This document shows positions 1 through 64,000 of a stretch of DNA of 64,000 nucleotides, piece by piece; position 1 is the first letter of the stretch, and each line of letters starts with the position of its first letter. The DNA comes from Treponema brennaborense (GTDB lineage Bacteria > Spirochaetota > Spirochaetia > Treponematales > Treponemataceae), in NCBI GenBank assembly GCA_023666275.1, contig JAMPCJ010000007.1:1-64000 (forward strand). The letters are read 5' to 3'. The notes under the pieces were generated by a model, which searched no databases, had not been told where the DNA came from, and saw nothing but the letters and a program-made list of their open reading frames with translations. The position numbers were made by a program, and so were the translations under genes.

Positions 1-94
1 ACTCCTCTTCTTTCTTTGTCAATACCTTCTTCGCACTTTTTCTGCTTTTTTCCGCGCCTTCTTGCAGCGCAGCTTAAAGACGGTATCGTTTTTT

Positions 95-124
95 ATTTTA
101 TCCTTCCCCTACACCACTTGTCAA
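95..124 (-). promoter_or_regulatory. Leftward sigma-70-type promoter at window edge
   Basis: Read on the minus strand, a perfect -35 TTGACA (119-124) is followed after 18 bp by a -10 TAAAAT (95-100). A purine-rich GAGGAG lies at the extreme left edge (about 1-10). The inference is that a leftward gene starts just outside the window. The rest of 1-275 shows no coding region I can support. Confidence 0.5.
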
Positions 125-275
125 TACCCCCGCTGGATAAAAAATTAAATATTTCCGGTATTTTTTCAAATCAGACAAGCTTGTTATTCTGATGCAGCGA
201 ATCTTCATTCTTCCTATTGCAAAATGACAAAAAACGTGATAATGTCGATTTTAACAAAAAACAATAGAGGTTTAT

Positions 276-2255
276 ATGAAAAAATTCACATTTAATAAAG
301 ACCTGCCGGAAAACCTGCCGCTTCTTTTCAAAATGAGAACCGAACAGTGTTCCAATATATATTTTCAAGCGGCAAAAGATGCTTCCGGCACATATCAATA
401 TTACACATACGCCTCTGTTTATGACAATGTAATTGCACTTGCCGCAGAACTTCGTGCGCTCGGCGTTTCGCGTTCGGAGGCAGTCGCAATTATTTCGGAC
501 AACCGACGGGAATGGTTTATAACAGATATGGCGCTGCTTTCTCTCGGCGCCGCGGACGTGCCGCGCGGATGCGATTCCATGGGAGCGGAAATTCGTTTTA
601 TTATCGCATATACAAATTGTTCGGTCGGTTTTTTCGAAAACGGAAAGCAGCTTGCAAAAGTGCTCGAAAAGGCGGAAGACGTTCCGCTGCTGAAAACCGC
701 GGTACTGTATGAACAGCTGACCGAGGAACAAAGCGCGAAAGCCGCAGCAGCGGGAATAACCGTGCGGTATTTCGCCGAAATGCTCGATTCCGGACAAAAA
801 AAGCTGATGGTGAAAAACGGCAGTCCGTCGGGAAAAGCATTGCGCGCCGCAATCGAAGCGGAAATGGAAAAAACTTCCGCAGATGATGTTGCGACAATAA
901 TTTTTACGTCCGGTACGACAGGAACGCCGAAAGGCGTTATGCTGACGCACCGCAATTATCTTACACAGCTTTCGGTTATGCATAATTTTCTGCCGTGCAA
1001 ACCCGGCGACTGGTGGATGAGCGTACTTCCGGTGTGGCATAGTTTTGAACGGGCATTTCAATATATCGCATTCCTGCTGAAATGCGGAATTGCGTATTCA
1101 AAACCGGCAGCGCCGATACTGCTTGCGGATTTAGCCGCCGTTCGTCCGCATTGGATGTGCGGCGTGCCGCGTTTATGGGATTCTGTTGCGCAGGGAATCA
1201 TGCGTTCCGCCCGCAAAAAAGGCGGCATACAGTTTATGCTGTTCAAATTTTTTATCCGCGCGGGAAAACGCTATGCGCTGGCACGGGATATGGTTACCGG
1301 CTGCATTTGCCGGCTGCATAAACGTTCCCGCATTGCAGACTTTTTGACGGGCGTGCTGTCCTATATACTGCTGCTGCCGATCCACGGCTTAGGCGAAATT
1401 CTTGTGTACCGCGGCATACGGGCAAAACTCGGCGGCAGAATGACCGCGGCTATTTCCGGAGGCGGTTCGCTGCAAAAAGATACCGATGCATTTTACAGAG
1501 CTATCGGATTCAAACTGCTCGAAGGATACGGACTGACGGAAACTGCGCCGGTGCTTTCCCTGCGGTATTACAAAAAACCGCGGCCGGGCTGCGTCGGAGC
1601 TGTGCTGCCGTGCGTGGAAATAAAAATCGTTGCCGAACAAAACGGCGTTCCGTCATCTTCCGAACCGCTGCCGCCGGGAAAGCGCGGACTTATCTTTGCC
1701 CGCGGTCCGCAAATTATGAAAGGATATTACAAGCGCCCGGACTTGACGGCGCAAATCATCGATAAAGACGGCTGGCTCAATACCGGCGATCTCGGCATGC
1801 TGACGTATGATAATGAAATTAAAATCACCGGACGCGCAAAAGACACAATCGTGCTGCTCGGAGGAGAAAACGTGGAACCGGGAATAATAGAAAGTGCGCT
1901 GCGCGAAAGCCAGTATATAGAAACCGCAGTTGTATTAGGTCAGGATCAAAAATATCTCGGCGCGCTTATCGTTCCGTCGAAAGAAGCCTGCGTTTCTTAC
2001 GCCGAAGAAAACGGAATCGAAACCATGGCATACGATCAGCTTCTCGAATCGAACGAAATTCGCGAATTGATAAACCATGAAATTTATACGCGTGTTTCGG
2101 CGGAAAACGGATTCAGACTTTGCGAAAAAATTTTCCGTTTTGAACTGCTGCCGGACAGTTTTGCCGTCGGCTCGGAACTTTCCGGCAAACAAGAACTCAT
2201 GCGTCCTAAAATCGCAGCAAAATACAAGAAACAAATAGAAAAACTTTTTGTGTAG
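276..2255 (+). CDS. AMP-dependent synthetase / long-chain acyl-CoA ligase
   Basis: This 659-residue protein belongs to the adenylate-forming enzymes, which activate a carboxylic acid with ATP, usually to make acyl-CoA. The phosphate-binding motif TSGTTGTPKG is at residues 211-220. Later come the GYGLTE motif, the WLNTGDLG segment, and an A10-type region around ITGRAKD with a glycine-rich GGENVEP. Length fits the membrane-associated long-chain acyl-CoA synthetase (FadD15/FAA-like) subgroup. A GAGGT ribosome-binding site precedes the ATG. The gene stands alone, convergent with dapB. The substrate cannot be read from sequence; free fatty-acid uptake is the usual role in treponemes. Confidence 0.85.
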   Translation: MKKFTFNKDLPENLPLLFKMRTEQCSNIYFQAAKDASGTYQYYTYASVYDNVIALAAELRALGVSRSEAVAIISDNRREWFITDMALLSLGAADVPRGCDSMGAEIRFIIAYTNCSVGFFENGKQLAKVLEKAEDVPLLKTAVLYEQLTEEQSAKAAAAGITVRYFAEMLDSGQKKLMVKNGSPSGKALRAAIEAEMEKTSADDVATIIFTSGTTGTPKGVMLTHRNYLTQLSVMHNFLPCKPGDWWMSVLPVWHSFERAFQYIAFLLKCGIAYSKPAAPILLADLAAVRPHWMCGVPRLWDSVAQGIMRSARKKGGIQFMLFKFFIRAGKRYALARDMVTGCICRLHKRSRIADFLTGVLSYILLLPIHGLGEILVYRGIRAKLGGRMTAAISGGGSLQKDTDAFYRAIGFKLLEGYGLTETAPVLSLRYYKKPRPGCVGAVLPCVEIKIVAEQNGVPSSSEPLPPGKRGLIFARGPQIMKGYYKRPDLTAQIIDKDGWLNTGDLGMLTYDNEIKITGRAKDTIVLLGGENVEPGIIESALRESQYIETAVVLGQDQKYLGALIVPSKEACVSYAEENGIETMAYDQLLESNEIRELINHEIYTRVSAENGFRLCEKIFRFELLPDSFAVGSELSGKQELMRPKIAAKYKKQIEKLFV

Positions 2256-2276
2256 CCGCGCAAAAAAACGCGTTAT

Positions 2277-3053
2277 TTACGGCAGCAAATCGCTCATGGT
2301 GTACAATTTTCCGGAAAGGAGACTTCCGTTTGAAAGCCCCGCATGAAGCCATGCCATAGCCCGTACCGCGCCGACAGCGAATCCCTCTCTCGAACGCGCC
2401 ATATGCGTCAGTTCAATGGTGTCCGACGGCGAATCAAAAAACACGGAATGCGTTCCCGGCACCGATCCGATACGCGTACTCGAAACATGCAGCTGGTTCG
2501 GTTTCGGCTTTGAATGGAATGCGTCTGTAACAATTTCCGTTTTTGCGGAATTCGCAGCCATAATTTTTGCGGCTATTTCAAGCGCAGTTCCGGAGGGGCT
2601 GTCCGCTTTTTGGTTATGGTGCGCTTCCCAGACAGCGGTGTCGTATTCATCGAAATTTTTCATAAGCGCTGCCGCCGCCGAAACTATCCGGTAAAACAAA
2701 TTAACGCCTATCGAAAAATTAGCCGCATAAAAAAGAGTTCCGCCGCATGTTTCCGCAAGAGAAGCAACCGCATCGATATGATTCGACCATCCGGTAGTGC
2801 CCACAACGATAGGAATGCCGAGCGGAAGCAGCGCGCTGATGTTTCCCATGACGGTATCGGGATTTGTAAATTCAATCACGCCTTCCGCGCCGCAGTTTTT
2901 AACTGCTTCCGCCATTTCTTCCGCAGAAGAAGCGCGCACAGAGGCATCGGCGGCGTAAGTATCGATTGTCGCGGCAATGACATTTCCTCTTTTTACCGCG
3001 ACAGATTCTATCATGTGCCCCATTTTTCCGTATCCGACAAGAGCTATTTTCAT
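2277..3053 (-). CDS. dapB: 4-hydroxy-tetrahydrodipicolinate reductase
   Basis: DapB reduces hydroxy-tetrahydrodipicolinate with NAD(P)H in the diaminopimelate/lysine pathway. The N-terminal dinucleotide motif GYGKMG is at residues 7-12. The family signature KADSPSGTA, with the catalytic Lys, is in the middle, preceded by EAHHNQ. At 258 residues it has normal family length. I chose the ATG at 3053, which has a GGGGGA element upstream; an in-frame ATG at 3065 would add four residues. It lies 92 bp downstream of lysC on the same strand, so the two probably form a lysine/DAP operon. No dapA is seen nearby. Confidence 0.93.
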   Translation of the reverse strand: MKIALVGYGKMGHMIESVAVKRGNVIAATIDTYAADASVRASSAEEMAEAVKNCGAEGVIEFTNPDTVMGNISALLPLGIPIVVGTTGWSNHIDAVASLAETCGGTLFYAANFSIGVNLFYRIVSAAAALMKNFDEYDTAVWEAHHNQKADSPSGTALEIAAKIMAANSAKTEIVTDAFHSKPKPNQLHVSSTRIGSVPGTHSVFFDSPSDTIELTHMARSREGFAVGAVRAMAWLHAGLSNGSLLSGKLYTMSDLLP

Positions 3054-3145
3054 ATTTTCCCCCATAAGTCTTTCCGCAGTAAAATAAAAGCGCCGCTGCG
3101 CAGAATTTTCAGTGCGGACTTGATAAAATCTCCGCTTTGTTTTGC

Positions 3146-4501
3146 TTAACGCGCAGACATATTCAATTTCGAATGCGCGCCGAAAAACGCGTCATGCAGC
3201 ACGCGGACAGCTCTTTCCGCTTCGTCATCATCGACAATCATGCTGATATTCACTTTCGAAGCGCCCTGACTGATCATCTGTACGTTTATCCCCGCTTCGT
3301 TCAAAGCCGAAAAACATGCCGCAAGAATCATGCTTGAATATCCGACATCGCAGATTATCGTGACAATCGATTTTCCCGTCCGGCATTCTATATCACCGGC
3401 TTTTTTCAAATCGGCAAGAAGCCCGTCGAGTTTTTTTCCGGTCTTTACCGTCAGCGAAACAGACACTTCGCTGGTAGCGATTACATCGATGCTGATGTCC
3501 CATTTCAAAAACTGATTGAAAACATGGGCAAGGAAGCCCGACGCACCGAGCATTCTCGACGAAACAATGTCCAAAAGCGTTACGCCGCTTACAAACGTAA
3601 CCGCGCGAACCGGAGGCACCGGAGCGGAATGTTTCTCGACAATAATAGAACCCGGCGATTGTATATTGTACGAATTTTTTACGCGCACCGGCGTATTTGT
3701 TTTTCGGCACGGCAGCATTGAACGCGGATGCAGCACCTGCGCACCGAAATACGCAAGCTCCGCCGCTTCTTCATACGTTGCTTCCGGCACAAGCTGCGCG
3801 TCGGGAACAATCCGCGGATCCGCGGACAAAATACCGTCGACATCTTTCCAGGTTTGAATTTCATCCGCCTTCAGTGCCGCGCCGATCATCGTTGCGGTTA
3901 AATCGCTGCCGCCGCGGCCGAGCGTTGTTATGTATCCATTTGCATCTTTCGCGATAAATCCCGTAACAACCGGCACGGATTTTTCGCTGCCGGAAACATA
4001 CGGCAAAAACGCCTGCGGAATTGTCTGCCATACATCGTCAAGCAAGTCCGCCGCCATGAAATTGGAATCGGAAATAAATCCCGCGTCCCAGGCGTCATAA
4101 AAACGCGCGGGATGCACATTTTCGGAAAGATAGGCAGCCATAATGCGGACAGAAAGACGTTCGCCGAACGACACAAGATAATCGCGCGTCCGCTTGGTCA
4201 ATTCGCGGAGCATGGAAATTCCCGCAAGCAATGTTTTCAGTTCCGCAAAAAGGCTGTTTATTGCTTCGGTGCCGATTCCGAGCTGCGCCGCGGTATTCTG
4301 ATGCAGCGTTTCGATTTTCGATATATCGGCGCTGCCTGCCAGTGCGTTTTCCGCGGCTTCAAGCAAGTAATCAGTCGTATCTCCCATTGCGGAAAGCACA
4401 ACGACAGGTTTTTCGGGAATGTAATGCTCGATAATTTTCGCAACATGACGGATTCTTTCCGCGTCGGCAACCGACGATCCGCCGAATTTCATGACTATCA
4501 T
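3146..4501 (-). CDS. lysC: Aspartate kinase
   Basis: Aspartate kinase phosphorylates L-aspartate, the entry step to lysine, threonine and methionine. The N-terminus has the KFGGSSV motif of the amino-acid kinase fold. The middle has a TLGRGGSDLTA segment, and the C-terminal ~150 residues look like paired ACT domains, as in allosterically regulated enzymes. Length of 451 residues is that of the monofunctional enzyme. The ATG at 4501 has no Shine-Dalgarno, and a TATTAT -10 (4509-4514) ends only 7 nt upstream, so the mRNA may be leaderless. It is divergent from the nuclease gene and followed by dapB. Confidence 0.93.
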   Translation of the reverse strand: MIVMKFGGSSVADAERIRHVAKIIEHYIPEKPVVVLSAMGDTTDYLLEAAENALAGSADISKIETLHQNTAAQLGIGTEAINSLFAELKTLLAGISMLRELTKRTRDYLVSFGERLSVRIMAAYLSENVHPARFYDAWDAGFISDSNFMAADLLDDVWQTIPQAFLPYVSGSEKSVPVVTGFIAKDANGYITTLGRGGSDLTATMIGAALKADEIQTWKDVDGILSADPRIVPDAQLVPEATYEEAAELAYFGAQVLHPRSMLPCRKTNTPVRVKNSYNIQSPGSIIVEKHSAPVPPVRAVTFVSGVTLLDIVSSRMLGASGFLAHVFNQFLKWDISIDVIATSEVSVSLTVKTGKKLDGLLADLKKAGDIECRTGKSIVTIICDVGYSSMILAACFSALNEAGINVQMISQGASKVNISMIVDDDEAERAVRVLHDAFFGAHSKLNMSAR

Positions 4502-4508
4502 ACGTGTA

Positions 4509-4514
4509 ATAATA
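4509..4514 (-). promoter_or_regulatory. -10 element of lysC-dapB (near-leaderless start)
   Basis: TATTAT on the minus strand ends 7 nt before the lysC ATG, which predicts transcription starting at or next to the start codon. The matching -35 is poor (TATGCA at 4532-4537, spacer 17) and overlaps the -35 of the divergent nuclease promoter. Confidence 0.4.
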
Positions 4515-4530
4515 TCACAAAGCCGTGTTC

Positions 4531-4559
4531 TTGCATACCGTCATTGTTTATTCTATAGT
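4531..4559 (+). promoter_or_regulatory. Promoter of RNB-family nuclease, leaderless
   Basis: TTGCAT (4531-4536), a 17-bp spacer and TATAGT (4554-4559) form a good sigma-70-type promoter. The predicted start, 7 nt past the -10, falls on the A of the ATG at 4566, and no Shine-Dalgarno is present. Confidence 0.6.
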
Positions 4560-4565
4560 AAAGCA

Positions 4566-6527
4566 ATGATACCGAAAAACGCGCTTGTCATTTACAAAAA
4601 TCAGCCGGCAATTGTCCTTGAAGCAGGCGAAAAATATACCATTCGCTTTTGCACGCAGCTGCCGTCTGCCGGCGGAAAACCTGCTCAATACGCCACGCAG
4701 AAAGTCAGGAACAAAGATATTCGGCTGCTGCATGCCGGCAGCGTATCTTCGATTGAAACGATTCTGCTCAATGCATCGGACAAAATGCTTGCGGAACAGC
4801 TTACGCGCGCCGTGCAGGAAGCGCATGAACTGCTTCTTTCCGACGCTCAAACATCCGCTGCTCCGATTTCCGTCAAGGAATTAGCGGAATTAGCACTCGG
4901 CGATTTTTCCGCAGACACCGCCTGGGCGCTTTATTCGCTGCTGACGGAAACGCCGTTTTTCGCGCCGGATACGGAAAATGCGGCGGACGACGGCATTTTT
5001 TTTATTCCCAGAACGCAGGAAGCCGTCAGTCAAATCCGCCAAAAAGCGGATGCGAAAGAACACGAAACGGAAATCCGCAATAATTTTCTGCTGCGGCTCA
5101 AAAAAAAGCAGCTCGATCTGCCGGCGGACAGGCAGTTTATGCAGGAAATAGAAGCGCTCGCGCTTGGGAAAACCGGCAAATCAAAAATCATGAAAGATGC
5201 CGGATTTTCGGAAACGCCTGAAAAAGCGCATAAACTGCTGCTTGACACAGGAATATGGGACATTACGCGCAATCCGCATCCGCCGCGTTTTGATCTTTCC
5301 ACGCACTCCGCAGCGGAAGTGCTTCCGCCGCCGCCGGAAGAAGAACGCTTTTCCGTTTCGCATACCGCATACGCAATCGACAACGAATGGAGCACCGATC
5401 CTGACGACGCCGTCGCGTTTGACGGAACATATTTGTGGGTGCATATCGCGGATCCGGCTTCGACTGTGCTGCCGGACACATCCATCGATCTTTCCGCACG
5501 GGAACGCGGCGCAACGCTGTATATTCCCGAAGGCGCCGCAAGAATGCTTTCCGAAGAATCTCTCGAAGATTACGCGCTCGGTCTGCGCGAATTCGATAAC
5601 GGCATTCCCACGGAGCAAAAATCCCGCGCGCTGTCATTCAAAATTCAGCTTGATGAATTCGGCAATATTATCGGCACGGATGTCCTGCGCACACTGGTTT
5701 TCGTAAAACGGATTACCTACAAGCAGGCGGATGAGCAGAAACATACGGAAGCTTTGGCACCGCTTTTTTCCATAGCGCAGCGCAATATCGCCAGACGGGA
5801 AAAAGCCGGCGCCGTGTTCATTAAAATGCCGGAAATACACATATCGGTACGGCAGGATGAATATGAAAAACACGTTGAAATAACGGATATTCCTCATTAC
5901 GAATCAGCCGACGTCGTGCGCGAACTGATGCTTTTGGCCGGCGAAGCCGCTGCGAAATTCGCATTCAGCCGCAATATTCCGTTCCCGTATATCAGCCAGG
6001 ACGCGCCGGACATTCCCGACACGCTTCCGCAGGGACTTGCAGGGCAGTACAAACTGCGGCGCTGCATGAGAAGCAGAACCGTAAGCGTAACACCGTCAGC
6101 CCATGCGGGACTGGGACTTGCCATGTACAGCCAGACAACAAGTCCGCTGCGCCGCTACGGCGATCTTGCCGCACATCAGCAGCTGCGTGCGTTTATAACG
6201 GGAAAGGAACCCATGGATAAAGATACGCTGCTCGAACATATCAGCGCAGGAGATGCAGCGGCAGGCGCGGCAGTGAAAGCCGAACGCAAAAGCAATCTTC
6301 ACTGGATTCTCGTGTATTTGCTCCGGCATCCGCAGTGGACAGGAAATGCCGTCGCCGTCGAAATACGGAACAAACAAACCGTGTTTTTTATTCCGCAGCT
6401 TGCACTGGAAACCAGCCTCGTGCCGAACGGCGCAATTGCACTGAATGAAAGCATAACCGTACAAGCAGGCAGTATCAATCTTGCGGAATTAACCGTAACA
6501 TTCAGACAAGTCGGCACAGAAAAATAA
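4566..6527 (+). CDS. RNase II/R family (RNB-domain) exoribonuclease
   Basis: RNB-domain enzymes degrade RNA 3'-5' processively. The diagnostic acidic motif is NEWSTDPDDA near the start of the RNB domain, corresponding to the metal-binding aspartates of RNase II. The RNB domain fills about residues 270-580 and a short C-terminal extension follows. The N-terminal ~250 residues are divergent and lack obvious paired cold-shock domains, so I do not call it rnr or rnb. At 653 residues it resembles RNase II in size. I chose the ATG at 4566 because the protein similarity begins there and a promoter places the transcript start there; in-frame sequence upstream overlaps the divergent lysC promoter. Confidence 0.85.
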   Translation: MIPKNALVIYKNQPAIVLEAGEKYTIRFCTQLPSAGGKPAQYATQKVRNKDIRLLHAGSVSSIETILLNASDKMLAEQLTRAVQEAHELLLSDAQTSAAPISVKELAELALGDFSADTAWALYSLLTETPFFAPDTENAADDGIFFIPRTQEAVSQIRQKADAKEHETEIRNNFLLRLKKKQLDLPADRQFMQEIEALALGKTGKSKIMKDAGFSETPEKAHKLLLDTGIWDITRNPHPPRFDLSTHSAAEVLPPPPEEERFSVSHTAYAIDNEWSTDPDDAVAFDGTYLWVHIADPASTVLPDTSIDLSARERGATLYIPEGAARMLSEESLEDYALGLREFDNGIPTEQKSRALSFKIQLDEFGNIIGTDVLRTLVFVKRITYKQADEQKHTEALAPLFSIAQRNIARREKAGAVFIKMPEIHISVRQDEYEKHVEITDIPHYESADVVRELMLLAGEAAAKFAFSRNIPFPYISQDAPDIPDTLPQGLAGQYKLRRCMRSRTVSVTPSAHAGLGLAMYSQTTSPLRRYGDLAAHQQLRAFITGKEPMDKDTLLEHISAGDAAAGAAVKAERKSNLHWILVYLLRHPQWTGNAVAVEIRNKQTVFFIPQLALETSLVPNGAIALNESITVQAGSINLAELTVTFRQVGTEK

Positions 6528-6533
6528 CTGCCG

Positions 6534-6569
6534 AAAAAAAAGAGCTGTTCCCGACAGAGAACAGCTCTT
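6534..6569 (-). terminator. Rho-independent terminator of the ABC ATPase gene
   Basis: An 11-bp perfect stem (6540-6550 with 6559-6569) with an 8-nt loop is followed on the minus strand by a run of seven T (complement of 6534-6540). There is no T-run on the plus side, so it serves the leftward gene ending at 6620. Confidence 0.8.
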
Positions 6570-6580
6570 CAAAACCGCTG

Positions 6581-6611
6581 CGAAAAGGTATTTTCATGAA
6601 ATACCTTTTCG
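6581..6611. other. Perfect 13-bp hairpin after the ABC ATPase gene
   Basis: A 13-bp perfect inverted repeat (6581-6593 with 6599-6611) with a 5-nt loop lies between the stop of the ATPase gene and its terminator. It lacks a T-run. It may protect the mRNA 3' end or assist termination. Confidence 0.6.
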
Positions 6612-6619
6612 GCAAAAGC

Positions 6620-7735
6620 TTACCAGGTCTTTTCTATGGATTCACAGATATTTTCTTCCGTTTCCATATCAAAGAATTTCGCTTTTTCCATAGCAGGAAC
6701 AAAATTAGCCGTATCGCCGATCTGATATTTATTCTCAGGCGGTGTGCGGGCAATAATTGTCTGCGTTTTTGTGTTCAAATACAAATGCGTTTCCGCACCG
6801 AGCGGCTCGATAACGGATATGCTCATCTGCATATTATTCGACGCGGCGGGAGTTTTTACGTATTCCAAATCCTCCGGACGAATTCCCAAAGAAACTTCTT
6901 TGCCGATATACGCTTTCAGGAATTTTGCCTGTTCCGCAGTAGGCGCAACTTCAAAAGTTCCCTCGTCCGCAAGCAGCTGACCGTTTTTCTCGACGATTTT
7001 AACGGCAAGGAAATTCATCGGCGGCGAACCGATAAAGCCTGCGACAAATTTATTGATCGGGTGATTGTACAGATACAGCGGCGAACCGATCTGCTGGATC
7101 ACGCCGTCTTTCATAACGACAATCTTGTCGGACATGGTCATGGCTTCAATCTGATCATGCGTAACATAAATCATCGTCGCTTTCAGGCGGTAGTGCAGAT
7201 CCGAAATTTCCGCGCGCATCTGAACGCGGAGCTTGGCATCGAGGTTCGAAAGCGGTTCGTCAAACAAGAATACTTTCGGGCTGCGGACAATGGCACGTCC
7301 GACGGCAACACGCTGGCGCTGACCGCCGGAAAGCGCTTTCGGTTTGCGGTCGAGCAGCTTTTCGATATCAAGGATTTTTGCGGCGTCGGTAACGCGGCGT
7401 TCTATTTCGGCTTTGTCGACTTTTCTGATTTTAAGACCGAATGCCATGTTGTCGAATACCGACATGTGCGGATACAGCGCGTAGTTCTGGAAAACCATCG
7501 CGATGTTTCTGTCTTTCGGCGGCGTATCGTTCATCCGCTCGCCGTCTATGAATAAATCGCCTTCCGTAATGTCTTCCAGTCCGGCAATCATTCTCAATGT
7601 TGTTGATTTTCCGCATCCGGAAGGACCGACGAAAACAACAAATTCTTCGTCGTCTATGACAATATTCGCGTTGTTAACAGCGCGCACATTGCCGTCATAG
7701 ACTTTACCGATTCCCTTTAATTCAACTTTTGCCAT
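6620..7735 (-). CDS. Sugar-type ABC transporter ATP-binding protein (UgpC/MsmK/MalK family)
   Basis: This is the ATPase subunit of a carbohydrate or glycerol-phosphate importer. Walker A GPSGCGKST is at residues 37-45, the signature LSGGQRQRVAVGRA follows, and Walker B is FLFDEPLSNLD. The C-terminal ~130 residues form the TOBE/regulatory part with the GIRPEDL motif. Length of 371 residues is typical. The ATG at 7735 follows a GGGAGG ribosome-binding site; an upstream in-frame start at 7753 would overlap that site. There are no permease or binding-protein genes nearby, so it is probably a shared ATPase like MsmK, energising several importers. It has its own strong promoter and terminator. Confidence 0.92.
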   Translation of the reverse strand: MAKVELKGIGKVYDGNVRAVNNANIVIDDEEFVVFVGPSGCGKSTTLRMIAGLEDITEGDLFIDGERMNDTPPKDRNIAMVFQNYALYPHMSVFDNMAFGLKIRKVDKAEIERRVTDAAKILDIEKLLDRKPKALSGGQRQRVAVGRAIVRSPKVFLFDEPLSNLDAKLRVQMRAEISDLHYRLKATMIYVTHDQIEAMTMSDKIVVMKDGVIQQIGSPLYLYNHPINKFVAGFIGSPPMNFLAVKIVEKNGQLLADEGTFEVAPTAEQAKFLKAYIGKEVSLGIRPEDLEYVKTPAASNNMQMSISVIEPLGAETHLYLNTKTQTIIARTPPENKYQIGDTANFVPAMEKAKFFDMETEENICESIEKTW

Positions 7736-7772
7736 GTAAGCAAAGCCTCCCAAAGATTTATTTTATGTTTTC

Positions 7773-7801
7773 AGTATAACGCGGATATATTCACAGGTCA
7801 A
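7773..7801 (-). promoter_or_regulatory. Promoter of the ABC ATPase gene
   Basis: On the minus strand TTGACC (7796-7801), a 17-bp spacer and TATACT (7773-7778) lie about 40 bp before the start codon. The -35 is back to back with the -35 of the tRNA-Val promoter. Confidence 0.7.
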
Positions 7802-7807
7802 CAACTA

Positions 7808-7836
7808 TTGACCAAAATACGCCGATTTCGTATGAT
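7808..7836 (+). promoter_or_regulatory. Promoter of tRNA-Val
   Basis: TTGACC (7808-7813), a 17-bp spacer and TATGAT (7831-7836) give a near-consensus promoter, with the predicted start about 30 nt before the tRNA. Confidence 0.7.
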
Positions 7837-7873
7837 AACGATGCGCGTGCCGTTCCGCACGGTGCACGGCAGC

Positions 7874-7945
7874 GGGCAATTAACTCAGTGGTAGAGTGCT
7901 ACCTTCACACGGTAGAAGTCACTGGTTCGAATCCAGTATTGCCCA
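7874..7945 (+). tRNA. tRNA-Val(CAC)
   Basis: The 72-nt cloverleaf has a perfect acceptor stem (GGGCAAT with ATTGCCC), a D arm, an anticodon stem CTACC/GGTAG around the loop TTCACAC, and a T arm ACTGG/CCAGT with loop TTCGAAT. The anticodon CAC reads GTG valine codons. The discriminator base is A, and CCA is not encoded. No T-tract terminator follows, so read-through into the SIMPL gene 130 bp downstream is possible. Confidence 0.95.
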
Positions 7946-8075
7946 TGGTTATTCTTATTCCGCCGAAGCGAAAACGCGGAATGCCGCCGGTCTGCGGATA
8001 TTTTTTCCGAGGACGGCAGTCTCCGGCGCGGGCGGACTTTTGCGATTTCCCAGAAAATTCGGAGGCTTTTCCCCC

Positions 8076-8783
8076 ATGAAGAACAAAAAACTTTTTTCGG
8101 CGTTTTTTTTATCTGCGGCAGTCATATCAGCGTTTTCGGCTCTTTCCTGCACGGCAGGAAGCGGCGCGCGGACGGTAACGGCGGCGGGAAGCGGTTCGGT
8201 ATCGGTGCTTCCGGATGTCGCGGTAATAAAACTGTCGGTCATTACAAGAAATGTTTCGGTAAAGGAAGCTTCCGCCGAAAACACACGGCTTATGACGCAG
8301 GTTCAGCAGGCAATTCAGGCTGCCGGAATAGCGCCGGAGTCTTTTTCCACCTCGAATTACCGCATATATCAGGAAAACGCTTACTCTTCCGCAAAAAATA
8401 CTTCGGAACCGTACCGCGTATCGAATATGCTTACCATTATTTTGAAAGACATAGCAAAAACGGGCGCAGTCATTGATACCGCGATTGCGGCGGGCGCAAA
8501 CGAACTTTCGTCTTTGGATTTCAGCGTGCTCGATGCGCAGAGTGCCGCACAGGAAGCGCGGATTTTGGCAGTCAAACAGGCGGAAGAAAACGCGCGGCAA
8601 CTTGCGGAAAACGCCGGCGCAAAACTCGGCAGGATTGTTACGATTTCCGAAGAAAACTACACGCAGCCGCTTTATCAAAGCAATGTGCGGCTCATGGCTA
8701 CCGATACGGGAGCAGGCACGCCGGTTTCGGCAGGCAAAAGCGACATAACGGTTTCCGTGCGCTGCATATACGAACTGAAATAA
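8076..8783 (+). CDS. SIMPL-domain (DUF541) lipoprotein
   Basis: The 235-residue protein has an N-terminal signal with hydrophobic core and the lipobox-like SALSC, so it is probably lipidated at that Cys (about residue 25) and held in the periplasm or outer membrane. The rest is one SIMPL/DUF541 domain, visible from the VTAAGSGSVSVLPD start, the central YRIYQEN region and the C-terminal SDITVSV strand. Family members (BP26, YggE) form oligomeric periplasmic rings; their exact biochemical role is unclear. GGAGG lies upstream of the chosen ATG at 8076. It is followed 32 bp later by serS on the same strand. Confidence 0.85.
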   Translation: MKNKKLFSAFFLSAAVISAFSALSCTAGSGARTVTAAGSGSVSVLPDVAVIKLSVITRNVSVKEASAENTRLMTQVQQAIQAAGIAPESFSTSNYRIYQENAYSSAKNTSEPYRVSNMLTIILKDIAKTGAVIDTAIAAGANELSSLDFSVLDAQSAAQEARILAVKQAEENARQLAENAGAKLGRIVTISEENYTQPLYQSNVRLMATDTGAGTPVSAGKSDITVSVRCIYELK

Positions 8784-8815
8784 CTTTATATTTATATCGG
8801 AAGAAGGATTTTCGG

Positions 8816-10087
8816 ATGCTCGATTTAAAATTTATCAGGGATAATCTCGAAGCAGTAAAAAAGAATATTGCAAACAGGAACATGAACGCCGACGCGGATC
8901 TCGTTGTACGGCTGTTTGAAGAAAGAACGGCACTCGTAACGCGGCTCCAAACGCTTCAGCAGCAGCGCAACGAAAACGCCGCCAAAATGAAAGGCAAACT
9001 TTCCGCGGAAGAACGGCAGCAGCTGATAGAAGAAGGAAAAACGCTCAAGGAACAAATCGGCGCATGCGAAAAAACCCTTGCGGAAACAGAAGCGCAGCTT
9101 AACGCAGAAGCCGCGAAAATCCCCAATATGGCGCATCCGCAGTCGCCTGTCGGTTTTGTGGACAGCGAAAATCTCGAAGTAAAACGCGTCGGCACGCCGA
9201 CGGTGTTTGCGTTTCCGCCCAAAGACCATGTCCAAATCGGAAAGGATCTCGATCTCATCGATTTCGACGAAGCGACAAAAGTGTCCGGCAACAAATTTTA
9301 TTATCTGAAAAACGAAGCCGTATTTTTGGAACAGGCGCTGGTTTTGTACGCACTGAACATTCTCCGCAAACACGGCTTTACTCCGTTTATCACGCCGGAT
9401 ATCGCGCGGGAAGAAATATTGCAGGGAATCGGTTTTAATCCGCGCGGGAACGAATCGAATGTGTACGCAATCGAAGACGAACACGCCTGCCTCGTGGCAA
9501 CGGCGGAGATAACGCTCGGCGGCTATCATGCCGGCGAGATTCTCGAAAAAGCAAGCCTTCCGCGCATGTACTGCGGACTTTCGCACTGCTTCCGCAAAGA
9601 AGCCGGCGCCGCGGGGCAGTTTTCCAAAGGATTGTACCGCGTGCATCAGTTTACGAAACTGGAAATGTTTGTGTACTGCCTGCCGGAGCAGTCCGACAAA
9701 CTGCACGAAAAACTGCGCCTGATTGAAGAAGAAATATTCGGCGGACTGGGAATTCCGTTCCGCGTGGTCGATACGTGCACCGGAGATCTCGGTGCGCCTG
9801 CCTACAGAAAATGGGATTTGGAAGCCTGGATGCCCGGCCGCGGGGACTGGGGCGAAGTAACTTCGACATCCAACTGCACAGATTTCCAGGCGCGGCGGCT
9901 GAATGTCCGCTACAAAGACGACGACGGAAAGAACAAATACGTCCACATGCTCAACGGAACCGCCGTTGCCGTATCGCGGGCGCTGGTGGCGATTCTCGAA
10001 AACTTTCAGAACGCAGACGGTTCCGTTACGGTTCCGCAGGCGCTTGTCCCCTACTGCGGGTTCGACCGCATAGCAAGCCGCGGATAA
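8816..10087 (+). CDS. serS: Seryl-tRNA synthetase
   Basis: SerRS charges tRNA-Ser (and the selenocysteine tRNA) with serine. The N-terminal ~105 residues form the long antiparallel coiled-coil arm that grips the tRNA long variable arm. The class II catalytic core follows with motif 2 around FRKEAGAAGQFSKGLYRVHQF and motif 3 near the C-terminus (NGTAVAVSRALVAILEN). Length of 423 residues is normal. The start MLDLKFIRDN is the canonical SerRS start and follows an AAGAAGG element. It may be co-transcribed with the SIMPL lipoprotein gene upstream. Confidence 0.97.
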   Translation: MLDLKFIRDNLEAVKKNIANRNMNADADLVVRLFEERTALVTRLQTLQQQRNENAAKMKGKLSAEERQQLIEEGKTLKEQIGACEKTLAETEAQLNAEAAKIPNMAHPQSPVGFVDSENLEVKRVGTPTVFAFPPKDHVQIGKDLDLIDFDEATKVSGNKFYYLKNEAVFLEQALVLYALNILRKHGFTPFITPDIAREEILQGIGFNPRGNESNVYAIEDEHACLVATAEITLGGYHAGEILEKASLPRMYCGLSHCFRKEAGAAGQFSKGLYRVHQFTKLEMFVYCLPEQSDKLHEKLRLIEEEIFGGLGIPFRVVDTCTGDLGAPAYRKWDLEAWMPGRGDWGEVTSTSNCTDFQARRLNVRYKDDDGKNKYVHMLNGTAVAVSRALVAILENFQNADGSVTVPQALVPYCGFDRIASRG

Positions 10088-10124
10088 AACAGCCGCACGC
10101 CGCCACGGGAACGGACAAACCTGC

Positions 10125-11270
10125 ATGAAAAAAACAGCAAATTACGCGCGCCCTATTTTTCTTTTACTGCTCTTTATAACCTGCATTCTTGCCGCGACCG
10201 TGCTGAAAGTAACCTCGACCGTTATTCTGCCGATTGTTATTGCCGTTTTGGTATCACTCGTTTTCGAACCGATTGTTACGGCGATGAACAAACGGTTTCA
10301 TATTCCATGGCTGCTCGGCATTATCATAATACTCGGCATTGTCGCAACGGCAATAACGATTATCGGCAGCATTTTGTTTACAAGCCTGAAAGCGATATTA
10401 TTGCAGTACCCGAAGTACGAAGAACGCTTTATTACGATTTATCAAATCATCGCGAACTTGTATAACCTTTCGTACAACGAAAGCGCTTCTCTGTTTCAAA
10501 ACTTATGGGAACAGCTCGGCATCAGAAATTTCATACAAAACTTTGCGCTGACGTTTTCCAACAATATCGTAAGCCTTATCCGCAATTTTTTGATGATCTG
10601 CCTTTTCAGCATTTTCTTTTTAATGGAATTGCAGCTTTTCCGCGTAAAGCTGCGCTATGCGTTTGAAACCGCCATGCAGGACAGAATAGTCAACATTATT
10701 TCCGATATTATCAAGCAGGTTTCGCATTATATTTCGATAAAATTTTACACATCGCTGGCAACGGGAATTCTCGTATATTTCGGCACGCTTGCAATCGGCT
10801 TGGATTTTCCGATTGTCTGGGGCTTTTTGGCGTTCATAGCGAATTTCATACCGACATTCGGATCGATATTTTCCGGCGTTATCACGGTGCTGTTTGCGCT
10901 GCTCCAGTTCTGGCCGGAATCCCTGCAAATTGTTCTTACCGGCATACTGATGCTGGGCGTCAATATGGTCATCGGCAATTTTCTCGAACCGCGCATACAG
11001 GGCGCAAACCTCGGACTTTCGCCGTTTTTTATCATTGCCTCGCTGTCTGTATGGGGCTGGCTGTGCGGCTTTGCGGGAATGGTAATCGCCGTGCCGATGA
11101 CGGTTATACTGAAAATAATCTGCGAAAACGTTTCTTTCCTGCGCCCCGTTTCCGTTTTGATGGGAAGCAGTCCGCCGCCGCATCAGGCGGAAACGCAGAC
11201 GCCGCCGCATGCCGAACAAAACAGCGGCGAAGCGGAAGCAGACGAACACGGAGAACACGAACCCGCATAA
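10125..11270 (+). CDS. AI-2E (PerM/YdiK) family transporter
   Basis: The 381-residue integral membrane protein has about seven to eight hydrophobic segments, starting with two close helices at residues ~8-55. It has the family-typical extramembrane middle part and the conserved C-terminal region (FLEPRIQGANLGLSP, then hydrophobic segments). Members export diverse small molecules, and some act as Na+/H+ antiporters; substrate is not predictable. The C-terminal tail (last ~35 residues) is charged and low-complexity with many Glu, His and Pro, a tail lineage-specific and probably cytoplasmic. It lies 37 bp after serS. Confidence 0.88.
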   Translation: MKKTANYARPIFLLLLFITCILAATVLKVTSTVILPIVIAVLVSLVFEPIVTAMNKRFHIPWLLGIIIILGIVATAITIIGSILFTSLKAILLQYPKYEERFITIYQIIANLYNLSYNESASLFQNLWEQLGIRNFIQNFALTFSNNIVSLIRNFLMICLFSIFFLMELQLFRVKLRYAFETAMQDRIVNIISDIIKQVSHYISIKFYTSLATGILVYFGTLAIGLDFPIVWGFLAFIANFIPTFGSIFSGVITVLFALLQFWPESLQIVLTGILMLGVNMVIGNFLEPRIQGANLGLSPFFIIASLSVWGWLCGFAGMVIAVPMTVILKIICENVSFLRPVSVLMGSSPPPHQAETQTPPHAEQNSGEAEADEHGEHEPA

Positions 11271-11428
11271 CGCATAATGCCGCGCTTCGCACTGCCGCGG
11301 CAGCTTCGGAAATCCGCGAAAATCCGCAGCGAACAGCGAACAACAAAGAAGAAAACAGAGAAACGATACTTTCATGCATTCGAAAACAAAAATCGAAAAA
11401 CAAAAAAAATCATATATACGGAGTGGCT

Positions 11429-13165
11429 ATGTTTAAACCGCAGCTTATTTCCAGTTTAAAACAGTACGATGCAAAAACATTTGCCGCGGACTGCACCGCA
11501 GGCGTAATAGTCGGCATTGTGGCGCTGCCGCTGGCAATCGCGTTTGCCATTGCATCGGACGTAAATCCGGCGGCGGGATTGTTCACCGCGATTATCGGCG
11601 GCTTCTGCATTTCCGCATTCGGCGGCTCGACCGTGCAGATAGGCGGCCCAACAGGCGCATTTGCCGTGATTGTGTACAGCATTACCGCGCAGTTCGGGCT
11701 TTCGGGACTGGCGGCGGCAACGCTGATTGCAGGCGTCATTCTTATTTTGCTCGGCATTTTCAAAATGGGCGGTCTTGTCAAATTCATTCCGTATACAATC
11801 GTTACCGGCTTTACCGCCGGCATTGCCGTTACCATTGCGGGCGGGCAGATCGGCGACTTTTTGGGACTGGCGCCCGATTTTAGCGTGCCGATTGCCGTGC
11901 TCGGAAAAACATACTCCAAAATGCCGGGCGATTTTCTGCCGAAAATCATCGTGTACGCACGATTCATCGGCACGGCAAACCCGTATTCGGTTATTATGGC
12001 GTCCTGCTGTCTGGCGTTTATTTTTATCTGGTCCAAATTCGTCAAAAAAATCCCCGGCGCGTTTATCGCAATCCTCGGCGCCACGATTGTTTCCGTTGTT
12101 CTCGAAAAAACGCTCGGACTGAAAACCGATACGATCGGATTTTTCGCGGACGGCAGACCGCATTTTTCCATTCCCAGCGCCCTGCCCGCGGCGCAGCTTC
12201 CCGACTTCAGCCTCGATACAATCCGCGCCGTGTTTCCGTCGGCGGTGTCGATTGCGGTGCTCGCCGCCATAGAATCGCTTTTGAGCGCCGTGGTGGCGGA
12301 CGGCATGACGGGGCAGAAACACAATTCCGACACGGAACTGATTGCGCAGGGCATTGCCAATATCGCCTCGCCGCTGTTCGGCGGCATTCCCGCAACAGGA
12401 GCTATCGCGCGGACGGCGACAAACATCAAAAACGGCGGCAAAACGCCCGTCGCCGGCATAATCCACGCGCTGACATTGCTTTTGATTTTATTGTTTCTCG
12501 GAAAATACGCCGCCTATATTCCCATGGCGGCGCTGGCGGCGGTGCTCATTCACGTGGCATGGAACATGGCGGGATTTCCCGCAATCCGCTCGCTTGTCAA
12601 AGGGCAGAAATCGGACACGACCGTGTTTCTCGTTACCTTTTTGATTACCGTTTTTATCGATTTGACCGCTGCGATCGAAACGGGGCTCGGCTTTGCGGCG
12701 TTCTTTTTTATCAAAAAAATGATCGATCTTTCGGAAGTGCAGAACAAGCGCGAAGTACTCACGGGCGGCATTGCGCCCTCGAACGCTGCCGGCGATGCGG
12801 CGGAACCCTCGCCCGATATTCCCGACGGCGTGCTGGTGTACGAAATAGACGGACCGCTTTTTTTCGGCACGGTGCGCAAATTCGAAATTGCCGTGGAAAA
12901 AGCGGGCGTGCGCTGCAAAGCGCTGATTCTGCGCATGCGGAACACCATATATCTGGACGCAGGCGGATTAAAAGCGCTCGAACAGGCGCTCGATTCCGCA
13001 GCGCGCAAAGGCATGCATATTATTCTCAGCGGCATTCACACGCAGCCGTTTCTGCTGTGCGAAAAAACGGGCATGGCGGACAAAATAGGACGCGAAAATA
13101 TCTGCGCGAATATTCACGATGCGCTGGAGCGCGCGCGGGAAATTATCGGCGCCGAAAGAAAATAG
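11429..13165 (+). CDS. SulP-family anion transporter with STAS domain
   Basis: SulP proteins are inner-membrane anion transporters or exchangers (sulfate, bicarbonate, dicarboxylates). The 578-residue protein has the SulP membrane core with AGVIVGIVALPLAIAFAIAS near the N-terminus and the GGPTGAF-type motif at about residues 72-80. A C-terminal STAS domain spans about residues 460-570 (FFGTVRKFE to GMADKIG). The ATG at 11429 gives the classical start and follows a GGAGTGG element; sequence further upstream in frame overlaps the AI-2E gene. The substrate is unknown. The repeat-rich gap follows it. Confidence 0.92.
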   Translation: MFKPQLISSLKQYDAKTFAADCTAGVIVGIVALPLAIAFAIASDVNPAAGLFTAIIGGFCISAFGGSTVQIGGPTGAFAVIVYSITAQFGLSGLAAATLIAGVILILLGIFKMGGLVKFIPYTIVTGFTAGIAVTIAGGQIGDFLGLAPDFSVPIAVLGKTYSKMPGDFLPKIIVYARFIGTANPYSVIMASCCLAFIFIWSKFVKKIPGAFIAILGATIVSVVLEKTLGLKTDTIGFFADGRPHFSIPSALPAAQLPDFSLDTIRAVFPSAVSIAVLAAIESLLSAVVADGMTGQKHNSDTELIAQGIANIASPLFGGIPATGAIARTATNIKNGGKTPVAGIIHALTLLLILLFLGKYAAYIPMAALAAVLIHVAWNMAGFPAIRSLVKGQKSDTTVFLVTFLITVFIDLTAAIETGLGFAAFFFIKKMIDLSEVQNKREVLTGGIAPSNAAGDAAEPSPDIPDGVLVYEIDGPLFFGTVRKFEIAVEKAGVRCKALILRMRNTIYLDAGGLKALEQALDSAARKGMHIILSGIHTQPFLLCEKTGMADKIGRENICANIHDALERAREIIGAERK

Positions 13166-13174
13166 CAGACAGCG

Positions 13175-13528
13175 CGGTGCGGGCGCTTTGTCAGCCGTAC
13201 AAAGCCCGTCTTTTTTGAATCTGCGGGCTTTGCATGAATGACAAAGCCCGACTTTTGCGAATTTGCGGACTTTGTCGGAATGACAATGCCCGTCTTCACG
13301 CGGTGCGGGCGTTCTGCACAAGCGGCAAAGCGCGTCTTCACGCGGAGCGGACGCTTTGTCAGCCGTACAAAGCGCGTCTTTTTTGAATCTGCGGTGTTTG
13401 TCGGAATGACAAAGCCCGTCTTTTGCGAATTTGCGGACTTTGCATGAATGACAATGCGCGACTTCTGCGAATTTGCGGGCTTTGCATGAATGACAAAGCC
13501 CGTCTTCACGTGATGCGGGCGCGCCGTG
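13175..13528. repeat. Degenerate ~42-bp tandem repeat array
   Basis: About eight imperfect copies of a unit of roughly 40-42 bp follow the SulP gene, recognisable by AAAGCCCGTCTT, GCGAATTTGCGG and GGAATGACAA blocks. Half-units are swapped between copies (TTTTGCGAATTTGCGG against TTCACGCGGTGCGGGC). Possible translations are repetitive in several frames, so I treat it as non-coding repeat, not a gene. Confidence 0.8.
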
Positions 13529-13674
13529 TCATTGCGAGGAGAACGCGCAGCGTTCGACGAAGCAATCCACCGCTTCGTGTCGTTTTGCGCAAGGAAGTTT
13601 ATTTTACATCGTTGCTTTCGCAACGCGGCAATACGCTCGATAGATTGCTTCAGCGCTAACGCGCTTCGCAATGA
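13529..13674. mobile_element. MITE-like palindromic element (146 bp)
   Basis: Ends are matching inverted repeats: TCATTGCGA (13529-13537) with TCGCAATGA (13666-13674), and inside them GAAGCAATC (13559-13567) with GATTGCTTC (13643-13651). No transposase is encoded. This resembles the small palindromic repeats widespread in bacterial intergenic DNA. A degenerate relative of one end is seen at about 16420-16450. Confidence 0.6.
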
Positions 13675-13740
13675 GTTGTCCGCTTTCAGCGGACTTACGA
13701 GTTTTCGTCAGTACAAAGCACTGCCGAAAACTCGCCGGAG
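13675..13740. repeat. Dispersed double-hairpin repeat, copy 1
   Basis: TCCGCT-TTC-AGCGGA is followed by CGAGTTTTC ... GAAAACTCG. The same two-hairpin layout recurs at about 24530-24585 with a different second loop. The remaining gap to 13840 holds another fragment of the tandem-repeat family (about 13744-13790) and no gene. Confidence 0.6.
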
Positions 13741-13840
13741 TGCTTCACGCGGTGCGGGCGTTCTGTCAAACGTACAATGCCCGTCTTTTGCGGAATGTGC
13801 CCGCGCCGCCTGCGGACACATTCCGCGCTTGCGGCGGGTT

Positions 13841-16267
13841 TTACGGATTCAGCACAACGTCCGTTATTTCAACGGTGCTGTTGTAGTATTTGCTGCCGTC
13901 GTTATACACATTATTGCTCGTGCCCTGCGGCGCTTGATTATTGCTGACAGTGCCGCCGCAAATCGAACAAATACCGCCACTGCTTATATATATGCCGCCG
14001 CCTTTTGCGGTGGAACCTACCGCTTTGTTGTTTTCTATGGTGCCGCCGTTCATAAGAAAACTGCCGCTTTTTACATACACGCCGCCGCCGAAACCGTCAT
14101 GAGCGGTGCCGTCGGAAGAAGCACTCGCGGAACCGGCGGTATTGTTTTGTATATACCCGCCGTTCATGATAAACATTGCGTTGCTGTCAATGACAACCGC
14201 GCCGCCATCGCCCAATTCGTTCAGGCAGTCTTTTATGGTGCTGCCGTCTTTCATGACAAACGACGCAGGCCATCCGTTGTTGCTGCCGCTTACCAGCACG
14301 GCGGCGGTTTTCGACGTAAAGCCGCAGATTTCAGACTTGCCTTCCAGCCAGAACGAGCCGCCCGCATCGACTTTTACCACGTTCTGCACAACGCCGCTCG
14401 CCCCGCTGCCGCGGGAAAGCGAAATGTTTTTCAGGACGAGAGTGCCGCCGCTCGCTACCGAAAATACGACCGCCGAAGGATCGTCGGCGGAAACGGAAAT
14501 TGTCTTCTGCGAATTTTCGGGCGCTTCCAGCGTCAGTGTTTTGCCTGCGGGAACCGTAATTGCGGGCGTGCCGTTCAAACCTGCGGGAACCGCGATACTT
14601 ATTTTGCCGTCGCCGGAAACCTCAATCTTCACGCCATCGGCAACAGCAGCGTCCTTCAAAGCGTCTTGTATAACGCTTGCGGCATCGGACTTTTTGCAGA
14701 GTTTGCCCTCGCTGTCAATATAATAATCGTCTTTGTCTGCAAGCGCGAATCTTTCGGCTTGCACGGAAACGCCGTCTGCCGCGGTGAGGATAGTATCTCC
14801 TTCGGAGAAATCGCTCCCCAGCGCGATAGTAGCAACAATAGAGGCATCGGCGGCAGTCAATTCGCCTGCCACGCAGATGGAGCCGCCAGTGGAAAGACTC
14901 AACTGAGAGTCAATAACCGTGCTGCCGGATATAGTCATGCTCTTTATCTGCACCTTACCGGTATTGCCGCTTATTTCACAGTCGGCAATGGCAATGGATC
15001 CGGCTTTTATCAATAAAACATCACTGCTCGAGGCCTTGAAATTCTTGATGCTGCCGCCCGTAATTGAAATTTTGCCCGTGTTGGTTACATTGAAGATGAT
15101 GCAGTTTGTCGAATTGCCCTCAAGATTGATGTCGTCCAGTTCAAGAATGCTCGCCACCTCAAATAAGTAACCGCTGTATGAGGATTTGATTACCGTGTCT
15201 GCTCCCAAGCTTTTTACACGAATTGTCTTTTTGTCTGAAATTGTAATCTGATTTTTTTCTTCGGTTGTGCCGCTCACGTAAACGGTGTATTCGGTGTTCG
15301 ATTGGGAACAGACGTTCACTGCCGCATACAAGGTTTTAAACGGCGCAAATACGCTGCCGTTCCCCGTATCGCTGCCCGTGCCGCCGTCCACAAAAAACGT
15401 CGTCTGCGCAAAGGCTTGTACCAGCTCCGCCGTTACGGCAATTGTTCCGTCTGCGGCAATCGCGGGGCACGTGCCGCCGAGCCAGGTGTCGGTTGTCAGG
15501 TTTTCGAAAATGTTCACCGTTTCCGTAAACGAGTACAGGAGATCGCCTGCGGCATTGCAAAAGCGAAAGTCAAACTGATAGGCGCCGCAGGGCAGATCGC
15601 CGCTTAGCTGCGCCGCGTCGGCAGCCGAAACAGCAAAAGCGAATGTTTTGTCGGCGGCGCCGTTTCCCGCGCTTACGGGCTTTGCCTCAATTTTTACGGA
15701 TGCTATGCCGCTGCCGCTTTCTGCTTTGCACGAGAATGCAAAACTGCCCGTGCCGCCGTTCGTGCTTACGGGCTTGAGCACAATCGTTATGCCGGCGTTT
15801 TGTTCGGCGGTTACGGTTACGGTTTTTTCGCCCGCCAGCACTTTGTTCCCCGCGTCATCGCGGGCTTCGGCACCGACGGTGTATGTTCCCGCCGGAATAT
15901 CCGCACCAAAGCCGAGAACCGTAGCGGCGCCGCCTGTATCGCGCGTAATCTCGGCATCGGGTATGGTAACGGCGGGCTGCGCTCCCGCGGCGTTTTCCGC
16001 GGCGGGCGTAAACACAACTTGATATGCGAACGAATCGAGCGCCAGGCTCGGCACCGCGGATCGGGCGGCGTTTTGTGCGGACGATGCGGCGCGGGCAAGG
16101 CTTTGCGGCACCGCGCCCGAAAGCGCAATGTCCCCGCGCACCGACACGATTTCGGCGGCAGCTTGCGCGGACTGCGCGGCGTTTTCTTCAAAAGAACATG
16201 CACACAGCATCAGCGCGGCACACAGTGCGGCCGCAAGCGCCTGCGTCCGCTGCAAATATGTTTTCAT
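13841..16267 (-). CDS. Large surface-type lipoprotein with beta-helix repeats
   Basis: The 808-residue protein begins with a signal peptide ending in the lipobox LMLCAC. Residues ~30-310 look like Ig/beta-sandwich-type domains with internal repeats. From ~310 a right-handed beta-helix-like part follows, opening with FVDGGTGSDTGNGSVFAPFKTL and ending in several NGGxIxNN turns (YIQNNTAG, TIENNKAVG, TVSNNQAP), as in pectate-lyase-like or Pmp-like adhesins. Ligand is unknown. It is the last gene of a five-gene leftward block. Start: ATG at 16267 or 16270, behind GGGAG. A C9 tract in the coding direction (G9 at 16282-16290) lies directly upstream; see findings. Confidence 0.75.
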   Translation of the reverse strand: MKTYLQRTQALAAALCAALMLCACSFEENAAQSAQAAAEIVSVRGDIALSGAVPQSLARAASSAQNAARSAVPSLALDSFAYQVVFTPAAENAAGAQPAVTIPDAEITRDTGGAATVLGFGADIPAGTYTVGAEARDDAGNKVLAGEKTVTVTAEQNAGITIVLKPVSTNGGTGSFAFSCKAESGSGIASVKIEAKPVSAGNGAADKTFAFAVSAADAAQLSGDLPCGAYQFDFRFCNAAGDLLYSFTETVNIFENLTTDTWLGGTCPAIAADGTIAVTAELVQAFAQTTFFVDGGTGSDTGNGSVFAPFKTLYAAVNVCSQSNTEYTVYVSGTTEEKNQITISDKKTIRVKSLGADTVIKSSYSGYLFEVASILELDDINLEGNSTNCIIFNVTNTGKISITGGSIKNFKASSSDVLLIKAGSIAIADCEISGNTGKVQIKSMTISGSTVIDSQLSLSTGGSICVAGELTAADASIVATIALGSDFSEGDTILTAADGVSVQAERFALADKDDYYIDSEGKLCKKSDAASVIQDALKDAAVADGVKIEVSGDGKISIAVPAGLNGTPAITVPAGKTLTLEAPENSQKTISVSADDPSAVVFSVASGGTLVLKNISLSRGSGASGVVQNVVKVDAGGSFWLEGKSEICGFTSKTAAVLVSGSNNGWPASFVMKDGSTIKDCLNELGDGGAVVIDSNAMFIMNGGYIQNNTAGSASASSDGTAHDGFGGGVYVKSGSFLMNGGTIENNKAVGSTAKGGGIYISSGGICSICGGTVSNNQAPQGTSNNVYNDGSKYYNSTVEITDVVLNP

Positions 16268-16281
16268 CATAGTGCTCCCAT

Positions 16282-16290
16282 GGGGGGGGG
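16282..16290 (-). repeat. Homopolymer G9 (C9 in coding sense) at the lipoprotein start
   Basis: Nine consecutive G lie 12 bp upstream of the first possible ATG of the surface lipoprotein, next to its GGGAG ribosome-binding site. In the message this is a C9 run within the 5' leader. Confidence 0.85.
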
Positions 16291-16322
16291 AATGCGGTGA
16301 AGTCTGTTTCGAATATGCGTTC

Positions 16323-16328
16323 ATTATA
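16323..16328 (-). promoter_or_regulatory. -10 candidate for the surface lipoprotein
   Basis: A perfect TATAAT on the minus strand lies about 55 bp before the start codon; a second TATAAT is at 16361-16366. No good -35 is seen for either, so the assignment is tentative. The rest of 16329-16454 includes a fragment of a dispersed repeat. Confidence 0.35.
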
Positions 16329-16454
16329 CTGCCCCTGCTCTTTCTGCCGAGATATGCTTTATTATAGCCTGCCTGCCCGCGTTAGGCAATGAGTCGTCCG
16401 CACGGCGCGGGCGCGGGCTGTCATCGCGAGCGCAAGCGAAGCGATCCGGCGCCC

Positions 16455-17741
16455 TTACAAACCGAGTTCCGCGCCGGTATATTCCAGCGTAACGCCGTCG
16501 GCAAAGCCGTCGTAGTCTGCCGTAACGGCAATTCGATACGTCAAACTTCGGTAAATTTCATCGCCTTTCCAGCTGCTCGGAAATTGTATCGTATTGCCGT
16601 TTATGCTGCCGCCCGCGTCCGTTATCCTGTCGGAAATATCGGCGCCGTCAAGGAATACGCGCAGCATCCAGTCAAACTTATCCGTTGCCGCCGTGCCGTC
16701 CGCCGCTGCTGCATTCACGGTAAACGTGCCGCCGCCGGCATTCGCCGTGAATGTGAAGTTCGAAAATCCTGCAATTTCGACGGTATATTTTACCGCGTCT
16801 TCAAACCGCACCGTTGTTTCCGAAGAAAAGCCCGCTGCATCCGTCAGCGCAATAACGCAGGACGCCGCATCCGCAGCGGAAGCGTTTTCCGTTATGAGGC
16901 AGAACGGCTGCCAGCCTGCGCTCGGCTTGAACTGCGATTTTATCGAAGCGAATGCCGACGGCAGGCTGTCGGCATTGTACGGCTGTACAGCGGGCGCCGT
17001 TTCATCGCTCGGCGTGAATGACGGCGTTCCGTCGGCGGCAATCGCAACCTCATACTGCGTGCCGCCGATCGACAGCGATGCAATATCGCGATGAACAGAC
17101 GCAAGGTCGCTTTTCGGCGGCAGGGCAAACAGCAGCGCCGCGGCAACGGCATCGCTGCCGCGGTCCGCACAGCCGACGGCATACACCTGCGGCGGCTTTG
17201 TATCGCAGCGCAAATCAATCCGATACGGTTCAATCGGCACGGCGGAATCTTCATACTGCAGCGTTATGTCGACGGATATGTCTTTTTTATCCTGCGATTC
17301 GCGGGAAACAAGAAATGCGCGCGGATACGTAAGCAGAAGAACGGAGAAATCGGTTTCGTCCTGCACGACAGACACAGCCGCATCCGCAGCGCTTTCGACG
17401 GCAAACGAAAAATTCATGTTTTCCTGCGCCGTAAACTGCAAACGCTGCGGATTGCGCAGATACAGTTTTACGAGCGCGTCGGCATCGCCGGAGATATAAT
17501 CAATGCCCGCTTCGGGGCCGCCGTAAGATTCCGCGCACAATTCGTGCTTTACGACAGCGACGCTGTGCGTGCTGCGCTCGAAAAATCCGCGCACCGAGGC
17601 GTTGAATATGTCTTCATCCTGAGAACATGAACAAAAGCATGCAAGCGGCAAAAGTGCACCCAAGACAAATGCGCCGCCTGCTGCCGCAGAAAAATTTTTT
17701 CGTCCGCGCATGGTGTGTCTGCGTTTGAAAAAACGGATCAT
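16455..17741 (-). CDS. Exported lipoprotein of unknown function
   Basis: The 428-residue protein starts with a positively charged N-terminus, a hydrophobic segment and a lipobox-like FCSC at about residue 39, followed by QDED, so it is probably a lipoprotein. The rest reads as beta-rich modules with repeated strands such as VAVVKHELCAES and YTVEIAGFSNF; no catalytic motif is recognised. AAGGAGG precedes the ATG at 17741 at good distance. It sits between the barrel-like protein and the beta-helix lipoprotein in the same block, which suggests a shared surface function. Family unknown to me. Confidence 0.7.
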   Translation of the reverse strand: MIRFFKRRHTMRGRKNFSAAAGGAFVLGALLPLACFCSCSQDEDIFNASVRGFFERSTHSVAVVKHELCAESYGGPEAGIDYISGDADALVKLYLRNPQRLQFTAQENMNFSFAVESAADAAVSVVQDETDFSVLLLTYPRAFLVSRESQDKKDISVDITLQYEDSAVPIEPYRIDLRCDTKPPQVYAVGCADRGSDAVAAALLFALPPKSDLASVHRDIASLSIGGTQYEVAIAADGTPSFTPSDETAPAVQPYNADSLPSAFASIKSQFKPSAGWQPFCLITENASAADAASCVIALTDAAGFSSETTVRFEDAVKYTVEIAGFSNFTFTANAGGGTFTVNAAAADGTAATDKFDWMLRVFLDGADISDRITDAGGSINGNTIQFPSSWKGDEIYRSLTYRIAVTADYDGFADGVTLEYTGAELGL

Positions 17742-17782
17742 GTTCTCTTCCTCCTTAAAATGCGGCGCGAAAAATACGCGCG

Positions 17783-19123
17783 CTAAAACTGCCAGCCGAT
17801 GCTCACGGACGGAATAATCGTGCCGAACTGCATATCGGAAACAAACGCGTGTATAAAATCGGCGCCGATTTCCGCGTACAGCCGATTCGTCAGATACAGC
17901 TGTGCGGAAACGCCCGCCGCGGCGCTGATATTCAGGCTGCCGAACGGCTCGGTCTGTATGTCGTGCGGGAAACGCAGCAGATAATTGCAGAAAAACGTCA
18001 TGCCGGCGCCCGCGCGGAATTCCAGCACAAAAAACTGCCTGAAGCGCGTTTTTGCCGTTCCGTCGGCATCGGCGGCGGCAACTGTTCTGCGGAACGGCAG
18101 CTGATACACCGCCTGCACGTGCGCGCAAATCACATTGCCCTCGACGGAATACGTATCGCGCTCCGCGTTCATGCGCGTATATGATGCGGCAAAACTTACG
18201 CCGAAGTTGGCGTGCCGGCGTTTTACGGGAATAAGCGTAAACCGCGCCGCCGCGCCGAGCGGATACAGCCGCCCTCCCACATATTCGTCAAATGTATCGT
18301 CGTACACAATATACGGCGGCGCATATCCGAGCGATACGTTGAAATCGATGCGTTTTTTATAGCGGAATTCGATTTTGGCATCATCGGTTTTCGGCGTTTT
18401 CAGTCCGCGGAAATCTTCCGCCGAAAAATAAAACGTTCCCAAAGCAAACACGGACGGATCGACAAAAAACACAATCTGCGAGCCGTTTTCTTCCGCGCCC
18501 GCAAGCGTTTTGTCTTCATCAGGCACAAGCTGCTTTGCGACGCCGTTTTCGTCTTCGATTGTATAGACGAATTTCCGCCGCGGATTGCTTTCTTTGCCGG
18601 GCAGAAATAAATTTTTTCCGCTCAGCGCCACAAAGCCGTCGGTGAATTCGTCGATGTACACGACAGGCGGAAAAACGCCTGTTATTTCGGGCACAAAAAA
18701 TACTTCTTCGATTTCAAAATCGCTCCAAGCCGACGGCGCGGCGGCACGGCCGAGCAAATCGAATTTCGTGATGCGATAGCGGTATTTTCCGGGTGCAAGC
18801 TGCGGAGAAACAACGATTTCGTTCTCGCGTCCGTCGGTGCGGACAATCGGCACGCGCGCACCCGTTCCGTCGTCGAGCAGCACTTCGGCAAAACGCTGCG
18901 TCTGCGGATCGAAGCGCTGGATTTCCACGGCGTAGCACTTGGTGAATTCGGGACGGCTGTCGTTCCACCTGAGTATCTGCTTTCCGGAAACGGACGCATC
19001 GTTTTCGATTTTCGCGGCATTTTCCGCGGACTGCGCCCCTATCGGCGCGGCAGACAGCAGCGTGCAGCAGGCGAGCAGAAAACAGAGATGCTTGATGTTG
19101 TGTGCGGTGCTGTTCGTCTTCAC
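17783..19123 (-). CDS. Exported protein with IPT-like segment and beta-barrel-like C-terminus
   Basis: A hydrophobic stretch (CFLLACCTLLSAAPIGAQS) gives a signal peptide. The middle holds a fibronectin-like part and an IPT/TIG-like stretch (PEITGVFPPVVY). The C-terminal ~190 residues have alternating strands and end in IGWQF, a terminal aromatic residue typical of outer-membrane barrels. The start is uncertain: I give GTG 19123; TTG at 19171 would add 16 residues and overlap the FecR gene by 32 bp. No ribosome-binding site is convincing for either. It follows the FecR gene and precedes the lipoprotein gene. A cell-envelope role is inferred from location signals only. Confidence 0.65.
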   Translation of the reverse strand: MKTNSTAHNIKHLCFLLACCTLLSAAPIGAQSAENAAKIENDASVSGKQILRWNDSRPEFTKCYAVEIQRFDPQTQRFAEVLLDDGTGARVPIVRTDGRENEIVVSPQLAPGKYRYRITKFDLLGRAAAPSAWSDFEIEEVFFVPEITGVFPPVVYIDEFTDGFVALSGKNLFLPGKESNPRRKFVYTIEDENGVAKQLVPDEDKTLAGAEENGSQIVFFVDPSVFALGTFYFSAEDFRGLKTPKTDDAKIEFRYKKRIDFNVSLGYAPPYIVYDDTFDEYVGGRLYPLGAAARFTLIPVKRRHANFGVSFAASYTRMNAERDTYSVEGNVICAHVQAVYQLPFRRTVAAADADGTAKTRFRQFFVLEFRAGAGMTFFCNYLLRFPHDIQTEPFGSLNISAAAGVSAQLYLTNRLYAEIGADFIHAFVSDMQFGTIIPSVSIGWQF

Positions 19124-19139
19124 GGGTGTTTTTTTATTC

Positions 19140-22028
19140 CTACCATATTTCTTTAACTGCTTCCAATTCAATATCGGCAGAATTCACCGCGGGAATATCG
19201 ATGCCGAACGTCGAAGAAGCAATATTTCCGTCGCGGACGCGGGTTCTGCCGGAACGGCTGCGTTCCGCCGCGCGCGCTTCGACCGTCCACACAAAATCCG
19301 CCTTATTTTCTTTCAGCAGAAACTGCCAGGCATCTTTTGTCAAATCGATGACAAGACTTGTTGCGCTTGTCGTCGTTTCAAAGCGGTTTGCAGCGCCGCC
19401 CGACTGCGCGGCAATCGTAACGCGGTATTCTTTCGCGGAAGGAACATCGTTCCAGCTTAAAACGACGGCAGGCGTTTCGTTTGCTTTCAGGCCGGAAAGA
19501 TATGCGGCATTCACGCATTCGGGAGATGCCGAAAGCCGCCGCGGCACGGCAAACTTTTTGTACGGCGTAATCGTAAAGCGCCCGCGCAGCGCGTATTCCG
19601 TATTCGATAAATCTATTCCGTCTTCCGCGGCAGCCGCACGGACAACGATTTCATAGCGCCCGCTCGTCAGCGGAGCAGACGGCAGCGCGGAAATCGTCTG
19701 CACGCCGGCATTCATGCTTTGTCCGCGCCGTGAATTCGGGGGATACGTATAAATCGGGGCTCCGCGGTCTGCGCTGTCTTTGTAAATTTCCACCCGCGTG
19801 CCGCTCGTTTTTTCCGCGGAATTCCATCGTATGTCGATGCCGTTAAGGTACGCCGCGAATTCGTCGATTTTGGCGTCTTTTTTGGGAAGCAGCAGCGAAA
19901 CAGGGCGTGCTTTGCGCAGCATGAATTCCGATTCCGCCGTTACTCCCGTGCGCTGGTTGCTTACGCCGGAAACCGCGGAAGTGCGCGGCTGTATCTCCAG
20001 CCGATACATGCCGCGGTCGGCAAATTCCCTGCCGCCGAATAAATTGACGGCGGTTTCCGTTGTTTTTACGTTTTCGCTGAAAACAACGCTGTTGTCGTCC
20101 GCGCGGTACAGCGTAACTTTGTAAAATTCCGCACCGTCGACAGCCGTCCAGCGGAACAAAAACGGATGCGCTTCCCAGGAAACGGCGATCCGCTGCGGAG
20201 AGAGCACTTCGGTTCTGCCGAGCTGCCTGACTACGGAAAACGATTTCGGTTCCGTCAGCAAAACGCGCGAACCGTCCGCGGCGGCGGATTTCATGCGGTA
20301 ATAGTACGTGCCCGCAGGCAGCGAAAGTCCCTTGTAGCTGTACCCGTTTGCCGCAAACTGCGCCGCAATGCTTTCAAATGCCGAATCCTGCGATACTTCG
20401 ATAACGCTTTCGAAATCCGCGGGAAGATTTTTCTTCCAGGTGAACAGCATATCGCGCACGAGATTTTCTTCTATTTGATAGCCGTCCGCAGGTTCCACCG
20501 TCCGCTGTTCGATTTTTCCGCGCACGACATGGCACACGCGCGGCGCAGACGCGGGCGAAGTATTTCCCTCGCCGTCGACTGCCTGCACCGACCACCAGTA
20601 CGAAACTTCACGCAGGCGGCTGTCGTCCGCAGCCGCGTAAAAATTATCGGCGGTTTCGATCGTGAGCGCAGGCGAAGATAAATCTTCGTTCTGCGAAAGC
20701 GTCAGCAAAAACGAAGACGCCTCGCGGTCGCCTTTCCAGGAAAACCTGCCGCGCTTTTCGAGGTCGAGCGTTTCTCCGTGGGCAGGCAGAAGCGGCTGCG
20801 GAGCCGGCAGTTCGCCGCCGCGCTGTATTTCAAACGAACGAATTTCGGAGGGCGCAGCATAGCCGATGCGGTTTACCGCGTAATACGGCGTTACCTGCCA
20901 ATAATACACGCCGCCTGCAAGCGTCGAAACAGACGCCGATTCGGAAAAAACACGTTCGTCCACAACGGGATTTTGCAGTTCGCGGTTGTCGGCAACCACC
21001 AGGCGGTACGCGGAAGCTTTTTCCGAAGGGCTCCACACAAAGCGGACGGCGGGCGTTTTGGTTCGGTATTGATAGCAGAAGCTTTCTGCGGGCACGACAA
21101 GCTGCGGCGCAGGCGACTGAATAACCTGCAGTTTTCCGGAAGCAAGCACCGCGTCTTTTTCGGCGGAGGCATCGCGGACACGCCAGTAATGCGTTCCGGG
21201 TGCAAACGGCAGCGGCGTTTCTTTTTCGCGTTGAACGGCGGCACTGCGGCTGATATCGGCGAATTTTTTCGTATCGGAAACTTCGAAAACAAGTTCGGAA
21301 TCTTCGGCGATATTCCGCGCACGAACCGAAAAGCCGACGGACACGCTGTCTTCTTCGGTATGATACAGGATTTTTTCGTCGCGGGACGGGAACAGTACGG
21401 AAAATTCCGGTACGGAAACAGCGCCGCTCTCGGAAATTTCGATTTCTTCTCCGGCACTCACCGCGTGCTCCGCGCCGTCGATGCCGTGCACGGACGCATT
21501 GCCGGCAAGCACTTGCAGCGCAACGGCGGAATCGGCAGCTGCGGAACTCACGCTCAGGCGGGCGCCGGAACCGACATTCACCGAAACGCCGCCCGAAGCA
21601 AACGTAAAGCCGCCGGAAGAAGATGACGCATCGATAAGCGCGCCGCCGGACGACAATTGAGCGCCCGAACCGTTTTCTTCGTCCGCAAAAATCTGCGCCA
21701 TCGTGCTTTCCAAAAGCGTCAGGGTGTTTCCGTCCGCAAACACGATTGTCGCTTCGCCCGACGGCGCGGTATGCACGGTGTCGCCGTTGTACAGCGGACT
21801 TTCGTTGCGCAGACGATCCCACAGCACACGGCCGAGAAATTTGCGCTGCGCCGCTTTGCGTTTGAAAGAAATCACCGCAACCGGCGTTTCGCCCAGCTTT
21901 GAAAATGTCCGCGTCAGATTTTCATAAAACAAATACGAACAAAAGCCCGCGCCGATCAAACAGAGAATAACCGCAATGAGGAATCCGGCGGTGTTATTGC
22001 TTAATTTGGATTTTGTTTTCTTCCTCAT
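19140..22028 (-). CDS. FecR-domain protein with fibronectin-like repeats
   Basis: The 962-residue protein has one N-terminal transmembrane helix (about residues 13-33), a FecR domain at about 55-200 (VHTAPSGEATIVFADGNTLTL is the diagnostic part), then five or six repeated ~100-residue beta-sandwich modules with FxWxxxxxA...Y motifs, like fibronectin III. FecR domains usually sense signals or bind peptidoglycan at the envelope. It is predicted to be a periplasm-facing, membrane-anchored scaffold. The ATG lies within the 3' end of the cyclase gene (35-bp overlap) with an AGGTGA site, so the two are translationally coupled. Confidence 0.8.
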   Translation of the reverse strand: MRKKTKSKLSNNTAGFLIAVILCLIGAGFCSYLFYENLTRTFSKLGETPVAVISFKRKAAQRKFLGRVLWDRLRNESPLYNGDTVHTAPSGEATIVFADGNTLTLLESTMAQIFADEENGSGAQLSSGGALIDASSSSGGFTFASGGVSVNVGSGARLSVSSAAADSAVALQVLAGNASVHGIDGAEHAVSAGEEIEISESGAVSVPEFSVLFPSRDEKILYHTEEDSVSVGFSVRARNIAEDSELVFEVSDTKKFADISRSAAVQREKETPLPFAPGTHYWRVRDASAEKDAVLASGKLQVIQSPAPQLVVPAESFCYQYRTKTPAVRFVWSPSEKASAYRLVVADNRELQNPVVDERVFSESASVSTLAGGVYYWQVTPYYAVNRIGYAAPSEIRSFEIQRGGELPAPQPLLPAHGETLDLEKRGRFSWKGDREASSFLLTLSQNEDLSSPALTIETADNFYAAADDSRLREVSYWWSVQAVDGEGNTSPASAPRVCHVVRGKIEQRTVEPADGYQIEENLVRDMLFTWKKNLPADFESVIEVSQDSAFESIAAQFAANGYSYKGLSLPAGTYYYRMKSAAADGSRVLLTEPKSFSVVRQLGRTEVLSPQRIAVSWEAHPFLFRWTAVDGAEFYKVTLYRADDNSVVFSENVKTTETAVNLFGGREFADRGMYRLEIQPRTSAVSGVSNQRTGVTAESEFMLRKARPVSLLLPKKDAKIDEFAAYLNGIDIRWNSAEKTSGTRVEIYKDSADRGAPIYTYPPNSRRGQSMNAGVQTISALPSAPLTSGRYEIVVRAAAAEDGIDLSNTEYALRGRFTITPYKKFAVPRRLSASPECVNAAYLSGLKANETPAVVLSWNDVPSAKEYRVTIAAQSGGAANRFETTTSATSLVIDLTKDAWQFLLKENKADFVWTVEARAAERSRSGRTRVRDGNIASSTFGIDIPAVNSADIELEAVKEIW

Positions 22029-24360
22029 TGAGATTCACCTTTTCAAAATCAGGAATCGGAATGCCGAGCAGCCGCCGTACTTCGTTTAATGTACGCGGTC
22101 CGTATTTGCCGCAGGCTCTCATGCAGTCTTTGTCCGGAACAAAGGCGGGATCCCCTGCCCTGAAAAACGCGGCAATGTCGAAATCGGGCATATTGACCAC
22201 GCCGTAAAAATGCTGCGTGCCCTTGCCTTTTACTTCAAACGCCACGGGGATTTGCTCCACGATTATTCTTCCGGAATCGATTTCTTCCCGCAGCACGGCA
22301 ACGGTGTCTTCCGTAATCAAAATGTCGGTGCCGCAGGGCTTGTTGGAACTTTCCGTGCGCGAAGCGAAATTGACGGCATCGCCGATTGCGGTGTATTCCA
22401 TTTTATCTTTTCCGCCCAAAATGCCGGCAGTGGCGCGTCCCGTGTTCAGTCCGCAGCCGATCTGAATATGCGGCTTGTACTTTGCGGACTTTCTGTCGTC
22501 TTTGTGCGCCTGCGTGAAAGCCGCCGCGTCCTTGTTGTATTTCATCAGCGCGTACCGCATGGCAATTGTTCCGCGGATTGCATTGAGTGCGTCTTCTTTG
22601 ACGTGCTGTTCGTGAAGCGCCTGCCGCCGCTCCTTTTCCGGATTGAAGTCGGGCAGCTGTTCGAAGCTCAAGTCTTCGTCGCGCAGGATTCCCCACACCG
22701 CCATAATCGCGTCGCCTTCGAACTTGTCCACGGTGCCGCCGCTGAGCGTAATGCATTCGACCATGCGTCCCATGTAATCGTTCAAAAACTCGATGATTTC
22801 ACGCGGAGAATCGTTGCCGAATTTATTTTTGAAGCCGTCGGAAATCGACGTAAATCCGCGGATATCGCTGAAAAAAACCGTAACGTCTTTAAGATGCGGA
22901 TCGAAATCTATTTCCTTGCGCGCAATTGCCTTGGCAACGCCCTTGTTGGTAAAACGTGCGAACGTTTCCAGGAATTCCTGCTCGTTTTTTACCGATTCAT
23001 TGAGCACGCCTATTTCATCGTGCCGTTTCGCGTTGAGCATACCGATTATTTCCGTGCCGAAATTGCCCTGCTGGATTTCCACTGCCGCCACGGTAAGACG
23101 GCGCAGATGCACGGAAATGCCGTAGCGCGCAAAGAAAAGAATCAATATAATCGAAAGAAAAAATATGGCAAGCGTCAAATAAATATTGTTGCGCAGCGTT
23201 TTGCGGACGCCTTCGAGCACGAGATCCTGCGAAACCGTCGTCAAAACGACAATATCCGCAATATTCGTTTTCTGATACGCACCGAAATAGACCGTATCTT
23301 TTTCGATTTCTCCGTCTGCGTCTGCGCTATCCGCGGCGCCGCTGTTTTCGCCTGCGGTTCCTCTGCCGGCAAACAAAAATTCCCTGATTTTCGCCGCGTT
23401 TCCGCTTAATTTTTCGATTTTGTCCATCCTGTCCAAAACAAAAACCGCGCCGGCGGCTGTCTTATGTTTTATATACGATCCCGCCTGCATCACTTTGGTT
23501 TCGAGAATGCCCGCGGCAAATTGATTTTCGGCGGCGGCTTCTCTGACAACAAACGGAATCTGCCTGCTGGTATCGTTATTCTGGTTGTTTTCGCGCATTG
23601 TCTTTACGAGCGGAAAATTGCCGAAACTTTCGCCCGTTATTGTCCGTTCGATATCGGGATGAAAAAGCAGCTCGTCGGAATCGTTTATCAGAAATGTCGT
23701 ATTTACGGAGCCCGAACCGAGAATATCGGAAAGATTTTCAATGGAAAAAACAATAACGCAGCTCTGCTCCCTGCCGTTTTCCCGATACGGAAACAGCAGC
23801 GCGCACGCAGGCATGCTGAAAAACGGCGAAGCATTCAGCGCGATTGTTTCGCCGCCGCAGGAACGCGCGAGTTCGTCCTGCCGTGTATACAAAAAATCGT
23901 CGGCAGCCGTTTCGCTTATTTCATTGCGCGCAAAAAACTGCCGATTGATGATTTTGCTGTCGGACGGATTGGGGTTTGAAACGCTGTCTGCGGAAAGCAC
24001 ATAAATCACCGCGATATCCGCATTGCGCTTGAGAAACAGCGATACCGCCTGCATCGAAGCTTCCTCGCCGTTTTCGCCGGAAACAACGCCGGCAAAATCA
24101 AGCAGCTGAAACACGTTTTCCCGCACCGACGAGAATTTATCATACACGGTGCCCGCCGCTTTTTCGTTTACGGAAAGATTCGCGTTTTCCGCCGTAATCC
24201 GCACGTCCTGCCCCATTAAATAACTGGACAAAAACGTTACGGAACCGAGTGAAATAAGCACCACGCCCCCGATGATAATCGCGAGTTTTACACCGATAGG
24301 AAATATCACTTTTACGGACGCAGAAGACGTTCTGCCCCGTTTGTTTTTTGCGTTTTTCAT
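21994..24360 (-). CDS. Membrane-bound class III adenylate/guanylate cyclase
   Basis: The 788-residue protein has a transmembrane helix at ~20-45, a large periplasmic sensor region (probably Cache-like) to ~390, a second transmembrane helix, a HAMP-like linker and a class III cyclase domain from ~480. Catalytic features: metal-binding FFSDIRGFTSISDGF, then GDAIMAVWG, and NTGRATAGILGG ... YTAIGDAVNFASRTE. It should make cAMP (or cGMP) in response to an extracytoplasmic cue. The ATG at 24360 is chosen from the basic start before helix 1. The next gene, a FecR protein, overlaps it, and three envelope proteins follow in the same direction. Confidence 0.88.
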   Translation of the reverse strand: MKNAKNKRGRTSSASVKVIFPIGVKLAIIIGGVVLISLGSVTFLSSYLMGQDVRITAENANLSVNEKAAGTVYDKFSSVRENVFQLLDFAGVVSGENGEEASMQAVSLFLKRNADIAVIYVLSADSVSNPNPSDSKIINRQFFARNEISETAADDFLYTRQDELARSCGGETIALNASPFFSMPACALLFPYRENGREQSCVIVFSIENLSDILGSGSVNTTFLINDSDELLFHPDIERTITGESFGNFPLVKTMRENNQNNDTSRQIPFVVREAAAENQFAAGILETKVMQAGSYIKHKTAAGAVFVLDRMDKIEKLSGNAAKIREFLFAGRGTAGENSGAADSADADGEIEKDTVYFGAYQKTNIADIVVLTTVSQDLVLEGVRKTLRNNIYLTLAIFFLSIILILFFARYGISVHLRRLTVAAVEIQQGNFGTEIIGMLNAKRHDEIGVLNESVKNEQEFLETFARFTNKGVAKAIARKEIDFDPHLKDVTVFFSDIRGFTSISDGFKNKFGNDSPREIIEFLNDYMGRMVECITLSGGTVDKFEGDAIMAVWGILRDEDLSFEQLPDFNPEKERRQALHEQHVKEDALNAIRGTIAMRYALMKYNKDAAAFTQAHKDDRKSAKYKPHIQIGCGLNTGRATAGILGGKDKMEYTAIGDAVNFASRTESSNKPCGTDILITEDTVAVLREEIDSGRIIVEQIPVAFEVKGKGTQHFYGVVNMPDFDIAAFFRAGDPAFVPDKDCMRACGKYGPRTLNEVRRLLGIPIPDFEKVNLNEEENKIQIKQ

Positions 24361-24394
24361 AATACTCTTTCGTGTGCGGAATAAAATATATGCA

Positions 24395-24406
24395 GATAAG
24401 ATTATC
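24395..24406. promoter_or_regulatory. Small palindrome upstream of the cyclase operon
   Basis: GATAA-GA-TTATC lies about 40 bp upstream of the cyclase ATG and within the region where a promoter is expected; a TTTGACT -35-like element is nearby on the minus strand. It could be an operator; the evidence is only the symmetry. Confidence 0.25.
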
Positions 24407-24529
24407 CGCAATAGTCAAAGTACACCGCAAACCTGCACATAGTTTTATTTCTACGAACAGCATGAAAACAGAATTTTTTTCAGGTTCGCATTATTTTAGC
24501 ATTTTTTTCATTGTTGTTCAATTGATGCG

Positions 24530-24590
24530 TCGTCCGCTGTCAGCGGACTTGCGAGTTTTCCGCTTCGCTGCCGAACTCGCCTTATTATGC
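24530..24590. repeat. Dispersed double-hairpin repeat, copy 2
   Basis: TCCGCT-GTC-AGCGGA is followed by CGAGTTTTC ... CCGAACTCG, the same layout as at 13675-13740. It lies in the 430-bp gap between the cyclase and the XRE gene, which otherwise holds the 23-bp tandem repeat and no gene I can support. Confidence 0.55.
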
Positions 24591-24601
24591 TGCTGACAGG
24601 T

Positions 24602-24666
24602 CGTGAGTAACTCTGCTAACGGCTCGTGAGTAACTCTGCTAACGGCTCGTGAGTAACTCTGCTAAC
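24602..24666. repeat. 23-bp tandem repeat, about 2.8 copies
   Basis: CGTGAGTAACTCTGCTAACGGCT is repeated head to tail at 24602, 24625 and 24648, the last copy truncated before GAGC. Copies are identical, which suggests recent slippage. There are no spacers, so this is not a CRISPR array. Confidence 0.85.
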
Positions 24667-24847
24667 GAGCGGCAGATGCGCGCAAAACGCATTCCGTGCC
24701 GTCGAGCAGACACCGTGGACGCGGAAATGCCGTATTTCTTCTATTTTCTTCTATATATAAAGCTATCGGGACAGTGCAAAAAACGCAAGCGGCAGACAAA
24801 CATATAAACGTTCGCGGCTGCGGCTTGCGGCGGAAAATCTTTCTTTA

Positions 24848-25195
24848 TCAAATCCGCTCCGCATCGAGCGCGTTTTTTGCGGCGCGGGCGATTTCCAACA
24901 GAATCCGCGCCTGCCGTTCGCTGCCCGCGGAAAAAAGCGCGTCTATTTCCTGCGGATTCGCCGCGGCATTGCCGCCGTTCAAAAGCAAATCCGCAGACAC
25001 ATTCAGCGCCGCCGCGATTTTCACAAAAACGCCGAGGCTCAGCTTTGTTGCGCCTGTTTCGATGTGGCTCATGTGCGTCGTCGAAACGCCCGCGGCTTCG
25101 GCAAGCGCTTCCTGCGACATATTGCTCTCCCACCGATATTTTTTTATCCGCCGGCCGATAGCGGCGTAGTCCAGTTCATCGCCTACACAGTTCAT
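24848..25195 (-). CDS. XRE-family transcriptional regulator
   Basis: The 115-residue protein has a helix-turn-helix of the Cro/C1 type at about residues 13-70 (IGRRIKKYRW, MSQEALAEAAGVSTTHMSHIE, FVKIAAALNVSADLLL) and a short C-terminal helical tail, probably for dimerisation. It should bind DNA as a dimer. It diverges from the caspase-like gene across a 99-bp region with two inverted repeats, a likely operator for both genes. The ATG has no Shine-Dalgarno, and a TATAAT (25204-25209) ends 8 nt before it, which predicts a leaderless mRNA. Confidence 0.88.
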   Translation of the reverse strand: MNCVGDELDYAAIGRRIKKYRWESNMSQEALAEAAGVSTTHMSHIETGATKLSLGVFVKIAAALNVSADLLLNGGNAAANPQEIDALFSAGSERQARILLEIARAAKNALDAERI

Positions 25196-25203
25196 CTACT
25201 TGA

Positions 25204-25260
25204 ATTATATAGACAGATATGATACAACTTAATAAACTATATGGGCAGTTTATGTCTATA
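25204..25260. promoter_or_regulatory. Divergent promoter/operator region of the XRE regulator
   Basis: TATAGACA (25208-25215) and TGTCTATA (25253-25260) are inverted copies 37 bp apart; between them ATAAACT (25232-25238) and AGTTTAT (25247-25253) form a second inverted repeat with an 8-bp spacer. The -10 of the XRE gene (TATAAT on the minus strand, 25204-25209) overlaps the outer arm. Autorepression by the XRE protein is inferred. Confidence 0.45.
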
Positions 25261-25294
25261 CAGTTAAAATACAGCAAAGGAAGAATCAGCCATT

Positions 25295-25747
25295 TTGACG
25301 CGTTACGCGGTTTTGATCGGTGCGCTTGAGCCCGAAAACGGAATGCAGAAAAGCCTCGTTCGATTCAAGGATTTTCTCACAAGCGAAGCGGGCGGTGCCT
25401 GGCGCGAAGACGAAATCATGATTACGGGACCGCTTTCCTGGCAGTTCGCGCAGCTTTTGCAGGCAAGACTGCGCGAATACGATTTTGTGCTCGTGTACTG
25501 CTGCGGATTTTCAAAGAACGCCCCGCATGATGCGGACGGAACGCGCGGCTTCGACGGAAATGCGGAAACGCATGCCGGCGGGGAAGCGGCAAACTTTGCC
25601 GAAGCGGATTTCGGCGAAAAGCTGCGCGGTTTGACGGAAGGCGGGCACGGCGTGTTCATCGGCGATGTGTGCGACGAAGTGGTCGGCGCGGAAGAACTGG
25701 GCTACGAGCACGCGGCGGCGGAATCCGCGGCGACACGGCGGGCGTAA
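25295..25747 (+). CDS. Short caspase-like (C14-type) protein with lost catalytic His
   Basis: The 150-residue protein opens like spirochaetal caspase-fold proteins: AVLIGA at residues 5-10, then GGAWREDEI at 33-41 and FVLVYCCG at 64-71. In active members the last strand ends SGHG with the catalytic His; here the His position is Phe72 (CGFS). GDVCDEV at 123-129 corresponds to the DxC strand, so the Cys (126) is kept. The protein is short and its tail is low-complexity, so it may be inactive or decayed. The start is TTG with AAGGAAG upstream. It diverges from the XRE gene. The family assignment is remote and rests on motif pattern only. Confidence 0.45.
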   Translation: MTRYAVLIGALEPENGMQKSLVRFKDFLTSEAGGAWREDEIMITGPLSWQFAQLLQARLREYDFVLVYCCGFSKNAPHDADGTRGFDGNAETHAGGEAANFAEADFGEKLRGLTEGGHGVFIGDVCDEVVGAEELGYEHAAAESAATRRA

Positions 25748-25779
25748 AGGGCGTGAGAGGTGAAAAGGAAACGGCGGAA

Positions 25780-25859
25780 AAGTCAGTGAATTTTTAAAAA
25801 AACTCACTGACTTAAAAAAAAAACTCAGTGGCTTTTTGAAAAAACTCACTGAGTTTTTT
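25780..25859. terminator. Two tandem hairpins, second a terminator
   Basis: Hairpin A: 10-bp stem 25780-25789 with 25804-25813. Hairpin B: 12-bp stem 25819-25830 with 25847-25858, ending in TTTTTT. The stems share the ACTCACTGA core, so mispairing between A and B is also possible. They follow the caspase-like gene and precede the polysaccharide locus. Downstream to 25984 no gene is seen. Confidence 0.65.
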
Positions 25860-25984
25860 AAGCGGAGAAACCGCGGTGTGGCACGGGAGTTGATAACAAT
25901 TGCAGTCCGTATGTTTATTTTGCAGTAAATTGGGGCACCGCACATTATGGTAAATAGCGTACACATAGGATTAGGAAAAATGTA

Positions 25985-26419
25985 ATGGCAAAGAAATATA
26001 AGACTGGCATCACGGTAGGAGTGTTCGATTTGTTTCATGCAGGACACTTGAACCTGCTGGAACGATGCAAGGCAATGTGTGAATGGCTTATCGTCGCCGT
26101 CTGTCAGGATGACTATGTAACTCAGGTGAAGCATAAAGTCCCGGTGTATTGCGCACACGACAGGATGCGGATTCTCGCCGCGCTCAAATGTGTTGACGAA
26201 GTTGTTCCCGTTTCCATAGAAGAAACAGAGGATAAACTGCTGCTGTTGAAGAACCATCCGTTTGATGTACTGTTTTCCGGCGATGACTGGAAAGGTACAG
26301 AACGCTACAAAAAGACAGAGGAGCAGTTTTCGCATCTTGGCGCATGCATAGAATATTTCCCGTATACCCAGGGAATTTCGACAACGCAGATTAAGCAGGA
26401 ATTGCGGGGGGGGGAATAA
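25985..26419 (+). CDS. Cytidylyltransferase (glycerol-3-phosphate cytidylyltransferase-like)
   Basis: The 144-residue protein is a small nucleotidyltransferase with the HxGH motif in FDLFHAGHLNLL (residues ~14-25) and the late GISTTQI motif. TagD-like enzymes make CDP-glycerol from CTP; close relatives make other CDP-alcohols, so the substrate is not certain. It heads the polysaccharide locus and probably supplies an activated phospho-alcohol for surface decoration, together with the second cytidylyltransferase and LicD. The last residues are encoded by a G9 run (26406-26414), whose slippage would change the C-terminus. Confidence 0.82.
   Translation: MAKKYKTGITVGVFDLFHAGHLNLLERCKAMCEWLIVAVCQDDYVTQVKHKVPVYCAHDRMRILAALKCVDEVVPVSIEETEDKLLLLKNHPFDVLFSGDDWKGTERYKKTEEQFSHLGACIEYFPYTQGISTTQIKQELRGGE
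26406..26414 (+). repeat. Homopolymer G9 at the end of the first cytidylyltransferase gene
   Basis: Nine G encode the RGG of the C-terminal RGGE. The tract is 50 bp before the second cytidylyltransferase ATG. It is preceded by TTGCG and followed by TATAAC, so it could also sit inside a promoter-like spacer. Confidence 0.85.
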
Positions 26420-26464
26420 TATAACTTCTTCTGCCCTTTTGTCCGTTTTGAGGGCAGCATAAAC

Positions 26465-26884
26465 ATGGCAGAGAAGTCAGTTCTGACTGTCGGCGTGTTC
26501 GATCTGCTCCACTTTGGACATTTCGAGTTATTCCGGCGGGCAAAAGCTCTTGCAGGGAGCGGAGGAACACTGACAGTGGCTGTTCAGAATGACGCTTCGG
26601 TGGCAAAGTACAAGCCATCGGCAAAGCTTGTCTATGACTGGAAGACACGTGCAGAAATGATTCGAGCGCTTCGATATGTAGACCATGTTGTTGCGTACAG
26701 CAATATTGATGAAGCGGTAAAAGAAATTACCTTTGATGTATTTGTTGTCGGCGGAGATCAGGTTCATCCGGGCTTCCAGCGTGCGGTGAAATGGTGCAAA
26801 GAAAACGGCAGGGAAGTTGTCAGGCTGAGCCGGACGGATGGGATTTCATCTTCTCTGCTGAGAAATGAGTGTCTGTCAATATGA
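26465..26884 (+). CDS. Second cytidylyltransferase-family protein
   Basis: The 139-residue protein shares the fold of its neighbour: FDLLHFGHFELFRRAK at ~12-27 holds HxGH, and RTDGISSSLL near the C-terminus holds the second nucleotide-binding motif. It resembles HldE/ethanolamine-phosphate cytidylyltransferase-type domains more than TagD does, so its alcohol substrate probably differs from that of the first enzyme. It is 45 bp downstream and overlaps the beginning of the open frame leading to the flippase. No decisive substrate residues were identified. Confidence 0.78.
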   Translation: MAEKSVLTVGVFDLLHFGHFELFRRAKALAGSGGTLTVAVQNDASVAKYKPSAKLVYDWKTRAEMIRALRYVDHVVAYSNIDEAVKEITFDVFVVGGDQVHPGFQRAVKWCKENGREVVRLSRTDGISSSLLRNECLSI

Positions 26885-26918
26885 TGACAGGGCTTTGATT
26901 TTATGGAGAAAGTGTGGC

Positions 26919-28148
26919 GTGGGAACAAACGAACAAACGCTTGCAAAGAATACGGTTATGCTTTATGTGATGCAGATAAGCGGCTATGTGTTTCCCCTGC
27001 TGTCGTTTCCCTATCTGACGCGCATTCTTGGAGCGGAAAAGTATGGAGTTGTTGTGTTCGCGAATTCAATCATGACATATTTCATGTTGTTCATCGAATT
27101 CGGTTTTCTCCTGTCCGGCACAAACAGCTGTTCTCTTGCGGCAGATGACAAGGAGCAATTGGGGCGCATAACATTTGGAATCATTCAGGCGAAATGCTTT
27201 CTGGCTCTTCCTGCGGCGGCAATTCTTGTTGCCGGATGTTTGTTTGTACAAAAGATGAGGCAGGATTCATTGTTCTTTGCTCTCTCGTTCTTTGGAATTT
27301 TCCTGACTGCTTTTCTTCCCGATTTTCTGTTCCGTGGAATTGAAAAAATGGGCGTTATCACATACCGCGTCATTGTTTCAAAGGCAGTCTACACGGCGGC
27401 GATTTTTCTTTTCGTCCGAAAAGAAGACGATTACTTTATCATTCCGATTGCGACAATCGGTGCAAACCTGTTTGCAGTCGTTTTGACATGGATTGAGATT
27501 ATCAGAAAAAAGATGATTACATTTTTTTTTGTGCCGGCAAAGGATATGTTTGTTCGCCTTAAGGAATCCTCGTTATTTTTTCTATCTCGGATTGCAACAA
27601 CATTTTACACATCATTGAACACAGTTATTCTTGGATTCAATTTTCCGGAAGCAAGTGTCGGACAGTACGGCGCAGCAAACACGATTGCAAACACATGCCG
27701 CAGCCTGATGTCCCCTGTTTCGGACAGCATCTACCCGTATATGGTGAAACAAAAGAATTTTGCTTTGGTGAGAAAAATCCTCTTTGTGCTTGAGCCGATT
27801 GTCATAGCCTGTTGTGTGCTGCTGTGGATTGCAGCTCCGCGGGCGGTACAGATTGCCTGCGGGAATGACTACGATGCCGCAATTCCGATGCTGCGCGCGA
27901 TGATTCCGATTATCGCGATAACGCTTCCGGCGTACCTATGCGGATATCCGATATTGGGTGCGATGGGGCAAATAAAGTGGGCGAATCTGAGCGTTGTGAT
28001 TTCCGCATCATTCCATGTCGCAGGGCTTGTCATCTTGGCAGCAGCGGGACAAGTCGGATTTATTCAAATTATTGCGCTGACATGCTGCACGCAATTCTTG
28101 GAACTTGGAATACGGATTTTTGTTATAGCAAGGAGTGCGAATAGATGA
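26919..28148 (+). CDS. Polysaccharide flippase (Wzx-type, MATE/MVF superfamily)
   Basis: The 409-residue membrane protein has about 12 hydrophobic segments and the N-terminal family signature NTVMLYVMQISGYVFPLLSF followed by PYLTRILGAEKYG. Wzx proteins flip lipid-linked oligosaccharide units across the inner membrane for polymerisation. The start is inferred as GTG at 26919, behind GGAG; an earlier ATG-type start would overlap the cytidylyltransferase gene and is not needed. Its stop overlaps the LicD ATG (ATGA). With the Wzy-like gene it indicates a Wzx/Wzy-dependent pathway. Confidence 0.85.
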   Translation: MGTNEQTLAKNTVMLYVMQISGYVFPLLSFPYLTRILGAEKYGVVVFANSIMTYFMLFIEFGFLLSGTNSCSLAADDKEQLGRITFGIIQAKCFLALPAAAILVAGCLFVQKMRQDSLFFALSFFGIFLTAFLPDFLFRGIEKMGVITYRVIVSKAVYTAAIFLFVRKEDDYFIIPIATIGANLFAVVLTWIEIIRKKMITFFFVPAKDMFVRLKESSLFFLSRIATTFYTSLNTVILGFNFPEASVGQYGAANTIANTCRSLMSPVSDSIYPYMVKQKNFALVRKILFVLEPIVIACCVLLWIAAPRAVQIACGNDYDAAIPMLRAMIPIIAITLPAYLCGYPILGAMGQIKWANLSVVISASFHVAGLVILAAAGQVGFIQIIALTCCTQFLELGIRIFVIARSANR

Positions 28149-29020
28149 AAGTAAGAAAAACAGAAAATCTTGTGCCGCTTCCGCCTAATGAATTACGCAA
28201 GGCTCAGTTTTTAATGCTCAAAATACTAAAGGAAGTCCACCGCATCTGCGAAGAAAACGGAATTCATTATTTTCTTTCGGACGGAACGCTTATCGGAGCA
28301 ATTCGCCATAATGGTTTTATTCCATGGGATGACGATATTGACATCAGTATGCTTCGAAGCGACTATGAAACATTCTGTAAGATAGCCAGCGAAAAACTTG
28401 GTGAAGAATATATTCTTCAAACCGGCGATACAGATCCAGGATATGGACTGTATTTTGTAAAAGTAATGTTGAAAAATACACACTGGCTAGAATCAGACGC
28501 TTCAGATACGAATAGGTCTGTTTCAGGTATTTATATTGATATTTTTCCATTTGACAAAATTCCTGAAGACAGAAAGAAATGGCGGCAGCTTCAATGCCGA
28601 TTCAGATTGCTGGATTCTATTATCAAAATAAAGACAGGTTACTATAACATAGATAGTGTACATGGAATTTTTCACAAATCGTATTATTGCCTAAAAAAGC
28701 TGTTAGGAACTCTGATTCCGCTAAAATGCTTTGTGAGCAAGCGAAAGAAGTTGTGTATGAAGTATGAGACGCTTTCTTCTTCGTTCCTTGTTGCCCGATA
28801 TCAAGTATTCGCTCGGCGCGGTGAAACTGAAAAAGATGTGAATAAAATTGAGCATTTCACATCCCTTGTGCTTCATGATTTTGAAGATGCCCAATTTTAT
28901 ATTCCCCAAAAGTATGATGTTGTGTTGAAACAGTATTATGGCGACTACATGACGCTTCCGCCAGTCGAAAAACAGAAAAACCATGGAATCGTTGAATATG
29001 ACTTTGGCGGATATTTATGA
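28145..29020 (+). CDS. LicD-family phosphotransferase
   Basis: LicD-family enzymes attach phosphoalcohols such as phosphocholine or ribitol-phosphate to sugars from a CDP-donor. The 291-residue protein has the core motif LSDGTLIGAIRHNGFIPWDD followed by DIDISM (residues ~42-67), the metal- and nucleotide-binding centre. AGGAG lies upstream and the ATG overlaps the flippase stop. Given two cytidylyltransferases in the same operon, it likely transfers one of the CDP-activated groups onto the glycan. Which group is unknown: LicC/LicA-type choline genes were not seen. Confidence 0.88.
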   Translation: MKVRKTENLVPLPPNELRKAQFLMLKILKEVHRICEENGIHYFLSDGTLIGAIRHNGFIPWDDDIDISMLRSDYETFCKIASEKLGEEYILQTGDTDPGYGLYFVKVMLKNTHWLESDASDTNRSVSGIYIDIFPFDKIPEDRKKWRQLQCRFRLLDSIIKIKTGYYNIDSVHGIFHKSYYCLKKLLGTLIPLKCFVSKRKKLCMKYETLSSSFLVARYQVFARRGETEKDVNKIEHFTSLVLHDFEDAQFYIPQKYDVVLKQYYGDYMTLPPVEKQKNHGIVEYDFGGYL

Positions 29021-29958
29021 AACAACTTCCCAAAATCTCAATCATCGTTCCCGTGTACAACGTGGAAAAATATCTGCGCCGCTGCATTGATTCGATTCTC
29101 GCGCAGACATTTACGGACTTTGAATGCATTCTGGTAGACGACGGAAGTCCCGACGGCTGCCCTGCGATTTGCGATGAGTATGCAAAAAAGGATGCCCGCG
29201 TGCGCGTAATTCATCAGGAAAACAAAGGCCTAAGCGCGGCGAGAAACGCGGGGCTTGATGCGGCGCGCGGAGAATGGATAGGATTCGTGGATTCCGACGA
29301 CTGGATTGAAGCAGAAACGTATGAAGTTGCATACAAAGCGGCCATTGAGAACTCTGCCGATTTAGTTCAGTGGAATATCGTTATGGAACGGGCAGGAAAG
29401 AAAATACATACAACGAAACAAAAGGAAGGCATCTTCTCAGTTTTAAAAGACGTCACATACTTTGAGCCAAGTGTGTGTCACAAACTAGTTTCAAGAAAGC
29501 TAATTTACGACAACAATATTAGATTTCCGAGAACACGGTTATCAGAAGATAAAGCTGTATCCTTTCGGTGCTATTTATTAGCTGGCATTTGTTATCAAAT
29601 TGAGAAAATTTTTTATCACTATGATTATAGAGGAAATTCTATAAGTCGTACTATTTCAAAGGAAATGGTTCTTGATGAAAGGGATACGGTACAATCAATG
29701 GAAGCATGGGCTCAGCAAAAAAATTTCAAGAATTACGAAAAAATAATTTATGAACAGAAATGCATTTGCAAGCAGCATTCCATTTTGTATATGAAAAAGC
29801 CAGACTTTGATTTGTGCCGTTCGCTTTTTCCAGAAATAAATAAAATTGTCTTACATGACAAAACAAAGTTTTCCGTCTTGTTTTTCTTCACCTATTTTCA
29901 TTTTGATTTTGCGGCATTGTTGTTAATAAAAATATGGAAAATATTGAGGAATGTATAA
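29017..29958 (+). CDS. Glycosyltransferase family 2
   Basis: The 313-residue protein has a GT-A domain with ISIIVPVYNVEKYLRRCIDS at ~6-25, the DDGSPDG loop at ~42-48 and the DSDD metal-binding motif at ~91-94. GT2 enzymes build the repeat unit from nucleotide sugars on the cytoplasmic face. Its start overlaps the LicD stop by 4 bp. The first third has the codon look of the chromosome, whereas the last two thirds are AT-richer, as are the next two genes, so there may be a recombination junction inside it. Confidence 0.9.
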   Translation: MKQLPKISIIVPVYNVEKYLRRCIDSILAQTFTDFECILVDDGSPDGCPAICDEYAKKDARVRVIHQENKGLSAARNAGLDAARGEWIGFVDSDDWIEAETYEVAYKAAIENSADLVQWNIVMERAGKKIHTTKQKEGIFSVLKDVTYFEPSVCHKLVSRKLIYDNNIRFPRTRLSEDKAVSFRCYLLAGICYQIEKIFYHYDYRGNSISRTISKEMVLDERDTVQSMEAWAQQKNFKNYEKIIYEQKCICKQHSILYMKKPDFDLCRSLFPEINKIVLHDKTKFSVLFFFTYFHFDFAALLLIKIWKILRNV

Positions 29959-29959
29959 C

Positions 29960-30934
29960 ATGAAAAAATTTTTTGAAAAGCGCATCATTCCTTTTTATCT
30001 ATGTCTTTTTTTTGCAATTGTAAGCGCCATTCAATTGCTCGGAATGAGCGCAGATTTTTACGGTTATCAAAAAATATTTTCGCTCAAATTTATGCACAGA
30101 GAGCCTACAGAACCTTTTTTCACCTTTTTGCGAAGCATAAATGATGTGCTTTTTGATTCCGAGCTGACATCTATTTATTTTGTTTCTGCGTTTATTTCGC
30201 TTTCGATAAAAAAATGCGCCGTCAAAAAACTTGCGGACGGAAATGCTCTTTTCGTTTTTATACTTTATCTTTTTAGTACTTTCACGTTACACGAGTACAA
30301 TCAAATACGAGTAGCGTGCTCCATAAGTATTTTTTTGTTTATGCTCTACGATATTATAAGAGAAAGAAAAGTTCTGATTTTGCTTGAATTCTGCATTGCA
30401 TTTTGTTTTCATTATTCCGCTATTTTTATTTTGTTCTTTTTGGTTTTCATAAAGGTGTTCAAATCAAAGGGAAGCCTTGCAGTGCTTGTTGTTTTTGGTT
30501 TTTTCTTTGCGGTTTTTACTTCATCTGCAAAAGCAATCGTAAATTTTATTTATTTAATTCAAGATGTTTTGGGATTTAATAAATCGGGCAATGTTTCGGA
30601 TTTTATGTCTCCGTTTAACTTAAAGTACCTTGTGCTTTTGACAGCTTTCTTGCTTTATCTGTATTTTATTCCGCCGACTGACAAAAAGAATATGCTTTTG
30701 GCAAAGTCTATGGCTTTTGGTTTGTGTTTTTATTACTATCTTAATCCTATTCATTTACCTGTCATTTCCGTGCGCCTTGCCGAATATTTTACATCTGTAT
30801 TTGTCCTTTTTTTTGTGAACACAAGCAAATATCTTCCGTTCAAAGAAAAGAAAATCATAATTGCAATTCCTGTCACAGTAATTTTGTTTTACGGCTATGC
30901 CTCGGCGAAAACTTCTCTAGGTCTGTCTGTTTAA
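29960..30934 (+). CDS. Wzy-like / EpsG-type polysaccharide polymerase
   Basis: The 324-residue, very hydrophobic protein has around nine transmembrane segments. The pattern (FYGYQKIF early, YNQIRVACSISIFLFMLYD in the middle, FHYSAIF) fits the EpsG/Wzy group, with conserved YNQIR and FHYSA-like motifs. It should polymerise flipped repeat units in the periplasm. ATG 29960 follows GAGGA at normal distance; the ATG at 29951 is also possible. Strong AT bias compared with flanking housekeeping genes suggests transfer. Sequence conservation in this family is low, so the call rests on topology, motifs and context. Confidence 0.75.
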   Translation: MKKFFEKRIIPFYLCLFFAIVSAIQLLGMSADFYGYQKIFSLKFMHREPTEPFFTFLRSINDVLFDSELTSIYFVSAFISLSIKKCAVKKLADGNALFVFILYLFSTFTLHEYNQIRVACSISIFLFMLYDIIRERKVLILLEFCIAFCFHYSAIFILFFLVFIKVFKSKGSLAVLVVFGFFFAVFTSSAKAIVNFIYLIQDVLGFNKSGNVSDFMSPFNLKYLVLLTAFLLYLYFIPPTDKKNMLLAKSMAFGLCFYYYLNPIHLPVISVRLAEYFTSVFVLFFVNTSKYLPFKEKKIIIAIPVTVILFYGYASAKTSLGLSV

Positions 30935-30946
30935 GTGAGCTAAGTA

Positions 30947-31807
30947 ATGAATCTTTTTTCCGTCATCGTAACATATAATCCAAATATTCCTCAATTAAAA
31001 GCGTGTGTTGATTCGCTTTTGCCGCAAGTTGAAAAAATCATCATCGTAAAAAACAGCGCAGAATTGCTTGGTGATGATTTTCGGAATAAAAAAATCGAAC
31101 AAATCCAACTTGATAAAAACTACGGTATCGCCTACGCACAAAATCGCGGAATCGAGCGGGCGATAAAATTGGGGGCAGAATGGATTTTGCTTTCCGATCA
31201 AGACACGAATTTTCCGTGCGACTATATCGATTCTTTTTTGCCATTTATGATCGAAAAAGAGGCAGATGTTTTTTGCCCTCTTTTTTTCGGCGTGACAAAA
31301 AAACAATATTCGCCCGTCATGATAAAAAAATTCAAGGCGGCAAAAAAAGTTTCAGAACCTGTTTTCGTTCAACATGCAATTTCATCCGGAACAATTTTTC
31401 ATAAAGGCATTTTCGAAAAAATCGGCGGTATGGACGAAAAGCTTTTCATCGACTATGTCGATTCTGAATGGTGCTGGCGCGCAGTTTCAAAAGGAATCAA
31501 AATTCTTCAAATTCCTTCGATAATCATTCGCCATCAGCTCGGAGACAATGTAAAAAAAATCTTCGTCTGGCAAGTTACAATTCGAAGCGATGCAAGATAC
31601 TACTACATAATCCGAAACGGATTTTATCTTTCGTTTCATTGCGAATATTTGAACTTCGCAGAAAAGACACGGCTTTTTCTGCGAAGCGTGAAATTCTGCA
31701 TAGGAGTTTTTTTACTCAAGCACAATTTTTCGGCAATGAAACTTTGTTTGAAAGCATTTTGCGACGGTGCAAATCAAAAGCTCGGAGAAATGGAGAAAGC
31801 AAAATGA
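30947..31807 (+). CDS. Glycosyltransferase family 2 (rhamnosyltransferase-like)
   Basis: The 286-residue protein starts with the VIVTYNPN motif at ~6-13. It has the LSDQDTNFP motif (DxD-type, ~79-87) and later GGMDEKLFIDYVDSEWCWRA, which is characteristic of dTDP-rhamnosyltransferases of the WbbL/RfbF kind. The donor is thus likely a deoxysugar nucleotide, but no rml genes are present in the window. The stop overlaps the next start (ATGA), so it is in the same transcript. AT-rich. Confidence 0.85.
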   Translation: MNLFSVIVTYNPNIPQLKACVDSLLPQVEKIIIVKNSAELLGDDFRNKKIEQIQLDKNYGIAYAQNRGIERAIKLGAEWILLSDQDTNFPCDYIDSFLPFMIEKEADVFCPLFFGVTKKQYSPVMIKKFKAAKKVSEPVFVQHAISSGTIFHKGIFEKIGGMDEKLFIDYVDSEWCWRAVSKGIKILQIPSIIIRHQLGDNVKKIFVWQVTIRSDARYYYIIRNGFYLSFHCEYLNFAEKTRLFLRSVKFCIGVFLLKHNFSAMKLCLKAFCDGANQKLGEMEKAK

Positions 31808-32257
31808 CAGCAAATAAACAGTACAACGCGCTTCGTCTCTTACGCCGTTTTATTTTCGCATGGTGCTATAAGTCGTTCTTTCTGCCGAGCGCGATGCGTA
31901 TACGGCTGCTCAGATTATGCGGCGTGCACATCGGAAAAAAATGCTTCATCGGGCAGTTCGTGCTGTTCGACGATTTGTATCCGCAGAATATTTTTATCGG
32001 CGACGGCACGACGATTACCGCGGGAACAAAAATCATCACTCATTTCAAGAATTCAGTCACAGGCGGATTTGATGTGTGCGAAGTGAGGATAGGCGCACAC
32101 TGCTTTGTCGGAATGAACACGCTTTTCACAAAACCCGTTTGCGTCGGGGACAATACAATTATCGGGGGGGGCGGTCGTGACCACAGATTTGCCGCCGAAT
32201 GCTGTTTGCGCGGGAGTTCCCTGTCGGGTCATAAAACAGCGGACGCAAGAGAATTGA
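31804..32257 (+). pseudogene. Left-handed beta-helix acyltransferase, frame broken at a G8 tract
   Basis: This is a WcaF/LacA-type O-acyltransferase with hexapeptide repeats (IGKKCFIGQFVLF, IFIGDGTTITAG, IGAHCFVGMNTLF, VCVGDNTIIG), which would acetylate the glycan. At 32164-32171 eight G shift the frame. As read, translation runs on to 32268 with an unrelated tail; in the other frame the canonical end appears at once, with TTDLPPNAVCAGVPCRVIKQ and a stop at 32255-32257. G10 (or G7) would restore a full protein; G10 gives IGGGAVV, aligning with the usual IGAGSVV. It is therefore probably a phase-variable gene in the OFF state, not decay. Confidence 0.85.
32164..32171 (+). repeat. Homopolymer G8 inside the acyltransferase gene
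   Basis: The eight G form the frame-breaking contingency tract described for the acyltransferase. Changes of one or two bases decide whether the conserved C-terminus is translated. Confidence 0.9.
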
Positions 32258-32276
32258 GCGCGCGATGAATATGTTT

Positions 32277-32708
32277 TCAGCTCTCCCTGCCCTCTTCGAT
32301 TATCTTCATCATTTCCGCAGGACTTACGACGAACGGCTTTATCGGAAAATCCTTTATGTTGCCCGTTACAAGGTATGCCTCGTGCTCCTGCCGCGCGTCC
32401 ATCGTCACTTCGTAGAAAACAACATCGTCGGAATCAGTCGGCGTTTCCCCGCTTTGAATGCCGGCAAGCTCGATGCCATTGCCGATAATCGCCTGAATCA
32501 TTTTCCGCTTTGCTTCTTGCGTGAACTTGTCTTTGAATTTTTTTCGTCCAAGAACTTCCGCGTACTCCGCGATAATTTTCCTGCTGTAAACAGGAACAAT
32601 CACGCCGTCGTATATTTTCAAAATTATTTTGACTGTGGCAGAATCGTCGTGCGTTTTCATCAGCGCAGAAACTATTACATTCGTGTCGATGACCGCGTAA
32701 TACTTCAT
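32277..32708 (-). CDS. PIN-domain toxin (module 1)
   Basis: The 143-residue protein opens with YYAVIDTNVIVSALMK, the first acidic cluster of PIN nucleases; further acidic residues follow in the middle (EYAEVL) and before the C-terminal KDFPIKPFVVSPAEMMK. PIN toxins cleave RNA, commonly initiator tRNA or rRNA, when freed from their antitoxin. It lies directly after the RelB-like antitoxin on the same strand (3-bp gap). It is homologous to the second PIN toxin 850 bp away, with long stretches of near-identical DNA at the 3' ends. Confidence 0.88.
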   Translation of the reverse strand: MKYYAVIDTNVIVSALMKTHDDSATVKIILKIYDGVIVPVYSRKIIAEYAEVLGRKKFKDKFTQEAKRKMIQAIIGNGIELAGIQSGETPTDSDDVVFYEVTMDARQEHEAYLVTGNIKDFPIKPFVVSPAEMMKIIEEGRES

Positions 32709-32711
32709 CGC

Positions 32712-33005
32712 CTACTTTCCCGCCCGATACGCACGGATTTCCTCGTTGATTTCGTCAAGGCTCATTCCCTGAAGCCCTTTTTCCTTCGCCTCTTTTCTGA
32801 GTTGAAGAAAAGCTTTCCTGCCTTCTTCGAGAGAAACTTTTTCCGAATCCACTTTCATATCAAACGGAATGCCGCGCTCTTCCACGGACTTTTTGAGGAA
32901 AATGCGGAACGCCGTCGGAAGATCCAAACCGAGCCGTTCGAAAATGCCGGCGGCTTCGTTCTTCAAATCCTCGTCCACGCGAATCTGAACCAATGTGCTT
33001 GCCAT
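32712..33005 (-). CDS. RelB/DinJ-type antitoxin (module 1)
   Basis: The 97-residue protein has an N-terminal ribbon-helix-helix part (LVQIRVDEDLKNEAAGIFE, LGLDLPTAFRIFLKKSVEE) that binds DNA, and a C-terminal tail (GMSLDEINEEIRAYRAGK) that should cover the toxin. ATG 33005 is preceded by AAGGGG. The tail resembles that of the second antitoxin although their N-terminal parts belong to different families. It is expected to autoregulate the pair. RelB/DinJ usually partners RelE/YafQ toxins, so the PIN partner is of note. Confidence 0.85.
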   Translation of the reverse strand: MASTLVQIRVDEDLKNEAAGIFERLGLDLPTAFRIFLKKSVEERGIPFDMKVDSEKVSLEEGRKAFLQLRKEAKEKGLQGMSLDEINEEIRAYRAGK

Positions 33006-33119
33006 TTCCTGCCCCTTTGTATGTGTTTGTTGCATTTTTATAGTTTAAATGTATGTAAATATAAGTTGTTTGTCAACAACACGACGGCTTTTTCGGCTTT
33101 CCACAGGATGAATATGACT

Positions 33120-33554
33120 TTAGAGTATCCCGTTTGCCCCGCCTTCTTCGATAATCCGCATCATTTCCGCAGGACTTACGACGAACGGCTTTATAGGGAA
33201 ATGTTTGGCGTTGCCGGTAACAAGGTATGCATCATCGAATCTATCTTTGGCAGTCAACGTGATTTCATAGAAAACAATGTCTTTTTCGTCAGCGATTGTA
33301 TCTGCGGATTTTGTTTCGTCAAGGAAAATTGCTCTGTTTGCGAGACGTTTCATAAGGCGGGAAACAATGTCATAAGGAAAATCAAACTTTTCTCTTCTGC
33401 ACACTTCCCAATACTCGCTCTGAATCTTTTGGTGCATGACGGGAATTATCTTTCCGGTCAGCGCCATTTTCAAAACTTTTCCGGGATTGGAATCTTTCTT
33501 TATAAGCGCAGAAACAATTACGTTCGTGTCAAGAACGGCATAAATCTTTTTCAC
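33120..33554 (-). CDS. PIN-domain toxin (module 2)
   Basis: The 144-residue protein is a paralogue of the toxin at 32277-32708: it opens with YAVLDTNVIVSALIKK and ends with HFPIKPFVVSPAEMMRIIEEG. The acidic residues of the PIN site (Asp at ~8, Glu in SEYWEV, Asp in KSADT and DDAYLV) are visible. The start is GTG at 33554, 6 bp after the stop of the upstream antitoxin. RNase activity is inferred from the family. Confidence 0.87.
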   Translation of the reverse strand: MKKIYAVLDTNVIVSALIKKDSNPGKVLKMALTGKIIPVMHQKIQSEYWEVCRREKFDFPYDIVSRLMKRLANRAIFLDETKSADTIADEKDIVFYEITLTAKDRFDDAYLVTGNAKHFPIKPFVVSPAEMMRIIEEGGANGIL

Positions 33555-33560
33555 GTGCCT

Positions 33561-33785
33561 TTATTTTCCCGCCCTGCAAAGCGCGATTTCATCGTTGATT
33601 TCATCCAGCGTCCAGTCCTGAAGTCCGGACTTTTCGGCAAAATCATTCGCTTCTTTCAAAAGCGCATCAACTTCGTCGGCGTTTCGTTTGGTTTCACGAA
33701 GATAAAGGAACGTTATATAGTCAGAGGCGGATTGCCGCTTGGCTTCCGAAAGAGAATTATACATTTCAATCAATTCCTGCGGCAT
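33561..33785 (-). CDS. Antitoxin of the second PIN module
   Basis: The 74-residue protein has an N-terminus typical of DUF2281-like or short helical antitoxins (QELIEMYNSLSEAKRQSASDYI) and the C-terminal toxin-binding tail DWTLDEINDEIALCRAGK. I chose ATG 33785, 6 nt behind GGGAG; an ATG two codons earlier abuts that site. It is the first gene of the pair and precedes a divergent glycosyltransferase by 89 bp. Confidence 0.78.
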   Translation of the reverse strand: MPQELIEMYNSLSEAKRQSASDYITFLYLRETKRNADEVDALLKEANDFAEKSGLQDWTLDEINDEIALCRAGK

Positions 33786-33874
33786 AGACATCTCCCGAAT
33801 AAAAACTTCTGTTATTCAGTATACATACAAAATCCGGGAAAATCAACAAAGACTGCCCGGAAAAGGAGGGCCGC

Positions 33875-34978
33875 ATGAATGACAAAATCCCCGTGCGGAA
33901 AAAGCAAGTCGCAGTCATCGGGACGGCGGGAGTGCCCGCATGCTACGGCGGTTTCGAATCGCTCGCCGACAACCTTTTGGACTACACGCCGCTGGATGTG
34001 GAATACACGGTGTTCTGCTCCGCGAAAAAATATGCGGAACGCCTTGAAACATACAAGGGCGCGCATCTCGTGTACCTTGAGCGCAATGCGAACGGCGCGC
34101 AGAGCATTTTGTACGATTTCGAATGCATGAAAAAATCGCTCGATGCGGACGTGATGCTGATTCTCGGCGTTTCGGGCTGCGCGTTTCTTCCGTACATTCG
34201 GCGGAAGTTCAAAGGCAAAATCATCACGAACATCGACGGTCTTGAATGGCGGCGCGATAAATGGAAGTGGTGCGCCCGCCTTTTGCTGCACTTCAGCGAG
34301 CGACAGGCGGTAAAATATTCCGACATTGTGGTTGGCGACAACAAGGGGATTACGGACTACATAAAAACGGCATACAAAAAATGTGCGGCAAAAAAGCGCG
34401 TGGAATTGATTGCCTACGGCGGCGACCATGCGCGCGCAGTTTCGGACGATTCGCTGTACGAACGCTATCCGTTCTGCCGCGAAGCGTATGCCGTTACCGT
34501 CTGCCGCATCGAACCTGAGAACAACATTCATGTCATTTTGGAAGCGTTCGCGCAAATGAACGAATGCAATTTTATCGCCGTGGGCAACTGGGAAAATTCG
34601 GAGTACGGGAAAAAACTGAAAGAAAAATATTCCGCGTTCGCGAACATTCATCTGCTCGATCCCATTTACGAACCGCACACCGTGAATTGGCTCCGCTCGT
34701 CCTCCGCCGTGTACATTCACGGGCATTCCGCAGGCGGCACGAATCCGTCGCTCGTCGAGGCAATGAATCTGGGCTTGCCGATTCTCGCATTCGACTGCGT
34801 GTACAACCGCGCGACGACGGAAGAAAAAGCGCTTTACTGGAAGTCGGCACAAGACATTGTTTTGCTTATGCGTGAAATGCAAAACGAATTTCCGCGCATC
34901 GCTCATGACATGGCGGAAACGGGAAAACGGCTTTATTCGTGGGAGAAAATCGCGCGGCAGTACAACGCGCTTTACTGA
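33875..34978 (+). CDS. DUF1972-type glycosyltransferase (rhamnosyltransferase-like)
   Basis: The 367-residue protein has an N-terminal DUF1972 domain with VAVIGTAGVPACYGGFESLADNL (residues ~12-34; shortened here) and IDGLEWRRDKW at ~119-129. A GT-B/GT1 C-terminal half follows with RIEPENN and HSAGGTNPSLVEAMNLG, the donor-binding Glu motif. WchF/WsaE-like members add beta-1,4-rhamnose. It is separated from the other glycan genes by the two toxin-antitoxin pairs, but has its own GGAGG and the same presumed role. GC content is back to the chromosomal level. Confidence 0.85.
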   Translation: MNDKIPVRKKQVAVIGTAGVPACYGGFESLADNLLDYTPLDVEYTVFCSAKKYAERLETYKGAHLVYLERNANGAQSILYDFECMKKSLDADVMLILGVSGCAFLPYIRRKFKGKIITNIDGLEWRRDKWKWCARLLLHFSERQAVKYSDIVVGDNKGITDYIKTAYKKCAAKKRVELIAYGGDHARAVSDDSLYERYPFCREAYAVTVCRIEPENNIHVILEAFAQMNECNFIAVGNWENSEYGKKLKEKYSAFANIHLLDPIYEPHTVNWLRSSSAVYIHGHSAGGTNPSLVEAMNLGLPILAFDCVYNRATTEEKALYWKSAQDIVLLMREMQNEFPRIAHDMAETGKRLYSWEKIARQYNALY

Positions 34979-35002
34979 GCGCGCGCAAAGGCACGGCGGG
35001 CT

Positions 35003-35236
35003 CTACAGCTGCTTTTCGCCGTCTTTGGTGAGAAAAAACCTCCCTTGCTCATCGTGCGCGAGAAAGCGCTTGGCAAGGCAGCCTTCGAGTGCCTTGTGCG
35101 CGGCGATTCGGTTCGGGAACGCCGACAAAAGCGCATCTTCGGAAATCCCGTCCGCATTTTGTACGCGGAAAAGCAGTTCCTTTTCCAAAGCCGTTGCAAA
35201 AAACAATTTTTGTCCGCGCCGTTTATCTTCCGTCAT
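35003..35236 (-). CDS. Small hypothetical protein, possible winged helix
   Basis: The 77-residue product (from ATG 35236; a longer version starts at 35272) has a helical N-terminal part with KLFFATALEKELLFRVQ and then SEDALLSAFPNRIAAHKALEGCL followed by FLTKDGEKQL, which reads like a short winged-helix core with a beta-hairpin. No clear Shine-Dalgarno is seen for either start. It is convergent with the glycosyltransferase gene. Function unknown; it could regulate the locus, but nothing shows this. Confidence 0.45.
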   Translation of the reverse strand: MTEDKRRGQKLFFATALEKELLFRVQNADGISEDALLSAFPNRIAAHKALEGCLAKRFLAHDEQGRFFLTKDGEKQL

Positions 35237-35356
35237 TCCGCCGATTCTATCAGATTTGCAAAGGAATTCCAACGGCAGAAACGGAAAAACACTTTCTTAA
35301 ACGACCGGATTTGAAAAGCCGGCTGCTGTGCATTGCACCCGCATTATATCGCAAAA

Positions 35357-36394
35357 TTATTTTTTGTTGAAGACATCGGTTTTTTCGTTGTATTTTCCGA
35401 GTTCTTTTGAATTTCCTATGATTTCCAAAACAAGCGAGCTGCTCAAATAATTTTCCATTTCCGTAAAATTGTTTCCGTAATTGTTCCTGTAGCGCTCTCC
35501 GACATATTCTTCTATCGCGCGTTTTACATTGATGTTTTCAGCCTTGATTTGAGTCTTAAGATTTTCAATCAATTTTTCAAGCGAATAGCTGTCTTTCGGA
35601 ACTTTCAAAAGATAATGATAAACTACGGCTTCTTTTTTCGAAACATTTTTTTCGCCGGCTCTTTTTTCGATTTCCGCAGTGAACGCAATGTAATTTCGAT
35701 ATTCGGCGGAATCCGCAAGATTCAATTTCCGTGCAGTGTCCCAAACTTCTTTTGTTTCAAAACCTTTTGCCGCAGCATTTTGATAATCAGAATTTTCATT
35801 GAATCCTTTCGATTTTGCAGTTTTATAAACTTCCATCGAAGAAAATCCGTGCTTTTGCAGAAAAAGAAATTCGATATATTTCGGCAATGTGTTAATCCCC
35901 TTTTCTTTTGCCGAGTAATACGATTCGGAAATTGAGCCGCCGAGATAAATTTCTTCTTCTTCGAATTTGGCATAATTCGCACGCTCGAATTTTTCTGCCC
36001 AGCCGTTTGCCCAAGCATCCAAGGCGTCCGCACCGTTCGCAAAATGATTCGACTTGTAAAAATAGAAACGCTCCGCATCCGGAATTTTCTGCTCGGCAGA
36101 TTCATAATAATCGCCTGCGTTTTTGTATTCGCTTCCGGCTTTAAAATCCGCCACAGTTCTATAGCCTTGCAGATTGTACGAATAATAAGTGCTGCCGACA
36201 AGCACATAAGATTTCGAAGTTTTTTTGCAAAAGAAAATATCACCCGTCGCGAATTTCTCAAAGTCGCTCAAATTCGAAAATTCGATTTCCGAAATATTCG
36301 CAACATCTTTTATTTCTATATACTTTATTTCTGCCGCTGCCCGCGAGCAGCAAATCAAACAAAACAGTGCCAAAGACAGTGCAGCTTGCTTCAT
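35357..36394 (-). CDS. Exported protein of unknown function
   Basis: The 345-residue protein has a signal peptide (KQAALSLALFCLICCSRAAA); the Cys-Cys-Ser could be a lipobox but is atypical. The mature part is hydrophilic, Lys/Glu/Tyr-rich and mostly helical, with repeated FxxxxxYKxAxxKGF-like units (about residues 150-235) that resemble short tandem repeats. The codon use is AT-rich, like the next gene. ATG 36394 follows AAGGAG. It lies 90 bp downstream of the transglutaminase-like gene and may be its partner. Confidence 0.6.
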   Translation of the reverse strand: MKQAALSLALFCLICCSRAAAEIKYIEIKDVANISEIEFSNLSDFEKFATGDIFFCKKTSKSYVLVGSTYYSYNLQGYRTVADFKAGSEYKNAGDYYESAEQKIPDAERFYFYKSNHFANGADALDAWANGWAEKFERANYAKFEEEEIYLGGSISESYYSAKEKGINTLPKYIEFLFLQKHGFSSMEVYKTAKSKGFNENSDYQNAAAKGFETKEVWDTARKLNLADSAEYRNYIAFTAEIEKRAGEKNVSKKEAVVYHYLLKVPKDSYSLEKLIENLKTQIKAENINVKRAIEEYVGERYRNNYGNNFTEMENYLSSSLVLEIIGNSKELGKYNEKTDVFNKK

Positions 36395-36484
36395 AATTAT
36401 TTTCTCCTTGAAAAAAATACGAGCGAAAAACTCACAGCATTTATTATTACGCATCAAGTTTTCCGCGGCGGCATTTTCGCAATT

Positions 36485-38266
36485 TTATTTTTCCAAATTC
36501 CAGGCAATCAAACTGCCGAAATTTTTTCCGTTTGCAGACGCGAAAAGCTGCAGCTGTTTTTCGCCGCTCGGAATTTCGAATTCCAATTCGAAATTTCCGC
36601 TTGCAGCGTTCTTTTCGAAAAAGTGCCATTCGCCGTTTATGATGAACGCGAACTTCGTGAAATTGCCCGAACGAATTTCAAACTTCTGCTTTGTGCCGGA
36701 TTTTAACTTGCCTGCAAGCGGCGCAATAAGTTCCGTGTTCGCGGCATTGTTGTACGTCATGTAGCGGTACGGATATTTCAAGTTCCCCGCGCCGAAGCCC
36801 GGATAATTCGCGGCAGCTTTCAGGTTGAATGTCAAAACCGGTTCCGAATGCACCACATCAGGTTCGACAAGTTTCGCGATTTTCGCAAGCGCGGCGTTTC
36901 TTGCGGATGCAAATTGATCGTCCGCCAGATAATAGCGGCGGTTTTCTCCGATTTTAAAATACGCGCCTTCGAAATATTCTTTTTCCTTTTGCGTGATTTT
37001 CTTTTCCGCAAAAAGTTTTTCGGCGGCGGGAATCCATTTGCCTTCGAATTCGGGAATCGAAATCACAAACTGATAAGGCGAAGTTTCCCGAACGTAAATT
37101 CCGCCTTGATAATCTGCGCCGTCGGGAACATCGTAGCAGAACGTAACTGTGCCGCCTTTGCGTTTTGTCCAAGATGCGCCTTCCACAAATCCGCGGTCAT
37201 CGAACAATTCGTTCGTGACGAAAAGATTTCCGTTCATCTTTATCTGCACTTGGAATTCGCCTGACGTTTCGTTTGAAAAATGCAGTTTGTCGTCGGCAAG
37301 CGAAAGTCCTTTTTGAAAAAACTTTCCTTCGATTTTCGGTTCTTTTTCAAATTGTTCTTTCGAAAGCACAGGCGCGTAAAATTGTTCGGGATCATCCTGC
37401 GCCAAATGCGAATACAAAAATGTCCGCGCGTCCCAAAACAAATATTGCGTGGAATATCGCTTGATGAAAGTTTTGTAATCCAAATAGCCCGCGTCCCAAG
37501 TCGCGTCGAGCAGATACCAGCGGCCGTTGATTTTCACGGCGTTCCAATCGTGATCGGGCTGCGTTCCCGTTTTGCCGGAAAATCCCGCGCCTTTGGAAAA
37601 GCCCGAAATCGTTTTCGATTCGATTCCCGCAAGTGAACACATTGCGTTTATGCACGAAGCGTAGCCTGCGCAGACCGCTTTCCGCTTTTTGATGACGCTC
37701 GCGTAATCCTGTGAAGAAACTCTTCCCGAAAAATACATTTGCGCATCATAGGCGATGTTGTCGCAAATCCAGTCGTGAAAAATTTTCACTTTCGCAAAAT
37801 CGCTTTGCACGCCGTTCGCCAAAAACGCGGCAAGCTGCGGAAGGAATTCTTTCGGATTCTGAAAAACGCCCTCGCTGATTTCCTTTGGAACGCGGCGAAC
37901 TTTGGCGTCCATTTTGTCCGTGTGGAACTGCGAAAGCGACGCGGATTTTCCCGTGTAAAATTTCAGCACGGCGTTCGCCTTTGCCAGCAGTGCGGAATCG
38001 GGATTTTCGGATTGTGCAAACGCATACAAATAAGCGCAGTCCCCTGCTTCAAGTGCGGCATTCACGTGCACCGCGTCGAAAATCATTTGTGCTTTTTCGC
38101 GCTTTTTTTCGGGAGAACGCACAGAATCGGACGAAGAAATTTCCGCAGCATTGCTTTTTTCGGAAGCGGAATTTTTCTCGGAAGACAATTTCGGTTTTGC
38201 GGCAAACGCATCTGCAAAAATCATTGTGAGCGCGATGAACGAAAAAATAATTTTCTTTGTTTTCAT
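36485..38266 (-). CDS. Exported transglutaminase-like protein
   Basis: The 593-residue protein has a signal peptide ending at ADAFA. A transglutaminase-like core is at about residues 130-260: the nucleophile is in KAVCAGYASCINAMCSLAG, the His in QPDHDWNAVKI, and the Asp in LLDATWDAGY, so the Cys-His-Asp triad is complete. C-terminal beta-rich domains follow. Such proteins act as peptidases or amide-transferring enzymes, often on cell-wall or surface proteins. ATG 38266 follows GGAGAA. The promoter region holds a G8 run within the -35/-10 spacer, which suggests phase-variable expression. Confidence 0.82.
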   Translation of the reverse strand: MKTKKIIFSFIALTMIFADAFAAKPKLSSEKNSASEKSNAAEISSSDSVRSPEKKREKAQMIFDAVHVNAALEAGDCAYLYAFAQSENPDSALLAKANAVLKFYTGKSASLSQFHTDKMDAKVRRVPKEISEGVFQNPKEFLPQLAAFLANGVQSDFAKVKIFHDWICDNIAYDAQMYFSGRVSSQDYASVIKKRKAVCAGYASCINAMCSLAGIESKTISGFSKGAGFSGKTGTQPDHDWNAVKINGRWYLLDATWDAGYLDYKTFIKRYSTQYLFWDARTFLYSHLAQDDPEQFYAPVLSKEQFEKEPKIEGKFFQKGLSLADDKLHFSNETSGEFQVQIKMNGNLFVTNELFDDRGFVEGASWTKRKGGTVTFCYDVPDGADYQGGIYVRETSPYQFVISIPEFEGKWIPAAEKLFAEKKITQKEKEYFEGAYFKIGENRRYYLADDQFASARNAALAKIAKLVEPDVVHSEPVLTFNLKAAANYPGFGAGNLKYPYRYMTYNNAANTELIAPLAGKLKSGTKQKFEIRSGNFTKFAFIINGEWHFFEKNAASGNFELEFEIPSGEKQLQLFASANGKNFGSLIAWNLEK

Positions 38267-38364
38267 ACTTTTCTCCAAATCAAAATATACTGCTATTCGA
38301 GTTTTCATTTTTTCTCCGAATTTTCCGCATTTGTACTTATACAGTCAAATTTTTCCATAAAAAC

Positions 38365-38389
38365 ATTATCATGATACCCCCCCCGTCAA
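38365..38389 (-). promoter_or_regulatory. Promoter with G8 tract in its spacer, upstream of the transglutaminase-like gene
   Basis: On the minus strand TTGACG (38384-38389) is followed by the rest of a G8 run (plus-strand C8, 38377-38384) and then TATCATGATAAT, with GATAAT at 38365-38370. The present spacer is 13 bp; three or four more G would bring it to the optimal 16-17. A second possible promoter starting TTGACT (38342-38347) with GAAAAT has no such tract. Confidence 0.5.
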
Positions 38390-38505
38390 GTTTTTTTTGA
38401 GATTTGAGAATTTTTCAGTTTGGAATTAAAAATCAGAGCCGAAAAGCCGCGGCTTTTCTTGCATTGACGAAATTTTTATCGCATAAATAACGGCGGAAAA
38501 CCGAT

Positions 38506-39162
38506 TCATAATTTTTCTGACGGCAGCGGCGGCGGATTGTTCCGCAATTTTTCCGAAACGTCATGCAGCAATTTTTCGAGTTTTGAGGGGACTGCTTTTT
38601 TGCTTTTCAAAAAATTTTCCTGCGAAACCTGCGCGGCGTAAAACGCGTCTTGAAAATTATTCCGTGCAGAAAGGCAAAGCGCATAGTAATAATAAAGTTC
38701 CGCGATGATTTCGGGATTTTCCGAATAGGTTTTTATTTCCGCCTCAAAAAAATTCCGCGCCTCGGAAATTTCGTTCAGCCGAAAATAAACCGCGGCGATT
38801 GCCAAAATAAGATTTTCGTTCTGCGGAGCAAGCGCCAGCGTTTTGTGAAACTGCGCGCGTGCTTTTTTTGTTTTTCCCGCGCGCAGATTCGCCTCCCCGA
38901 TTTGAACAAGAGAATCATAATAGAAATCTTCGCCGTTTTCGTAGGCGCCGAAATTTTCGAAAAACGAAGCGGCTTTTTTGCTTGCCTTTACCGCCGCGGC
39001 GTACTCGCCGTTTTCCAAAAAATCCGCGCCCAAAGAAAAAAGTTCGTACGCGTCATTTGTTTCGGCAATCTTTTTCAAACTTGCATTTTCTTTGCAGGAA
39101 AAAATCAAAACCGAAAACGCACACAGAAAAAACGCAAAAAAATTCAGCGGAAAAGATTTCAT
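38506..39162 (-). CDS. TPR-containing lipoprotein
   Basis: The 218-residue protein has a lipoprotein signal (FSVLIFSC, Cys at about residue 23) and at least four tetratricopeptide-like units (YELFSLGADFLENGEYAAAV, QIGEANLRAGKTKKARAQF, AIAAVYFRLNEISEARNFF, YYYALCLSARNNFQDAFYA). TPR lipoproteins act as scaffolds for envelope complexes. It lies 6 bp after the response-regulator gene, so it probably belongs to the same transcript; whether it is a target or partner of the sigma-54 system is unknown. Confidence 0.78.
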   Translation of the reverse strand: MKSFPLNFFAFFLCAFSVLIFSCKENASLKKIAETNDAYELFSLGADFLENGEYAAAVKASKKAASFFENFGAYENGEDFYYDSLVQIGEANLRAGKTKKARAQFHKTLALAPQNENLILAIAAVYFRLNEISEARNFFEAEIKTYSENPEIIAELYYYYALCLSARNNFQDAFYAAQVSQENFLKSKKAVPSKLEKLLHDVSEKLRNNPPPLPSEKL

Positions 39163-39167
39163 GCGGC

Positions 39168-40505
39168 TTACTCCTCGCCGAGTTTGCGGTGCAGCGTTTT
39201 TCTGCCGATGCCGAGCACTTCCGCGGTTTTTGATTTATTTCCTTTTTGAATCGCCAGATTCTGCCGAATGATAATTTGTTCCGCTTCATCAAGCGTTATG
39301 CCGGCGGGAACACGGATTACGTCGTCTTCTTCCGAACCGCTGATAGACGGCGGCAAATCGCACATCGAAATAACGCTGCCGCCGCACATAACGACGGCGC
39401 TTTCAATGCAGTTGCGCAGCTGACGGATGTTTCCCGGCCAGTCGTATTTATACAGCGCGCTGCGTGCGCGGGCGTCGATTCCCGTTATCTGTTTGCCGTT
39501 TTCCTGCGCGAATTCCTGCAAAAACGCCGTTACCATAAGCGGAATGTCGTCTTTCCGTTCCCGAAGCGGCGGCACATGAATATGCACCACGTTAAGACGG
39601 TAATATAAATCTTCGCGGAAGCGCCCGCTGCTGATTTCTTTTTCCAAGTCCCGATTTGTGGCGGCTATAACGCGCGCATCTACTTCCAGCGTTTCTTCGC
39701 CGCCGACGCGTTCAAAGCGCTTATCCTGCAGCACCCGCAGAATTTTTATCTGCACATTCTGGTCTATTTCGCCGATTTCATCGAGAAAAATAGTGCCGCC
39801 GTGAGCAAGTTCGAAGCGTCCCCGTTTTCGCGCAACGGCTCCGGTAAACGCGCCTTTTTCGTGCCCGAACAGTTCGCTCTCCAAAAGATTTTCGGAAAGC
39901 GCGGCGCAGTGCACTTTGACAAGCGGTTTGTCTTTCCGCGACGAAAGATTATGGATTGCGTTTGCTATCAGTTCTTTTCCCACGCCGCTCTCTCCGGTAA
40001 TGAGAACAGACGCTTTTGAATCGGCGACGCGGCGAATCATGCCGAATATTTTCTGCATTTCCGCGCTTTTGCCGATTATCGATTCAAATGTTTTTTTGTG
40101 TTCGAGTTCCTCAAGCAGGCGGCGGTGATGCATGGCAAGCTCGCGTCCCTGCAGTGCGCGGCGGACTATCAGTCCGAGCTGATCGAGATTGAGCGGCTTT
40201 GTCAAAAAGTCGTAGGCGCCGTTCCGCATAGCGTCAACCGCGCTGTCGATGCTTCCGTGTCCGGTTAAAATAATTACCGGAACGCCGGGCGTTTCCGCGG
40301 TTACTTTCGAAAGGATTTCGGCGCCGCTGACTTCCGGCATGCGCAGGTCGGTTATAACCAAATCGATGTCGCCTTTCGCAATGAACGCGAGCCCTTCCCT
40401 GCCGTTTTCCGCAAGCACGGTTTCATAGCCGTCCATTTGCAGAAAATCGGACAGCCCTTCTCTGATGTTTTTTTCATCATCAATAATAAGAATTTTAAAA
40501 CGCAT
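39168..40505 (-). CDS. NtrC-family sigma-54-dependent response regulator
   Basis: The 445-residue protein has a receiver domain (Asp in DLVITDLRMPE, ~54), a central AAA+ ATPase domain with Walker A GESGVGKELIA and the sigma-54-contacting GAFTGA loop, and a C-terminal Fis-type helix-turn-helix (KTAEVLGIGRKTLHRKL). It activates promoters used by RNA polymerase with sigma-54. It is 112 bp downstream of a histidine kinase gene, its presumed partner. A near-perfect sigma-54 promoter lies within this window at 50017-50032. AtoC/NtrC-like; the signal is unknown. Confidence 0.93.
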   Translation of the reverse strand: MRFKILIIDDEKNIREGLSDFLQMDGYETVLAENGREGLAFIAKGDIDLVITDLRMPEVSGAEILSKVTAETPGVPVIILTGHGSIDSAVDAMRNGAYDFLTKPLNLDQLGLIVRRALQGRELAMHHRRLLEELEHKKTFESIIGKSAEMQKIFGMIRRVADSKASVLITGESGVGKELIANAIHNLSSRKDKPLVKVHCAALSENLLESELFGHEKGAFTGAVARKRGRFELAHGGTIFLDEIGEIDQNVQIKILRVLQDKRFERVGGEETLEVDARVIAATNRDLEKEISSGRFREDLYYRLNVVHIHVPPLRERKDDIPLMVTAFLQEFAQENGKQITGIDARARSALYKYDWPGNIRQLRNCIESAVVMCGGSVISMCDLPPSISGSEEDDVIRVPAGITLDEAEQIIIRQNLAIQKGNKSKTAEVLGIGRKTLHRKLGEE

Positions 40506-40617
40506 CGTTTTATTCCTTAAAATTATTTCTTAAAACATACTGCCGCAAAAAATTTTCGGATACAGCGGCACGCGCTTCACGTGCTGCCGTGCAGGCAGAA
40601 AAACGGCGCGGCAGACG

Positions 40618-41892
40618 CTATTGCAGCGTATCATGCAATTCTTCCGCACGGCAATCGTCTATTTCAAATGTAACGCCGGCAGCGTTTTCCGCGCCGCCGG
40701 TGTATTCGAGCAGGCGCAGTTCCTTTTGCGGAACCGGCAGCGTTACGACAAACATCGTTCCGCCGCCGAGACGCGACTTTACCTGAATATCGCCCGAAAA
40801 TTCCTTGATGATTTTGTATACCATTGTAAGGCCGAGCCCCGTACCCGACGCTTTCGTCGTGAAATACGGCTCGAATATGCGGTGCATCGTTTGTTCGTCC
40901 ATGCCGATTCCGTTGTCCGCCACAATAATCGCAAGGCGGTCCTCTTTCATTTCCGATGAAATGCACAGCACGCCGCCGGAAGGCATAGCGGCAATCGCGT
41001 TTTGTATCAGGTTTATCATTGCCTGCTTGAATAATTTTGCATCAATCATGCAGTGCGGCGGCTTATCCATTAAATTGATTTTCAGCGTAATTCCTTTTGC
41101 TTCGAAATCCGGCTCGAAAAACGGAATAAAAGAATTCAGCAGTTCTGTCGTATCCGCAAATTCAAGTTCGGCATGAACGGGGCGCACCGCCGTCAGAAAA
41201 TCCGTAATAATTTGATTCAGGCGGTTTATTTCTTCGGTTACGATGTCCAGATGTTTTTCGACAAACTGCGCATCCGCCTGGGCATTTTCTTCTTTCTGCG
41301 CTTTTTCAAAAGCCTTCTGAATCAGCTGAATGTGAATGCTGATGCTTCCGAGCGGATTTTTTATTTCATGGGCAACGCTCGCCGCAAGGTTCGTGAGGCT
41401 CGCGAGATTTTCCATGCGCCGCAGCAATGTTTCCTGCCGGCGTTTCTCGGTAATATCATCTATCTTGACAATGGTCCCCGCGAATTTTCCGTCTTTCACC
41501 AAAGACTGCGTGCTCACGGAAATAAATTTTACCGCGTCGCCGGCATCGGGCAGAGAAAATTCTTCGCTTGTCGTATTTTTTTTCCCCTGCGCTGTTCTGT
41601 GCAGATACGAAGCGATTTCCGCATCGCTGATGCTTTCCCATATCGGCAGCGCGGACATGTCGGAAATATGCATTTCCGCGACATGCTGAATAAACGGAAT
41701 ATGCCGTTCCGCAGCTTTGTTTTTCAGCACGGGGCGCCAATTCTTATCGCAGATTACAAGTCCCGTATTCAGCGACTGCATCACGGCGGAAAATGTTTCG
41801 TTTTTCGTTGTGATGTCGTCAATGAGTTTTTCAGCTTGAGCGGATGTCAGTTTTGACAATTTAGGGGATACGCGTTTTGCAAAACTTCCCAC
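40618..41892 (-). CDS. PAS-domain sensor histidine kinase
   Basis: The 424-residue protein lacks membrane helices. A PAS domain is at about 45-160 (GLVICDKNWRPVLKNKAAE). The HisKA dimerisation helix holds the phospho-accepting His in SVAHEIKNPLGSISIHIQLI, and the HATPase domain has N-box NLIQNAIAAMPSGG and G-boxes (DNGIGM, GTGLGL). It should phosphorylate the NtrC-type regulator downstream from a cytoplasmic signal. GTG 41892 is chosen because AGGAGG precedes it at the right distance. The gene follows the holB-like gene by 70 bp. Confidence 0.92.
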   Translation of the reverse strand: MGSFAKRVSPKLSKLTSAQAEKLIDDITTKNETFSAVMQSLNTGLVICDKNWRPVLKNKAAERHIPFIQHVAEMHISDMSALPIWESISDAEIASYLHRTAQGKKNTTSEEFSLPDAGDAVKFISVSTQSLVKDGKFAGTIVKIDDITEKRRQETLLRRMENLASLTNLAASVAHEIKNPLGSISIHIQLIQKAFEKAQKEENAQADAQFVEKHLDIVTEEINRLNQIITDFLTAVRPVHAELEFADTTELLNSFIPFFEPDFEAKGITLKINLMDKPPHCMIDAKLFKQAMINLIQNAIAAMPSGGVLCISSEMKEDRLAIIVADNGIGMDEQTMHRIFEPYFTTKASGTGLGLTMVYKIIKEFSGDIQVKSRLGGGTMFVVTLPVPQKELRLLEYTGGAENAAGVTFEIDDCRAEELHDTLQ

Positions 41893-41962
41893 CGAATTCC
41901 TCCTTGCGGTTTTATGAAATGTCTCCGCGCGCAAAGAACAGCCGCCGCAAAATGCGGACGCG

Positions 41963-43177
41963 TTATCCGTGCATTATTCGGAAAAGCCGTGCCGCCAGAC
42001 GTTCCAATGCGGAAAGCGGCGTTATATTGAACACAAAAACGGCGTCATACGCGTTTTGTATTTCTTTTGCGGCAGCGGACAATTGCTCGTGCAGCCGCGG
42101 AACAGCAGAAGCAGGCGCCCCGTTTCTCAGCAGCGCGCGGGAGTTCTCCAGCAGCATTTTGAAAAACAGCGGCAAAAGCATCCGCGGCTCGAAATTGTTC
42201 AATGCTTTTACGATTGCGGCAGCATCGACAGGGTGTCCGGCGGAAATTTCTCTCCAAAACAAAGCGGCGTTTTTTTTGACCGATTCGGGATCGACGGGAA
42301 GACTACCGAGCAGACACGCTTCCACGGAATCCCCGCTTTCATGAAAAACGCGCTCCACAACTTCGCGCTGTTCGGCAGCGGTACGCTCATAAAATGCATA
42401 CGTGCGGACACGGGAAAGAATCGTGGATATAATAGCACTCCGCCGCGCCGTGGTTAAAACGAACACAGCATCGTCCGGCGGTTCTTCGAGAATTTTCAAA
42501 AGCGCATTGCGGGCGCTGTCCTGCATCCTGTCGGCGTTCTCGATAATCAGAACTTTTTTTCCGTCGGCGGCGGAATAATGCGCCCACATCGAAGCCCTGC
42601 GGATTTGCGAAACCGGAAGCGCGTCGTACATGCAGGCGCTTTCCAGTTTTCCGCACTGCGTCATAATCGACGTGCACAATTTTTCGAGCGCCGCCGCCTG
42701 CGGGAGCGGACGGGACACATCAAGTTCTTCCAGCAGTTCATCAATCGCGGAAACAAACGGCACCGCTTTGCCTGCTTTATCGTCATCTTCCCACAAAACA
42801 GGATTAAAACGCGCGGTCAGTTTCCGCACGCTGCGGATAAAAAAATAACGGGCGGCGAAATGATATGAAGCATTTGCGGAAACAGCGGCAATCAGCGATT
42901 TTTTTGCCGCGGCGATTTCCAAAGAACAATTCCGGCTGCCCGTTATCAGTACATCGGCAGCGGCAAGCACTTTGTGCCGCGCACACGACGGGCATTCGCA
43001 GGTCCAGCTGCCTTTCGGAGAATTTCTGCAGCCGAGAACGCGGGCAAGTTCCAGCGCGGCGGTTAATTTTCCGGAAGCGGCAGGGCCGGAAAACAGCAGC
43101 GAATTCGGCAGCACGTTTTTCAGTATATTTTGTTCCAGCAAAGCAGCGGCAGGCTGATGCAATACATTTTCAAACAT
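41963..43177 (-). CDS. holB: DNA polymerase III delta-prime-type clamp-loader subunit
   Basis: The 404-residue protein opens with LLFSGPAASGKLTAALELA, a degenerate Walker A as in delta-prime. A Cys-rich segment (CRNSP...CECPSCARH) fits the zinc-binding module of clamp-loader AAA+ proteins, and KVLIIENADRMQDSARNALL with KILEEPPDDAVFVL is the Walker B/sensor region with Asp changed to Asn. It should help load the sliding clamp. It overlaps the end of cvpA by 8 bp. It is longer than E. coli HolB by ~70 residues because of an insertion around 100-160. Confidence 0.82.
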   Translation of the reverse strand: MFENVLHQPAAALLEQNILKNVLPNSLLFSGPAASGKLTAALELARVLGCRNSPKGSWTCECPSCARHKVLAAADVLITGSRNCSLEIAAAKKSLIAAVSANASYHFAARYFFIRSVRKLTARFNPVLWEDDDKAGKAVPFVSAIDELLEELDVSRPLPQAAALEKLCTSIMTQCGKLESACMYDALPVSQIRRASMWAHYSAADGKKVLIIENADRMQDSARNALLKILEEPPDDAVFVLTTARRSAIISTILSRVRTYAFYERTAAEQREVVERVFHESGDSVEACLLGSLPVDPESVKKNAALFWREISAGHPVDAAAIVKALNNFEPRMLLPLFFKMLLENSRALLRNGAPASAVPRLHEQLSAAAKEIQNAYDAVFVFNITPLSALERLAARLFRIMHG

Positions 43178-43763
43178 GCAGCATCCTCTGCGGAAACACA
43201 AAATTCCGAAAAAAACAGCGGATGCACGGCGGAATTTCCGTTCCCGCAGCGCGCGGCGCCGACGGCTGACAATTCAAAGCGGCAACCGTAATTTGCGAAA
43301 CATAGCGCACCGGAGCCGAAAGTACGCCGTGCAGCAGCTTATGAAACACGCTGTTTTCCAGAATCGCCGAAGCATCAAATACCGGCTGAATATACAATAT
43401 CACAAGGATGACGGCTGCAATAAGCAATCCTTCAAACATTCCCAAAAAAAAGCCGAGCGCGTGATTCAGCCCGCCGAGTATGCTGCCGCTGAACAACCCC
43501 GCAAGCAGTTTTTCGGCAACTTTCACAATCAAAAAGACGGCGATGAATATCAGAAAAAAACCGGATATATTCGCGACAAAAAGGTTCGCGCCGTTTTTTA
43601 CCAGCGCGGAGGCTGCAACGCTGTACAAAGAAACAGCGCTGATAACGCCCAGCACGAAAGCCGCTTTTGAAAATATTTCTGCTATAAAGCCTTTCCGCGA
43701 ACCGTGAATTCCCGACAAAAACATCAGCGCAAAAAAAACAATATCTATTACCGCGACGGTCAT
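43170..43763 (-). CDS. CvpA family membrane protein
   Basis: The 197-residue protein has four hydrophobic segments in its first ~150 residues. The CvpA opening is visible in IDIVFFALMFLSGIHGSRKGFIAEIF. CvpA family proteins are inner-membrane proteins linked to colicin V production in E. coli and more widely to envelope integrity. It sits between murG and the holB-like gene, overlapping both by a few bases. Its C-terminal ~40 residues are basic and cytoplasmic. Confidence 0.8.
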   Translation of the reverse strand: MTVAVIDIVFFALMFLSGIHGSRKGFIAEIFSKAAFVLGVISAVSLYSVAASALVKNGANLFVANISGFFLIFIAVFLIVKVAEKLLAGLFSGSILGGLNHALGFFLGMFEGLLIAAVILVILYIQPVFDASAILENSVFHKLLHGVLSAPVRYVSQITVAALNCQPSAPRAAGTEIPPCIRCFFRNFVFPQRMLHV

Positions 43764-44911
43764 GGAGTTTCTCCCGAATATACCGCGTCATACAGCATTT
43801 CGGCAATAACGCGCGCAGGTTTTTTCCCGCAGGCAAGGCTCCGCGCGTTCTGCGCATAAGATTCCCGCACATCAATTTCAAGCATTTTTTCCAGCGCAGC
43901 TTTCAGTCCGAATCCGTCTTCTTTGCTGCCGTCGAGCACAACAGCTGCGCCGTGCCGCGCAAACCAAGCTGCGTTTTCCACTTGATCGCCGCGCGAACCG
44001 GAACCGGCAAGCGGAAGCAATACGGCGGGTTTTCCGACTGCGGCGCATTCCCACAAAAAGCCTGCGCCGGCTCTCGACAGTATAATATCCGCCGCAGCCA
44101 TAACATCCGGCATTTCTCCGTAAATAAACGGGTACGCTCTGTAAAAATTCGACTGCTCCGCGGAAACACAAACAGGATTATTGGCTTTGCCGGTTTGATG
44201 CACCACAAAAAAACGATCGCACAGCCAGGAAATATATCGTTCCGTCAGTTCGTTGATTTGCCGCGCGCCCGAACTGCCGCCGAGCACAAGCAAAAGCGGC
44301 TTTTTTGCGGCGCATTCGGGCAAATTCAAAAACGCTTTGCCGTTGTTTTTGTCCGCGGCATAAAAAACCGGACGGACGGGGTTTCCGGCAACAATAACTT
44401 TACGCTGCAATGTCTGCGGAAAAAAGCGAACCGTATCGGGAAAAGAAACCAATATCTTTTCCGCGGCGCGGGCATTTATTCTCGTGGCAAGTCCCGGAGA
44501 AACATCGCATTCATGGGTATATACGGGGATGCGCAAAAGACGCGCCGCAAGACACGGCGGAACACTGACAAAGCCGCCTTTTGAAAAAAGCAGCGCAGGC
44601 TTTAATTTCAAAAGAATGAAAAAAGAGGCAGCAAAACCTGCAGCAACTTTGCATATATCCGAAATGTTTTTGAGCGAAAAATACCGGCGCAGCTTTCCGG
44701 AAGGCACGCCGATAAAACGATCCGCGCAGCCGCTTTTTTCCACAAGCTCACGATCGCTTCCCCCGCAGGCGCCGATCCATATAATTTCAAGCTCATGTGC
44801 GGCGGCGCTGCCGTTCTTTTCCAAAAAAAGAGAGCGCAGTTCGGCAGCAACAGCCAATCCGGGATAAATATGTCCTCCGGTTCCTCCGCCGACGCATGCA
44901 ATGCGCGTCAT
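43760..44911 (-). CDS. murG: UDP-N-acetylglucosamine--MurNAc-(pentapeptide) pyrophosphoryl-undecaprenol GlcNAc transferase
   Basis: MurG makes lipid II from lipid I on the cytoplasmic face of the inner membrane. The N-terminal VGGGTGGHIYPG is the diagnostic lipid-binding G loop, followed by FSKGGFVSVPP; the second G loop is LVLGGSSGARQIN, and RAGAGFLWECAAVGKPAVLLP is the UDP-GlcNAc site. Length of 383 residues is normal. The ATG overlaps the stop of the ankyrin gene. Peptidoglycan synthesis in treponemes uses the same enzyme. Confidence 0.95.
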   Translation of the reverse strand: MTRIACVGGGTGGHIYPGLAVAAELRSLFLEKNGSAAAHELEIIWIGACGGSDRELVEKSGCADRFIGVPSGKLRRYFSLKNISDICKVAAGFAASFFILLKLKPALLFSKGGFVSVPPCLAARLLRIPVYTHECDVSPGLATRINARAAEKILVSFPDTVRFFPQTLQRKVIVAGNPVRPVFYAADKNNGKAFLNLPECAAKKPLLLVLGGSSGARQINELTERYISWLCDRFFVVHQTGKANNPVCVSAEQSNFYRAYPFIYGEMPDVMAAADIILSRAGAGFLWECAAVGKPAVLLPLAGSGSRGDQVENAAWFARHGAAVVLDGSKEDGFGLKAALEKMLEIDVRESYAQNARSLACGKKPARVIAEMLYDAVYSGETP

Positions 44912-45828
44912 TTTTTCAAGCCGTTGAATACATCTACCAACGGCTTATTGCTGAACAGCACCGCGTAATCGTATGCCGACATTCCCATTTTGTCTTTTAT
45001 ATACGGATCCGCGCCGTGCTCCGCCAGCATAGCGGAAACAGCCGCATTATTCGACGCAAGCACAAGGATCGGCTGACCGTCACGGCTGATAAAATCAAGC
45101 CGCGGATTATGCTGAAGCAGCAGCTCCACTATTTTCTGCTTGTTTTTCCAAACAGCGTCCATAACGGCGGAATATCCGCGGTCCTCCGACACCGCGTCTA
45201 TATCGGCGCCGAGTTCAAGAAACCATTCCACAAATTCGATATTTTCGCAGCGGACAGCTATATTCAGCATCGGCGTACCGTCGGAATCCCTGCTGTTTAC
45301 GTCAAAGCCTCCGTCGAAAAAAAGCCGGCAGGATTTTTTATTGTTCGCAGCCACAAGATGCGCAAAAGAATCGGCGGTAAACGGAACTCCCGTGTCAAAA
45401 AGCTTCTGCTTTGCCGTCCGCTTTATTTCATCGGAAATAAATTGATCAAAGTTATCTTTGATATGGGACAGCAGCTGCCGTTCATCCGCAAAGAAATGAC
45501 AGTTGGCAAGCATGCAGTTTTCGCGTTCCGCATCCGAGGGCATTGTCGCAAACACCGGTGTTTTTTTCCCCGAAAGTTTTCCCAAAAGATATGCCATTGC
45601 CGGCGATGCGGCAAAGCCGGCAATATTGATTACAATGCAGTGCGTGTCTTCATCCGCCGATTTGCACAAGCAATTCAGTGTTTCCGATTTTTCGGCAGCA
45701 AAATTCCATTGCTCCAATTCGGCAGAAAATTCAAACAGCTCATAGTCTGTTTCCAATTCATCGAACATTTTGCGCACTGTTTCCATACGCGGTAAATCTT
45801 CAGTTTTATATATGACAAGCCAGTTCAT
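44908..45828 (-). CDS. Ankyrin-repeat protein
   Basis: The 306-residue protein has an N-terminal part (~1-130) with a Rossmann-like alpha/beta pattern (MNWLVIYKTED; HCIVINIAGFAASPAM; KKTPVFATM), possibly TIR- or nucleoside-processing-like, and 4 ankyrin repeats at ~150-300 (DGTPMLNIAVRCENIEFVEW, GYSAVMDAVWKNKQKIVELL). It is probably cytoplasmic. It is the first gene of the murG operon. A promoter ends 8 nt before its ATG and there is no Shine-Dalgarno, so its mRNA is likely leaderless. Function unknown. Confidence 0.8.
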   Translation of the reverse strand: MNWLVIYKTEDLPRMETVRKMFDELETDYELFEFSAELEQWNFAAEKSETLNCLCKSADEDTHCIVINIAGFAASPAMAYLLGKLSGKKTPVFATMPSDAERENCMLANCHFFADERQLLSHIKDNFDQFISDEIKRTAKQKLFDTGVPFTADSFAHLVAANNKKSCRLFFDGGFDVNSRDSDGTPMLNIAVRCENIEFVEWFLELGADIDAVSEDRGYSAVMDAVWKNKQKIVELLLQHNPRLDFISRDGQPILVLASNNAAVSAMLAEHGADPYIKDKMGMSAYDYAVLFSNKPLVDVFNGLKK

Positions 45829-45836
45829 AATAAATT

Positions 45837-45865
45837 ATTATACGAAAAACGCAGCCGGTTTACAA
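45837..45865 (-). promoter_or_regulatory. Leaderless promoter of the ankyrin-murG operon
   Basis: On the minus strand TTGTAA (45860-45865), a 17-bp spacer and a perfect TATAAT (45837-45842) lie 8 nt before the ATG at 45828. Confidence 0.6.
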
Positions 45866-45986
45866 GAACACAAAAGATATGCGGCAGTTATCGGAAGCTG
45901 AAATCGATATCCGCATTGAACAAAAACAAAGCACACATACATATATTATATTGAAGAAAAAGCGAAATACCGGTATTCTGCGCATA

Positions 45987-46029
45987 AAACAAAAAAAAAC
46001 CTGTTTTCCCGCAAAAGAAAAACAGGTTT
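45987..46029 (-). terminator. Terminator of tRNA-Phe
   Basis: An 11-bp stem (45997-46007 with 46019-46029) is followed on the minus strand by a run of T. It begins directly at the tRNA 3' end. Confidence 0.8.
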
Positions 46030-46101
46030 GCCGCCGAACAGAATCGAACTGTTGACACAAGGATTTTCAGTCCTTTGCTCTACCGACTGAGCTACAGCGG
46101 C
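46029..46101 (-). tRNA. tRNA-Phe(GAA)
   Basis: The 73-nt cloverleaf on the minus strand has acceptor GCCGCTG with CGGCGGC, anticodon arm AAGGA/TCCTT around loop CTGAAAA (anticodon GAA) and T arm AACAG/CTGTT with TTCGATT. The discriminator is A. CCA is not encoded. Confidence 0.95.
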
Positions 46102-46114
46102 ATGAACGATAACT

Positions 46115-46143
46115 ATCATATATCCCGATAAAAAAAAAGTCAA
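46115..46143 (-). promoter_or_regulatory. Promoter of tRNA-Phe
   Basis: On the minus strand TTGACT (46138-46143), a 17-bp spacer and TATGAT (46115-46120) precede the tRNA by 13 bp. Confidence 0.75.
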
Positions 46144-46171
46144 GCCGTAGTTTGTTTTTTTTGCGCGCCGG

Positions 46172-46198
46172 CAGTCAAAAAAAATGATTTTTTGACTG
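46172..46198. other. Perfect hairpin before the barrel-like gene
   Basis: CAGTCAAAAAA (46172-46182) pairs with TTTTTTGACTG (46188-46198) over a 5-nt loop. It overlaps no gene and may act as a regulatory site or block read-through. Confidence 0.4.
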
Positions 46199-46234
46199 TT
46201 TTCTATATGACTTTATTTATTTTCATGCTAGAAT

Positions 46235-46240
46235 TATAAT
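46235..46240 (+). promoter_or_regulatory. -10 candidate of the barrel-like gene
   Basis: A perfect TATAAT is 57 bp before the ATG, with a weak TTTATT -35 (46212-46217) and a 17-bp spacer. Confidence 0.4.
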
Positions 46241-46296
46241 CGATTATGCAATTTCTGTGCCGGCAGCTTCTGCCGCGGAATTACAGGAGGATTTTC

Positions 46297-47199
46297 ATGA
46301 AAAAAAACACACCTGCTTTTATTATGATTTTATGCGTATGCTGTCATGCGGCAGTTTTTTCCCAAGTTGATACAAAAAAAATAGCGGCAGGTCTCGACAA
46401 TTTTACCTCGGAACTCATTAAAACAGCACCGAACACGGTTTCGCACCAGAATATGTGGGCGGATGCCTATATCGGGCAGCTGCTTTCCGTACCGCCGCAT
46501 CTGGGCGGCGGCGTGTCGGCGGGAGCGGCGGCGCTGGATTTTTCGGGAATGAAGGACGCGCTCGACGCCATAGGCGGAGATCTCGGTTCGGCACTGCCGG
46601 AAACATTGTTTCTCCCGACGCTGACAGCCGATTTCCGGCTGGGCGGCATATTGATTCCGTTTGACATCGGACTGCACGGCATGATAATTCCGTCGGATGT
46701 TTCATTCGATAAATTCAGCGTCAATTACCGCACATTCGGCGGCGATATACGGTTCCCCATTCTCAAACAAAACGTAATACTTCCGAATCTTTCGATCGGT
46801 GCAGGATTCGCATACAGCGCCGGCAATATTTCCGTAACAGAAAAAAACAGCAATTACGGCGCGGAAATCGAAGCCGGCTACAAAGCGTGCATTTTTCAGG
46901 CATCGCTCCAGCTTTCAAAAGAATTCCTGTTTATAACTCCGTTTGTCGGCGTGCGCGGAACAATAACCGGCGCAAAACAAAATTACAAGGTCGAATACAG
47001 TTACGACGTTGCCACTTTTAGCAAAAAAGAGAAAGAAGAACGCAGCGACGGCGACTGGAGCTGGGATAACTACACCGCGCAGTTATACGCCGGCGTCGGG
47101 CTTGATGTTTTGTTTATCGGACAGATTACCGCAAACGCTTCGTATGATGTAGTGAACAATATTTGGGCAGGCGGGCTCAGTCTTCGCGTAAAATTGTAA
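46297..47199 (+). CDS. Exported beta-barrel-like protein
   Basis: The 300-residue protein has a signal peptide (FIMILCVCCHAAVFS) and a mature part of alternating hydrophobic strands, ending in GGLSLRVKL, as in outer-membrane barrels of treponemes. Strand-like segments include FLPTLTADFRLGGI, VILPNLSIGAGFAYSAG, FITPFVGVRGTITGA and AQLYAGVGLDVLF. AGGAGG lies 5 bp before ATG 46297. It stands alone with a promoter-like -10 upstream and a strong hairpin after it. Porin or structural role cannot be told. Confidence 0.7.
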   Translation: MKKNTPAFIMILCVCCHAAVFSQVDTKKIAAGLDNFTSELIKTAPNTVSHQNMWADAYIGQLLSVPPHLGGGVSAGAAALDFSGMKDALDAIGGDLGSALPETLFLPTLTADFRLGGILIPFDIGLHGMIIPSDVSFDKFSVNYRTFGGDIRFPILKQNVILPNLSIGAGFAYSAGNISVTEKNSNYGAEIEAGYKACIFQASLQLSKEFLFITPFVGVRGTITGAKQNYKVEYSYDVATFSKKEKEERSDGDWSWDNYTAQLYAGVGLDVLFIGQITANASYDVVNNIWAGGLSLRVKL

Positions 47200-47226
47200 G
47201 CGGCTCTCCACACCGCAGCGGCGGCG

Positions 47227-47259
47227 TTCAAAACAGGCAGTGCATGTGCCTGTTTTGAA
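47227..47259. terminator. 13-bp hairpin after the barrel-like gene
   Basis: TTCAAAACAGGCA (47227-47239) pairs perfectly with TGCCTGTTTTGAA (47247-47259) over a 7-nt loop. No T-run follows, so termination is uncertain, but mRNA end protection is plausible. Confidence 0.55.
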
Positions 47260-47285
47260 TACGAAAAATAAAGGCTGCCGCCGTA

Positions 47286-47314
47286 TTGACTTTTTTCATG
47301 CGAATTGATAGGAT
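47286..47314 (+). promoter_or_regulatory. Promoter of tRNA-Met
   Basis: TTGACT (47286-47291), a 17-bp spacer and TAGGAT (47309-47314) lie 11 bp before the tRNA. Confidence 0.75.
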
Positions 47315-47325
47315 ATTTTCATTAC

Positions 47326-47398
47326 GGCGGCATAGCTCAGTCGGTAGAGCAAACGGCTCATATCCGTTCGGTCATAGGTTCAAGTCCCATTGCCGCTA
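47326..47398 (+). tRNA. tRNA with CAT anticodon (Met, or Ile2)
   Basis: The 73-nt cloverleaf has acceptor GGCGGCA with TGCCGCT (one G-T pair at the end), anticodon arm AACGG/CCGTT around loop CTCATAT, and a T arm ATAGG/CCCAT with an A-C mismatch at its centre. Anticodon CAT means elongator Met or lysidine-modified Ile2; initiator features (unpaired first base, three G-C pairs in the anticodon stem) are not complete. It is followed by a terminator-like hairpin and the argF gene. Confidence 0.85.
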
Positions 47399-47410
47399 TT
47401 TGCTTTAGAG

Positions 47411-47452
47411 AAAAGGATATGGAGAACTTTCCGGTTTTTCATATCCTTTTTT
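47411..47452 (+). terminator. Terminator/attenuator between tRNA-Met and argF
   Basis: An 11-bp perfect stem (47411-47421 with 47440-47450) ends in six T. It sits just 32 bp before the argF TTG start, and no separate argF promoter is visible, so it may limit read-through into argF. Confidence 0.75.
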
Positions 47453-47483
47453 AATTGCCATGAAAACCAAGGGGGACGGCATT

Positions 47484-48434
47484 TTGCAGCGGGAATTTTT
47501 CGATGCGCCATTCAAAGGCAAATCTCTTTTAAATTGGCTTCCGTACACGCCTGAAGAAATTCTGCGGTTTCTGGAAATCGCGGAACAAGTGAAAGCCGAA
47601 TCGAAACGCGGCGAAACACATCGGCGCTTTCTCGGCAAAACCGTCGCGCTTATTTTCGAAAAACGTTCCACAAGAACCCGCTGTGCATTTGAAACAGCTC
47701 TCGGAGAAGAAGGCGGCTATCCGGTATTTTTATCCACGCAGGATATACAGCTCGGCGAAAAAGAAACCGTGGAAGATACCGCCCGTGTTCTCGGCAGAAT
47801 GTTTTCCGCTGTTATGTTCCGCGGTTTTTCGCAGAAACATGCGGAAATACTGGCGGAATATTCCGGCATTCCCGTATATAACGGGCTGACCGATTCTTTC
47901 CACCCGACGCAGGTTTTGGCGGATATGCTTACGCTCAAGGAACATTTCGGCAGACTGAAAGGGCTTACGCTTTCGTTTTGCGGGGACGGCAGAAACAATA
48001 TGGCGCGCTCGCTGATGCTTATCTGCGCAAAATTGGGAGTCAACTGCAATATCATCGCTCCGACCGCTTTGTTTCCCGACAAAGAAATTCGGGCGCTTTG
48101 TGCACCGTTTGCGGAACAATCCGGCGCGCAAATAACCGTTTCCGATAATATTTCGCTTGTAAAAGGCTCCGATTCGATTTATACTGATGTGTGGGTATCC
48201 ATGGGCGAAGAAAAGCTGAAAAATGAACGGACTGCGCTGCTTGCACCGTATCAAGTCAACGAAAACCTGATGCAGGCAGCGGAAAATCCCGGCTGCATAT
48301 TTCTGCACTGCCTGCCTGCCATAAAGGGCGAAGAAGTAACGGAATCCGTTATGGAAGGTTCGCAAAGCCGCGTGTGGGATCAAGCGGAAAACAGGAAGCA
48401 CACTATTAAAGCCATAATGCTGGCGACATTATAA
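47484..48434 (+). CDS. argF: Ornithine carbamoyltransferase
   Basis: OTC makes citrulline from ornithine and carbamoyl phosphate, or the reverse in the arginine deiminase pathway. The carbamoyl-phosphate motif KRSTRTR, the FHPTQVLADMLT motif and the ornithine loop LHCLPAIKGEEVTE are all present; the last resembles biosynthetic enzymes. I prefer the TTG at 47484, because AAGGGGGA lies at the right distance and the protein then begins like its family; ATG 47460 has no ribosome-binding site. The protein has 316 residues. No arcA or arcC is near. Confidence 0.93.
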   Translation: MQREFFDAPFKGKSLLNWLPYTPEEILRFLEIAEQVKAESKRGETHRRFLGKTVALIFEKRSTRTRCAFETALGEEGGYPVFLSTQDIQLGEKETVEDTARVLGRMFSAVMFRGFSQKHAEILAEYSGIPVYNGLTDSFHPTQVLADMLTLKEHFGRLKGLTLSFCGDGRNNMARSLMLICAKLGVNCNIIAPTALFPDKEIRALCAPFAEQSGAQITVSDNISLVKGSDSIYTDVWVSMGEEKLKNERTALLAPYQVNENLMQAAENPGCIFLHCLPAIKGEEVTESVMEGSQSRVWDQAENRKHTIKAIMLATL

Positions 48435-48445
48435 CAGGAGTTTTT

Positions 48446-48856
48446 ATGAAAAAATTATTTATTGCCGTAATAATTTGCGTCTGCATGATGTATTCCGCCG
48501 CGGCGCAGGAACAATCCGAAGAAAAATCGTCTGCCACATATGTCAATGTTCCCGTATACAAGGTATTTGACCATAAAGACGCATACGTTGTGATGTACGC
48601 AAAAGGTTCGAATGTCGGTCAGACATATCTGCCTAAAGAATGGTTCCAGCAGTCCGGACATAAAAAAGGTTCTGTGCGGGCGCTCGCAAAAAATATCAGC
48701 CAATACATGACAATCGTATACAAAGACGGTGAATTTTTCCGCGTTATTTTGAATATGCCTGTCAGCAGACATGACAGCGCCTGGGGCGTTTATCCGGCAA
48801 ACGTTGACGTTGCTTCAAAAATCGAAAACAGAGATACGCTCGATATAGAATTGTAG
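48446..48856 (+). CDS. Small exported protein of unknown function
   Basis: The 136-residue protein has a signal peptide (LFIAVIICVCMMYSAAAQ) and a compact mature part of ~115 residues (VNVPVYKVFDHKDAYVVMYAKG; TYLPKEWFQQSGHKKGSVRAL). It looks like a treponeme-specific family, but I recognise no function. GGAGT precedes the ATG. It lies between argF and the NrnA gene, 11 and 8 bp from them, so all three are probably one transcript. Periplasmic location is inferred. Confidence 0.7.
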   Translation: MKKLFIAVIICVCMMYSAAAQEQSEEKSSATYVNVPVYKVFDHKDAYVVMYAKGSNVGQTYLPKEWFQQSGHKKGSVRALAKNISQYMTIVYKDGEFFRVILNMPVSRHDSAWGVYPANVDVASKIENRDTLDIEL

Positions 48857-48864
48857 TTGAAATT

Positions 48865-49848
48865 ATGGAAATTACAGCAGAACAGCTCGCAGCATTTGTT
48901 CGTTTTATCGACAGCCATGACAGTTTTATCGTAAGCGGACATAAAGAACCTGACGGCGACAGTATTTCAAGTGCAATTGTGCTGGCTAAGCTGTTGGAAA
49001 AACGCAAAAAACAAACTCAGCTGCTCTCCGCGGGACCGTTTAAACGGATCGAAATAAAAAAATTCGAAAATTTATTCAGCAAAAAATTTTCTCCCCCGGA
49101 AGATTCTTCCGCTTCGATAGGTTTATTCATGCTTGACTGTTCCGAAAAAGAACGGCTCGGCGATATAATCACAAAAGAACAGTTTGACGGTCTTGATATT
49201 TTTATCATAGATCACCATAAAACATCCGAATGCGCTTCAAGCAGCGGTATTATACATCCCTCGGCGCCGGCAACGGCATATCTCATCCAGCTGCTTTACG
49301 AAAAAATAATCGGCAAACCGGATAAAGAAACGGCGGATATTTTGTTTTTCGGCATGTGCACAGACACCGGTTTTTTCCGCTTTCTGGACTGCGGCAGTAC
49401 GGAATTTTTCAAAGCGGCCGCAAGACTGGTGGAAAGCGGCGCGAATCCCCGCGCGACATACACGGACATGACCAGCGGCAAGCCGTTCAGCACAAGAAAG
49501 CTGCTCGGCGTTCTGCTGGAACGGGCGGAACAAAAATTCGACGGCAAGCTTATCGTTACCTACGAAACGCTTGAAGACACACATAAATACGGTCATGCCG
49601 GAAGAGATTCCGACAGTTTATACCAATTGCTGCTGTCCGCAGACAATACGGAAGCAGTGCTGTTTATCCGGCAGGATACAGAACATTCCTGTACAGCGGG
49701 ATTTCGTTCCAAAGATGCCGTCGATGTCAGCGCGATTGCGGCGGTTTTCGGCGGCGGCGGGCATAAAAACGCGGCGGGACTGAGTACCGAAGGCAAAATC
49801 AGTACTCTGCTCCCGCTGATTCTCCAAGAATTTTCAAAAATCTTTTAA
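48865..49848 (+). CDS. DHH-family phosphoesterase (NrnA-like)
   Basis: The 327-residue protein has the DHH motifs EPDGDSISSAIVL (residues ~29-41), MLDCSE, IIDHHKTSECA (~114-124) and the C-terminal DHHA1 motif GGGGHKNAAG. NrnA enzymes degrade short RNA (nanoRNA), pGpG or the phosphonucleotide pAp, using Mn2+. In treponemes this could finish RNA decay begun by the RNB nuclease and recycle cyclic dinucleotides. A specific substrate cannot be read from the sequence. Confidence 0.9.
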   Translation: MEITAEQLAAFVRFIDSHDSFIVSGHKEPDGDSISSAIVLAKLLEKRKKQTQLLSAGPFKRIEIKKFENLFSKKFSPPEDSSASIGLFMLDCSEKERLGDIITKEQFDGLDIFIIDHHKTSECASSSGIIHPSAPATAYLIQLLYEKIIGKPDKETADILFFGMCTDTGFFRFLDCGSTEFFKAAARLVESGANPRATYTDMTSGKPFSTRKLLGVLLERAEQKFDGKLIVTYETLEDTHKYGHAGRDSDSLYQLLLSADNTEAVLFIRQDTEHSCTAGFRSKDAVDVSAIAAVFGGGGHKNAAGLSTEGKISTLLPLILQEFSKIF

Positions 49849-50016
49849 ATTTATACAGCCGGCAGTACTTTTTTTTCGTTTTTTTAATTTGCACCGAAAA
49901 ATATTTTATCCAATATCTCCATTTATTTTAAATATTTTCAAAGCGCAAATCGTGTATTTTATTATATTATAATGAAATATCGGAAAAATAAGATTGCCGC
50001 GCATTTTCTTTAATTT

Positions 50017-50032
50017 TGGCACTGATATTGCA
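50017..50032 (+). promoter_or_regulatory. Sigma-54 promoter of the sigma-like gene
   Basis: TGGCAC-TGATA-TTGCA matches the -24/-12 consensus almost fully; the GG (50018-50019) and GC (50030-50031) pairs are 10 bp apart, which is the required spacing. The predicted start is about 28 nt before the ATG at 50071. An NtrC-type activator and kinase are encoded in the same window. The remaining 49849-50010 region is AT-rich and could hold activator sites; no gene is seen. Confidence 0.8.
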
Positions 50033-50070
50033 TTTATCTCCGTACAACAACTTTTACACAGGAGTTTTGT

Positions 50071-50943
50071 ATGGACAAAATGCGTTTTGAAAAACTGTAT
50101 GAGCAGACGGCGGAAGGTTTGCTGTCAAAAGAAGACACTGCACATTTTATAATGGAACAGCTGTACACGCATCCCGCTTTTTTCGGAATAAATACGCTGA
50201 CGCAGGACGAACGGAGTGAATATATCCTGCATTTATATCCGCTTTTGCTGAGGATAACAGACATTTTCAATCCGGAATCCGGTACTTTTCTCGGATATGT
50301 GCAGGCTATCATCCGGCGCAACATGAAAAGCTGGAAAAAACGGCAGCAGGAAAAATCCATGAAAAATGAATTTTGTTATCAGCTGCATCTGGAAAATGAT
50401 TTCGACCAATCCATTGCTTCCGAAACGGAGGCGTCATATTTCAATCACACAGCTGCACTGAAACAGCAAAGTGCTCCGGCACTCGATAAACAAATGCAGA
50501 AAAAACATCTTGACATACTGATTCTCGCCTGCAAATCGTCGGTTTATTTAACCGAACAGCACATCGAAAAATTATCGAAACTGACTTCGAAATCCCAAAA
50601 AGAATTATGGGACATAAAAAATCAGCTGGATAATTCCGTTGCCGGAAAACTGCAAAAACGGCAGAAGAAACTTGAATCCGCAAATATTTCGTACATGCGC
50701 AGGTTTAACAGCAAACAAGCGCTGAATAATGCAGGTGCAGATCCGTATTTATCCGAAAAATACAAAAATCGATTTTTATTTCATGACAAAATGTGGAAAA
50801 AACAGCGGAAAATCGCTTCGGAATATACCATAACGCCATCATGCAGCAAAATAGCGGAAGTTCTGCATACTTCCACTTACAAAGTGCAGTCCGCATTTAT
50901 GAAACTGCAAAACAAACATGATTTTCCGATAAAAGATGAATAG
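50071..50943 (+). CDS. Sigma-factor-like / DNA-binding protein, unassigned
   Basis: I do not recognise this 290-residue protein with confidence. Residues ~50-95 (YILHLYPLLLRITDIFNPES, then TFLGYVQAIIRRNM) resemble sigma-70 region 2 (the 'FNPExGxFxxY' turn), and the C-terminus (CSKIAEVLHTSTYKVQSAFMKLQN) resembles a helix-turn-helix like region 4. The middle is helical and basic. It lies behind a near-perfect sigma-54 promoter, with GGAG before the ATG, and just upstream of rdgB. A regulatory role is inferred; no homologue was searched. Confidence 0.55.
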   Translation: MDKMRFEKLYEQTAEGLLSKEDTAHFIMEQLYTHPAFFGINTLTQDERSEYILHLYPLLLRITDIFNPESGTFLGYVQAIIRRNMKSWKKRQQEKSMKNEFCYQLHLENDFDQSIASETEASYFNHTAALKQQSAPALDKQMQKKHLDILILACKSSVYLTEQHIEKLSKLTSKSQKELWDIKNQLDNSVAGKLQKRQKKLESANISYMRRFNSKQALNNAGADPYLSEKYKNRFLFHDKMWKKQRKIASEYTITPSCSKIAEVLHTSTYKVQSAFMKLQNKHDFPIKDE

Positions 50944-50970
50944 ACGTTTCCGCATATTTTGCATTATAGT
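50941..50970 (+). promoter_or_regulatory. Leaderless promoter of rdgB
   Basis: TAGACG (50941-50946), an 18-bp spacer and TATAGT (50965-50970) place the start at the A of the rdgB ATG (50977). No Shine-Dalgarno precedes that ATG. Confidence 0.5.
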
Positions 50971-50976
50971 TAGCAC

Positions 50977-51618
50977 ATGATATTTTACCTTGCATCAGGA
51001 AACCTGCACAAAAAGCAGGAAATGGCACAATTGTTCCCATCTGACGAAATACGAGTCCCGTCGGATGAGAACATACCGTTTAATCCCCAAGAAACAGGCG
51101 CTACATTCGTTGAAAACAGCTTGATAAAAGCGCGCTCTTTGTGGCAGCTGATAAAAAAACCGGTACTTGCGGATGATTCGGGTATCTGCGTACACGCGCT
51201 GAACGGAAGACCGGGAATTTATTCTTCCAGATATGCCGGAAAAAATATGCCGCAGGGAACAGCGGACGGGACCAAGCTGCCGCAATCGGAGCAAAACAGA
51301 CTGCTGCTGGAAGAAATGTCCGGCTGTGCGGATCGCCGATGTATGTATGTCTGCGCCATGGTATTTTACTACGGCGACAATCGTTTTTTTTCGGTGCAGG
51401 AAACCATGGAGGGACTGCTTGTAGAAAACATATCGCAAGCCGGCGGCACGGGCGGATTCGGGTACGATCCCATCGTCTTTATTCCGGAACTGAAAAAAAC
51501 TGTTGCGGAATTGACGGATGCCGAAAAAAATCTCATATCGCACCGCGGAAAAGCATGCGGAATTTTAATGCCGCTTATACGGCAGTTTTCGATCATGCAA
51601 AAACAATATACCGATTAA
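50977..51618 (+). CDS. rdgB: RdgB/HAM1 family non-canonical purine NTP pyrophosphatase
   Basis: This enzyme removes dITP, dXTP and similar non-canonical nucleotides from the pool. The opening ASGNLHKKQEMAQLF, the ADDSGICVHALNGRPGIYSS block and GGTGGFGYDPIVFIP are family signatures. Length of 213 residues is normal. It begins 34 bp after the sigma-like gene but has its own promoter. Convergent with the methyltransferase gene, with a shared terminator between. Confidence 0.93.
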   Translation: MIFYLASGNLHKKQEMAQLFPSDEIRVPSDENIPFNPQETGATFVENSLIKARSLWQLIKKPVLADDSGICVHALNGRPGIYSSRYAGKNMPQGTADGTKLPQSEQNRLLLEEMSGCADRRCMYVCAMVFYYGDNRFFSVQETMEGLLVENISQAGGTGGFGYDPIVFIPELKKTVAELTDAEKNLISHRGKACGILMPLIRQFSIMQKQYTD

Positions 51619-51621
51619 AAA

Positions 51622-51650
51622 TGCCGGCTGAAACCGCCGGCACATTTTTT
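51622..51650. terminator. Bidirectional terminator between rdgB and methyltransferase
   Basis: TGCCGGC (51622-51628) pairs with GCCGGCA (51636-51642) over a 7-nt loop, followed by TTTTTT on the plus side; on the minus side a run of T (complement of AAAAA at 51617-51621) follows. Confidence 0.8.
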
Positions 51651-51673
51651 CCGCCTGCCCTGCCTGCCGCAGC

Positions 51674-52327
51674 TTATTGTTTTTCAAACAGAAATATATC
51701 ATCGGATATTTTTTCGGCAAGATGCAGCGAAACCCGCTGTGCGCAAAGACGCAGCGAGTCTTCGGAATAAAACGATACGTGCGTCAAATCTTCTTTGTAC
51801 CACCAAGTTTCAAAATGTTCCGCCGGCTGCCGCCATATTTTAGTACCCACAGCGACAAAAGCGCCGGAACAGCAAACTTTCGCCAATTTTTCAAAATCGG
51901 CGGCAGGATTCTCGAAATGTTCCGCGACTTCCAAGCACGTTACCAAATCGGCGGCGTCAGGCGGCAGCTCCGGCTGAAAAAACGGATCCCAGCCGAACAA
52001 CCGCACAGACTGCGGAATTTTTCCGGAAGCGCGGTAGCGCTCAAGCAGCTGCAGCAGGCACGGAGCCGGTCCGCAGCCGTAATCCACTATAAAATCGATG
52101 CGGCTTATTTTTTCGAGAATCGGATCGATGAATTTTTTAAGGAACAGCAAATAGCCTTCATTTTCAAAAGTGTTGTTATGCAGCAAATAGCGCTGCTTTT
52201 GCAGTGCCGCCGGCATAAAATCTTCCGGCAAAACGGAAATTCCGCCGCAGTCGGCGCAAAAATTGTAGTGCCGCTTCCCGATTTTTTTCGCTTCGGCATG
52301 AAAAGAATTACAAAACACACAATTCAT
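51674..52327 (-). CDS. Class I SAM-dependent methyltransferase with zinc-ribbon start
   Basis: The 217-residue protein begins with two Cys pairs (MNCVFCNS, CADCGG) that look like a small zinc ribbon. A Rossmann methyltransferase core follows: VDYGCGPAPCLLQLLE is motif I, and ADLVTCLEVAEHFENP is motif IV-like. The substrate is unknown; a small-molecule or protein substrate is possible. ATG 52327 is chosen because the zinc ribbon begins there. Convergent with rdgB and divergent from the flagellin region. Confidence 0.82.
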   Translation of the reverse strand: MNCVFCNSFHAEAKKIGKRHYNFCADCGGISVLPEDFMPAALQKQRYLLHNNTFENEGYLLFLKKFIDPILEKISRIDFIVDYGCGPAPCLLQLLERYRASGKIPQSVRLFGWDPFFQPELPPDAADLVTCLEVAEHFENPAADFEKLAKVCCSGAFVAVGTKIWRQPAEHFETWWYKEDLTHVSFYSEDSLRLCAQRVSLHLAEKISDDIFLFEKQ

Positions 52328-52446
52328 GAAAAAAGTATGCTTTGTGCGAAAAAAAAATTCAAGATTTTTTATGTCTTTGCCGACAATATGTATGAGAAAA
52401 TCCCGGATAATAACTTCGTTGAAGTTCAAAGCAGGGATTTATCACC

Positions 52447-52501
52447 CGTGTAAAGTTGCACGTATGTAGCCTAAATATTGCACGCGTGTAACTTTTACAC
52501 A
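52447..52501 (+). promoter_or_regulatory. Regulatory region of first flagellin: inverted and direct repeats, sigma-28-like -35
   Basis: GTGTAAAGTTGCACG (about 52447-52462) and its near inverse CGTGTAACTTTTACAC (about 52485-52500) face each other; TTGCACG is repeated directly 22 bp apart (52456, 52478). TAAAGTTG (52451-52458) followed after 10 bp by GCCTAAAT (52469-52476) partly fits sigma-28 (TAAAGTTT-N11-GCCGATAA). The first flagellin starts 51 bp later, behind GGAGG. Confidence 0.4.
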
Positions 52502-52551
52502 CACAGAACAGCACGGACGTTGTTCTGAATATATTTCCATGGAGGAAAATT

Positions 52552-53412
52552 ATGGTCATCAACCACAACATGTCAGCAATGTATTCCAATCGCAGTCTGG
52601 GTATTTCTGTTTTGAGTACGCAGAAAGATATGGAAAAACTCTCTTCCGGCATGAGAATCAACCGGGCTGGCGATGATGCATCAGGACTTGCCGTTTCCGA
52701 AAAAATGCGCAGTCAAATCCGCGGTTTGAACATGGCTTCTCAGAACGCTTCAAACGGTATCAGTTTTATTCAGACAACAGAAGGCTATTTGCAGGAAACA
52801 ACTGATATTATCCAGCGTATCCGCGAACTCGCAGTTCAGGCTTCAAACGGTATTTATTCTGATGAAGATCGCATGCAGATTCAGGTTGAAGTTTCTCAGC
52901 TGGTTGCGGAAGTTGACCGCATTGCAAGTCAGGCACAGTTTAATGGCATGAACATGCTGACAGGTCGTTTTGCCCGTCAAACGGGAGAAAACGCTGTTAC
53001 CGCGTCCATGTGGTTTCACATCGGCTCGAATATGGATCAGCGCATGAGTGTATTCATCGGAACGATGACAGCCGAAGCGCTCGGTCTGCGGGAAATCGGA
53101 TCTGAAAACATTATGTCACTGGCTGCTCCGGATGATGCCAACCGTTCAATCGGTACACTCGATGAAGCTATTCTGAAAATCAACAAACAGAGAGCCGATC
53201 TCGGTGCTTACCAGAACCGCCTTGATACCGCTGTAAAAGGCATCGATATTGCTGCAGAAAACTTGCAGGCTTCGGAATCTCGTATCCGCGATACCGATAT
53301 GGCAAAACAGATGGTAGAGTTCACTAAAAACCAGGTATTGACACAGGCAGGAACGGCAATGCTTGCGCAGGCAAATGCACAGTCGCAAAATGTCTTGTCA
53401 TTGCTCCGGTAG
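52552..53412 (+). CDS. flaB: Periplasmic flagellar filament core protein (flagellin)
   Basis: The 286-residue protein is a short spirochaete flagellin made of the conserved helical D0/D1 ends only: [18 protein letters not shown] at the start, [20 protein letters not shown], and [20 protein letters not shown] with [16 protein letters not shown] at the end. FlaB proteins build the core of the periplasmic filament. GGAGGAAA precedes the ATG. A second, close paralogue follows at 53752. It cannot be decided from sequence which of FlaB1, FlaB2 or FlaB3 it is. Confidence 0.95.
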
Positions 53413-53423
53413 TGTACTATAAT
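53395..53423 (+). promoter_or_regulatory. Internal sigma-70-type promoter for the second flagellin
   Basis: TTGTCA (53395-53400) at the very end of the first flagellin gene, a 17-bp spacer and a perfect TATAAT (53418-53423) predict a start at about 53430, 320 nt before the second flagellin ATG. Confidence 0.6.
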
Positions 53424-53428
53424 AGCTG

Positions 53429-53751
53429 GCAGGGAAAGCAGCTGCGTTTTTTCAGTGATTGAAAACAAGCTGCTTTGTCCTGCGGGCTTGGCGCGTACTA
53501 TTTGATGTTTTCCCGTTTTAAACCGAATTATTTTTGCGTGTTTTAGCCACGCAATTGATCTTTGAAAAACTTTCCTGTGCTGTATGTAACAGTATGGACG
53601 GTTACCGCAAGCGGCAGCAGCAACTCCGCTTCGATAACAGTTCCTGCTGTATGGAGCTAAACGATACTGCCGAGGCGCAAAACAGCAGTATTGCCGTACA
53701 TACAGGGCTTAAGGCATGGAATGCCAAAAGTATAACACATGGAGGGTAACT
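53429..53751 (+). ncRNA. Structured leader (or small RNA) between the two flagellins
   Basis: The ~320-nt gap has no supported gene but many stems. A long imperfect stem pairs 53429-53442 with 53469-53483. GCGTG/CACGC closes a small loop near 53537-53552. A 9-bp stem CTGTATGTA (53580-53588) with TACATACAG (53697-53705) encloses CCGC-AA-GCGG (53605-53614), a CAGCAG/CTGCTG stem and ATACTGC (53664-53670) with GCAGTAT (53685-53691). The block CAGTAT (53590-53595) can pair with ATACTG instead, so two states exclude each other. The predicted promoter at 53395-53423 would start it. No known riboswitch was recognised. Confidence 0.45.
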
Positions 53752-54609
53752 ATGATTATCAATCACAACATGAGTTCCATGTATGCCAACCGTAATTTGG
53801 GGATTTCCAATTCGCAGGTTATGGGCAACATAGAAAAACTCAGTTCTGGTCAGCGCATAAACAAAGCTGGCGATGACGCATCGGGCTTAGCTGTTTCCGA
53901 AAAAATGCGGTCTCAAATCCGCGGATTGAACCAGGCTGAAAAGAATATTCAGAACGGCGTATCATTCATTCAGACAACAGAAGGCTATTTGCAGGAAACG
54001 ACTGATATTCTGCAGCGCATCCGTGAACTTTCAGTGCAGTCGGCAAACGGTATTTATTCCGATGAAGACCGAATGCAGATTCAGGTTGAAGTTTCACAGC
54101 TGGTTGCGGAAGTCGACCGCATCGCAAGTCAAGCGCAGTTTAACGGCATGAACATGCTGACGGGCGGTTTCGCTACCGATTCCGCATCGGGACGGATCAT
54201 GCAGCTGCATATCGGCGCAAACGTTGACCAAAACGAGCGTATCTTTATTGGAACAATGACTGCTCAGGCGCTTGGTTTGGCCGGCGCGCAGGGAGCGACT
54301 GATGAAAATCTTTCCATCGCTTCTCCGGATGCCGCAAATATGGCTATCGCGAAGGTCGATGAGGCATTGAAATCCGTAAGCAGACAGCGCGCGGATCTGG
54401 GTGCCTATCAGAATCGTTTTGAAACTGCCGCAAAAGGAATCGCGGTCGCAGCTGAAAACACACAGGCTGCCGAATCTCGTATCCGCGACACAGACATGGC
54501 GCAGCAGATGGTAGAGTACACCAAAAACCAGATTCTCACACAATCCGGAACAGCTATGCTTGCACAGGCAAACGCTCAATCACAAAATGTATTGAGACTG
54601 CTGTCGTAG
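53752..54609 (+). CDS. flaB: Periplasmic flagellar filament core protein (flagellin), second copy
   Basis: The 285-residue protein is a close paralogue of the preceding flagellin, sharing [18 protein letters not shown] at the start, [20 protein letters not shown] in the middle and [15 protein letters not shown] at the end; the main differences are in the central ~60 residues. GGAGGGTAAC is before ATG 53752. It follows a long structured leader with its own promoter, which suggests separate regulation from the first copy. A terminator follows at 54672-54706. Confidence 0.95.
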
Positions 54610-54671
54610 GTGTACAAAAGAATCATTGAAGAGATTTCTGGATGTCATCTTTTTAATGATCTGCAACGGAA

Positions 54672-54706
54672 ACACAGAAGAGGTGCGCCCCTCTTCTGTG
54701 TTTTTT
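54672..54706 (+). terminator. Terminator after the second flagellin
   Basis: A 12-bp stem (54672-54683 with 54690-54701) with a 6-nt loop is followed by six T. Confidence 0.85.
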
Positions 54707-54770
54707 GCAGGAAAAAAGGTTTTCCGAAACAGAAAAACATGTTTCTTACTTATTTCAAGGAGGATGCCCT

Positions 54771-55136
54771 ATGAGTATTGCTGTAAACAACATTGGGCAC
54801 AATTCGGCAACGGATGGCCGGACTATTCATATAAATATATCGCCGCCTGCTGCTCAGCAGCAAGCGGAACAAAAAGCCGACATAACGCAAACCGCGGCGG
54901 ATGTATCGCGGGAACTCGAAAACATAAATAAGCAAGTCGCAAAACTGCAGGATATTTCGAATATTTTAGGACGAAAGCTTGTTTTCAATGTAAATAAAGA
55001 TTTGGGAAAAGTTGTTGTCAAGATCGTTGATCCAGAAACCGATAAGGTTATTAAGGAGATTCCGTCCGCAGACATTCAAAAACTCCAAATACGAATCAAA
55101 GAAACTTTGGGGCTTCTGATCGACGAAAAAATTTAA
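54771..55136 (+). CDS. flaG: FlaG family flagellar protein
   Basis: The 121-residue protein has the FlaG layout: a variable N-terminus and a conserved C-terminal half with DISNILGRKLVFNVNKDLGK and DPETDKVIKEIPSADIQKL. FlaG affects filament length or assembly in other bacteria. AAGGAGG precedes the ATG at 54771. fliD follows 27 bp later, so both are in one transcript. Confidence 0.88.
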   Translation: MSIAVNNIGHNSATDGRTIHINISPPAAQQQAEQKADITQTAADVSRELENINKQVAKLQDISNILGRKLVFNVNKDLGKVVVKIVDPETDKVIKEIPSADIQKLQIRIKETLGLLIDEKI

Positions 55137-55163
55137 CGCTCAGCGGACGCATGTAGATTACAC

Positions 55164-57179
55164 ATGCCCGAAATCAATATTCCCGGCGTCAGCGACAAAT
55201 ACAAAACAAATGATCTCGTAAAAAGCCTTGTGGAAGTGGAAAAAATTCCGCTGAACAGGGAAAAAGAACGCCTTGAAACGTTTAAAGTCGAACAGGAAAA
55301 TTGGCGGCGGGTAAATCAGCACATGACTTCGCTCAGAGAATCCGCCCGTTCTCTTTATTCATACGACAATCCGTTCAACAATAAAATCGCGTCTTCGACA
55401 GACGAACAGGCAGTATCCGCCATTCCTGCCAGGGATGCAGCGATAGAATCGTTTAAAATAGAAGTAAAAAAAACAGCGTCGGCGGACAGATTTTTATCGG
55501 ACCCGCTGAAAAAAGACGCATCTGTTCCGGCAGGCACATACACATACACAGCAGGGGATTCATCCGTTCAATTCAAATGGAAAGGCGGCAGGCTGGAAGA
55601 CTTCGTGTCGGGACTGAACAGACGCGGCGGACAAACGGTAAAAGCCTCGATTATCGGACTGACGGCAGACACCCGCGCATTGCTGATTGAAGGTCTGAAA
55701 ACGGGAAAAAAGAACGCGCTTATTTTTTCCGATGACGCGGAAAAATACGGCATCGATATCGGAATGATTCGAAAGGTGCAGTCCAAATCGGATGAATTTT
55801 TCCCGGACAGCATGATAAAAACAGCGGCCGGAAATCTTTCCGCAGAAAAAATAATTTCCACACGGGAATCGGCGCTGCTTCCGCCCGAATCCGGTTTTCA
55901 ATGGGCGCTTCCCTCTTCCGTGAAGGGCGATGTTTCCCAAAAATTGGAATTTTCGGTTAAGACGGCACAAACAGCGGACATTACCGAGCAGGAAAACAGC
56001 AGTCTTTTGGAACCGGTATTGCCGTCGCCGCCGGAAATACAATTCCGCGGAATTCACATTTCAAATGAAGATTCGGAAACGACGCTGCCGCCCGCACCGC
56101 CGAGAGAACCGCGGCAGCCGGTGGAAGATGACGCAGCGGTATTTGTTATTTTATCGAACGGCAAAGAGCAAAAACTTGAAAACATTGCGGCTGCCGGCGG
56201 CGAAAAAACATATTCGGTTTCAATCGCGGAATATCCGGATGCTGCCGCAATAGCCGTCAGGAACAGAAATACCGGAAAAGAACTGACTGTTTCCTCGATT
56301 AAGTCGTTCAACGCAAATGCCGCACTCGGTTTTGAACCGGTGCAGCCTATTTCGACCGCCGATGACGCGCAGCTGAAATACGAAGGTATTCCGCTTTCAC
56401 GGCCCGACAACACTATTGACGATATTGTGCCCGGCGTTACGCTGAACCTTTCCGACGTTACGGAAAAACCCGCAGTCATTTCCGTAAAGCCGGATATAGA
56501 GTCGGCAAAAGAGGCATTGATAACATTTACCGGCAAATACAATCAGCTGATAGCGGAACTGAACATTCTGACGCAGAACAAGCCCGAAATAATTACCGAA
56601 TTATCGTATCTTACGGATGAAGAAGCAGAAGCAGCGCGCAAACGGCTTGGAGCGCTGCAAAGTGATTTTTCGCTGAAAAACGAACGCAGCGCACTGCAGC
56701 GGATTCTGTCAGCCTCATATCAGCCGGCAGCAGACGCACAAATCAAAGTTTTGCAGCAAGCCGGCATATCGACACAAAGCGTTTCAAGCGGAACGACGAT
56801 TTCTTCATCGCAGCTGAGGGGCTATCTTGAAATCGACGAAAAAAAACTTGATGCCGCGCTGCAAGACAATATCGACGCAGTACGGCTTTTATTCGGTTTT
56901 GACGCGGATGATGACAAAATAGTCGATAACGGAATTGCGTACCTGCTTGACAAAAATCTGCAGGCGTATGTTCAAACAGGCGGCATTCTCTCGACAAAAA
57001 CGAACGGATTAAATTCAAAAATACAGACAAGCGAAAAACAAATACAAAAACTGGAAACTCAAGTTGCAGCGAAAGAACAGGAATTAAAACGAAAATACGG
57101 ACAGATGCAGGGTACATTGAATAGTCTTGAATCGCAGTCAAACAGTATTTCGAATTTTAATAGGCAGTATGAAAAATGA
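55164..57179 (+). CDS. fliD: Flagellar filament-capping protein FliD
   Basis: FliD (hook-associated protein 2) caps the filament and helps flagellin polymerise. The 671-residue protein starts MPEINIPGVSDKYKTNDLVK and has the N-terminal coiled part (~20-70); the C-terminal FliD domain (~430-671) has a coiled-coil end (KNLQAYVQTGGILSTKTNGL, then QKLETQVAAKEQELKRKYG). The middle (~230-420) is variable and has a Pro-rich linker (PPAPPREPRQPVEDD). The start codon has no strong Shine-Dalgarno. The stop overlaps the beginning of the next frame. Confidence 0.92.
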   Translation: MPEINIPGVSDKYKTNDLVKSLVEVEKIPLNREKERLETFKVEQENWRRVNQHMTSLRESARSLYSYDNPFNNKIASSTDEQAVSAIPARDAAIESFKIEVKKTASADRFLSDPLKKDASVPAGTYTYTAGDSSVQFKWKGGRLEDFVSGLNRRGGQTVKASIIGLTADTRALLIEGLKTGKKNALIFSDDAEKYGIDIGMIRKVQSKSDEFFPDSMIKTAAGNLSAEKIISTRESALLPPESGFQWALPSSVKGDVSQKLEFSVKTAQTADITEQENSSLLEPVLPSPPEIQFRGIHISNEDSETTLPPAPPREPRQPVEDDAAVFVILSNGKEQKLENIAAAGGEKTYSVSIAEYPDAAAIAVRNRNTGKELTVSSIKSFNANAALGFEPVQPISTADDAQLKYEGIPLSRPDNTIDDIVPGVTLNLSDVTEKPAVISVKPDIESAKEALITFTGKYNQLIAELNILTQNKPEIITELSYLTDEEAEAARKRLGALQSDFSLKNERSALQRILSASYQPAADAQIKVLQQAGISTQSVSSGTTISSSQLRGYLEIDEKKLDAALQDNIDAVRLLFGFDADDDKIVDNGIAYLLDKNLQAYVQTGGILSTKTNGLNSKIQTSEKQIQKLETQVAAKEQELKRKYGQMQGTLNSLESQSNSISNFNRQYEK

Positions 57180-57193
57180 CAGGAGGACATGAC

Positions 57194-57811
57194 ATGATTT
57201 TTTTCGTAAACGGCATGCAGACAAATATAACGCTGGAAACCGAAAAAACAGTCGGCGATGTGCTTAATGCTTTTGAAGTGGAATGTGAAAAAAACAACGC
57301 GACAATCATCGGCGTTTCTATCAACGATAAAAAAATTCCGGCAGATTTGCTCGACGAACAATTCAAGACCTCTCTTGAAGTTACGGAAAAAATAGAAGTT
57401 TCCACTGTCGCGGCAAAAGATTTGCAGCTGGCATTTAAGGAAATTGCGGAACAAAGCAATGTCCTTGCGGAAAAAATGCGCAGCGTGCCGATGGAACTGC
57501 AAAGTGGAAAAGATTCAGAAGCTGCAAAAACACTTTCCGAGTTCGCCGATTTTTTCGATTGTTTTTGCAGAACCGTTACGCTTTCTGCTTTATTCCCGGC
57601 AATTTTTTCGAATTTAAAAGTGGGAAACGAAACCGTGTACCGATTTCTCGATATTTGCGCGCCGCTGCTGATCGATTTGCAAAACGCAATGGAACAAAAA
57701 GATTCCGTGATGACAGGAGATCTTGCAGAATACGAATTCGCGCCGCGGCTTGCAGATATAAGCTGCATGGCAAATACTGCCGCTAAAATAGAAATACTGG
57801 ATCCGCAATGA
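57194..57811 (+). CDS. Hypothetical protein of the flagellar operon
   Basis: The 205-residue protein has a mostly helical, acidic sequence with a small beta-rich start (MIFFVNGMQTNITLETEKTV). It has no signal or membrane segment. AGGAGG sits at 57181-57186, which selects the ATG at 57194. It lies between fliD and the PilZ gene, overlapping the latter by 4 bp. Position suggests a flagellar export chaperone (FliS/FliT-like role), but no recognisable FliS or FliT motif supports it; function stays open. Confidence 0.65.
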   Translation: MIFFVNGMQTNITLETEKTVGDVLNAFEVECEKNNATIIGVSINDKKIPADLLDEQFKTSLEVTEKIEVSTVAAKDLQLAFKEIAEQSNVLAEKMRSVPMELQSGKDSEAAKTLSEFADFFDCFCRTVTLSALFPAIFSNLKVGNETVYRFLDICAPLLIDLQNAMEQKDSVMTGDLAEYEFAPRLADISCMANTAAKIEILDPQ

Positions 57812-58887
57812 AATATTTTCTTTTGCCGCCGCCGGGAATCCGTCAAAATCCATTTATATACACGGTAATCATTGCAGCACTTGCAGCAGCCGCACTGCTT
57901 GTCATTGTGAACGCCCTGCTGATTTTGCTGCGGCCGAAAAACAACCGTAATTCCTCGGAACGAAACCTGCTGTACGCGCTGAAGGAAACGGCACAACTGC
58001 TGAAACTCACCGACGCCGAAAAAAGATTTCTGAAAAATCTATGCAAGCAATACAAAATTGCCGTTACTTTGCAAAATATAAAGGATACACAGCAAATAGA
58101 TTCATTATTCAAAACGGCATATCATGAGCTTTCGGCACAAAAAAATAAAGCAGCGGCGCAGATGCAAATAGCTTTGCTTTTTTCGATACGGGAAAAATTC
58201 GAGCAGTTCCGCTTGAAAAAGCTGCAGATTTTTTCCAGCATGCAAATACCTTCCGGAAAAATCATGCAATATACTGCTTGCGACGGTACTCGGCATCAGC
58301 TGACGCTGACATCGAATACAAAAGATGCGATGACATTAAAAATTCCCCAGGCTTTGCTTGCGCCGGACATAAAGCCGGAGCCGCTTTCAAAAATAAAACT
58401 TACATTTGAAGCGGGAATTTCAGACATATATACGATGCACTGCCGCGTATTGCGCTATCAGCGGACAGGCGATAATGAAATAATAATTTCTCATACCGCG
58501 GATATTGCTATTACGCGCCAATACAGCTGCAAAGATATTTTATCTTCAACTACATGTATTTTTTCCGCAGTAAAAGTTGTCAATGCCGGCAATGAAAAAA
58601 AGGGAAAAAAAGAATATCTTCCGCAGCCCAAAAAGTACAACGGCATTCTTGACGATATTTCCGTGAGCGGGTGCAGTCTCAGAACAAATCTCAATATCCG
58701 AGAGAAACAATATATTTATCTGAAAATACAAATTCTCAAAGATACTTTTTTTGAAATTATAGGAATTATTACATCAAACACATTTGTCGCAGATTCCTGC
58801 GAATTCATTTTGCGCATAAAACTGATACAAATGGAACGGCAGGCAAGAAATCTGCTGCTGGCAAAAATATACGGATATCTGGATTGA
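57808..58887 (+). CDS. PilZ-domain protein with N-terminal membrane anchor
   Basis: The 359-residue protein has a transmembrane helix at about 17-45 and a charged helical stretch to ~150. A beta-rich module at ~160-250 could be a PilZN-like domain. The PilZ part at ~250-340 includes the DxSxSG motif in YNGILDDISVSGCSLRTN; the RxxxR motif is not clear (KKGKKEY precedes), so c-di-GMP binding is uncertain. It presumably couples c-di-GMP to motility. It overlaps the upstream gene by 4 bp. Confidence 0.75.
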   Translation: MKYFLLPPPGIRQNPFIYTVIIAALAAAALLVIVNALLILLRPKNNRNSSERNLLYALKETAQLLKLTDAEKRFLKNLCKQYKIAVTLQNIKDTQQIDSLFKTAYHELSAQKNKAAAQMQIALLFSIREKFEQFRLKKLQIFSSMQIPSGKIMQYTACDGTRHQLTLTSNTKDAMTLKIPQALLAPDIKPEPLSKIKLTFEAGISDIYTMHCRVLRYQRTGDNEIIISHTADIAITRQYSCKDILSSTTCIFSAVKVVNAGNEKKGKKEYLPQPKKYNGILDDISVSGCSLRTNLNIREKQYIYLKIQILKDTFFEIIGIITSNTFVADSCEFILRIKLIQMERQARNLLLAKIYGYLD

Positions 58888-58903
58888 AGGAGTTTGCTCG
58901 AAA

Positions 58904-58946
58904 AATGAACAATGCTCGCCGCAAAACGCACGAAGCATTGTTCATT
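58904..58946 (+). other. Perfect 13-bp hairpin after the PilZ gene
   Basis: AATGAACAATGCT (58904-58916) pairs with AGCATTGTTCATT (58934-58946) over a 17-nt loop, with no T-run. A short basic open frame (ATG 58905, stop overlapping the next start at 59073-59075) runs through it; I do not call that a gene. Together these occupy the 184-bp gap. Confidence 0.6.
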
Positions 58947-59071
58947 CTCATGAAGTATTGCAGTCGGGATTTAATATCCGCATTACGGCGCAAGCGGCGG
59001 GATATCAAACCTTTCGCACAAATAAAATATCTTGACGATTCTGTCAGATTTATACTAAAGTTGAGGGTGCT

Positions 59072-59335
59072 ATGAAAATCTTAGAATTACGTAATCTGCA
59101 AAGAGAAGAAGGATATATTTACTACAGACGTAATTTTACCGCAGATGCTGTAATTGAAGTGCCAATCAAAACAATCGAAACGCCTATTTCTTTCAGCATA
59201 GAAATGGGTCCGACAGGGAACAAAGAAATAGAAATAGAATTCGGCAAAACGCCGGATTATCCTCTTGTACCGGTTATAAAAAGTTTGAAAGAATTCATTT
59301 TGAGCGCGGATACAGAGGGAACTTTGCCGTTATGA
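59072..59335 (+). CDS. Small conserved hypothetical protein
   Basis: The 87-residue product is mostly beta (KILELRNLQREEGYIYYRRN; AVIEVPIKTIETPISFSIEM) with a C-terminal helix. No motif is recognised. It directly overlaps tsaE by 4 bp (ATGA), so it is co-transcribed with tsaE-tsaB. A weak promoter (TTGACG at 59032, TATACT at 59051; spacer only 13 bp) lies upstream. Confidence 0.65.
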   Translation: MKILELRNLQREEGYIYYRRNFTADAVIEVPIKTIETPISFSIEMGPTGNKEIEIEFGKTPDYPLVPVIKSLKEFILSADTEGTLPL

Positions 59336-59787
59336 AATTCACAACCGATTCCCCGGAAGAAACAATAGCGCTGGGGCGCGAAATAGGACAGCGTTTGCAG
59401 GCGGGAGATATTATAGCATTTGAAGGATCGCTTGCCGCCGGAAAAACAACACTGACAAAAGGCATTGCCGAAGCTCTCGGCATAAAAGAAACCATAACCA
59501 GCCCGACATTCACGCTTATTTCCGAATATACCGGACGGCTGCCGTTGTATCACATGGATGTGTACAGACTTAATTCCGCGGAAGATTTTATCGAAATCGG
59601 CGGCGAAGAACTGCTGTACGGCAGCGGCGTTTGCATTATCGAATGGAGTGAAAAAATAAAAGAAACGCTGCCGGATTCAGCCATCACTATTTCAATAAAA
59701 TCAACCGGAACAGATTCCCGGCTGATTGATATTTCAAACTGGAACATCAATCCTTTTTCAGCAGACTTTATTACGGAGAACGTATGA
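59332..59787 (+). CDS. tsaE: tRNA t6A biosynthesis ATPase TsaE
   Basis: TsaE is the ATPase of the complex that makes N6-threonylcarbamoyladenosine at A37 of ANN-decoding tRNAs. The P-loop EGSLAAGKTTLTKG is at residues ~31-44, followed by TSPTFTLISEY and the HMDVYRL motif typical of the family. At 151 residues it has normal length. It overlaps tsaB by 4 bp, so the pair is translated together. Confidence 0.95.
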   Translation: MKFTTDSPEETIALGREIGQRLQAGDIIAFEGSLAAGKTTLTKGIAEALGIKETITSPTFTLISEYTGRLPLYHMDVYRLNSAEDFIEIGGEELLYGSGVCIIEWSEKIKETLPDSAITISIKSTGTDSRLIDISNWNINPFSADFITENV

Positions 59788-60443
59788 AAGCGTTAGTCAT
59801 AGACAGCGCAACGCCGTGCATTTCAATAGCAGCGCGAAACAACGAAAAACATGCACAGCTGAGTATCGAAGCAGGCAGACATCAGTCGGAACACATAATT
59901 CCCTGCATCGAACAAGTGCTTTCGCTTGCCGATTTGCACGCAGAAGAATTAAACTTTGCCGCATTATGTGCAGGCCCCGGCTCTTTTACGGGACTGCGGC
60001 TCGGCTTTGCCGCACTGAAGGGACTTGCGGCTGCGTGTCCAAACCCCATCCCCGTATACGGAATCGGAACGCTGGAAGCATACGCCCTGCCCTATTCCGC
60101 CTGGCAGGGCGCTGTTATTCCTGTCATAGACGCACGGAAACACCGTTTTTATGCAGCCGTATACCGCAGCGGAACAGAAATTGCCGCGCCGCAAGATGCG
60201 GCAGCAGAACAAATACTTGCAATGATAGATCCGGAAGAACGCGCGCTTGCGGTCGGCGCAGATGCTGCTTATTTTGCGGAATGCGCAGAACAGGCGCGTC
60301 CGCATCAGCAGCTGATTACGTTTGCACCGGTTCCGAAAAGCTGCTGCGAACAGCTTTTTTTCCTTGCCGAAAAAAAATTCCGCACAGGAGAAAAAGGCAT
60401 TACGGAATTCGACGGACCGCAATATTTCCGCGCGGAAATATAA
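59784..60443 (+). CDS. tsaB: tRNA t6A biosynthesis protein TsaB
   Basis: TsaB is the non-catalytic partner of TsaD in the t6A complex. The 219-residue protein opens ALVIDSATPCISIAAR and has the LCAGPGSFTGLRLGFAALKG motif at ~53-72, the hallmark of the ASKHA-like TsaB family. Its C-terminus is somewhat divergent. It is the last gene of the small operon; tsaD is not within this window. Confidence 0.95.
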   Translation: MKALVIDSATPCISIAARNNEKHAQLSIEAGRHQSEHIIPCIEQVLSLADLHAEELNFAALCAGPGSFTGLRLGFAALKGLAAACPNPIPVYGIGTLEAYALPYSAWQGAVIPVIDARKHRFYAAVYRSGTEIAAPQDAAAEQILAMIDPEERALAVGADAAYFAECAEQARPHQQLITFAPVPKSCCEQLFFLAEKKFRTGEKGITEFDGPQYFRAEI

Positions 60444-60467
60444 TTTTTATGCGAAAAACTTCTGCGG

Positions 60468-61337
60468 CTAGGCAAGCGGTTTGTTTTCCGTTTGAATATC
60501 ATCGGGAAACAGCGGCGACATGTACATTGCGGAATAAATGCCGCTCATATTCAAAAGTTCTTCGCGTTCGATAAATAAAACTTCTCCGGCATGAAGGCTG
60601 CACGATTTTTTTCCGCTTTCGGGGTTGGAATCCTCCAGCAAGGCGCTTCCGTTAATAACGTACAGCACAGAACCGTTTTCGTTTCCGCAGACGGCTTCGG
60701 TGATTTTCCGGCTGTGTTCCGTGCAGCCGCAGGAAATATGCTTTATCATAAAATACGGACAGGAAAACGTGCCGCTGAAATGCGGAATCGGTTCGGGCGC
60801 AAAATATTTCAGTGCTTCAAGCGCTTTTTCGACATGCGTTTCCCGTTTTCTGCCCCAGTCATATAAACGGTACGTTATATTGCTCGACTGCTGAACTTCA
60901 AGCAGCTGCATTCCGCCCAAAATGGCATGCACCGTGCCCGCGGGAATGTACACAAGATCTCCGGCGGAAACAGGAATGAAGCGCAGCATTTTTTCAAAGC
61001 CGCCGGTTTGAAGCGCATCGCGAATTGCGCCGACAGAATAATTTTCCGCCAAACCGCAAACCAGCTTTGCGCCTGCTTCTGCCTGAAGAATATACCAGCA
61101 CTCAGATTTTCCGTAATCATATCCGTATTTTCGTGCAAAAATATCGTCGGGATGAACCTGAATGGAAAGCGATTTTTCAGCCGTTATTGTTTTTATCAAA
61201 AGCGGATAAGTGCCGTCTATTATATCCGACAGCAGCTCTCCGGATTCCGCGGCGCATTGCCCGTCTTCATGCGTCGAAACAATCCAGCTTTCGCTTCCCC
61301 ACATTTTTTTGGAAAAAAACGGCAGTAATTTTTTCAT
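60468..61337 (-). CDS. manA: Mannose-6-phosphate isomerase, class I
   Basis: ManA interconverts mannose-6-phosphate and fructose-6-phosphate, using zinc. The 289-residue protein has the cupin metal-binding segments SIQVHPDD and YIPAGTVHAI, and KSECWYILQAEAGAKL. It is the compact form of ~300 residues seen in Firmicutes and spirochaetes. It lies 3 bp after the nucleotidyltransferase gene, suggesting a joint role in making activated mannose-type sugars; no GDP-mannose enzyme is proved by this alone. Confidence 0.88.
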   Translation of the reverse strand: MKKLLPFFSKKMWGSESWIVSTHEDGQCAAESGELLSDIIDGTYPLLIKTITAEKSLSIQVHPDDIFARKYGYDYGKSECWYILQAEAGAKLVCGLAENYSVGAIRDALQTGGFEKMLRFIPVSAGDLVYIPAGTVHAILGGMQLLEVQQSSNITYRLYDWGRKRETHVEKALEALKYFAPEPIPHFSGTFSCPYFMIKHISCGCTEHSRKITEAVCGNENGSVLYVINGSALLEDSNPESGKKSCSLHAGEVLFIEREELLNMSGIYSAMYMSPLFPDDIQTENKPLA

Positions 61338-61340
61338 GCG

Positions 61341-62249
61341 TCATTTTTCCCACAGAATTTCGGGATAATATCCGCTGCTGATTTTTGCGGCAATTTCCGT
61401 TTTTACGGATTCTCTGTCTTCCGGATATGTCATGCCGAACCATTTTTCCTCGGAAGTGAAAAACTTAACCGTTCCGGAACCGCTTTTTATCATGCCGCCG
61501 ACAGCTTCGGGAAGCAGCGCTTCGGTTTTTTCCGAAGAAACATTTTTCGAAAGAAAATCGTCCCAGTATTCATGAAAAGAAGAAAAAACCGAAGGCGCAA
61601 AACCGAAAAAATTCATGGAAACCCATTCATCGCCGCGAAGCGCAACATCGCCTGTTTCAAGCGAACTGATGATATTTCCGTTTTGATACGCGATTTTCGT
61701 GTGCTCTTTTACGGCAGAAAGATAGCCGCCGTTAACCTCGCAAATTCCGCGGGAAACAGAACCGGCTTTGCTCATCGTGTTTCCCAAAACATAGCCGACC
61801 ATTGCATGCTGCGTTTCTGCCGCAGAAAGCGATGACAAATAATTTCCCAGTGTTTTAAATGCGCTGCATCCGTAATAATCATCCGCATTGATAACGGCAA
61901 ACGGAGTTTTCAGAACGTTTTCCGCACACAGCACCGCATGGATTGTTCCCCAAGGTTTCGTCCGTTTTGCCGATGCGGCGCACTGTTCCTGCGTCAGCAG
62001 GGATTCGCGCGACTGAAATACATATTCCGCATCGAAATTCCGTGCAACACGGTCAAAAAAACGTTCCCGAAAATCCTTTTCGATATCTTTTCTGATTACA
62101 TATACCGCTTTTCCGAATCCGCTTTTTTTTGCGTCAAAAGCAGCATAATCCAGCAGACATTCATTGTGCCGTCCGACAGCATCGATTTGCTTTACGCCGC
62201 CGTAACGGCTGCCCATGCCTGCGGCGAGAACAAGAAGTGTTGGTTTCAT
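61341..62249 (-). CDS. Nucleotidyltransferase (sugar-1-phosphate type)
   Basis: The 302-residue protein starts PTLLVLAAGMGSRYGGVKQ (residues ~3-21), the NTP-binding loop of sugar nucleotidyltransferases, and has INADDYYG (metal-binding Asp) at ~110. It lacks the C-terminal hexapeptide repeat of GlmU. Predicted product is an NDP-sugar; NTP and sugar are not readable. GGAG precedes the ATG at 62249, and manA follows immediately. This is possibly the activating partner of manA. Confidence 0.82.
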   Translation of the reverse strand: MKPTLLVLAAGMGSRYGGVKQIDAVGRHNECLLDYAAFDAKKSGFGKAVYVIRKDIEKDFRERFFDRVARNFDAEYVFQSRESLLTQEQCAASAKRTKPWGTIHAVLCAENVLKTPFAVINADDYYGCSAFKTLGNYLSSLSAAETQHAMVGYVLGNTMSKAGSVSRGICEVNGGYLSAVKEHTKIAYQNGNIISSLETGDVALRGDEWVSMNFFGFAPSVFSSFHEYWDDFLSKNVSSEKTEALLPEAVGGMIKSGSGTVKFFTSEEKWFGMTYPEDRESVKTEIAAKISSGYYPEILWEK

Positions 62250-62422
62250 ATAAACTCCGATAAAAATATCCGGCGGCACCGACCGCAGCCGGAAAAGTAA
62301 CGTATTGACGCGCATAAACGCGGATTGCCAAAAGCCGCGTTTAGTGCCATGTCTTTCGGGAAGCTGCCGCAGAAATTATGTCCGGCAGAAACGGGAAACA
62401 GCTGCCCGAACAGTGCAATCCG

Positions 62423-63136
62423 CTAATCCGCACCTTGCTGCACAGCTGTTTCAAGCGCAATTTCTATCATCGCGTTGAATGTTTTGCGGCGTTCTTCCGC
62501 GGACGTCGCTTCGCCGGTAACCATGTGATCGGAAACAGTCAGAATCGCAAGCGCCGGACGGCCGTATTTTGCCGCGAGTGTGTATAATTCGGCAGTTTCC
62601 ATTTCCATGCCGAGCACGCCGAACTGCGCCCACAGCCGCCAGTTTTCATTTTCATCATAAAACATATCGGTAGATGCCACCGAACCGACAATATGGCGGA
62701 CATTCAATGCTTCTGCCTGCATTTTTGCCGCACTCAGCAGACCGAAATCAGCTGTCGGCGCAAAATGCAGTGCTCCGAAGCGCTGATTCTGGCATGCGGA
62801 ATCCGAACACGCACTTGAAGCAAGAATAATATCCCGAATTTTCGTTGACGGATGAATAGCGCCGCATGTCCCGATTCTGATAGCGCGGCGCACATCATAT
62901 TCCGAAAACAATTCGTTCACATATATAGACAAAGACGGCATTCCCATGCCGGTTCCCTGCACCGACACTTTCTTTCCCTTATAAGTTCCGGTAAAACCGA
63001 ACATATTCCTGATTTCGGTATACATCACTGGATTTTCCAAAAACGATTCGGCTATATATTTAGCGCGAAGCGGATCTCCCGGCAGCAGCACGGTTTCCGC
63101 AATGTCGCCGGATTTTGCGGCAATATGAATACTCAT
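62423..63136 (-). CDS. deoD: Purine-nucleoside phosphorylase, DeoD type
   Basis: DeoD cleaves purine ribo- and deoxyribonucleosides with phosphate, in salvage. The 237-residue protein begins HIAAKSGDIAETVLLPGDPL, with GTGMGMPSLSIYVNEL in the middle; the active-site MEMETAELYTLA and the late SDHMVTGE are family hallmarks. Fits the hexameric family (~235 residues). AGGAG precedes the ATG. It is divergent from the NfeD-like gene. Confidence 0.95.
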   Translation of the reverse strand: MSIHIAAKSGDIAETVLLPGDPLRAKYIAESFLENPVMYTEIRNMFGFTGTYKGKKVSVQGTGMGMPSLSIYVNELFSEYDVRRAIRIGTCGAIHPSTKIRDIILASSACSDSACQNQRFGALHFAPTADFGLLSAAKMQAEALNVRHIVGSVASTDMFYDENENWRLWAQFGVLGMEMETAELYTLAAKYGRPALAILTVSDHMVTGEATSAEERRKTFNAMIEIALETAVQQGAD

Positions 63137-63226
63137 TTTTTCTCCTAATATTGACAGTTATGTTTTCCGTAATTTCAATTTATAATATAGCATATCTGCC
63201 GGTTTTTAAGTATACTTTATAATAAC

Positions 63227-63670
63227 ATGGACATTATTATAGCACATCTTCAATGGTTCTGGTTGTGTTTATGCATAATTCTTCTCATAATCGAACTGGC
63301 AACCGCAGAACTGACAACTATCTGGTTCGCGGCGGGCGCGGCAGTCATGATGTTTATCTCTTTTTCCGGCATTCCGTTTCTGTGGCAGCTGCTGATATAC
63401 GTAATTATCTCTTCATCGCTCCTGCTGTGTGTGCGTCCGTCTGCGCTGAAAAAATTAAAATCCGGCCGCGAAAAAACAAACAGCGAACGCCTCATCGGTC
63501 AAAAAGTACGGCTTGCCGCTCCTGTTTCCGAAACCCAAAAAGGAACGGTAATAATAAACGATGTTGCCTGGTCCGCCCGTACCGATGACGGCGCAGCACT
63601 CCCTGCCGGACAAGAAGCGGTGATTGCGCGGATAGAAGGCGCGACACTGATTGTGGAGCCGCTGAAATAA
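63227..63670 (+). CDS. NfeD family membrane protein
   Basis: The 147-residue protein has two or three hydrophobic segments at ~7-70 (WFWLCLCIILLIIELATAEL, then IPFLWQLLIYVIISSSLLLC) and a C-terminal OB-fold domain (GQKVRLAAPVSETQKGTVII), as in NfeD1b. It is paired with SPFH-domain proteins in many genomes and is followed here by one. There is no Shine-Dalgarno; a TATACT -10 (63211-63216) leaves a leader of only about 3 nt, though a -35 is not clear. Confidence 0.88.
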   Translation: MDIIIAHLQWFWLCLCIILLIIELATAELTTIWFAAGAAVMMFISFSGIPFLWQLLIYVIISSSLLLCVRPSALKKLKSGREKTNSERLIGQKVRLAAPVSETQKGTVIINDVAWSARTDDGAALPAGQEAVIARIEGATLIVEPLK

Positions 63671-63732
63671 AGTCCCTTTGCATTTTGAGATTTTTTTTGT
63701 ATTTTATCTGTAACAAACAGGAGGAGTTTATT

Positions 63733-64000
63733 ATGCTGCCGATAATTATATTGGCTTTTGTTTTGCTGATTCTTATTTCCGCAAACATACGGATAGTTCC
63801 GCAGTCCCAGACATTTATTATCGAACGTTTAGGCGGCTATCTTTGTACCTGGCAGGTCGGACTGCATGTAAAAATGCCGGTCATTGACAGAATCGTGAAT
63901 AAAGTGTCCATCAAGGAACGCGTAATTGATTTCAAACCGCAGCCGGTTATCACCAAAGACAACGTAACCATGATGATTGACACGGTAATTTACTTTCAAA
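63733..64000 (+). CDS. SPFH/Band 7 family protein (partial)
   Basis: The start of a QmcA/YbbK-like stomatin protein is seen: a transmembrane segment (LPIIILAFVLLILISA, residues 2-17), then IRIVPQSQTFIIERLGGYLC and the beginning of the Band 7 domain (KERVIDFKPQPVITKDNVTM). It continues past the window end. AGGAGG precedes the ATG. It partners the NfeD gene 62 bp upstream; together such pairs organise membrane microdomains or quality control. Confidence 0.9.
   Translation, partial: MLPIIILAFVLLILISANIRIVPQSQTFIIERLGGYLCTWQVGLHVKMPVIDRIVNKVSIKERVIDFKPQPVITKDNVTMMIDTVIYFQ

Follow-up and report, generated by a model that had tools for sequence, protein, structure and literature searches.

The locus and its gene neighbourhood

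The window, i.e. the whole 64-kb stretch of DNA analysed here, contains a gene for a 290-aa protein in the company of two genes on the same strand (Table 1). Upstream lies a gene for an nrnA-like phosphoesterase, and downstream follows rdgB, which encodes a Ham1-type nucleotide pyrophosphatase. This arrangement was also observed in other genomes. An nrnA-like gene was found immediately 5' of the ortholog in 54 of 86 loci, and rdgB was the next gene 3' in 71 of 94 orthologous loci, usually less than 100 nt away. Probably, rdgB and the gene for the 290-aa protein form one operon. Two similar, adjoining flagellin-like genes are located 3' of rdgB (52552-53412 and 53716-54609). In another part of the window, a 366-aa ORF without a Pfam match (35357-36457) adjoins a transglutaminase-core gene on the same strand (36485-38308).

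Table 1. Features of the locus, in window coordinates.
Feature	Position	Strand	Basis
NtrC-type sigma-54 activator (REC, AAA+, Fis HTH), candidate activator	39168..40505	-	Pfam
PAS/HisKA/HATPase sensor kinase adjoining the activator	40618..41934	-	Pfam
nrnA-like DHH/DHHA1 phosphoesterase, upstream neighbour	48865..49848	+	DHH and DHHA1 Pfam domains
Sigma-54 (-24/-12) promoter TTGGCACTGATATTGCA	50016..50032	+	Exact motif match and conservation across orthologs
Ribosome-binding site AGGAG	50060..50064	+	Seen directly in the sequence
Gene for the 290-aa sigma-70-like protein	50071..50943	+	ORF, ATG at 50071
Sigma region 2-like domain, residues 1-92	50071..50346	+	AlphaFold blocks with pLDDT 88-98; VIA-align
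Flexible linker, residues 113-139	50407..50487	+	pLDDT 51-54 for residues 111-140
Inserted helical part, residues 140-251	50488..50823	+	AlphaFold, full length and C-terminal part modelled separately
C-terminal helix-turn-helix, sigma region 4.2-like, residues 256-282	50836..50916	+	Consensus, Sigma70_r4_2, PDB profiles
rdgB (Ham1-type nucleotide pyrophosphatase)	50977..51618	+	Ham1p_like, E 8e-50; 33 nt downstream

The preliminary description of this DNA had reported a near-perfect sigma-54 promoter before the 290-aa gene as well as an NtrC-type activator and a kinase in the same window, and all of these were found. Within the promoter, TGGCACTGATATTGCA at 50017-50032 of the plus strand is the sole match without mismatch to TGGCAC-N5-TTGCA in the 64-kb window. 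The GG (-24) and GC (-12) elements are spaced exactly as in the standard TGGCAYRNNNNTTGCW, in accordance with a sigma-54 promoter. The window's own site carries T rather than R after TGGCAC. In the complete genome, TGGCAYN5TTGCW matched four times, compared to five matches for a reversed-pattern control. Because this count is not above the control, the lone site in the window proves nothing by itself.

The 290-aa protein belongs to a divergent, probably sigma-70-related family

One ortholog each was detected in 58 of 99 related genomes (E 0.001 or better), with 18-31% identity. With a profile built from 56 members, 323 of the 395 genomes in the class and 126 of 133 genera gave a match, mostly in single copy; some of the weaker matches, with E ~1e-5 in family f13, possibly represent other sigma factors. 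The family profile gave no match in a 1.1-Mb treponeme genome (G019) and none in several listed genomes of family f24, whose size of 1.0-1.8 Mb is reminiscent of Borrelia. The family is fast-diverging, and its members share only ~20% identity. When the window protein served as query, no relative was obtained among named organisms, and the alignment contained no stretch conserved enough to be used as a query. A named ortholog, from Treponema putidum OMZ 758, was reached via a T. denticola-like ortholog. The family has never been named, and the open-licence papers searched contained no earlier account of it. Nor were the sigma-54 sites described here found in this literature.

By itself, the window protein matched none of the sigma models of Pfam and NCBIfam. 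Its matches to the RpoA C-terminal domain and to DUF models were below cut-off and not common to the family, and were rejected. For the family as a whole, the NCBIfam model TIGR02937 (sigma70-ECF) gave matches in both samples: at order level in 36 of 56 members, with a best E of 4.5e-9, and at class level in 33 of 41, with a best E of 7.2e-11. In several members the match was colinear over almost the full length of the model. In the ortholog L210, a single stretch comprising residues 18-277 aligned to profile positions 3-162 of 165; therefore, both sigma ends are colinear, with ~100 residues inserted between them. Among the ten members with bits listed, the best score was 36.5 bits (E 3.4e-9). 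As this lies below the curated cut-off of 42.9 bits, we refer to the family as ECF-like and not as ECF. If the family is indeed a sigma subfamily, it is one that current models miss because its members score below the cut-offs.

Further matches concern the two ends of the protein. Sigma70_r2 matched five of 56 and five of 41 members (best 2.4e-5), and Sigma70_r4_2 matched 15 of the 41 class members (best 6e-4). Profile comparison with the PDB also linked the family weakly to region 4 of ECF sigma factors (E 0.02-0.1). The C-terminal helix-turn-helix, with the family consensus PTNxxIAxVLGxPKGxVDSGL, resembles region 4.2 at the level of sequence. Positions of region 2 are kept across the family: position Y76 is 91% Y, F66 is 100% Y/F and D46 is 97% D/E. 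An hhalign comparison with a profile of group-2-type sigma-70 proteins, which was built from these loci, yielded a weak match restricted to the C terminus; by this comparison the family does not resemble group 2.

The AlphaFold2 model of the window protein reached a mean pLDDT of 89.4. With VIA-align, residues 1-92 could be superposed on 87 aa of E. coli sigma-E (1or7_B) with Z 8.9 and an rmsd of 3.0, and on SigC (2o7g) with Z 8.0, and region 2 of sigma-E, SigC and SigK together gave Z 7.9-8.9, a range in which values have to be read with care as unrelated helical matches also reach Z 8-10 with this second-look aligner. Foldseek returned nothing at E 0.001 or better, neither for the whole model nor for the C-terminal part. 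Owing to the Foldseek result and to the unrelated helical matches at similar Z, the fold match is supporting, not conclusive. With moderate confidence, residues 1-92 are predicted to adopt the ECF sigma region 2 fold. In the inserted part, AlphaFold placed a helix-turn-helix-like element (162-189) followed by a long hairpin (191-251). We know of no counterpart of this inserted hairpin in characterised sigma factors. VIA-align of the C-terminal part matched the long hairpin only; its outcome is dominated by this hairpin and carries no information on the helix-turn-helix parts.

The region 2-like and region 4-like segments claimed in the preliminary description are thereby upheld for the region 2 fold and for the family, by its sigma70-ECF matches, but not by a sigma match of the window protein alone. 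In the structure prediction that had been proposed as a check against sigma regions 2 and 4, region 2 could be aligned; the search with the C-terminal part picked up the hairpin only.

How should a protein of this kind be understood? The main rival to a sigma factor is a sigma-derived DNA- or polymerase-binding regulator without a role in initiation. It would still be made from a sigma-54 dependent promoter; region 2 would dock to the polymerase, and the insertion and the C-terminal helix-turn-helix would be used otherwise. The very fast divergence within the family, the sub-threshold sigma scores and the additional helix-turn-helix-like element and long hairpin between the sigma-like ends would suit such a regulator. 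However, the sigma70-ECF model runs colinear over almost the whole length in several members, and region 2 retains its aromatic (Y76, F66) and acidic (D46) positions. On balance, we consider a non-initiating regulator unlikely, though well worth bearing in mind, and prefer to regard the protein as a sigma factor of the sigma-70 superfamily, divergent and ECF-like.

The sigma-54 promoter is conserved upstream of orthologous genes

Of 94 orthologs, 62 carry the strict pattern TGGCAY-N6-TGCW on the coding strand no more than 300 nt before the gene. As a control, these upstream regions were dinucleotide-shuffled, and the shuffled versions contained a mean of 0.13 and a maximum of one. All orthologs with enough upstream sequence were included in this sample; being linked by descent, they do not represent 94 independent events, yet their coding sequences are only ~20% identical. 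A relaxed promoter score was reached in 77 of 94 orthologs (5.2 in shuffles). In orthologs with a strict site, positions left free by the pattern are still sigma-54-like, with R in 96% after TGGCAY and T in 81% before TGC. The promoter was found in at least 20 families. It is this conservation upstream of orthologs that renders the promoter in the window significant.

In the T. denticola-like genus (L300, L301, L304 and L055 versus L302), four of the six genomes carry TTGC or TAGC in place of an intact GG at -24. The change corresponds to a loss of the first or the second G, and the GG is intact in T. putidum. We also noticed that TTGGCACGAAAGTTGCA is a recurring repeat, mostly with no gene behind it (L149 in G032, three copies; L107 and L119 in G014). 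It may belong to a mobile or integron-type repeat, and its recurrence inflates counts of sigma-54 sites.

The frequent position of rdgB directly downstream also allows the reading that the promoter mainly serves a stress-inducible operon, above all rdgB and thus nucleotide-pool cleaning, with the sigma-like protein as a passenger. In the examined loci from genomes without the sigma-like gene, however, no sigma-54 site was found near rdgB, which makes this reading less likely. Moreover, loci in which rdgB was not found close by often retain the promoter (e.g. L176, L180, L194, L211). We therefore judge a promoter centred on rdgB to be improbable.

A phased direct repeat accompanies the promoter in many orthologs

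A search for enriched 6-8-mers led to a direct repeat, TGTAAM-N4-TGTAAM, which is located 5' of the promoter in 28 of 94 loci (~0.1 expected). The half-sites are 10 bp apart. The orthologs with the repeat come from families other than the window's own; the repeat was found neither in the window itself nor in that family. Strict inverted repeats were considered as an enhancer as well, and none was convincing. When 390 genomes of the class were scanned for the repeat together with the promoter, 36 matches were obtained, compared to none with a reversed control. Most of these lie before members of the sigma-like gene family. In a few cases, the gene that follows belongs to a family of exported proteins of 450-550 aa (L276 and L290 in G198, L284 and L293 in G263, L288 in G312, L291 in G216).

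Between the repeat and the -24 element, distances fall into groups at 31, 42-47 and 52-56 nt. A periodicity measure of 0.62 was calculated near 10.5-11 bp, where random draws exceed 0.52 about once per thousand; the search window confined the distances to ~30-60 nt, and related genomes are non-independent. Such helical phasing suggests that the repeat is the site of a putative protein that has to face the polymerase. That the site in the window is an unused chance match and the protein not sigma-related can practically be dismissed: the pattern count in the genome is no higher than that of the reversed control, but the strict site recurs upstream of most orthologs far above the shuffled expectation and is joined in 28 loci by a second, phased element.

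Sigma-54 machinery and other sigma-54 sites

Among spirochaetes, the role of sigma-54 is known chiefly from Borrelia and Leptospira. The rpoN gene was detected in 96 of 99 related genomes, the source genome included. Here, a single RpoN is encoded (Sigma54_DBD at C3:5736-6257, E 4.8e-48) along with three strong Sigma54_activat domains, one of them within the window. As the genome has two further strong activator domains, the activator in the window is one candidate only.

Apart from one site inside a purH-like gene, the four TGGCAYN5TTGCW sites of the source genome precede the window gene and two genes for sigma-70 proteins of 289 aa and 273 aa (Sigma70_r2 2e-19 and 1e-18). A looser sigma-54 site precedes an Hsp20-like gene. 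The sites before the two canonical sigma-70 genes and the Hsp20-like gene are L088 (C1:15479), L090 (C14:57241) and L168 (C11:330583). Across 13 genomes, 15 sigma-54 sites precede sigma-70 genes and ~11 precede genes judged Hsp20-like by eye. Dps-like, PspA-like and peroxiredoxin-like genes, again assigned by eye, were also found behind sigma-54 sites. In two cases, a site with the sigma-54 consensus is located 41-55 nt 5' of the start of a gene judged Dps/ferritin-like by eye (L117 in G019, L124 in G069); the one in G019 is at the same time internal to a 212-aa ORF.

Bulk predictions of sigma-54 targets are enriched for sigma-70/sigma-32 genes, IbpA and PspA (PMC12316311). T. denticola responds to heat, oxygen and osmotic shock with induction of the sigma-70 gene TDE0937 and of Hsp20, both part of its core stress response (PMC2965109). 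Taken together with the sigma-54 sites at sigma-70 and Hsp20-like genes, this makes a stress role for the sigma-like gene plausible.

A proposed sigma-54 to sigma-70-like cascade

We propose that a divergent ECF-like protein of the sigma-70 superfamily is made from a sigma-54 promoter, forming a cascade from sigma-54 to a sigma-70-like factor, and hold this to be the probable reading of the locus. It draws on sequence comparisons, namely the conserved promoter, the family, the similarity to region 2 and the company of other sigma-54 sites; we infer core binding, initiation, the stress signal, the identity of the activator and the regulon. An enhancer-binding protein would activate RNA polymerase-sigma-54 at the promoter, and the sigma-like gene would be transcribed from there, probably jointly with rdgB. 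Its product, presumably built from a region 2 domain, a flexible linker, a helical insertion of ~100 aa and a region 4.2-like helix-turn-helix, would bind core polymerase and redirect it. A sigma-54 regulon comprising the two canonical sigma-70 genes and the Hsp20-like gene would then have this gene as a further output. The cascade outlined in the preliminary description, from a cytoplasmic signal through sigma-54 to a second regulator, thus keeps its core, a conserved sigma-54 promoter ahead of a gene for a sigma-like protein, but its NtrC and kinase pair is only one of three activator candidates.

The same description had recognised no described spirochaete pathway of this type, a point that calls for correction. 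In Borrelia burgdorferi Rrp2-RpoN-RpoS, sigma-54 and an NtrC-type activator drive expression of a second factor, one of the sigma-70 family, and an A/T-rich direct repeat, TAAATTAAAT, is bound by BosR upstream of the -24/-12 site (PMC3037356). The cascade proposed here is of the same kind, also with a direct repeat upstream in many orthologs. It differs in that the second factor belongs to a divergent ECF-like family, whereas RpoS is a different sigma-70 protein. The repeats differ as well: TGTAAM-N4-TGTAAM has the spacing described above and is lacking in the window's own family.

With ECF (group 4) sigma factors, e.g. E. coli sigma-E, the family shares the predicted region 2 fold and the colinear TIGR02937 match, and its C-terminal helix-turn-helix may correspond to region 4.2. 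Unlike these, it has the insertion between its ends, a sub-threshold score and predicted sigma-54 control, and its neighbours are nrnA and rdgB instead of an anti-sigma gene. Many ECF sigma factors are autoregulated.

The conservation of the promoter-gene pair suggests a two-step control cascade, so far unrecognised, through the whole class. If the proposal is true, a pair kept through most of the class would represent a common output of sigma-54, and a subfamily would be added to the known set of sigma factors. About evenly balanced, in our view, is the broader idea that this unnamed sigma-70 subfamily with its helical insertion is an ancestral, class-wide sigma-54 output, with its own phased activator box in many lineages, and that Borrelia RpoN-RpoS is one form of a plan common to spirochaetes, with sigma-54 in control of other sigma factors. 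For treponemes, sigma-54 would be tied to sigma-70 and Hsp20-like stress genes. This resembles the shared stress set of TDE0937 and Hsp20 in T. denticola, in that sigma-54 sites precede sigma-70 and Hsp20-like genes in related genomes; TDE0937 itself is annotated as a sigma-70 family protein, from which the family of the window protein is separate.
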